Virus record (IMG/VR): IMGVR_UViG_3300032235_000212
Location: 1 to 28,399 of that record
Length of the DNA: 28,399 bases
Direction: 5' to 3' (one strand)
DNA from: a virus
A model generated the notes under the pieces. That model did no database searches and was not told the origin of the DNA. It saw only the letters and a program-made list of their open reading frames with translations. Below are positions 1-28,399 of the stretch, piece after piece (positions within the stretch are counted from its first letter, which is position 1; each line of letters begins with the position of its first letter). The position numbers were made by a program, and so were the translations under genes.

Positions 1-2
1 TG

Positions 3-863
3 ATGGAGCCAGGGATGAAGGGGTACGACCCATCAACTGGTGGTGGTAACTTTGCATTTGCACGGGGTAACATTGATCCCGAAGCTCTTCGTGCATGGTA
101 CCGTACTGGAAGTACCGACCTGGCAGAAGGTGATCGTTCCAAGTACACCCTGGAAGCATTGAATCCAACTACTAATGCTACAGCTGCAGCACCACAAGCT
201 ACCGCTAAGAAGCGTGGTGGCCTCGCTGGTGCTGGTGCTAACGTTAGCCGTCGTGAAGCACTTAAGATTGCACAAGGCAAAGACATCTCCGTTGCTCAAG
301 TAATGGACCGTGCTCTTGGTAGGGGTCAGACCCTTGGTGCTTCGTTGGTTAACAAGTACAACGCTGGTAAGCTAGATGATCGTAGCTATATCCAGAAGGC
401 TACCGATCGTGTCCTGGGTAACATGGGTGGTAAGTCACAGTACCAACCCGAAAGCTTGAGCCGCCTTAATACCTTTGGTAAGATGCCCAAAGGCTCCACT
501 TATGGAGGTATGACTTCCACTGGTGTACCCATCCTTGGTATGAAGCCTCCCAAGAATACCATGGGTGCAACCACCAAAGGTTCACCTACTGGTGGTGCTG
601 CCTCGGGTGGCTCTACTCTTGGTGGTGGCAGTGCTGCTGCTAATGGTAGTGATCTAGGCAACACTACTGTTGCTGATACTGCACCTACTGAAACGCCTAC
701 AAACGGTATCAACATTGACCTTGGTGGTAACACTGACATCTTCTCTACTGCTACTGGCTTCAGAACTAAGAAGTCTAGTCGCCGTGGTGGTGGTGCTCGG
801 GCACAAGGCCTTGGCTCTCAACGTGTATCACCTGTTGGTGGTTGGAACTATAACCTCGGATAA
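3..863 (+). CDS. Unknown Gly/Ser/Thr-rich protein upstream of portal
   Basis: I do not recognise a family. The protein has 286 residues from the first visible ATG, but the window begins two bases earlier, so the true start may lie upstream. Residues 1-60 look folded (aromatic and charged residues mixed), residues 75-150 are rich in Ala, Lys and Arg, and residues 190-240 are low-complexity Gly/Ser/Thr/Ala. The C-terminus is again basic (a KKSSRRGGGAR stretch) and ends in WNYNLG. The gene ends four bases before the portal start, and codon use matches the structural genes downstream, so it is probably co-expressed with them. A virion or head-assembly role is an inference from position only. Confidence 0.8.
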   Translation: MEPGMKGYDPSTGGGNFAFARGNIDPEALRAWYRTGSTDLAEGDRSKYTLEALNPTTNATAAAPQATAKKRGGLAGAGANVSRREALKIAQGKDISVAQVMDRALGRGQTLGASLVNKYNAGKLDDRSYIQKATDRVLGNMGGKSQYQPESLSRLNTFGKMPKGSTYGGMTSTGVPILGMKPPKNTMGATTKGSPTGGAASGGSTLGGGSAAANGSDLGNTTVADTAPTETPTNGINIDLGGNTDIFSTATGFRTKKSSRRGGGARAQGLGSQRVSPVGGWNYNLG

Positions 864-867
864 ATAA

Positions 868-2493
868 ATGACAGCTAAATCACGATACGATTATCTAAGT
901 AAATATCGTTCCACGTTTCTAGACACAGCTGTTCAGTGCTCTGAGTTGACACTACCTACCTTGATCCAACAGGATGATGACGTAGGCCGTTCAACTAATC
1001 TACGGTTGATTACACCCTGGCAGTCGGTCGGTGCCAAAGGAGTTGTGACATTGGCAAGTAAACTAATGCTTGCCCTGCTCCCTCCTCAGACCAGCTTCTT
1101 TAAGCTGCAAATCGATGACTCAAAGATCGGTGTAGATCTTCCTCCCGAAGCACGATCGGATCTTGACATCTCCTTTGCGAAGATGGAAAGGTCTGTCATG
1201 GAAATCATAGCAGCATCTAGTGATCGCGTTACCGTACACCAGGCTCTTAAGCATCTGGTCGTTGGTGGTAATGCGCTCATCTACATGGGCCCCAAGGGAC
1301 TTAAGCTATATCCATTGAACAGGTATGTTGTAGATCGAGATGGTAACGGTGAGATCCTAGAGATCGTTACACGAGAACGCATCAGCCGTAAGCTATTGGC
1401 TCCAGTATTGATGGCAGCATTGCCTGTCAATCCACCTGGTGAGGATGGCTCGGAGAATGATGAAGATGTAGATGTCTACACACATATCAAACGAGATAAC
1501 AATCGCCTTGTGTGGCACCAGGAAGTGTTCGATAAGATCATCCCTGGCTCTCAAGGTAAGGCACCATTGGATGCTAACCCGTGGCTGGTGCTACGGTTTA
1601 ATGTAGTAGATGGTGAGGCATTTGGACGTGGTAGGGTGGAGGAGTTCCTTGGTGACCTCCGTTCACTGGAAGCATTGATGCAAGCACTCGTAGAGGGCTC
1701 TGCAGTCGCCGCTAAGGTGGTCTTCACTGTGTCCCCGTCTAGTACTACCAAACCACAGACACTCTCCTCTGCGGGCAACGGAGCCATCATTCAAGGCCGA
1801 CCTGATGACATCAGTGTTGTGCAGGTTGGTAAGACTGCTGACTTCAAGACTGCCATGGAGATGGCTGGTGTACTGGAACGTAGGTTGAGTGAAGCATTCC
1901 TCATCCTGAATGTACGGAACAGTGAGCGTACTACTGCTGAAGAAGTACGTATGACACAGATGGAACTGGAGCAACAACTAGGTGGACTGTTTAGTTTGCT
2001 GACTGTTGAGTTCCTGGTACCATACCTGAACCGTAAGCTGTCCGTACTCCAGAAGAACCAGGACATCCCCCGTATTCCTAAGGATCTAGTACGTCCTACC
2101 ATTGTTGCAGGTATTAATGCACTAGGTAGGGGGCAGGATCGTGAATCACTTACCCAGTTCTTCACAATCATTGCACAAACACTTGGACCAGAAGCTCTCG
2201 GTACATACGTTAATGTAGACGAAGCTATCAAGCGTCTAGCTGCTGCACAAGGTATCGATGTATTGAACCTTGTTAAGTCAATGAGTCAGATCCAAGAAGA
2301 GCAAGGTCAAGCACAGCAACAAGCTATGCAAATGGAGCAACTTAAGCAGGCACCTAACATGGCCAAAGCTCCTATCATGGATCCCTCCAAGAATCCACAA
2401 TTGATGAATCAACTCAATGGACAAACAGACACCAACGAAACCCCAGAGATCGAACAAGAAAGCAACATCCCCGGAGGAAGTCCCTTCGGTTGA
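868..2493 (+). CDS. Portal (head-tail connector) protein, T7 gp8-like
   Basis: This protein forms the dodecameric ring at the unique capsid vertex through which DNA is packaged and ejected, and to which the tail attaches. The 541-residue length matches T7 gp8-type connectors (about 535). The N-terminal region (YLSKYRSTFLDTAVQCSELT, then LITPWQSVGAKGVVTLASKL) and the middle region (FNVVDGEAFGRGRVEEFLGD) are the signature stretches of this family. The C-terminal 70 residues are rich in Gln, Met and Asn and look flexible. The start at 868 follows the previous stop by four bases. The C-terminal coding end is overlapped in another frame by the small gene starting at 2417. The scaffold gene follows, as in T7. 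Assignment is firm from sequence pattern and gene order. Confidence 0.96.
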   Translation: MTAKSRYDYLSKYRSTFLDTAVQCSELTLPTLIQQDDDVGRSTNLRLITPWQSVGAKGVVTLASKLMLALLPPQTSFFKLQIDDSKIGVDLPPEARSDLDISFAKMERSVMEIIAASSDRVTVHQALKHLVVGGNALIYMGPKGLKLYPLNRYVVDRDGNGEILEIVTRERISRKLLAPVLMAALPVNPPGEDGSENDEDVDVYTHIKRDNNRLVWHQEVFDKIIPGSQGKAPLDANPWLVLRFNVVDGEAFGRGRVEEFLGDLRSLEALMQALVEGSAVAAKVVFTVSPSSTTKPQTLSSAGNGAIIQGRPDDISVVQVGKTADFKTAMEMAGVLERRLSEAFLILNVRNSERTTAEEVRMTQMELEQQLGGLFSLLTVEFLVPYLNRKLSVLQKNQDIPRIPKDLVRPTIVAGINALGRGQDRESLTQFFTIIAQTLGPEALGTYVNVDEAIKRLAAAQGIDVLNLVKSMSQIQEEQGQAQQQAMQMEQLKQAPNMAKAPIMDPSKNPQLMNQLNGQTDTNETPEIEQESNIPGGSPFG

Positions 2494-2650
2494 ACCAGTT
2501 GATGTACAAGCCGATCAAGAGCAAGCGCCTTCCATGAAGCGTACTAAGATTGGTGAACCCACCATCGGTCGTTCCCCCGATTTCGTCAAGACTGTAGGTC
2601 TTGGCAATCTAACCGTTATTACAGCAAATGGCAAACGAAATTACGATTAA
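2417..2650 (+). CDS. Small overlapping gene between portal and scaffold, unknown function
   Basis: A 77-residue reading frame begins inside the portal gene (77-base overlap, different frame) and ends 23 bases inside the scaffold gene. It fills the otherwise empty 134-base gap between those two. The N-terminal third is Pro/Gln/Lys/Glu-rich and disordered-looking. The part outside the overlap (VQADQEQAPSMKRTKIGEPT and the following GRSPDFVKTVGLGNLTVITA) reads like normal protein, with codon choice like the neighbours. An internal ATG at 2534 would give a 38-residue product wholly outside the portal gene. T7-like phages usually have portal and scaffold nearly adjacent, so this may be a small head-assembly or regulatory protein. 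I do not recognise it. Whether it is translated from 2417 or 2534 is unclear. Confidence 0.6.
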   Translation: MDKQTPTKPQRSNKKATSPEEVPSVEPVDVQADQEQAPSMKRTKIGEPTIGRSPDFVKTVGLGNLTVITANGKRNYD

Positions 2651-3389
2651 TCCATCCGATCAAGTTGAAGGTGAGTTTTCAGCTGAGGAACTTGATTCTC
2701 TGGCAGTTGGTGAACGTCTAGCTGAGCAAGAAAATGAACTGTTGGCTGGTAAGTATCGGTCAGCAGAAGAACTGGAACGTGGTTACCTTGAACTCCAGAA
2801 GCGCCTGAGTGGTAAGCAAGAGGAGGAGGCACCTGAAGCTACTACCGAAGAGCCCGAACAGGTAGAGGAAGAGACGCCAGAGGAAGTAGATCTCTATGAT
2901 TCTATCATGGAGTCCTACCGTACTGGTGAATGGGACCCAGAGCTAGTAGGTAAGGTAGAGAACATGAGCCCTGTTGATGTGGCTAACATGTTCCTACAGA
3001 AACAGGAAGCAGTACAAACCCCGCAGGCTACTTCTGCTGACATCGAACAAATCCAAGAGTCAGTTGGTGGTACTAGTGAGTATCAGAACATGATCCAATG
3101 GGCTAGTCAGAACCTGAGTGAACAGGAAGTATCGATGTATGATCAAGTCATGGATCGTGGTGACCCCCTTGCTATGTTCTTTGCTGCCCAAGCATTGAAT
3201 GCTAGGTACCAGGACTCTGTTGGGTACGATGGAGAGATGCTTACTGGCTCTGCTCCACGTAATACTACGGATGGATTCCGTTCTCAAGCAGAACTTGTAG
3301 CTGCTATGAGTGACCCACGTTACGATAAGGATCCTGCCTATCGTGCTGATGTAGCCGATAAACTTGAACGCTCTAACATTAACTTCTGA
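2628..3389 (+). CDS. Capsid assembly scaffolding protein, T7 gp9-like
   Basis: Scaffolding protein that directs assembly of the major capsid protein into the procapsid and leaves before maturation. The 253 residues include a very acidic N-terminal half, with Glu/Thr/Pro-rich runs at residues 65-90, typical of podovirus scaffolds. The family-like segment LLAGKYRSAEELERGYLELQ lies near residues 38-57; this motif is shared by many cyanophage and T7-like scaffolds. The C-terminus is basic and ends in VADKLERSNINF; in related phages the C-terminal region contacts the coat protein. The stop codon shares its last base with the ATG of hli (TGATG at 3387-3391), so the two are probably translationally coupled. 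Confidence 0.92.
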   Translation: MANEITINPSDQVEGEFSAEELDSLAVGERLAEQENELLAGKYRSAEELERGYLELQKRLSGKQEEEAPEATTEEPEQVEEETPEEVDLYDSIMESYRTGEWDPELVGKVENMSPVDVANMFLQKQEAVQTPQATSADIEQIQESVGGTSEYQNMIQWASQNLSEQEVSMYDQVMDRGDPLAMFFAAQALNARYQDSVGYDGEMLTGSAPRNTTDGFRSQAELVAAMSDPRYDKDPAYRADVADKLERSNINF

Positions 3390-3562
3390 TGAACGACACT
3401 AACATCTGGGCTAAAGAACCCCCCGTCTACATGGATCCTTCTTATAACGTGATGCATAACGAACGTGCTGAACTCATCAACGGTCGCCTGGCTATGCTTG
3501 GCATTGTGGCTGCTCTTGGCGCTTATGTAGTAACTGGTCAAATCATTCCTGGAGTATTCTGA
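3389..3562 (+). CDS. hli: High-light-inducible protein (Hli/HLIP)
   Basis: A 57-residue member of the chlorophyll a/b-binding superfamily with one membrane helix. In cyanobacteria, Hli proteins bind chlorophyll and carotenoid and protect photosystem II during assembly and light stress. The core motif [20 protein letters not shown] (residues 25-44) carries the conserved Glu, Asn, Gly-Arg and Ala-Met pigment-binding pattern. The end TGQIIPGVF matches the TGQIIPG tail typical of phage and multicopy cyanobacterial Hlis. The start overlaps the scaffold stop (TGATG) and its own stop overlaps the next start (TGATG at 3560-3564), placing it in the capsid operon. The N-terminal 24 residues are variable. 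Identification is secure despite the short length. Confidence 0.95.
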
Positions 3563-3702
3563 TGCCCCTCAAGAAAGGTTCCTCCGATAAGACCGTATCT
3601 GCTAACATCCGTAAGATGAAGTCAGAAGGTTATCCACAAAAGCAAGCTGTGGCTGCTGCACTTAACAGTGCTGGTAAGTCCAAACCCAAAAAGAAAAAGT
3701 AA
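3562..3702 (+). CDS. Tiny basic phage protein (46 aa), unknown function
   Basis: A 46-residue product starting on the last base of the hli stop. The sequence begins [20 protein letters not shown], continues [20 protein letters not shown], and ends in a Lys/Pro tail. This pattern (short Lys-Gly-Ser start, a [23 protein letters not shown]-like helix, basic tail) resembles a small protein I have seen in many phage genomes without known function. The basic tail suggests nucleic acid or capsid contact, which is inference. It is coupled to hli by TGATG and followed after five bases by another tiny basic gene. Confidence 0.78.
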
Positions 3703-3707
3703 CTATC

Positions 3708-3827
3708 ATGCCTAAAGTTGGTGGTAAGGAGTTTCCCTATACTCCTGCTGGTAAAGCTGCTGCTAAAAAGGCAGCTGCTAAAACAGGTAAGCCTGTCAAG
3801 ATGCCTTCTAAAAAGAAGGGATACTAA
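3708..3827 (+). CDS. Tiny Lys/Ala-rich phage protein (39 aa), unknown function
   Basis: A 39-residue protein beginning MPKVGGKEFPYTPAGKAAAK and ending KMPSKKKGY. Short proteins starting MPKVG-x-K-x-FPYT followed by Ala/Lys repeats are common in phage structural regions and are usually annotated as hypothetical. The high Lys content suggests binding to DNA or to an acidic partner. It sits between the 46-residue basic protein and the RlpA-like gene. A long hairpin begins eight to eleven bases after its stop, so it may be the last gene of the scaffold-hli transcription segment. Confidence 0.72.
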   Translation: MPKVGGKEFPYTPAGKAAAKKAAAKTGKPVKMPSKKKGY

Positions 3828-3834
3828 GTATTGG

Positions 3835-3871
3835 TAGTTCCGTTAATACTGCGCGTGTATTGGCGGAATTG
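3835..3871 (+). promoter_or_regulatory. Long RNA hairpin before the rlpA-like/psbA pair
   Basis: Bases 3838-3849 can pair with 3857-3868 over 12 positions (ten Watson-Crick, two G-U), with a seven-base loop. Three weaker pairs extend the stem to 3835-3871. No T-run follows, so it is not a classical terminator. It could be a processing site, an mRNA stabiliser or an attenuator. A weak sigma-70-like arrangement overlaps it: TTGGCG at 3860-3865, a 16-base spacer, and TAATAT at 3882-3887, each matching four of six consensus bases. The hairpin ends just where the Shine-Dalgarno-like GAAGG (3871-3875) begins. Confidence 0.55.
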
Positions 3872-3909
3872 AAGGTGTAAGTAATATTAAAGTTCTTTGC
3901 TTTATCATT

Positions 3910-4206
3910 ATGCTACCTCTTCTAACTACTCTGTCAGTCCTCACTAGCTGGTACGGACCTGGATTCCATGGTTCGCTATCCGCGAATGGCGAACGATACA
4001 ATCAAAACGGCCTTACTGCAGCGCACAAGACACTACCATTCGGAACACGCCTTAGGGTGTGCTTCAATCGGTGTGCCGTTGTACGGGTCACAGATCGCGG
4101 TCCCTACATTCATGGACGGGAAATTGATCTCAGTAAAGGTGCGGCTGATGCTATCGGTCTCACTGCCAGTGGAGTTGGTAGGGTCCAAGTAACACGACTC
4201 AACTAA
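3910..4206 (+). CDS. RlpA-like double-psi beta-barrel protein
   Basis: The protein matches the RlpA/septal lytic-transglycosylase-like double-psi beta-barrel fold. [20 protein letters not shown] (residues 13-32), then [16 protein letters not shown] (35-50), [10 protein letters not shown] (57-66) and [15 protein letters not shown] (69-83) align step by step with the RlpA core. The Asp of the TDRGP motif, catalytic in characterised RlpA, is present (D62). From the ATG the protein has 98 residues and begins [16 protein letters not shown], hydrophobic but with no basic residue and no Shine-Dalgarno in front. In the same frame, ATT at 3886 preceded by GAAGG would add eight residues including a Lys and make a complete signal peptide. 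The stop lies eight bases before psbA. It may cleave or bind host peptidoglycan; the lytic activity is inferred from the family. Confidence 0.85.
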
Positions 4207-4214
4207 CACTACTA

Positions 4215-5297
4215 ATGTCTGCAACACTCGCAGCTCCACAGTCCCGAGTTAATCCTTGGGACTCTTATCTCAGCTGGGTAACCAGCACTAACAACCGTCT
4301 TTATATTGGCCACTTCGGGGTTCTCATGATCCCGTGTTTGCTGGCCGCTACTGCTTGTTTTATTCTTGCATTCATTGCTGCGCCTCCTGTTGACATTGAT
4401 GGGATCCGCGAACCTGTCGCTGGGAGCCTTCTCTATGGAAACAACATTATATCGGGAGCCGTCGTTCCGAGCAGCAATGCCATCGGACTACACTTCTACC
4501 CAATTTGGGAAGCTAATTCACTTGATGAATGGCTCTACAACGGCGGCCCTTTCCAACTCACAGTGTTCCACTTCCTCATTGGCATCTATGCTTACATGGG
4601 ACGAGAGTGGGAACTTAGCTATCGATTAGGGATGAGGCCCTGGATCTTTGTCGCATACTCCGCACCAGTCGCAGCCGCTACGGCAGTCTTTCTTATCTAT
4701 CCATTCGGGCAGGGCTCCTTTAGCGATGCCATGCCACTGGGTATTAGCGGTACGTTCAACTACATGTTGGTATTCCAAGCCGAACACAACATTCTCATGC
4801 ACCCGTTCCACATGTTGGGTGTCGCTGGCGTTTTCGGTGGCTCACTGTTCAGTGCTATGCATGGTTCGCTGGTTACGTCCAGCCTTGTTCGTGAAACGAC
4901 TGAAGAGATCTCTCAGAACTACGGTTACAAGTTTGGGCAGGAAGAGGAAACCTACAATATCGTAGCTGCTCATGGTTACTTTGGACGTTTGATCTTCCAA
5001 TATGCATCATTCAATAATTCTCGTAGCTTGCATTTCTTCCTTGCTGCTTGGCCTGTTGTTGGTATCTGGTTTGCTGCTTTGGGCGTTTCGACCATGGCTT
5101 TCAATCTTAATGGTTTCAACTTTAACCAATCTTTGGTTGACAATCAGAACAATGTTATCCCTACCTGGGCGGACATCCTGAATCGTGCTGGGCTTGGCTT
5201 TGAAGTCATGCACGAACGCAATGCTCATAACTTCCCACTTGATCTAGCCAGTGCTGAAGTAACTCCTGTTGCTTTGGTAGCTCCTGTGATTGGCTGA
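4215..5297 (+). CDS. psbA: Photosystem II reaction-centre protein D1
   Basis: D1 core subunit of photosystem II, 360 residues (normal length), with five membrane helices. It binds P680 chlorophylls, pheophytin, QB and the Mn4CaO5 cluster. Visible landmarks (standard D1 numbering, this protein being shifted by +1): Tyr161 (FLIYP), Asp170 (SFSD), Glu189-His190, His198 and His215 ([17 protein letters not shown]), and the C-terminal ligands in [18 protein letters not shown]. The CtpA cleavage site after DLA344 and a short C-terminal extension are present. Position 130 is Glu ([11 protein letters not shown]), the D1:2 high-light/stress form in Synechococcus. Phage D1 replaces turnover-prone host D1 during infection. 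No Shine-Dalgarno is evident; the gene starts eight bases after the RlpA-like stop. The first two-thirds and last third differ in base composition. Confidence 0.98.
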
Positions 5298-5304
5298 TTG
5301 GACT

Positions 5305-5337
5305 GGAGGCACCTCAGAGTAGGACCTCCTTTTCTTT
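5305..5337 (+). terminator. Terminator-like hairpin after psbA
   Basis: Eight bases after the psbA stop, GGAGG (5305-5309) pairs with CCTCC (5325-5329), and an inner CC/GG step (5312-5313 with 5322-5323) follows a small internal loop. The hairpin is followed directly by TTTTCTTT (5330-5337). This is the layout of a rho-independent terminator of moderate strength. Together with the hairpin at 3835-3871 it would delimit an rlpA-like/psbA unit. Confidence 0.6.
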
Positions 5338-5371
5338 GACTGAGGCCGGTTACGACCGACACCCTTAGTCA
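5337..5371 (+). other. Structured RNA leader hairpin upstream of major capsid gene
   Basis: Bases 5337-5345 pair with 5363-5371 (nine pairs, one G-U). Inside, CGGT (5347-5350) pairs with ACCG (5355-5358), closing a TACG loop, a member of the stable UNCG tetraloop class. No T-run follows. It lies about 90 bases before the GTG start of the capsid gene, so it could protect the 5' end of a processed capsid mRNA or be an RNase III-type processing signal. Function is inference. Confidence 0.5.
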
Positions 5372-5383
5372 TGACAGTCGGAG

Positions 5384-5412
5384 AGACGACAACAAAAATA
5401 GACGACAAAAAT
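5384..5412 (+). repeat. Adenine-rich tandem direct repeat in capsid leader
   Basis: Two abutting copies: AGACGACAACAAAAAT (5384-5399) and AGACGACAAAAAT (5400-5412). The second lacks an internal AAC but is otherwise identical. The A-rich, G-poor sequence is likely single-stranded in RNA. It may be a binding site for ribosomal protein S1 or a regulator, or part of a promoter region. It lies between the leader hairpin and the palindrome. Confidence 0.55.
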
Positions 5413-5426
5413 TCTAAGCGCTTAGA
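5413..5426. promoter_or_regulatory. 14-bp perfect palindrome upstream of major capsid gene
   Basis: TCTAAGCGCTTAGA reads identically on both strands, with no central spacer. It lies 35 bases before the GTG start of the capsid gene. Perfect spacerless palindromes of this size usually suit a dimeric DNA-binding protein better than an RNA hairpin, so an operator-like site is possible. No known regulator or promoter motif could be matched by eye. Confidence 0.5.
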
Positions 5427-5461
5427 GAGACTACATTTAACAAACTCTCTCTTTAACTATT

Positions 5462-6481
5462 GTGGCTAACACTTCCGTAACTTCTATCGGTAGTATTAAT
5501 AATACTTCCGCAACTCCTCTTGCTCTTGGTACTGCCTATGATACCAAGTATGCAACTTATCTGAAACTGTTCAGTGGCGAGATGTTCAAAGCCTATGAAG
5601 GGGCTACGATCGCCAAAGGTACTGTGCAAAGCCGTACCCTGAAGAACGGCAAAGCTATGCAGTTCATCTTCACGGGGCGCATGGAGGCAGCTTATCACGA
5701 GCCTGGCACTCCTATCCTCGGTAGCGGTGATCCTCCGGTGGCCGAGAAGACCATCGTTTGTGATGACCTGCTGATCAGCTCTGCATTCGTTTATGATCTC
5801 GATGAGACGCTTGCTCATTATAGCCTGCGTAGCGAGATCGCTAAAAAAATCGGCTATGCTCTTGCTGAAGCATACGATAAGAAGATCTTCCGTCAGATCG
5901 CTAAGGCTGCTCGTGAAGCTCACCCCATCACTGCCGCTCCTGGTCCTGAGCCCGGCGGTAGCGTGATCCAACTGGGTGCTAACAAAGAGTATGATGCTCA
6001 AGCCCTGGTGGATGCCTTCTTTGAAGCTGCCAGCATTATGGATGAGAAGAACCTGCCCAAGCAGGGTCGCACCGCTGTGCTGTCTCCTCGTCAATACTAC
6101 GCTCTCGTGAGCCAAGTTGATTCTAACATCCTGAACCGTGACTTCGGTGCCTCCCAAGGTAACCTGAACAGCGGTGAGGGTCTCTATGAGATCGCTGGTA
6201 TCTCGATCAAGCGCTCCAACAACCTGCCCTTCCTGGCTGGTAGCATCTCTTCTGTTAACGGTGAGAACAACAACTACTCCGGTAACTTCAGCACCCACTG
6301 CGGTCTGATCTACTACAAGGATGCTGCTGGTGTGGTGGAAGCTATTGCTCCCTCTGTGCAGACTACCTCTGGTGATGTCTCCGTGATGTACCAGGGTGAC
6401 CTGATCGTGGGTCGTCTGGCTATGGGCTGCGGTACTCTGAACCCCGCTGCTGCTATTGAGCTGCAGTCGGCTCGCTCCTGA
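5462..6481 (+). CDS. Major capsid protein, T7 gp10-like
   Basis: The shell protein of the icosahedral head (HK97 fold, T7 gp10 family), 339 residues against about 345 for T7 gp10A. Recognisable stretches are KYATYLKLFSGEMFKAYEGA (residues 29-48), the VQSRTLKNGKAMQFIFTGRM loop with HEPGTPILG, LISSAFVYDLDETLAHYSLR (101-120) and the central RTAVLSPRQYYALVSQVDSN. The start is GTG at 5462; no in-frame ATG lies upstream, and no Shine-Dalgarno is visible in the CT-rich leader (CTCTCTCTTTAACTATT). Codon choice is visibly GC- and C-ending-rich compared with neighbours, as in very highly expressed genes. Three in-frame stops (6479, 6482, 6494) separate it from the next gene in the same frame. I see no slippery site for a gp10B-type frameshift product. 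Confidence 0.96.
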   Translation: MANTSVTSIGSINNTSATPLALGTAYDTKYATYLKLFSGEMFKAYEGATIAKGTVQSRTLKNGKAMQFIFTGRMEAAYHEPGTPILGSGDPPVAEKTIVCDDLLISSAFVYDLDETLAHYSLRSEIAKKIGYALAEAYDKKIFRQIAKAAREAHPITAAPGPEPGGSVIQLGANKEYDAQALVDAFFEAASIMDEKNLPKQGRTAVLSPRQYYALVSQVDSNILNRDFGASQGNLNSGEGLYEIAGISIKRSNNLPFLAGSISSVNGENNNYSGNFSTHCGLIYYKDAAGVVEAIAPSVQTTSGDVSVMYQGDLIVGRLAMGCGTLNPAAAIELQSARS

Positions 6482-6496
6482 TAAAGGAGAGAGTAA

Positions 6497-6826
6497 ATGG
6501 GATTCGCAGTTGTTGATGGTGTGGGCGTCACTACTAGTGAAACTGCCTACATGCGTCCCCCTATTGAGCCCGGTCGTGAAGGTGGTACAGTTGTTTCTGT
6601 AACCCGTCTGACTGCTGGTACTGGCCAAACTGCTGGTACTAAGGCCACCACTGATGATAACATTAACGGCGTTGGCTGTACCCTCACTACCACTGTCTCC
6701 GGTGGTCTTGTGAATGGCCAGACCGTTGCTGCTGGTGGTGATGGCTATCGCGTTGGTGATGTGCTGTCAGTTGCTGGCACTACCAGTGCAACCTTCCGTG
6801 TTGACACTGTTTCTTATACCAACTGA
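6497..6826 (+). CDS. Small Gly/Thr-rich probable virion protein (head decoration or fibre candidate)
   Basis: A 109-residue protein rich in Gly, Thr and Val. The C-terminal half (GGDGYRVGDVLSVAG near residues 80-94) carries the GYxVGDVLxVxG motif found in beta-structured domains of many phage structural proteins. A strong Shine-Dalgarno (AAGGAG at 6484-6489) precedes the ATG by seven bases, predicting high translation. The position directly after the major capsid gene and before a strong terminator matches genes for capsid decoration proteins. I do not recognise a named family, so decoration or head-fibre function is inference. Confidence 0.82.
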   Translation: MGFAVVDGVGVTTSETAYMRPPIEPGREGGTVVSVTRLTAGTGQTAGTKATTDDNINGVGCTLTTTVSGGLVNGQTVAAGGDGYRVGDVLSVAGTTSATFRVDTVSYTN

Positions 6827-6837
6827 GGTAACACCTA

Positions 6838-7110
6838 ATGGCTAATCTTTCTACTGCTGCTGGTGGTAATGGTGTGGCTGGCAATGTAAACTTTGCTACC
6901 CGCACTGTCACTGGTGCTTATGCTTCTACCTATGCTGATAACGGTAACCTGGCTGTCTCTGACAACCATGCCGTTCGTCGCTCTGTCTCCCGTACCCACG
7001 GTGGTGCTACTGCATCCGGTGTGTTCTCTGAGACTCAGTGTCTGCGTACTTCTTACTCTGGTGTTGAGGCCGATTCTCCGGCACTTGACGCTAGCCGTAC
7101 TGCTGCCTGA
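6838..7110 (+). CDS. Small probable virion protein after capsid gene, unknown family
   Basis: A 90-residue protein rich in Ala, Ser, Thr and Gly with almost no Lys (MANLSTAAGGNGVAGNVNFA at the start, ending in ALDASRTAA). It resembles its upstream neighbour in composition though not in motif. A GAGGT stretch at the preceding stop supplies a Shine-Dalgarno. The gene is the last before the strong terminator at 7127-7156, so it is expressed with the capsid protein and is plausibly a capsid-associated protein. No family is recognised. Confidence 0.8.
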   Translation: MANLSTAAGGNGVAGNVNFATRTVTGAYASTYADNGNLAVSDNHAVRRSVSRTHGGATASGVFSETQCLRTSYSGVEADSPALDASRTAA

Positions 7111-7126
7111 CAATCTTTCTATATCG

Positions 7127-7156
7127 GGGATCCCTTAACCGGGGTCCCTTTTTTTT
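7127..7156 (+). terminator. Strong rho-independent terminator after capsid block
   Basis: Bases 7127-7134 (GGGATCCC) pair with 7141-7148 (GGGGTCCC) over eight positions, one of them G-U, with a six-base loop TTAACC, followed by eight T (7149-7156). It lies 16 bases after the last capsid-block gene and 23 bases before the tail tubular A gene. T7 has its T-phi terminator at the equivalent place after gene 10, so it likely limits read-through to favour capsid protein synthesis. Confidence 0.92.
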
Positions 7157-7179
7157 AATTCCCATATAACGTCATTGTA

Positions 7180-7839
7180 ATGCCGTACACCAATAACGCT
7201 CAGGCTGAGCTACAAGCTGTTAATGAAATTCTGGCGTCTATTGGTCAGGCGCCTGTTACCACCATCGAGGCACAGACCATCACGTATGAAGATGGTACGA
7301 CTGTCGAAGCTGTAATCAACCCGGAAGTTGCAATTGCATATGAGACCTTGATGCAAGTCTCTCGGGAGGTACAGGCAGAGGGTTGGACATTTAACCGAGA
7401 GGTTGAATGCCCCGTCACACCAGACACAAATGGCTACATATCACTTACTGGTGGTATATTACAAATGGATCTCAGTGATACAATCGCTAATGCTGATTAT
7501 GACACTGTGATCAGGAACGGTAGACTGTATGATAAAATTGGACACACCGATGTCTGGGATACAACTAAGACATACGATGTAGATGTTCTTCGGTATAATG
7601 ATTTTGTTGATCTACCTCAAGTATTCCGTGACTATATTACATCACGAGCTGCTACACGTTGTGCCATCCGTCTGGTTGGTGATGTCAACTTAACACAAGC
7701 CCTGGCTTCTTTTGAAACATGGCGTAGGGCTAACTGTCTTGAGTATGAATGCAACGAAGGTGACTACACTATGTTTGGTTTCAAGCAAGGTGCTGGTTTC
7801 TATAACAGCTACCAACCGTTCAAGGCGCTTGCACGATGA
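7180..7839 (+). CDS. Tail tubular protein A, T7 gp11-like
   Basis: Adaptor/gatekeeper protein of the short tail, joining portal to nozzle. Length 219 residues (T7 gp11, 196). The N-terminal pattern AELQAVNEILASIGQAPVTT followed by EVAIAYETLMQVSREVQAEG and WTFNRE is the classical start of this family. LYDKIGHTDVW and the FVDLPQVFRDYITSRAATRC segment follow. The gene starts 23 bases after the terminator's T-run; only weak ribosome-binding sequence is seen. Its stop overlaps the start of the gp12-like gene by four bases (ATGA). Confidence 0.94.
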   Translation: MPYTNNAQAELQAVNEILASIGQAPVTTIEAQTITYEDGTTVEAVINPEVAIAYETLMQVSREVQAEGWTFNREVECPVTPDTNGYISLTGGILQMDLSDTIANADYDTVIRNGRLYDKIGHTDVWDTTKTYDVDVLRYNDFVDLPQVFRDYITSRAATRCAIRLVGDVNLTQALASFETWRRANCLEYECNEGDYTMFGFKQGAGFYNSYQPFKALAR

Positions 7840-10295
7840 CAGCAGTAACTCAACGTATCCCTAGTTTTGTTGGTGGTGTATCCCAACAGGCTGATGAGAA
7901 GATGGCACCAGGACAGGTAAAGGATGCCCTTAACTGCTACCCTGATGTTACACTTGGTATGATCAAACGGCCGGGTGGTAAGTTCCTTGGTAGGTTGGCT
8001 AGCTTGACTGCTAACACTGCCAATACTGCTGCCTGGTTCAGTATGTTTCGGGATAACCAGGAGAAGTACATTGCTAACATCTCTGCTGCTGGTGTACCTA
8101 AAGTATGGAACCTATTGACTGGTCAGGCTGCTGTTATTAACTACCCAGCTGGTAAGCAGGCTTCTATTGAAAGCTACTTGACTGCTGCTGATTACCGTAG
8201 CATTAAGACTCTCACTATTAATGACTTCACCTATATTGTCAATAGTGAGAAGACTGTTACTGCCAAAGCTGCACCAACGTGGAATGCTAAGAGGCAGGCT
8301 ACCGTATCGGTACTGTCGGTAGATCACGGTATCACCTACTCTGTCTCCATTAACGGCTCCACCTTTACCTATACAAGTCCCTCATCTGGTTCTGGTCACC
8401 TCGTAATTGGTACAATTATGGCAGGTATCTCAGCTGCTATCACAAGTGGCTTTGCTACCAAGACCATTATTGATAACACCCTTTACTTGACATTTAATAC
8501 TGACACTAATGTATCAGCCTTTGGCGGTCCTGATGGCAAGTACCTGCGTGTCTTCCAAGACTCTGTAGATACCTTTGCCAGACTACCGGAACAAGCTAAA
8601 CATGGTCAGGTAGTTAAGATTGCCAACACCTCTGCTGATAAGGATGACTTCTACCTGAAGTTTATTGCTGATGATACAGTATTAGGGTATGGTAAGGGTT
8701 ATTGGGAGGAGACTGTAGCACCTAATGTGAGTCTTGGGCTTAATGAAGCAACCATGCCTGTTGCTCTTATTCGTACCAGCCTCAGTCCACTTACGTTTAC
8801 TGCTACATTCCTGGATGGTTCTGTTACTGTTAACACCCTACCATTGCTGTGGGAACCACGGTTGGTTGGTGATGAGGAATCTAACAGTCACCCCACATTT
8901 GTTAACAGCACCATTCAAGATGTCTTTCTGTTTAATAACCGGCTTGGGTTCCTGACGGAAGATAACGTCTCCATGTCACAAGCTGGTGATTACTATAACT
9001 TTTACCACAAGACAGCAACTACTCAGACATCCTCTGATCCCATTGACCTCAGTTGTGCCAGCATTAGACCTGCTACCATCCGCTCTGTGGTTCCTATTAC
9101 ACAGGGGCTACTCCTGTTCAGTGATAGCCAGCAGTTCCTTATGGAAGCTGAGAACGGTGCATGGACACCTGCTAGCTGTACCATCCGTACTATTGCTAAC
9201 TACGAATGTGATCGTTACCTGAAGCCTGTTGACTTAGGTTCTACAGTACTGTACACCAGCCGTAACCAGAGCTGGTCTCGTGCATTCGAGATCTTCACTA
9301 GGGGTCAACGTGAGTCGCCTACTGTTACTGAGTCCAGCAAGATCGTACCTGAATGGATCCCTAACACTATTACAGATACTGTAGGTAGCTCTCAGAACGG
9401 CCTATGGGCTGCTACAGGGAGGACATCACCATACGTGTATATGTTCAGGTTCTATGAACAGGGTGATGAACGTGCTATGTCTTCATGGGTTAAGTGGTTA
9501 CTCCCATCCAATGTCATCCATACAGCCATTCAAAGTGATGTGTTATATGTACTGACAAGTGGAACTGAGGGATACATCATGACCCAACATAAGTTGGTAC
9601 TGGCACCATCTACTGGTGGTCTCATTAACAACCAAGGTAACACTGTAGATCCGTATCTTGATGCATGGTGTGAAGTGACTGATGCATCTATGGTATCTCC
9701 GGTACCTCCGACTGCACCAAGCTATAGTAATACTACAGCCGTCACTAAGGTGTACCTACCGACATACTTTAACACCACTAAGGTGATTCGGTTTGTCGTA
9801 GGTCTACTTAAAGCTGGTAGTCCTGGTACTCAATCGGGTTATACCAGTGTAGCTACATTGGAGACTGATGGCGGTGGTACCTACTTCAATGTACCTGGTG
9901 ATGTATCTGGTAACTACATCTATGTTGGTTACGAGTACAACATGGAGCTAACCCTTCCTAGGTACTACTACTCACTTGGTGAGCAAGGTGCTGACTTTAC
10001 TGCTATAACCACTACGTCCCGTATGGCTTTTTATACAGGTCTTGGTGGTGACGTTTACTTTAGCATCAGAGATCGTAGTAGGCCACAATGGTCTAGTATT
10101 GGTGGTGCTCAAATTGCTGACTTCTACTCAGCTGGTACCTCTCCATTCAGGGATTCATTTGTTTATAAAGTTCCCATTCATCAAAGGCCTGATAACTATA
10201 CAATGAAAGTAACTTCAAATACTCCGTTCCCTGTCAGTCTGGTGGCTATGCAATGGGAAGGACAATATTCACCTGGATTCTATAGGAGGGCCTGA
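7836..10295 (+). CDS. Tail tubular protein B (nozzle), T7 gp12-like
   Basis: Hexameric tail nozzle protein. Its 819 residues compare with 794 for T7 gp12. The N-terminus (RIPSFVGGVSQQADEKMAPG, then NCYPDVTLGMIKRPGGKFLG) is diagnostic of the family, where a GGVSQQ-like motif precedes the RPG motif. Further family-like stretches are LWEPRLVGDEESNSHPTFV near residue 340, and FNNRLGFLTEDNVSMSQAGD with YYNFYHKTA near 365-395. The C-terminus (VSLVAMQWEGQYSPGFYRRA) is the typical end. It overlaps gp11 by four bases. A strong Shine-Dalgarno for the next gene (AGGAGG at 10284-10289) lies within its last codons. Confidence 0.95.
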   Translation: MTAVTQRIPSFVGGVSQQADEKMAPGQVKDALNCYPDVTLGMIKRPGGKFLGRLASLTANTANTAAWFSMFRDNQEKYIANISAAGVPKVWNLLTGQAAVINYPAGKQASIESYLTAADYRSIKTLTINDFTYIVNSEKTVTAKAAPTWNAKRQATVSVLSVDHGITYSVSINGSTFTYTSPSSGSGHLVIGTIMAGISAAITSGFATKTIIDNTLYLTFNTDTNVSAFGGPDGKYLRVFQDSVDTFARLPEQAKHGQVVKIANTSADKDDFYLKFIADDTVLGYGKGYWEETVAPNVSLGLNEATMPVALIRTSLSPLTFTATFLDGSVTVNTLPLLWEPRLVGDEESNSHPTFVNSTIQDVFLFNNRLGFLTEDNVSMSQAGDYYNFYHKTATTQTSSDPIDLSCASIRPATIRSVVPITQGLLLFSDSQQFLMEAENGAWTPASCTIRTIANYECDRYLKPVDLGSTVLYTSRNQSWSRAFEIFTRGQRESPTVTESSKIVPEWIPNTITDTVGSSQNGLWAATGRTSPYVYMFRFYEQGDERAMSSWVKWLLPSNVIHTAIQSDVLYVLTSGTEGYIMTQHKLVLAPSTGGLINNQGNTVDPYLDAWCEVTDASMVSPVPPTAPSYSNTTAVTKVYLPTYFNTTKVIRFVVGLLKAGSPGTQSGYTSVATLETDGGGTYFNVPGDVSGNYIYVGYEYNMELTLPRYYYSLGEQGADFTAITTTSRMAFYTGLGGDVYFSIRDRSRPQWSSIGGAQIADFYSAGTSPFRDSFVYKVPIHQRPDNYTMKVTSNTPFPVSLVAMQWEGQYSPGFYRRA

Positions 10296-10297
10296 GG

Positions 10298-11206
10298 ATG
10301 ATCATTGATCCAGTCAGCCTTGGAATGACAGGACTCAGTGCCATATTGGGTGGCCTGGGTGGTCAAGCTGAGGCTGATGCACAGAATAGAGCTATTGAGG
10401 CTCAGTACGAACAGAACCTACAAGCTTGGAGATACGGTAAGAAGCGCATCAAGGCTGACTACCGCCAAGAAAAGAAACAGTGGAGACTCAACAGGCGTAA
10501 CGAAGAAAGTCTTGCTGCCTGGAAGGATGAAACCAATCTACAGGATTGGAACTACAACCTAAAGATTCAAGACTTTGAATATGCTTCTCAGATGAAGCAG
10601 TATGCTAAGTCTGAGCAGATCTTCGGGCAACAGCTTACCTACAACCAAATGGCACAGTCCGCTGCCAAGGAAGCTGAGTACCGTAAGTTAGACGACTCCA
10701 TGAAGGAGCTAGCCTTCCAGAATCAGGACCTTGTTCTTAAGGCCGTTCAATCTGAAGGTGCTGCTGCTGTTAAGGGTCAACAGGGTCGTAGTGCAGAGAA
10801 GGGAGAGCAAGCTGAGTTTGCTGCATTAGGGCGTAACCAGGCTATCCTGGCTGAGTCCCTACTGAGTGCAAAGGCTGATACTGATGCTGCCATGCGTAAG
10901 ATTGCTGCCGATAAGTTCGGTGCTGATCTGGCTGCTGAAGCAAACCGTATGCTCAAGCCTGATCGTATGCCTGCACCTCCCCGTCCACTTAAGACGCCCA
11001 TCGCTCAGTTCCTTAAGCCACGTAAACCTAGGGAGTTTGATCTTGGTGTACGCCCAACTAAAGGTGTCATGGCATCGTCTGCTGGTGCATGGATGGGAGC
11101 CGCTGGAAACATCGCGACCGGCATTGCGGGAGCTGCTACAAGTGGTAATAAAAATACCTTCAGTTTAAATAACCTATCTGCTAACCCATACACGCTACCA
11201 AAATAA
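10298..11206 (+). CDS. Internal virion protein, T7 gp14-like
   Basis: Smallest of the three internal core proteins that are ejected to form the channel through the host envelope. The 302 residues begin with a short hydrophobic Gly/Leu segment (MTGLSAILGGLGGQAEADA), followed by a long charged helical region with Tyr-Gly-Lys and repeated Gln/Lys/Arg. An Ala-rich, probably membrane-active C-terminal part (SSAGAWMGAAGNIATGIAGA) comes near residues 256-275. This hydrophobic-helical layout and the position between nozzle and gp15-like genes match T7 gp14. The strong AGGAGG supports the 10298 start. Confidence 0.85.
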   Translation: MIIDPVSLGMTGLSAILGGLGGQAEADAQNRAIEAQYEQNLQAWRYGKKRIKADYRQEKKQWRLNRRNEESLAAWKDETNLQDWNYNLKIQDFEYASQMKQYAKSEQIFGQQLTYNQMAQSAAKEAEYRKLDDSMKELAFQNQDLVLKAVQSEGAAAVKGQQGRSAEKGEQAEFAALGRNQAILAESLLSAKADTDAAMRKIAADKFGADLAAEANRMLKPDRMPAPPRPLKTPIAQFLKPRKPREFDLGVRPTKGVMASSAGAWMGAAGNIATGIAGAATSGNKNTFSLNNLSANPYTLPK

Positions 11207-11220
11207 ATAGTGTTAACTAA

Positions 11221-14200
11221 ATGGATCAAGTAAATTACAGAGGGTACGCCCGTAGTATCGGTTTCGATCCTATTAAAGCGCCAACGGAAGGTCTTGCTCG
11301 TATGCAAGAACGCGACAACCGTATCATACGTGGTATGGAGGATAACCGTAGGCAAATTAAGCAGGTACGTGATGAGTACAGTGCTGGAATGGAACGCAAG
11401 TTCAGCACTGAACAACGAGACCGTGATTTAAATTATGCGTGGGAAACCAAGCTAGCTGAGAATCGTCAGAAGGCTATTGGTGTCAACGCACAGACTTTGA
11501 TTCAAAGCGAACTACAACGCGGTAAGAACGCAACAGCTACATTTGAAAGCCTGGCTAAGTTTAGCACTACCATCTCTGATTCGCTGACTGAGTTCAGGAA
11601 GCAACAGGATGAAGCCAACATGATGGCTGGTTACATGGAGGTAGCATCTGGTGCTGTCTCCCGTGAACGCCAACAGTCCGTAGCCAACCGTGAGACGCTA
11701 CTTAAACAGGCTGGTGAAGCACAGGATCAAATTGCTGAAGGCATTCAAGCCAGAGGTGCAGATCCGGCTGTTGTAACTAACCTGCTCAGCGGTAACAAGG
11801 CTCGTGACTATGGACGCCTTAAGGCTCACATGGAGATGCTTACAGCTGAGTTCTCTGGGTACGCCCAGTCTCGGCTAGATGAGATGGGAGCTAGCACTGC
11901 TCCAGATCGTGCTGCTGCCATGCAGGGTATCTTCAGTGATTTCCTTAAAGAGAACGGTGTCTTCGGACTTAGTGCTGACTTTATGGGACCATCGCTCATT
12001 AAGATGCGTGGTACCTATAACGGCTTCGTTGATGCTGCCCGAAAGTCGGATGTTGTAAACAAGTCCTCTATGATGCGTGACGATGCTTACGCTAATATGT
12101 CTCGTGCAAAGACAGGTGAAAGCCTGACTGAAGCATTCCGTACTGCTGCTCGTAGCTACAAGGATGATGGCGTAACACCCTACGGTAATGCTCTTGCTAA
12201 GTCTGGTATCATCGAAGAACTTACCGATACTTCTCGTTATTCAGACGAAGATGTAAAGCGTATGTTCGAGGAAGCCCAGACTGATCAAGGCAGCTGGAAG
12301 GTACGCTTCTCTCGTGAGTTTGATGAGCTGATGGAGAAGCGTCGGGCAGATGCTAACACTGAAGCAGCTGCTATTGAAGCTACTACCAACAGGGAAAATA
12401 AGAACAAAGAAGAGGCTCTCCTTAAGTGGGTTGAAGAGAACAACCCCAGTGAAGAGGAGCTGACATCCATTATCAATAAGGCTGCAGTTCAAGGTATCTC
12501 TACCGATCGGCTCAAGGCTTCTCTGGCATTCACTCCAGAACGTCAGAACCAAGACTTCTGGAATAAACTATTCCGGGATCAAGAGGAAGCTGGTACGTTG
12601 TCTGCTGAGGACATCAACAAACCTGGTGTACCCATTGAAGTCAAAGATCAATGGCTGAGTCGGGCACAACGGTTGGATCAAGCTAGGGCTAACTCTGGTA
12701 TCTCACCTGAAGTTATTAAGGCTGAACTTACTGATGCTCTTAAGCAGAAGTTGATTGGTGATAGTACAACCAAGAGTGCTCACTACAGTCTACGTAGTGC
12801 ATCTGACTATGCATTGCGCCTTTATAACCAACAGTTTAAGCGTTACTCCACTACCCTGGAACCAGCACAGGCTGCTGAGAAAGCACGTCTGGATGTCATC
12901 ACTGCTATCGAGAAGGGAACTGGTAGGTTCATGCTTACCCCGTCTGGTAAGGCATCCGGTAGCCAGGCATTCTTTAACTCATTTACACCAGGTAAACACC
13001 CCGGTGCTCCTACTGGTGCTAGTGCTGTAACTGACAAATCTGACATTATTGCAAAGGTACGCAGGAACAACAGTGTTGTGAATACCGAGGTACTCATTAG
13101 TCCTGGTGTCCTGAAGGGTATTGACAACAACATTAAGAACGGTAAACCGGTATCTATTCCTGAGATCTATCGTGATCTTAGTAAAGGTATTCCTGGTATG
13201 ACGCCAGTTGACATCCTTAATGCTCAGCTCAAAGCTGCTGGTATGACTGGTCAAGTCAAACCGGGAGCTATCGATACTGTAGATCGTACCACTACTGACC
13301 CGTACCTTAAGCGTCTGCTGTCCAGTAACCCAATCACTCAGGATAACGTTAACGCTGCTATTGTCGGTAGTGGTAATGCACCTGCTACCATCCGTACTGG
13401 TAATGCTGGATTCACTGATATCCAAGCTGTTGCTAGTGCTGCTGGATTTAAGTTCCCGATGGTTGCTGCTGCTCAGTGGGCACTTGAATCAGGGTGGGGT
13501 AAGTACCGTAGTGGTAAGAACAATGTCTTTGGTATGACAGATCCCAGTAAAAAGGGTACGTTTGCTAATGGCAGGTACTGGAAGAACTACCAATCACCGT
13601 TGGAGTCTGCCAATGACTACGTTCGTACAATGACTGATCCACGGTATGCACCTGGTCTGGCTGCTGCTAAGACACCACGACAAGCTATCGAGGCTATTGC
13701 TGCTGGTGGTTACGCTGGTGGTGAGGCTGACTACCCAAGCAAGATTATCCGTATCATGCAACAGATGGGTGTGAACGTTGATCAACCGTATAAGCCAGCA
13801 CCTCCTGCTCGTAACACCAGTTACATGGGTAAGACGCTTGCCTATATCACTGATGGTATCATGCCTGGTGGTAAGTTCAGTGAGCACACCGACATTAAAC
13901 AACAGGATAACCCCAACACACCTGCTAACGAACGGCTGGCATACTTCAAGGATAATGCCCTTGATAACTTTGTTGAGTTCAACGATCCTGAGTTTGGTAA
14001 CATCACATTGTCTGAACTACGTAAGCGTATCCCTATTGCTGGTGGTGGCTTCTATGATATGCGTGATGGTGGTACCAGGCAACATGCTGGGTATGACTAC
14101 GGTACTAAAAAAGGTACCAAGCTGTACCTGAAGAATGGTGCTCGTGTTGTCTCTAAATCACAGACACAGTGGGGATCAATGGTTATTATTCAATTGCCGG

Positions 14201-14241
14201 ATGGCCGGCGTTTCAGTTTCTTACATGGTAAATCCGTATGA
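11221..14241 (+). CDS. Internal virion protein, gp15-like, with glucosaminidase and truncated M23-like domains
   Basis: A large (1006 residues) internal core protein by position. Residues 1-700 are mostly charged and alpha-helical. Around residues 735-860 lies a FlgJ/glucosaminidase-like domain: FPMVAAAQWALESGWGKYRS with putative catalytic Glu756, then NNVFGMTD and YPSKIIRIMQQMG. Residues 941-1006 resemble an LytM/M23 peptidase: HAGYDYG (H955, D959), then KKGTKLYLKNGARVV, QWGSMVIIQLPDGRRFSFLH. The chain stops at FLHGKSV, before the HxH motif that supplies the last zinc ligand. In T7 the wall-degrading domain sits in gp16; here it is in the gp15-position protein. The stop overlaps the next gene by four bases (ATGA). 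Likely role: opening the peptidoglycan for DNA ejection. Confidence 0.87.
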   Translation: MDQVNYRGYARSIGFDPIKAPTEGLARMQERDNRIIRGMEDNRRQIKQVRDEYSAGMERKFSTEQRDRDLNYAWETKLAENRQKAIGVNAQTLIQSELQRGKNATATFESLAKFSTTISDSLTEFRKQQDEANMMAGYMEVASGAVSRERQQSVANRETLLKQAGEAQDQIAEGIQARGADPAVVTNLLSGNKARDYGRLKAHMEMLTAEFSGYAQSRLDEMGASTAPDRAAAMQGIFSDFLKENGVFGLSADFMGPSLIKMRGTYNGFVDAARKSDVVNKSSMMRDDAYANMSRAKTGESLTEAFRTAARSYKDDGVTPYGNALAKSGIIEELTDTSRYSDEDVKRMFEEAQTDQGSWKVRFSREFDELMEKRRADANTEAAAIEATTNRENKNKEEALLKWVEENNPSEEELTSIINKAAVQGISTDRLKASLAFTPERQNQDFWNKLFRDQEEAGTLSAEDINKPGVPIEVKDQWLSRAQRLDQARANSGISPEVIKAELTDALKQKLIGDSTTKSAHYSLRSASDYALRLYNQQFKRYSTTLEPAQAAEKARLDVITAIEKGTGRFMLTPSGKASGSQAFFNSFTPGKHPGAPTGASAVTDKSDIIAKVRRNNSVVNTEVLISPGVLKGIDNNIKNGKPVSIPEIYRDLSKGIPGMTPVDILNAQLKAAGMTGQVKPGAIDTVDRTTTDPYLKRLLSSNPITQDNVNAAIVGSGNAPATIRTGNAGFTDIQAVASAAGFKFPMVAAAQWALESGWGKYRSGKNNVFGMTDPSKKGTFANGRYWKNYQSPLESANDYVRTMTDPRYAPGLAAAKTPRQAIEAIAAGGYAGGEADYPSKIIRIMQQMGVNVDQPYKPAPPARNTSYMGKTLAYITDGIMPGGKFSEHTDIKQQDNPNTPANERLAYFKDNALDNFVEFNDPEFGNITLSELRKRIPIAGGGFYDMRDGGTRQHAGYDYGTKKGTKLYLKNGARVVSKSQTQWGSMVIIQLPDGRRFSFLHGKSV

Positions 14242-17200
14242 CAATGAGCCCCTACGCTGCAGATGATGAAGAACTGAGGCGTCTAGAGGAAGAGGCACGG
14301 GCTGAAGAGCAAGCATTGAGTGCTGCAGCCCCTGCTTATGATCCTAATACAAATGCCCCCAAGACTATGTTCACGGAGGCTACACCAGCTGAGAACAAAG
14401 CTGCTGGTAATGTACAACCAGTCAAGTCACCAGCAGAGCAGGCAGTTCAACAGCTGACAGGTGGTGGTGATCAGCAGGAATATAGCCTGGGTGATCGTGC
14501 TAGGTACGTTGCTGAACAGTCCCTGGCTGTACCTGCTGGTATTATTGACTTCGGCATGGATGCCATTGGGCGTATTCCTGGTGCTGAATGGATTGATGAT
14601 TCCTGGGATGCTAAGACAAAGTTCAAGAATCCTGCCTTCCAGAAGGTACGTGAGGTATCATCTATCCTTGTACCTAGTATTGCTGTAGGTATTGCATCTC
14701 GTAACCTGACTGCTGTTAGTAAAACTGCCTCTATCACTGGTGGTGGTAGTGCTGTTGCTCGTGGTCTTGCTGCTCTTGGCATTAACGTTGCTGGTGATGT
14801 CGCTATTAACACCATCAGTGATCAGTCCGAAGGTGATACTATCTCGACTGTTGTGAAGGAAGCTGCACCGTGGCTACCTGTTCCTGATGCCCTGGTGGTT
14901 AAGGACACAGATACTCCCGAGATGCGTCGTCAACGTAACATCTATGAGTCGGCTGGTATCAGTGTAATTGGTGATATCATCGGTTATTCAGCTGCTGCTG
15001 GTCGTGGTATCATGGATTGGTTCAAACCAAACGATACAGCAGCCAAGGAATTCATGGCTTCTGAAGCACTGGTTAATGCTGACTCTGCTACAGCCATTAA
15101 AACGTCTGAACTTGATACACAACGTGCAGCTCTTGAAGCAGAACTGGATGCAATATCAGCACAAGTACCTAGGAATGAAGAGGAACTGATTGCTCAAAGC
15201 ATTCAGATCAGTGACCTTGATGCACAAATCAAAGGCTTGAAAGACGAATCCAGCAAGTTGAATCAGCAGTACACCACAACGGGTGCCTCAGATGTCACTG
15301 AGAGCCCCCTAGAATCGTTTGTAGAGCGCCAACAGACCAGCCGGGATATGCAGATAGATGAGGCCGGTAAGCAGCGCCTTATGGACGATCCTGAAGGGGC
15401 TACTGGTATTGACCCGATGATCACCCCTAAGATCTTCCCAGAGGGTTCTACTGCTGCTCTTAGCGTACCTCCTGGTAATGTAGCCAGGAACATGGCTGAT
15501 ACTACTGCTATCAAGATGGGAACCACCACTGGTACCCCTGCACCCATCCTGTCGGAGAGGGCCTACTATGACCTAAGTAAGGGTAATAGTAAGTCTCGTG
15601 ACATCCTGGAAGGTTTAGCTGAAGGTACCAGGGAGGCTGGTAACTTTGATGCTATCGTTGATGGGTTCAGGTACACCAAGTCACAGATGAGTGATGCTGC
15701 CTGGAAGATCTACACAGACATCATCGGTACTGGTAATGTATCTGACCTGAAGAGTTTGTTCCTGGATAACCGTGATGTGAAGCACCTGTTGGATGGTCGT
15801 AAGATTAAGTACATCAACGACATTCAAGCAGAAGGTATTGGCTTTGCTATGCGTGAGCTGACCGATAAGTACCTTGGTAGGGTTGTTAATGAGACATCCG
15901 CTCGTGCCATGGATACTGTTGGCCGTGAGATCTCTGACATTGCTGAAGGTTATAAGGCATTCCCTGAGAGTGCTGACTTCGATCGTGTTACTGAGATGAT
16001 TGGTGACCGTCTTGCATTCCTCATGGAAGAATACGCACTGAATAAGTACGTTGCAGGTTGGGCACTTAGGAACCAAGATCGTTGGAAGAAGTTCCTGGAG
16101 AAAGCACCGGATAAGGAATCAGCCCTCCGTGAGATCACCAATGAGTTCGACTTAAAGGCACAAGAGAAACACGCTCAATCCCAAGGTTATCGGGATATGA
16201 TTCGTAGGATTGCTACGGAACGTCCTGATGCAGCACAGCCACTGATTGATGCATTTGCATTGTCTAAGGGTGATGTGGATACCCTGGATAAGTTAATGAA
16301 ATGGGCAGCCAAGCAGGTAAGCCCGATGGGTCTTATCTACAGTAGTGATGGTGGTCTTAATGCATTTGCACAAGGTGCTTGGGCGGTACGTTATAACAAC
16401 ATGTTGTCTGGTATCTCTGCACTTAAGGCTATCACTGGTACTACCATTAACTTGAATCTTCGTACCAGCAATGCCTTCCTGGGCACTGGTATCGGTATGC
16501 TAATGGGTAAGAACACACCAGAGGATCTCCGTAAAGCTACCTATGTCTACAGCTCTTGGTGGACTGTAAACAAACGTGCTATGGGTGATGCTTGGGATAC
16601 GTTTAAGCGTACCTGGAACAATGGTCGGTGGGGTAATGATAACAAGATGGACTTCCGTGAGCTAGCTCGTGAAGACCTTGTTACCGACTATAACCCAAGT
16701 CTTTGGGATACCCTGGCTGATATGGAAGCCGTGTGGGAAAAGGATGGTGATTGGGGGCGTCTCTTCCAGTATAGATCTGCTCGTCTCCTGTATGATCTAG
16801 GTAACTGGCGTTGGACTAAGTATGGTCAGAACGCTATGATCGCTACTGATGCCTACACACAGACTACTGTGGCTTCCCAATTGGCTCGCTCCAGGGCATG
16901 GGATGAAGTATTTAGCATTGGTTACAAAGGTAGCGAGTTAGCTCAACAGTTGGCTAAGGCTGAGAAGCTTGCTTACGATGAAGCATTTGATGCTGCTGGT
17001 AACCTAACTGATGCTGCTGCTAAGAATGCATCTGGTGAGATTGCTCTTAACTTGGATGATGAGATTGCTACATGGTTGACCCGTGGTATCAACAAACTAC
17101 CAATTCTCAAGTCATATTTTGCCTTCCCTAAGACCGGTGTTAACGGTGTGAAGTACGCTATGTCTTACACCCCCATCGCTACTCTCCCTGGTATGAATAA

Positions 17201-18413
17201 GTTCTCCAAGGTGTTGTCGGCTGGTGATGACATGGACAAGATCAAGGAAGCATTGAGGGATCATAACATATCCTATGATGCTGAGCCAAATGGTTTATCT
17301 ATTTTCAAAGGTATTGAAGCCGAATATCGTGGTCGCCTTGCTTTTGGTGGTTTACTTGCTACTTCTATGATTGGGTATGCACTTGGTGGTAATATCCGTG
17401 GTAACGGTCCTGTTAATCCAGGTGAACGTAAGAAGCTTCGGGATAATTTTAACTGGCAACCAAAAACTATTAACGTTGCTGGTAAGTGGGTCAGCTATGC
17501 TGGTTATGAACCACTTGATACCATCCTGACACTTGTCGGTGACCTGGCATATTACTCACGGGATATTGGCTCTACCTTGACTGAGGACTTTATTGATAAA
17601 CTGGCTTGGACTATCTCTGCTACATTTGTCAATAAGACGTGGACTGCTGGACTGGAGCCTGTTGTTGCTGTTGCTAACGGTGACGAGACAGCTATTACCC
17701 GCTTCCTTGCTAATGAAGTACGGTCTGCTATCCCTATGTCTGGTGCCCTTGGTGTCGTCTCTAACGCCATCACAAGCTCCCAGAAGGACATCTACAACGA
17801 TCTCATTGGGTATGTAACCAATAAGGTCCCAGGCTTCTCTAGTAAGCTTCCAGAGCAGATTGATATCTACACTGGTAAACCACTCAATGACATTGATAAT
17901 CCTGTGCTTCGTGCTATTAATGCTGTTAACCCAGTTAAGATCAGCGAGGGTACAGAACCATGGCGTCAATGGCTTATTGATACTGGATGGGATGGTGTGC
18001 AGATGATCCGTAAGGACAGTACTGGTAACCACGAATATACTCCACAGGAACGTGAGACCCTGTACAAGTATATTGGTGAACAACAAATCTGGAAGGAGTA
18101 CGACAAACTCAGCCGTAACAAGAAGTACAACGATCAGCTGGATCGTATCCGTGCTATGCGTGTTCAAGGTCGTCCCTCTGAGGAGATCAATGCTGCTCAA
18201 AGTGAAGCGTACACTGTACTAACTAAAGTTATTAGTGATGCACAGAAGATCGCTGAACTTCGTATGCAACGCGATAACGAACCGATGTGGCGTTCCATCC
18301 AGGAGTCTATCTATAATAAGAACCTGATGGGCCAGGGTCGTATCGATGATGCTGCCAGGGCCGCTGATCGCAGGAAAGCTGAAATTCAGCAACTTACTCA
18401 AATGTACCGATAA
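14238..18413 (+). CDS. Internal virion protein, T7 gp16-like, without visible transglycosylase domain
   Basis: The largest protein here (1391 residues, T7 gp16 1318), placed where gp16 belongs. The N-terminal 40 residues are very acidic, and no SLT lytic transglycosylase motif (ESxxxPxA-like) is visible, unlike T7 gp16. Hydrophobic patches (near residues 135-190 and 1020-1060) separate long helical regions; residues 285-345 form a probable coiled coil. WTKYGQNAMIATDAYTQTTV and FAFPKTGVNGVKYAMSYTPI are conserved-looking segments typical of cyanophage gp16 proteins. Likely role: part of the trans-envelope ejection channel and DNA translocation. It overlaps the gp15-like gene by four bases and is followed six bases later by the tail fibre. 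Confidence 0.88.
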   Translation: MTMSPYAADDEELRRLEEEARAEEQALSAAAPAYDPNTNAPKTMFTEATPAENKAAGNVQPVKSPAEQAVQQLTGGGDQQEYSLGDRARYVAEQSLAVPAGIIDFGMDAIGRIPGAEWIDDSWDAKTKFKNPAFQKVREVSSILVPSIAVGIASRNLTAVSKTASITGGGSAVARGLAALGINVAGDVAINTISDQSEGDTISTVVKEAAPWLPVPDALVVKDTDTPEMRRQRNIYESAGISVIGDIIGYSAAAGRGIMDWFKPNDTAAKEFMASEALVNADSATAIKTSELDTQRAALEAELDAISAQVPRNEEELIAQSIQISDLDAQIKGLKDESSKLNQQYTTTGASDVTESPLESFVERQQTSRDMQIDEAGKQRLMDDPEGATGIDPMITPKIFPEGSTAALSVPPGNVARNMADTTAIKMGTTTGTPAPILSERAYYDLSKGNSKSRDILEGLAEGTREAGNFDAIVDGFRYTKSQMSDAAWKIYTDIIGTGNVSDLKSLFLDNRDVKHLLDGRKIKYINDIQAEGIGFAMRELTDKYLGRVVNETSARAMDTVGREISDIAEGYKAFPESADFDRVTEMIGDRLAFLMEEYALNKYVAGWALRNQDRWKKFLEKAPDKESALREITNEFDLKAQEKHAQSQGYRDMIRRIATERPDAAQPLIDAFALSKGDVDTLDKLMKWAAKQVSPMGLIYSSDGGLNAFAQGAWAVRYNNMLSGISALKAITGTTINLNLRTSNAFLGTGIGMLMGKNTPEDLRKATYVYSSWWTVNKRAMGDAWDTFKRTWNNGRWGNDNKMDFRELAREDLVTDYNPSLWDTLADMEAVWEKDGDWGRLFQYRSARLLYDLGNWRWTKYGQNAMIATDAYTQTTVASQLARSRAWDEVFSIGYKGSELAQQLAKAEKLAYDEAFDAAGNLTDAAAKNASGEIALNLDDEIATWLTRGINKLPILKSYFAFPKTGVNGVKYAMSYTPIATLPGMNKFSKVLSAGDDMDKIKEALRDHNISYDAEPNGLSIFKGIEAEYRGRLAFGGLLATSMIGYALGGNIRGNGPVNPGERKKLRDNFNWQPKTINVAGKWVSYAGYEPLDTILTLVGDLAYYSRDIGSTLTEDFIDKLAWTISATFVNKTWTAGLEPVVAVANGDETAITRFLANEVRSAIPMSGALGVVSNAITSSQKDIYNDLIGYVTNKVPGFSSKLPEQIDIYTGKPLNDIDNPVLRAINAVNPVKISEGTEPWRQWLIDTGWDGVQMIRKDSTGNHEYTPQERETLYKYIGEQQIWKEYDKLSRNKKYNDQLDRIRAMRVQGRPSEEINAAQSEAYTVLTKVISDAQKIAELRMQRDNEPMWRSIQESIYNKNLMGQGRIDDAARAADRRKAEIQQLTQMYR

Positions 18414-18419
18414 CCTTAA

Positions 18420-19454
18420 ATGGCAATCACAGAAACTTTACGTAATGGAGACGGGTCCAATCTAGGGCCGTTTTCATTTGATTTTGAATGGCTTAATTCA
18501 GCTGATATTAAGGTTACGGTTGATAACGTCCTGAAGACAGCTGGAACTGATTACAACCTTCAAGGTTTGTCCTATTCAACTAAGGACGGTGGTGAGGTAC
18601 TATTTACGGCTGGTAATGCTCCAGCTGTAGGTACAGGTAACATCCGCATCTACCGTCAAACTAGTAATGATGAGTTGACCTCCACCTTTTATTCGGGTTC
18701 AGCCATCAGAGCACAGGACCTGAATAATAACTTTACCCAAGGGTTGTATGTCGCACAGGAGACTACTAACAACTCCGTACAGGATGTAGGCAACGTAACA
18801 CTTGCTGCCAACTACACCTTTAATGCACCACCCAGCGCTCCTGCTCCTACGTCTGGTAGTCACCTTACTACCAAGTCGTATGTTGATACGCTTGTAACTG
18901 ACACAGCCTTTATCTCAGGTAACCTGTCTGTTGGGGATAAGGGTGACCTGACTGTTAACAGTGCCTCCAACTGGACTATTGATCCACTGGCAGTAACAAC
19001 TGCTAAGATTGCAAACAGCAATGTAACCTATGCCAAGATTCAAAACGTCAGTGCTACCAACCGAATCCTCGGAAGAAGCAGTGCTGGTGCTGGCGTAGTT
19101 GAGGAGATTGTCTGCACAGCTGTATCTCGGGATCTCCTCTCTGCTGTTGATGTAACCACATGGCGCACATACTTAGGCATTAACGATTTTGTTTCCATTA
19201 CAGCAGTAAGTAAGACTCTTGACAACCGAGAGCGTTGTACAGTTACGGCAGCTGGATTAACTATAACCCTTCCTTCCGCACCATTGCCTGGATGGGAAGT
19301 ATCCGTGTCCGTTGCTGGGTCATTTACCGATACTATTATCGCCAGAAATTTCTCTAATATTATGTCCCTTGCTGAAAACTTTACTATAAACGTACCGAAT
19401 ACAACCGTTACCCTTGTCTACATTGACGCTACCCGTGGCTGGAGGATCTTCTGA
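18420..19454 (+). CDS. Tail fibre protein with T7 gp17-type N-terminal domain
   Basis: A receptor-binding fibre, 344 residues. The N-terminal 120 residues match the T7 gp17 virion-attachment domain: LRNGDGSNLGPFSFDFEWLN, IKVTVDN, then GNIRIYRQTSNDEL and FYSGSAIRAQDLNNNFTQGL. A shaft region carries the recurrent fibre motif LAVTTAKIANSNVTYAKIQN followed by RILGRSSAGAGVVEEIVCTA. The C-terminal 100 residues are beta-rich and end WRIF. It is shorter than T7 gp17 (553 residues), so the receptor-binding tip may be supplied by the following proteins. The stop overlaps the next start (TGATG at 19452-19456). Confidence 0.93.
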   Translation: MAITETLRNGDGSNLGPFSFDFEWLNSADIKVTVDNVLKTAGTDYNLQGLSYSTKDGGEVLFTAGNAPAVGTGNIRIYRQTSNDELTSTFYSGSAIRAQDLNNNFTQGLYVAQETTNNSVQDVGNVTLAANYTFNAPPSAPAPTSGSHLTTKSYVDTLVTDTAFISGNLSVGDKGDLTVNSASNWTIDPLAVTTAKIANSNVTYAKIQNVSATNRILGRSSAGAGVVEEIVCTAVSRDLLSAVDVTTWRTYLGINDFVSITAVSKTLDNRERCTVTAAGLTITLPSAPLPGWEVSVSVAGSFTDTIIARNFSNIMSLAENFTINVPNTTVTLVYIDATRGWRIF

Positions 19455-20419
19455 TGTCTGTTCTTACTCAATTCCTTAGTGGTTCAGCATTGGGCATCCC
19501 CGCACAAATTATTATGTGTGGCGGCGGCGGCGGTGGCGGCGGTGGAAACACTAGGCCAGGTGGCGGTGGAGGTGGTGGAAACACGAGTTGTGGTAATGTA
19601 CCTTTATCTGCAAATTATATTTATACTGTCACAGTTGGTGCTGGTGGCTCTGGTGGTGCCACCGGTTTAAAAGGCACTAACGGCGGTACAACTCTGTTAG
19701 GTGCAATTGCTGCTTATGGTGGTGGTGGTGGTGGCGCTGGTTCTAATGCTGCTAGTGCCGCTATCAATGTCGGAGTGCCGTGTAGTGGATGTGGTGGTGG
19801 TGGTGGAGTCCATAATACTGGACTGGCATCACCTGGCACACCTGGTTTTAATAAGTTTTCATACCCAGGTTACTATGCACCTACTAACGGGATGAGCGCT
19901 ACTTACGGCTATTTTAATAGTCTTGGTGGGTACACTGGTACTGCTGCTGGTGGTACTGCTGCTGGTGGTGCTGGCGGTGGTGGGGGTGCTGGTTCTGATG
20001 GTGGTGCGTACAGTGGTAGTTCCCAAGGTTCTACCGGTGGTAGTGCCGGTGGTCATGGACTAGATATCTATGGCACTGGCACGTATTTGTTTACACAATT
20101 GGGTGCTGGAGGAGGGGGAGGTTCCAACACTAGCGCTACATTTGGTGGAGCAGGTGGTAATAATGACGCTGGTAATGGAGCAAGCCCTGTTGCAATTGGA
20201 ACAGCTGGTGTAGCTACCAAAGGTGGCGGTGGCGGCGGTGGAGCAAGTACCACTAACACTGCTGGATACAACGGCGGAAGCGGAATTATAATTATCTCCT
20301 ACCCCGACGTATTTCCTGCAGCTATTGTCACAGGCAGCCCAGCAATTGATACCACATCCCGTCCTGGCTTCCGTATTTATCAATACACTGGCTCCGGTAC
20401 TTTTATGGTGACTGCATAA
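19454..20419 (+). CDS. Glycine-rich fibre or adhesin protein
   Basis: A 321-residue protein with at least six poly-glycine runs (longest nine Gly near residue 23). They alternate with beta-type segments such as YIYTVTVGAGGSGGATG, and the chain ends FRIYQYTGSGTFMVTA. This matches glycine-rich domains known in phage fibres and adhesins, where poly-Gly II helices pack into a sandwich with loops that recognise the host. It starts on the last base of the gp17-like stop and ends on the first base of the next ATG (TAATG). The GGT/GGC repeats at DNA level are a likely source of slippage variation. A tip adhesin role is inferred. Confidence 0.85.
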   Translation: MSVLTQFLSGSALGIPAQIIMCGGGGGGGGGNTRPGGGGGGGNTSCGNVPLSANYIYTVTVGAGGSGGATGLKGTNGGTTLLGAIAAYGGGGGGAGSNAASAAINVGVPCSGCGGGGGVHNTGLASPGTPGFNKFSYPGYYAPTNGMSATYGYFNSLGGYTGTAAGGTAAGGAGGGGGAGSDGGAYSGSSQGSTGGSAGGHGLDIYGTGTYLFTQLGAGGGGGSNTSATFGGAGGNNDAGNGASPVAIGTAGVATKGGGGGGGASTTNTAGYNGGSGIIIISYPDVFPAAIVTGSPAIDTTSRPGFRIYQYTGSGTFMVTA

Positions 20420-20718
20420 TGGCACACTTTGCTAAACTAAACGAAAATAATATGGTTACTCAAGTCATTGTTATTAACAACCTTGAGTGCCTGGATGAAA
20501 ACGGTAATGAATCCGAAGCAGTCGGCGTTGCCTTCTGTAAATCGCTGTATGGTCAGGACTCCAACTGGGTTCAGACCAGTTACAACGGTAATATCCGTGG
20601 CATCTACGCTGGTGCTGGCGATACCTACGACGACGTTAATGACATCTTTGTAGCTCAAGAACCAGACCTGACTCCACTGCCAGTACCTGAAACACTTCCC
20701 GAACCAGTAAATCCATAG
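20419..20718 (+). CDS. Conserved cyanophage tail-region protein (MAHFAKL family)
   Basis: A 99-residue protein beginning MAHFAKLNENNMVTQVIVIN, continuing AFCKSLYGQDSNWVQTSYNG and YAGAGDTYDDVNDIFVAQEP. Proteins with this MAHFAxLDENNxVxxVIVVNN start and WVQTSYN centre are widespread in cyanophages, usually next to fibre genes. The usual C-terminal Trp-rich segment (PxPSWxLNEET-like) is missing here and replaced by a Pro/Glu tail. Function is unknown; an association with the tail or fibre is inferred from context. It is coupled to the glycine-rich gene by TAATG. Confidence 0.85.
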   Translation: MAHFAKLNENNMVTQVIVINNLECLDENGNESEAVGVAFCKSLYGQDSNWVQTSYNGNIRGIYAGAGDTYDDVNDIFVAQEPDLTPLPVPETLPEPVNP

Positions 20719-20731
20719 GAGCTAATCAATT

Positions 20732-21064
20732 ATGTCTACCACTCATAACATTAACAACAACGCTTATGTTGACCATGTAGAGCCACTGGGTACTCCTGGT
20801 GTCGCTCGTCAACTCACGGCAACCACCACTTCTCAGAATACTGCCCTTACTTCTAATATCTCCCGTATCAGCATTCGTGCTCGTAACTGCGACATTCGAT
20901 ATGTGATTGGTGTAGGGACTCAAACTGCTAATGCTTCCACAAGCCACTTCATTGCTAATGGAGAGCGACTTGATCTGGCTGTACCATTCGGAGCAAACAT
21001 TGCTGTCATCCGTGAAAGCACAGCCACCGTCAATGGTTCGCTGGCCGTTACTGAGCTTACCTAA
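20732..21064 (+). CDS. Small beta-rich fibre-region protein
   Basis: A 110-residue beta-rich protein. The segment from NISRISIRARNCDIRYVIGV through STSHFIANGERLDLAVPFGA and NIAVIRESTATVNGSLAVTE resembles a compact phage domain found beside or at the end of fibres in many podoviruses and siphoviruses. Its pattern is a string of short beta strands with a SHFI-x3-GERLD core. AGGAG in front of the start (20717-20721) gives a ribosome-binding site. A cap or binding domain of the receptor apparatus is a reasonable inference. Confidence 0.82.
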   Translation: MSTTHNINNNAYVDHVEPLGTPGVARQLTATTTSQNTALTSNISRISIRARNCDIRYVIGVGTQTANASTSHFIANGERLDLAVPFGANIAVIRESTATVNGSLAVTELT

Positions 21065-21066
21065 TC

Positions 21067-22890
21067 ATGAGACTGCTTGGCACCAAGCTGGCGGCAAACT
21101 CTTCGCATCGTGGGTTTGGTGACCAGCTTTATAACCTATCAGGTCAACTCCCTTCATTAGATCTTAACTTCTTTGGTAACAAAAGTCTTACTGATTCCAC
21201 TACTGGGCGTAACCTGATCGACTTCACCCGCGCCAGTAGCGGCACGTTCGTGGGCAGCGACGGGCTGATCAAGACGGCGGTGACGAACCTGCAAACCTTC
21301 TCTGAAGAGTTTGGCAATGCTGCTTATGGCGTCTCTGCTGGGTCAGTTTCAGGGACCAATGTCGGCATTGCTCCAAACGGTGCATCCACGGCAGACGAAG
21401 TAACAACTACAGGCGGTGGAGTCTTTAGATCGCTTACCGCTGCCACTACAGCTATTTACACCGCAAGCGTTTATGCAAAGTACGTGAGCGGAGGTACAAG
21501 TTTTTCGTTTGGGTGCGATAGCAACCCATCAAACGCTCGCACTGTATTTAATCTGCAAACAGGTGTAATAGTCTCTAACGGTGCCAGTGTTACCTCTTCA
21601 AGCATTACGCCTATGGGTAACGACTGGTACAGGTGCTCAGTGACTTTTGTATCAACCAGCACGAGCATCATTCTTGTTTACTATAACGCAACGTCTGGAT
21701 CAAGATATCTACTCTGGGGCGCCCAACTAGAGCAATCCCCCACCGTCGGCGAATACATCCCCACCACCAGCGTCATCAACTCAGCCCCGAGGTTCGACCA
21801 CAACCCCACGACCGGCGAAAGCCTGGGGCTGCTGGTGGAGGAGCAGAGGACTAACAGCGTTACCAACAACACAATGGTTGGGGCTGTAGCTGGTACGCCT
21901 GGGACGAATCCAACTGGTTGGCTTTATGCTTCAGCTCAAAGCAATGGATTGACAATCAGCATCGCAGGTGCTGGCGTTGAAAATGGAATCAACTATATTG
22001 ACTATAGATTCAACGGAACAACTGTCGCCACTCCCAACGCTTGTGCAATTGGCGTTGCTAATGGAACAGCGGCTACAGGGCAGACTTGGACTGCCTCTGT
22101 ATACTGGAAACTCGTAGGCGGAACCAGTAGCGGAGTTGCTAGCTGGCAACTCGGAATTATTGAAAGCACTTCAGTTGGTGCTTTTGTTTCAGGTGCTTTT
22201 TACTCCCAAACCGCACCAACATCTGCTGCGTTGATTACGCAAAGACCTTCGGCTACTAGGACGCTATCCGGTGGTGCAACCGTTGGGTTAGCTTCTTATG
22301 TGCTGCATATTCCCGTAGTAGGCAATACCGCTGTTGATTTTACCATCCGCTACGGTCTGCCCCAGCTAGAACAAGGCGCCTTTGCTACCAGCGTTATCCC
22401 AACTTCCGGCACAGCCGCCACCCGCAGCGCAGACGTGGCCAGCATCACGGGCTCAAACTTCAGCAGCTGGTATCGGCAGGATGAGGGGACAGTGCTTGTT
22501 GATGCTGCAAGGAGTCCCGCCGTAACAGGTAGATACCCGAACGTCGGCAACTTTAGCGATGGCACTGGTTCAAACCGGATCCAAATCTACGGCCTTGACT
22601 ATGGCGACAGATACACCCACGAGATTGTTTCAGCAGGAAGCCCGCAGGTTGCATTCAACCAGTCGCAACTATTCACCCCAAATACGTTCAATAAGCTGGC
22701 AGTGGCTTACAAAACAAACGACACTGCCTTTGTTGCTGGTGCCTCACTAGTTCTTGCGGATAGCTTGGTAACACTACCAGCAGTGAATCAATTATCAGTG
22801 TCTGGGGTAGATAGCCGCACCATCCGCCGCCTCACCTACTGGCCCACTCGCCTCAGCAATAACACCCTTCAGCAGATCACCCAACCATGA
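21067..22890 (+). CDS. Tail adhesin with duplicated carbohydrate-binding-like domains
   Basis: A 607-residue protein of lectin type. Residues 45-70 (LIDFTRASSGTFVGSDGLIK) and 237-260 (RFDHNPTTGESLGLLVEEQR) are the two halves of a common phage fibre lead-in. A beta-sandwich module with a TASVYAKYVSGG/WYRCSVTF pattern, ending LWGAQLEQSPTVGEYIPTT, lies between them. A second related module (TWTASVYWKLVGG, ending LPQLEQGAFATSVIPTSG) spans about residues 275-445. A concanavalin/LamG-like region (SSWYRQDEGTVLVDA onward to RRLTYWPTRLSN) completes the protein. The ends of both modules share a QLEQ-x7-IPT motif, which suggests internal duplication. Base composition varies: 21220-21300, 21770-21850 and 22340-22460 are noticeably GC-richer, a mosaic pattern. 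Likely host-surface glycan binding. Confidence 0.85.
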   Translation: MRLLGTKLAANSSHRGFGDQLYNLSGQLPSLDLNFFGNKSLTDSTTGRNLIDFTRASSGTFVGSDGLIKTAVTNLQTFSEEFGNAAYGVSAGSVSGTNVGIAPNGASTADEVTTTGGGVFRSLTAATTAIYTASVYAKYVSGGTSFSFGCDSNPSNARTVFNLQTGVIVSNGASVTSSSITPMGNDWYRCSVTFVSTSTSIILVYYNATSGSRYLLWGAQLEQSPTVGEYIPTTSVINSAPRFDHNPTTGESLGLLVEEQRTNSVTNNTMVGAVAGTPGTNPTGWLYASAQSNGLTISIAGAGVENGINYIDYRFNGTTVATPNACAIGVANGTAATGQTWTASVYWKLVGGTSSGVASWQLGIIESTSVGAFVSGAFYSQTAPTSAALITQRPSATRTLSGGATVGLASYVLHIPVVGNTAVDFTIRYGLPQLEQGAFATSVIPTSGTAATRSADVASITGSNFSSWYRQDEGTVLVDAARSPAVTGRYPNVGNFSDGTGSNRIQIYGLDYGDRYTHEIVSAGSPQVAFNQSQLFTPNTFNKLAVAYKTNDTAFVAGASLVLADSLVTLPAVNQLSVSGVDSRTIRRLTYWPTRLSNNTLQQITQP

Positions 22891-23186
22891 CTTATTACCT
22901 CCGCTTCCCCGACGAAGCCACCGGCATGGCCGCGCTAACCGAAGCCGGTTTCACCATCACTGATGACGACGGCAACACCACGATCCTGACCGCCAGCCAC
23001 ACCCATGCGCTGGACGTGATCGGCCTCATCAGCATCGGTGGCGAATACGATCCCGAAACTGGTGAGGTGATCACCGCTCCCACGGTGCTGGACGGCTGGC
23101 ATGTGAACTACATCGGTGAGCTGCCTGATGAGTGGGACGCCTATGTGGTGAGCCCTGAGCAGCCGGTGCGGGTGTTTGCCTGTTAA
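22887..23186 (+). CDS. Small GC-rich tail-associated protein, unknown function
   Basis: A 99-residue protein beginning MTYYLRFPDEATGMAALTEA and ending DGWHVNYIGELPDEWDAYVV then PEQPVRVFAC. Short proteins with a YLRFPDE start and a GWHVN-x-DEW end are common next to tail fibre genes of phages and prophages of many bacteria, but their role is unknown. A hand count of 22921-22980 gives 37 of 60 GC, well above the surrounding late genes. It overlaps the adhesin by four bases (ATGA), so the pair probably moved together. Confidence 0.85.
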   Translation: MTYYLRFPDEATGMAALTEAGFTITDDDGNTTILTASHTHALDVIGLISIGGEYDPETGEVITAPTVLDGWHVNYIGELPDEWDAYVVSPEQPVRVFAC

Positions 23187-23206
23187 CTAATTATTGGTAC
23201 AAACTA

Positions 23207-23413
23207 ATGCTTACCATCTTTGGGGTCAAGGTTTCTTACGAGACCTTGGCCTTTTTTATTCTCTTTATCACCTCCGAATACCTCGGTCTAACTAAGAAGC
23301 GCCGCTCCAACAGCGTCACCCAGGCTATCTCTATGGCTGCTGCTTACTTCAGCAAGACTCGCACTGAAGATGACCGGATCCGTCGCCTGCGTCGGGCATT
23401 CACACGGAAGTAG
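23207..23413 (+). CDS. Holin candidate (one membrane segment)
   Basis: A 68-residue protein with one hydrophobic segment (LAFFILFITSEYLGL, about residues 14-28), a short N-terminus and a strongly basic C-terminal half ending RIRRLRRAFTRK. It lies directly before the endolysin. This size, topology and position fit a small phage holin that permeabilises the inner membrane to release endolysin, although a single-helix protein could also be an accessory lysis protein. Codons 6-17 coincide with a strong terminator hairpin (23224-23257), so full-length expression needs read-through. The only in-frame Met after the start lies past the membrane segment, so a later start would lose it. Confidence 0.72.
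   Translation: MLTIFGVKVSYETLAFFILFITSEYLGLTKKRRSNSVTQAISMAAAYFSKTRTEDDRIRRLRRAFTRK
23222..23257 (+). terminator. Intragenic rho-independent terminator within holin gene
   Basis: Bases 23224-23235 (GGTCAAGGTTTC) pair with 23240-23251 (GAGACCTTGGCC) over 12 consecutive positions (ten Watson-Crick, two G-U), with a four-base loop TTAC. Six T follow (23252-23257), then ATT. This is the strongest terminator-like structure in the window, and it lies inside codons 6-17 of the predicted holin, between the tail-fibre block and the lysis block. Confidence 0.85.
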
Positions 23414-23417
23414 GACT

Positions 23418-24398
23418 ATGGTTCTACTTAAAGTCCCCCAATACTATGTTCAGACGGACTCTGCCACCAGGCACGGAGATCGCATGTGTTTTTCAAGCAC
23501 TTGTGCGATGGCAATCAAGTATCTCCGTCCTGAAGCTCTACTTGGCAGTAACGCTGATGATGATTACCTCCGTACCGTCCTGAAGTACGGAGACACAACT
23601 GAATATACGTCCCACATCAAAGCTTGTAAGGACTACGGTATCACCGCTACCTTCTATAAGAATGGAACCAAACAAGCCCTACTTAGTGAACTGAAGAACG
23701 GCTTCCCCACAGCCACAGGCATCCTTCATCGGGGTCATGCCTCTGCTCCCCGTGGTGGTGGACATTGGATGCTCCTGATTGGTGACGAAGGTGGTAAGGG
23801 TGTCTTCCACGATCCATACGGTGAGATGGATAACGTCAACGGTGGATACGTCAAGATTGGTTCAGGTGGCCAGGGAGTTAAATATTCCTGGGTCAACTGG
23901 CTAAAACGATGGGAAGTCGAAGGCCCCCGTACTGGCTGGTTTATGACCTTCCGTGCCGTGTCTACCCCGTCCCCTAAGCCTTCTACCGCTAATACATGGG
24001 ATGGCGTTGTAGCCGCTGCTAAGGCTGCTGGAGCGAAGTTCCCCGACGTTGTAGCAGCACAGTGGGCCCTTGAGAGTGGCTACGGTAAACACACATCTGG
24101 TACCAATAATTACTTCGGCATCAAATCAGGCAAGGATGGTGAGGGTTCCCTTGTGTCAACGACTGAATTCGTTGGTGGCATGGAGATCAAAACTGATGCC
24201 TGGTTCAAGAACTTCCCGTCTCTTGATGCCTGCGTCTCATACATTGTAGATCGCTGGTACAAAGACTATAAGGGTTACAAGGGTGTTAACCGTGCTTCTA
24301 CCCCGACGGAATGCGCCCAACTGTTGGTACGTGAGGGATATGCAACTGATCCCGCTTATGCGGACAAACTGATACGTATTTTACGGGAACATGGTTGA
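23418..24398 (+). CDS. Two-domain endolysin: C39-like peptidase plus glucosaminidase
   Basis: A 326-residue lysis enzyme. Residues 5-185 resemble the C39-like cysteine peptidase fold: VPQYYVQTDSATRHGDRMCF with candidate nucleophile Cys24, GGGHWMLLIG with His116, and HDPYGE with Asp132. Residues 195-326 resemble a FlgJ-type glucosaminidase (FPDVVAAQWALESGYGKHTS, putative Glu219, then NNYFGIKS and the final YADKLIRILREHG). The enzyme should cut both a peptide bond and a glycan bond in peptidoglycan. I choose ATG 23418, not the in-frame ATG at 23370, because it follows the upstream stop, has TAGGA in front, and begins the C39 domain properly. No signal peptide is visible, so release through a holin is expected. 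The glucosaminidase closely resembles the domain in the gp15-like protein. Confidence 0.88.
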   Translation: MVLLKVPQYYVQTDSATRHGDRMCFSSTCAMAIKYLRPEALLGSNADDDYLRTVLKYGDTTEYTSHIKACKDYGITATFYKNGTKQALLSELKNGFPTATGILHRGHASAPRGGGHWMLLIGDEGGKGVFHDPYGEMDNVNGGYVKIGSGGQGVKYSWVNWLKRWEVEGPRTGWFMTFRAVSTPSPKPSTANTWDGVVAAAKAAGAKFPDVVAAQWALESGYGKHTSGTNNYFGIKSGKDGEGSLVSTTEFVGGMEIKTDAWFKNFPSLDACVSYIVDRWYKDYKGYKGVNRASTPTECAQLLVREGYATDPAYADKLIRILREHG

Positions 24399-24636
24399 GG
24401 CAATTATCACCGGAGTGGCATCCCTTGTTATTGGTGTTGGTGGAGGCGTAGCTTCTCTAACAAGTAGGACGAATGCTCGTATGGATCGAATTGACAAACG
24501 TATTGATGAGATTGAACTACGCCTGGCTGAGAAGTACGTCCCACGCCAAGAACTTGCTAACGCCTTACAAAAGATGGAGGATCACATGATCCGCATCGAG
24601 AACAAGCTAGATCAGATTGTACTGAGAAATGGCTAA
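24391..24636 (+). CDS. Membrane-anchored coiled-coil protein, spanin-like or holin-like candidate
   Basis: An 81-residue protein with an N-terminal hydrophobic helix (IITGVASLVIGVGGGVASL, residues 5-23). A heptad-like, highly charged coiled coil follows to the C-terminus (RMDRIDKRIDEIELRLAEKY, then KMEDHMIRIENKLDQIV). A single N-terminal anchor followed by a coiled coil is the architecture of Rz-like inner-membrane spanins; small holin-associated proteins also look like this. No Rz1-type lipoprotein gene is seen nested in it. It overlaps the endolysin by eight bases and the endonuclease gene by eight bases. A lysis role is inferred from context. Confidence 0.72.
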   Translation: MVEAIITGVASLVIGVGGGVASLTSRTNARMDRIDKRIDEIELRLAEKYVPRQELANALQKMEDHMIRIENKLDQIVLRNG

Positions 24637-25057
24637 GAAAATCTGCACTAAATGCGGAGTAGAGAAAGAACTTAATGAGTTCTATCGAAATAAATATGGC
24701 CCTCAAGGTAGATCTAGTGAGTGTAAAAATTGCACAAACGCTAGGCAAAAGGCCAACTACGATCCTACCAAAAGTAGAGCTAAAAATTTACAAAATAGAT
24801 TTGGTATGTCTCTTGAGGACTATGACCAGATGCTGGCAAACCAAAACAATCAATGTAGTATCTGCGGAACAGATAATCCAGGAAATAAAGGTCGATTTGT
24901 AGTCGATCATAACCACGACACTGGTGAAATACGCGGGCTTCTTTGTTGGTCCTGCAATGTAGGAATCGGACACTTACAAGATAACCCTTCTATTATTTTA
25001 TCCGCTTTTAACTACTTATCTACTAACGGACACTATGGCACACAAAAAAGCGAGTGA
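24629..25057 (+). CDS. Endonuclease VII-type HNH nuclease
   Basis: A 142-residue protein of the recombination endonuclease VII (His-Me finger) family. The core is RFGMSLEDYDQMLANQNNQC (residues 58-76), CSICG (76-80), VVDHNHDTGEIRGLLCWSCN (91-110, with D93, H94 and H96 at the active site and C106, C109 completing the zinc site) and a closing GIGHLQDNP. An extra N-terminal zinc ribbon (CTKCG at 6-10, CKNC at 32-35) is present. Relatives resolve DNA junctions or act as free-standing homing nucleases. A hand count of 24781-24840 gives 20 of 60 GC, far below the neighbours, suggesting recent acquisition. Its 3' end overlaps the small terminase gene by 23 bases. Confidence 0.9.
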   Translation: MAKKICTKCGVEKELNEFYRNKYGPQGRSSECKNCTNARQKANYDPTKSRAKNLQNRFGMSLEDYDQMLANQNNQCSICGTDNPGNKGRFVVDHNHDTGEIRGLLCWSCNVGIGHLQDNPSIILSAFNYLSTNGHYGTQKSE

Positions 25058-25286
25058 AGATACTTTCAATCAATTACATAACCTTGTAACTAGTGAGTTC
25101 TTGGCTCGCATTAAATCAGGTGAAGCCTCTACTGCTGATTTAAAGGCGGCTTGTGATTGGTTGTCCAAGAATGACATCAGTGGTGTCGCTTACGACGGTA
25201 ACCCATTGGATAAGCTTGCCACTATTATGCCCAAGGTAGACCCCGAACTTATACAAACGAGGCTATATGGCAAGTCGCACCTCTAA
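25035..25286 (+). CDS. Small terminase subunit (DNA maturase A), T7 gp18-like
   Basis: An 83-residue protein matching cyanopodovirus small terminases, which recognise the concatemeric DNA and regulate the large subunit during packaging. The pattern TFNQLHNLVTSEFLARIKSG followed by ASTADLKAACDWLSKNDISG (one helix, then the Ala-Asp-Leu helix and the Asn-Asp/Gly turn) and NPLDKLATIMPKVDPE is typical. Length is close to T7 gp18 (89). It begins within the last codons of the endonuclease gene and overlaps the next gene by 20 bases. A large terminase is not found in the window and probably lies downstream. Confidence 0.85.
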   Translation: MAHKKASEDTFNQLHNLVTSEFLARIKSGEASTADLKAACDWLSKNDISGVAYDGNPLDKLATIMPKVDPELIQTRLYGKSHL

Positions 25287-25521
25287 GTACTACAAGGCCA
25301 ATCCTGAAGCTAAAGCCAAACGACTTAAGCAACAGGCCGCTTACAACAAGACAAAGGAGGGTCTCAAGATCCGTACCGAAGCCAATCAACTGAACAGGAA
25401 GTTGGGTACCTACGGTAATGGTGACGGCAAGGATGCCAGCCATACGGGGCCCAATAAAGGCAAACTGGAATCACCAAAGGCCAATCGTACTCGCCCACGT
25501 CGGGGAAAGAAATATGGCTGA
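25267..25521 (+). CDS. Small basic phage protein, conserved unknown
   Basis: An 84-residue, very basic protein: SKYYKANPEAKAKRLKQQAA near the start, then YGNGDGKDASHTGPNKGKLE and a final NRTRPRRGKKYG. The combination of KYYxxNPEAxxKK, GxGDGKDASH and a basic NR tail recurs in small phage proteins near terminase genes. Function is unknown; nucleic-acid contact is suggested by charge. It overlaps the small terminase by 20 bases and the lysozyme-like gene by eight. Confidence 0.82.
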   Translation: MASRTSKYYKANPEAKAKRLKQQAAYNKTKEGLKIRTEANQLNRKLGTYGNGDGKDASHTGPNKGKLESPKANRTRPRRGKKYG

Positions 25522-26104
25522 TCCAATGAAGATCCGTAGTCCACAAATGGATACCGCCATTCGTATGTTAACAGACGGTACATTTAGTAAGGCTACGGGT
25601 CGTAAAGTTCCAGCATTCAGTCTTGAACAGGCTGCTGCCCTGGTGGGTAATGCTATGCATGAGACTGGTTCACCAAACCTGTCAAACATGGATGTCGTTG
25701 AACGTGGCAATGGTGGAGCTGGTCGGGGACTGATGCAATACACGGGTCCACGTCGTGAAGCTTATGACCGTGCTAATCCTGGTAATGACATGTCACGGCA
25801 GATGCAGTACGCAGCACAGGAGTACGCAGGTAAGCATGATCCAGGTGGTAACTCCCTGATTGGTTATACACGTTCTCTGGAGACTACTCCACGTCGTGAT
25901 GTGACTGCTGCTACGACTCACCTTCTCAATAACTACTTCCGTCCGAGTGACCCTGAAGCCAGTCGTAAGGAACGTGTTGCTAATGCCAAGGCCGTTCTCA
26001 AGATTTACCAGGGACTGACTAAACCCAAACCTAAACCAAAGGCTAAACAGCAACAACCAAACATGCTTAGCAATGTTTTAAAGATATTTGGCTTTGCTCG
26101 GTAA
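25514..26104 (+). CDS. Tail-lysozyme-like protein
   Basis: A 196-residue protein whose residues 35-150 resemble the phage tail lysozyme fold (Phage_lysozyme2 type): FSLEQAAALVGNAMHETGSP with the probable catalytic Glu in HETG, then GGAGRGLMQYTGPRREAYDR (GLxQxTGxRR motif) and AAQEYAGKH. The C-terminal 40 residues are Lys/Pro/Gln-rich and end in a short hydrophobic tail (NVLKIFGFAR). I choose ATG 25514, which overlaps the previous gene by only eight bases, over the in-frame ATG at 25418; the earlier codons only shadow the preceding gene. In relatives the domain is part of tail tips; here it is a free-standing gene among packaging genes. Confidence 0.83.
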   Translation: MADPMKIRSPQMDTAIRMLTDGTFSKATGRKVPAFSLEQAAALVGNAMHETGSPNLSNMDVVERGNGGAGRGLMQYTGPRREAYDRANPGNDMSRQMQYAAQEYAGKHDPGGNSLIGYTRSLETTPRRDVTAATTHLLNNYFRPSDPEASRKERVANAKAVLKIYQGLTKPKPKPKAKQQQPNMLSNVLKIFGFAR

Positions 26105-26431
26105 ATGACTCCACTACTGCCCAGCCCTGATCACTACCTCCATAACCTAATAACGATGACAAGCTCTGAAGCAAAGAGGCTACACCGTCGTGCAATTAAA
26201 GAATACTTTAACTGTCAATGTGTTTATTGCGGAGAAACTTATGAATTACATGAACTTACACTTGATCACGTTCGCCCTAAGTGTCTTGGTGGCGAAGACC
26301 TTACATCAAATCTCGTGCCAAGTTGTCGGAAATGTAATCAGGCTAAAGGTAGTAGAAATTGGTTACAATGGATGAGGGATACATTTGGTCCCACACCTAG
26401 AGAAACACTTATTCTATCACACATTAACTAA
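26105..26431 (+). CDS. HNH endonuclease (probable free-standing homing nuclease)
   Basis: An HNH protein of the type common in cyanophages and cyanobacteria. With the first ATG it has 108 residues; ATG at 26156 (91 residues, beginning MTSSEAKRLHRRAIKEYFNC) is more like the family start and is the likelier one. In 108-residue numbering, the core is CQCVYCG (C39, C42), LTLDHVRPKCLGGED (H55), LTSNLVPSCRKCNQAKGSRN (N69, C74, C77), then WLQWMRDTFG. Base composition of 26161-26220 (24 of 60 GC) is lower than that of the preceding gene. It sits between the lysozyme-like gene and a basic protein gene, typical of a mobile endonuclease insertion. Confidence 0.9.
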   Translation: MTPLLPSPDHYLHNLITMTSSEAKRLHRRAIKEYFNCQCVYCGETYELHELTLDHVRPKCLGGEDLTSNLVPSCRKCNQAKGSRNWLQWMRDTFGPTPRETLILSHIN

Positions 26432-26433
26432 TC

Positions 26434-26808
26434 ATGATTGGTAAAAAGAAGGACGACAAACAAAGCAAAAATCGTGGATCCGTTGCTGAAAGCATTAAAG
26501 AGTTCGGTAGTCGTATGACTGCTGCTTCGATGTCACGCCGTCAAGGTCGTAGCAACCTGACCTCCGATGACCTCTCACCAAAGGCCAAGGGTGGTTCTGC
26601 CACTGTAAAACAGGCACCCAACGGTAAGGAGTACGCTGGCCCCGGCTACGGTGAATACAAGAAGAAAGAAGCAGGGGGACAGGAACAGGTTAAGTACAAG
26701 AAACCTGAGCGTCGTCGTCCCACAGGGCGGGAAGAAATAATTGCCCAACGGTACATGGATAACGAGGACAAAAAGAAAAAGGGCGGGTCTAACGTTGTTG
26801 GGAGCTGA
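26434..26808 (+). CDS. Highly charged, disordered-looking protein, unknown function
   Basis: A 124-residue protein dominated by Lys, Arg, Gly, Ser and Glu, with very few hydrophobic residues. Features are VAESIKEFGSRMTAASMSRR near residues 17-36, a GPGYGEYKKKEAGGQEQVKY region and a PERRRPTGREEIIAQRYMDN helix before a Lys-rich tail. No family is recognised. Its codon choice is normal for the late region, unlike the genes on both sides, so it probably belongs to the original packaging block. Confidence 0.75.
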   Translation: MIGKKKDDKQSKNRGSVAESIKEFGSRMTAASMSRRQGRSNLTSDDLSPKAKGGSATVKQAPNGKEYAGPGYGEYKKKEAGGQEQVKYKKPERRRPTGREEIIAQRYMDNEDKKKKGGSNVVGS

Positions 26809-26817
26809 GTAATCCCA

Positions 26818-28254
26818 ATGGATAAGGAGTTATTTCAGCTACTGGCTGAAACTGCAGTTAAACTGCAAAGTGAAAGCGAGCCTCTTATTAAAACAAAGCA
26901 ATTATCTAAATCACCTACAGTTAGAGCTTACGCCAATGTTGTAAATCAAGGTGATGATTTATTTGCTGATATCTTGTACAAATACCTTAACGGTGATGTA
27001 GAAGTAGACGAAGCTGTTCGTAAACTTAATAACCGTGAAGGTGCTCTTATTAAAGCTGGTAATTACTATCAACGACTAGAAGGGCACCATCCTATTTATC
27101 AAAAACTACTAGCAAATAGATTATTCCAAGCTGAGCCCGAAAAGGCCCTTGAAGTAATTAAAATTATTAGAGATCAGTTGCCTAGCAACATGAGTCCTGG
27201 CACTGATCCTGATAAATTAATTTATACCACTAGGGATTTACACGGTATTATTGGACATGGTGGTAACTTTAAGTCCAATACTATGGGTCAAATTAATACT
27301 GAAGTTACACCAAAAGAAATTGTTGATCAACTGTATCCAGATCTTGTAGATGCTGTTTATAGAGCTGGTTATTTGGAGACTAATCCGGCTCAACAATTGA
27401 TGGTTAAAAAGGCTGGTGAAGCTTTGGGTATGCCTGATCCAGATAAACAGTCTTTAAAAGTTAGGCAATCCCTTGCTAAACAATCTAAAACATTTCCAAT
27501 TTTACCTAGTCAATTAGAAGGAGTACCAGAAGCTACTGCTAGAGTTGTACCACCTGATACAGGTAATGTTGGTAGACTTGGTATTACAAAATTATCTGAT
27601 GTTTATGACCTTGGTAAAGCAAGAGGTGGTTTAAATATAGGTGCAACCTTACCTGTACCAATCCCAACAGGATCACAACTAAGGCAGAATGCTTTAGGTG
27701 TGGGTGCTGGAGCTGTAACTGGTGCTATTACCCCAGAATCTGCTTATGCTGCTGGTAAAGGTGATTGGAGGACTGCTGCAGTGGAGGGTGTTAAAGCTGC
27801 AACGACTGGTGCTGTAGTTGGTGGAGCTACGCAGGCTGCTCTTACTTCTTTAATGCCGAGGGCCGCTGCAGCTTTAACTAGTGGACCGGCTGCGCCTTTG
27901 GTTGCTGGCGTCAGTGCTGGTCTAGCTTTACAAGATGCTGCTCAAGCATTTAGAGCCGGGCAAAGCGGTCGCTCTATTCCACTTCAAAGGAAAATTGAGC
28001 AAACGCAACAAGATAGACGTCGGCAACAAGACGTAGCTAAATTCCGTGCTGCAATGCCTGGTCCAGCTAGTAACAGACGTATGCAAGCAAACTTGTCTGG
28101 TAACTTATCACCACAACAGATTGAATCGTTTAGAGCTGGTGGTGGTAGTGCTGCTATGATGCGCGATGGATTGTCTGTACAACAAGTTATTGAACGCGGC
28201 TCATCGTTACGACTTAAAAAGATCGTCAACAATACTATTCGAGATCAAGTTTAA
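26818..28254 (+). CDS. Large AT-rich gene: possible GHH-type nuclease core with Ala/Gly-rich hydrophobic C-terminal half
   Basis: A 478-residue protein I cannot assign to a named family. Residues 77-150 show a pattern reminiscent of HNH/GHH superfamily nucleases: YYQRLEGHHPIYQKLLANRL (G89-H90-H91), then NMSPGTDPDKLIYTTRDLHG and IIGHGGN (H142, H147). This arrangement occurs in nuclease domains of phages and polymorphic toxins, but a nuclease call is tentative. Residues 280-370 are Ala/Gly/Val-rich (VGAGAVTGAI, AATTGAVVGGATQAAL, LVAGVSAGLAL), like glycine-zipper membrane segments. The last 90 residues are basic and Gln/Arg-rich. A hand count of 26881-26940 gives 20 of 60 GC, so it differs strongly from the late genes. 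It may be an ejected virion protein, a mobile gene or an effector. Its stop overlaps the next start (TAATG). Confidence 0.8.
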   Translation: MDKELFQLLAETAVKLQSESEPLIKTKQLSKSPTVRAYANVVNQGDDLFADILYKYLNGDVEVDEAVRKLNNREGALIKAGNYYQRLEGHHPIYQKLLANRLFQAEPEKALEVIKIIRDQLPSNMSPGTDPDKLIYTTRDLHGIIGHGGNFKSNTMGQINTEVTPKEIVDQLYPDLVDAVYRAGYLETNPAQQLMVKKAGEALGMPDPDKQSLKVRQSLAKQSKTFPILPSQLEGVPEATARVVPPDTGNVGRLGITKLSDVYDLGKARGGLNIGATLPVPIPTGSQLRQNALGVGAGAVTGAITPESAYAAGKGDWRTAAVEGVKAATTGAVVGGATQAALTSLMPRAAAALTSGPAAPLVAGVSAGLALQDAAQAFRAGQSGRSIPLQRKIEQTQQDRRRQQDVAKFRAAMPGPASNRRMQANLSGNLSPQQIESFRAGGGSAAMMRDGLSVQQVIERGSSLRLKKIVNNTIRDQV

Positions 28255-28399
28255 TGGCAAAACCAGAAAAGAAGGAAGAGTCTAATCCCCTGGTTGACCT
28301 TATACGTAAAATTAAGATTGCATATGCTATTGGTAAAGATCCAGTAGTTAGTGCAATGGCTAGTCGTGGGTTTACACCATCTAAGAATGCCGCATTAAA
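28254..28399 (+). CDS. Partial gene, unknown function (cut by window end)
   Basis: A reading frame starting on the last base of the previous stop (TAATG) and open to the end of the window, 48 codons. It begins MAKPEKKEESNPLVDLIRKI and continues IAYAIGKDPVVSAMASRGFT. The charged start and following amphipathic segment do not identify it. Translational coupling suggests it is co-expressed with the large AT-rich gene. Confidence 0.65.
   Translation, partial: MAKPEKKEESNPLVDLIRKIKIAYAIGKDPVVSAMASRGFTPSKNAAL

Follow-up and report, generated by a model that had tools for sequence, protein, structure and literature searches.

Why would an element with the form of a rho-independent terminator lie within a reading frame, at the point where the fibre genes of a cyanophage give way to its lysis genes? 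Such an element is found on the + strand at 23224-23257 of the IMG/VR virus record IMGVR_UViG_3300032235_000212, whose 28,399 nucleotides were analysed as a whole and are called the window here. The sequence comparisons described below suggest that it is probably a rho-independent terminator occupying codons 6-17 of the gene that opens the lysis block, where it would restrict how much late transcription enters the lysis genes. Little is understood of how T7-like cyanophages time lysis, and a synonymously kept terminator at the fibre/lysis junction would offer a concrete and testable control point. It would also mean that terminator predictions thrown out for lying within genes can be real. Searching the literature on cyanopodovirus termination maps, transcript ends and coding-embedded phage terminators uncovered nothing direct.

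The hairpin and the gene that carries it

The 5' arm of the stem (GGTCAAGGTTTC, 23224-23235, codons 6-10) pairs with the 3' arm (GAGACCTTGGCC, 23240-23251, codons 12-15) across the loop TTAC (23236-23239; NTAY in relatives), giving a 12-bp stem of 6 G-C, 4 A-T and 2 G-T pairs. A U-tract, TTTTTT at 23252-23257 followed by ATT, abuts this stem and is made up of the Phe-Phe codons 16-17. The initial annotation had described the stem, the 4-base loop and the six T correctly, and a check of the frame agreed with it, placing the stem in codons 6-15 and the T-run in codons 16-17. When folded as RNA, the stem gains two more G-U pairs for a total of 14, with a minimum free energy of -20.6 kcal/mol (z -5.95) that was equalled by none of 200 dinucleotide shuffles. 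Likewise, none of 2000 synonymous recodings of the window's peptide matched the native hairpin energy. The site is the sole strong terminator-like match within 15000-28399 and, when both strands of the entire window were scanned more strictly, it came first among 22 hits; an Rfam scan of the window gave no match. The sequence features expected of an intrinsic terminator are found together: a stable G+C-containing stem with a short loop at 23224-23251 (at least 5-6 pairs being expected), a U-rich tract right after the stem, and pairing that is selected beyond the protein code, as shown in the next section. Transcript 3' ends are predicted at about 23254-23260, in the U-tract.

The host gene (23207..23413, +) encodes a small protein of 68 aa with a hydrophobic N-terminal segment. 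Its only family match is phrog_15106, of unknown function (PHROG E 6.6e-17); Pfam and NCBIfam searches with the protein found no match, nor did a search of solved structures. The terminator had been placed inside the codons of a holin. Its location within the first codons of this gene holds, but the holin identity was dropped when PHROG, Pfam and NCBIfam gave no holin-family match, the label having been a guess based on the hydrophobic N-terminus and the neighbouring gene. Relatives of the gene are present in hundreds of IMG/VR contigs, and those in S-CBP1, S-CBP3, S-CBP4, DSL-LC07 and S-SRP01 carry the annotation hypothetical protein.

Upstream, the fibre block includes a tail protein gene (21067..22890, +, phrog_5939) and closes with a 99-aa ORF (22887..23186, +, phrog_18574, unknown), the stop codon of which lies 20 nt 5' of the ATG at 23207. 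Downstream is the endolysin (23418..24398, +), with a weakly matching C39-like N-terminus and a glucosaminidase C-terminus. The stem starts 17 nt past the ATG and about 35-37 nt past the upstream stop codon, and no obvious Shine-Dalgarno sequence precedes the ATG. Among the larger records of relatives tested, 7 of 8 encode a single-subunit phage RNA polymerase. Elsewhere in the window, a phage-borne psbA (photosystem II D1) is located at 4215-5297, between the scaffold and capsid genes.

Pairing at synonymous sites in two codon classes

Homologues were compared as 135 distinct genes, nearly all of which lie directly 5' of the endolysin. They fall into 37 class A genes, which include that of the window, and 98 class B genes. 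S-CBP1, S-CBP4 and S-SRP01 are isolates of class B, and no isolated phage of class A came to light. Both classes encode a near-identical peptide (G-V/I-K-V-S-Y-E-T/A-L-A-F-F) with different codons. In class A, AAG GTT ... GAG ACC TTG produces the 12-bp stem, in which paired positions sum to 63 in gene numbering. In class B, AAA GTG ... GAG RCR CTT produces a different 7-bp stem (AAGTGTC with GRCRCTT) whose pairs sum to 65 and which is sometimes lengthened by GGC/GCC. Combining GTT with RCR, or GTG with ACC, would disrupt either stem, and no gene does so. In two genes (L103 and L112) the reading frame is disrupted downstream of an intact hairpin region, through either sequencing error or real loss.

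Pairs are formed in 95.3% of cells in class A (37 genes, register 63) and 95.8% in class B (98 genes, register 65), and the share of genes with a complete stem is 70% and 73%, respectively, whereas codon randomization yields 0.5% and 0.4%; such raw counts are limited by the relatedness of the genes, and tree-based counts are the trustworthy ones. Sliding the arms against each other destroyed the pairing in the test that covered both classes. By codon-null energy alone, class B is marginal (median percentile about 0.10), and the pair-specific test is needed to reveal its signal.

For the tree-based counts, changes were scored site by site by parsimony on class-specific trees built without the hairpin region. 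In class A, the third positions of codons 8, 9, 12, 13 and 14 have undergone 0, 0, 0, 0 and 2 changes, relative to a mean of 5.9 elsewhere, and only 2 of 100000 random five-site sets are equally low. The same positions in class B show 4, 4, 4, 9 and 12 changes against a mean of 15.0 elsewhere (49 of 100000 sets equally low). The frozen third positions of both classes lie inside the stem, while the loop and flanking codons drift. For instance, the paired codon Glu12 has changed 3 times and its unpaired control, Glu24, 33 times. Codon choice at stem sites also opposes usage at the gene's other sites: GTG, which makes up 9% of Val codons elsewhere, encodes Val9 in 100 of 104 class B genes, and Ala13 is GCA in 60 of 61 genes, although GCT dominates elsewhere. 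Pairing is kept whether residue 13 is Ala or Thr, and with different codons. An overlapping gene was considered as the source of constraint and set aside, since constraint is confined to stem third positions and spares neighbouring ones; alternative frames are not all closed.

The comparison also bears on what the initial annotation had proposed to look for, namely conserved pairing with compensatory synonymous changes. Conserved pairing was found. Compensatory silent changes do occur at pairs 18-45 (G-C to A-T) and 21-42 (C-G to T-A), though in small number; counted on a tree, co-change has the expected sign but is weak (p 0.08-0.09). Had silent changes erased the stem and T-run, this would have spoken against a terminator; in class A they have not. 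Coding and RNA constraints appear to be selected together, as had been suggested, with pairing kept at synonymous sites in both classes and the T-run kept in class A. From this comparative evidence, we conclude that the hairpin is real, non-random and selected as RNA.

The fibre/lysis junction in relatives

The position of the ATG is common to phrog_15106 homologues, while the sequence 5' of it is unrelated. Even between genes that are at least 93% identical, ungapped identity falls to 0.59 just 5' of the ATG and to about 0.5 farther out. Several relatives carry a ATGACAAAAACACGTGAC stretch (MTKTRD) about 25 nt 5' of the ATG, possibly a remnant of fibre-gene exchange. Frequent replacement of the DNA just 5' of the ATG may be why the signal lies inside the gene, where a terminator would survive swaps of the fibre module. 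This suggests one possible reason for a regulatory signal to enter coding sequence: where flanking DNA is exchanged this frequently, a gene is the only vehicle able to take the signal along.

Other members of the group have terminators at this junction in the usual location. In S-CBP1, S-CBP3, S-CBP4 and others, the fibre gene is followed by a canonical intergenic terminator (GAGCCTACC..GGTGGGCTC plus T6-8), and DSL-LC07 has a different intergenic terminator at the same fibre/lysis junction. The S-CBP1/3/4 terminator shares with the element described here its junction, its strand and its position before the lysis genes, but it is non-coding, differs in sequence and lies about 400 nt upstream of the small gene. 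No canonical intergenic terminator after the fibre gene is present in the window. Within class A, intergenic terminators occur chiefly where the internal one is lost or weakened, accompanying 3 of 5 genes without a strong internal one and 2 of 29 genes with one (Fisher p 0.015, uncorrected); over classes A and B together, the exclusion between internal and upstream terminators has a p of 0.07. A terminator of the intrinsic type embedded in coding sequence at the fibre/lysis junction, as the initial annotation had it, is supported at the level of sequence.

The gene is not always found at this junction. In P60, S-CBP2 and S-CBP42 (L220, L221 and L222) the homologue sits after the endolysin, beside the small terminase gene, and overlaps its upstream neighbour; metagenomic relatives also have the gene after the endolysin. 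Pairing in these P60-type genes is at chance level, with a mean z of -0.25 (31 genes) compared with -4.45 in class A and -1.28 in class B. The contrast in position fits a function at the junction and is supportive rather than conclusive, since gene position cannot be separated from a single deep split between clades and from a somewhat different peptide. One P60-type gene in mid-operon (L273, about 2500-2580) has a strong class A-like hairpin, GTCAAGATCTC-TGCT-GAGGTCTTGGC, with no T-run and a different peptide. In three others (L242, L244 and L245), a distinct terminator-like site of -13.3 kcal/mol falls within 70 nt of the gene start.

Probable termination and other possible roles of the hairpin

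The T-run separates the two classes. In class A, TTT is used at codon 16 in 30 of 37 genes and at codon 17 in 31 of 37 (about 83%), whereas the downstream ORF uses TTT for 41% of its Phe codons. Tested codon by codon against that usage, the enrichment has a p of about 1e-6, uncorrected for relatedness. Phe20, which lies outside the U-tract, is likewise TTT-rich in class A (32 of 37). In class B the T-run is not enriched, and codon 16 even favours TTC. Judged by sequence features, the class A element is most likely an intrinsic terminator. In the case of class B, termination is only a possibility, and the conserved hairpin could have a role other than termination. Since class B keeps the hairpin without T-run enrichment, one mechanism may not cover the whole family. 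Tentatively, and with some doubt, a broader history can be proposed in which one peptide stretch has had its hairpin rebuilt in two registers (63 and 65) by concerted silent changes, tied to the fibre/lysis junction; in class A it would have become a full terminator, and in class B the codons would serve another RNA function or the ancestral one, for example processing. If this were true, a widespread cyanophage group would keep its lysis switch hidden in a reading frame, where it survives tail-fibre swapping.

Alternatively, the hairpin could act on the mRNA, as an RNase III or RNase E processing or stability element or as a structure that tunes translation near the initiating ribosome, with the T-run a by-product of the Leu-Ala-Phe-Phe codons. 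An RNA-type hairpin with G-U pairs is present in both classes and T-run enrichment in class A only, the stem start 17 nt past the ATG is near the edge of an initiating ribosome, and L273 has a strong hairpin without a T-run, all of which would suit such a role. Set against this are the ideal terminator geometry and T-run enrichment of class A, as well as the canonical intergenic terminators at the same junction in other group members. A role in translation should also require the hairpin in P60-type homologues, yet these pair at chance level. Action on the mRNA is rather unlikely.

A ribosome-controlled attenuator similar to that of pyrBI, in which the hairpin is melted, and lysis timed, by ribosomes translating from the ATG at 23207 or in the upstream ORF, is very unlikely. 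It draws on the location of the hairpin inside an ORF and on the finding that translation is able to suppress intrinsic terminators (PMC5021804; for the pyrBI leader, PMC4824070). With E. coli polymerase, however, a terminator can act efficiently when it lies no more than 100 bp into a coding region, and termination is maximal once more than about 27-30 nt separate an upstream stop codon from the terminator (PMC4824070). Distances of 17 nt from the ATG and about 35-37 nt from the stop codon therefore predict little effect of ribosomes and allow efficient termination, so that a ribosome-controlled switch is neither needed nor favoured, and the earlier idea that ribosomes are needed to prevent the hairpin is not supported. 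The lack of an obvious Shine-Dalgarno sequence also speaks against an attenuator, and neither leader-like pausing nor an alternative antiterminator stem is predicted. The pyrBI leader (pyrL) shares with this element a terminator hairpin that overlaps an ORF, but it needs control by ribosome and polymerase pausing, of which there is no sign here. The construct studied in PMC4824070 likewise has a stem-loop and U-run soon after a start codon, and the start and stop distances found here lie within its working range; it was engineered in E. coli, whereas the present element belongs to a natural phage gene with codons under selection and is a predicted terminator.

An element acting as DNA, either a palindromic protein-binding or recombination site at a module swap junction or a phage promoter, is highly improbable. 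The collapse of homology at the ATG does imply a recombination junction, but wobble pairs break a DNA palindrome, and they are common in both classes: all 37 class A genes have T27-G36, although both bases are third positions free to vary, and 55 of the 98 class B genes have T28-G37. A search for the core and for the Syn5/T7 promoter consensus in the window and in two complete genomes, S-CBP1 and S-SRP01, found the core in single copy and no convincing promoter there. The core of class A occurs in 45 IMG/VR contigs, in all 45 of them inside the phrog_15106 gene, and a dispersed element was rejected on this basis. That the hairpin has no function and reflects codon usage, protein conservation and shared ancestry is scarcely credible: the genes do form one family from related phages and Leu-Ala-Phe-Phe is T-rich by itself, but no recoding equalled the native fold, the sites that stay frozen on class-specific trees are those of the stem, and pairing persists across different peptides and codons.

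Returning to termination as the preferred reading, a polymerase leaving the fibre genes would transcribe the stem, and the hairpin would form before a ribosome could arrive from the nearby ATG. A fraction of transcripts would stop in the U-run near 23254-23260, holding an ATG without a stop codon, and the fraction that reads through would provide the full mRNA for the small protein and endolysin. Lysis-gene dosage would thereby be set below fibre-gene dosage, with read-through rather than translation setting lysis-gene output. That polymerase stops here is inferred, as are the efficiency of stopping, the enzyme responsible (the single-subunit polymerase of the phage or that of the host) and any consequence for lysis timing.

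The window also contains an intergenic terminator at the position of T-phi in T7 (7126-7156, +; GGGGATCCCTTAACCGGGGTCCCT followed by TTTTTTT), between the capsid region and tail tubular A. It ranked second in the window scan, and the same element is found in S-CBP1, DSL-LC07 and P-SSP7, so that it illustrates the form of a terminator in these phages. In LUZ100, a terminator after the capsid gene is an Autographiviridae counterpart of T-phi (PMC10134795). The related Syn5 polymerase reads through T-phi of T7 (PMC3950665), which counts against termination at 23224-23257 and calls for caution over the initial annotation's statement that most late transcripts would stop there. The element at 23224-23257 shares with T-phi and its counterparts a hairpin and U-run that partition late transcription, a role that is predicted here. 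T-phi, however, is intergenic and follows the capsid gene, whereas this would be a second terminator, located within a gene at the fibre/lysis junction.
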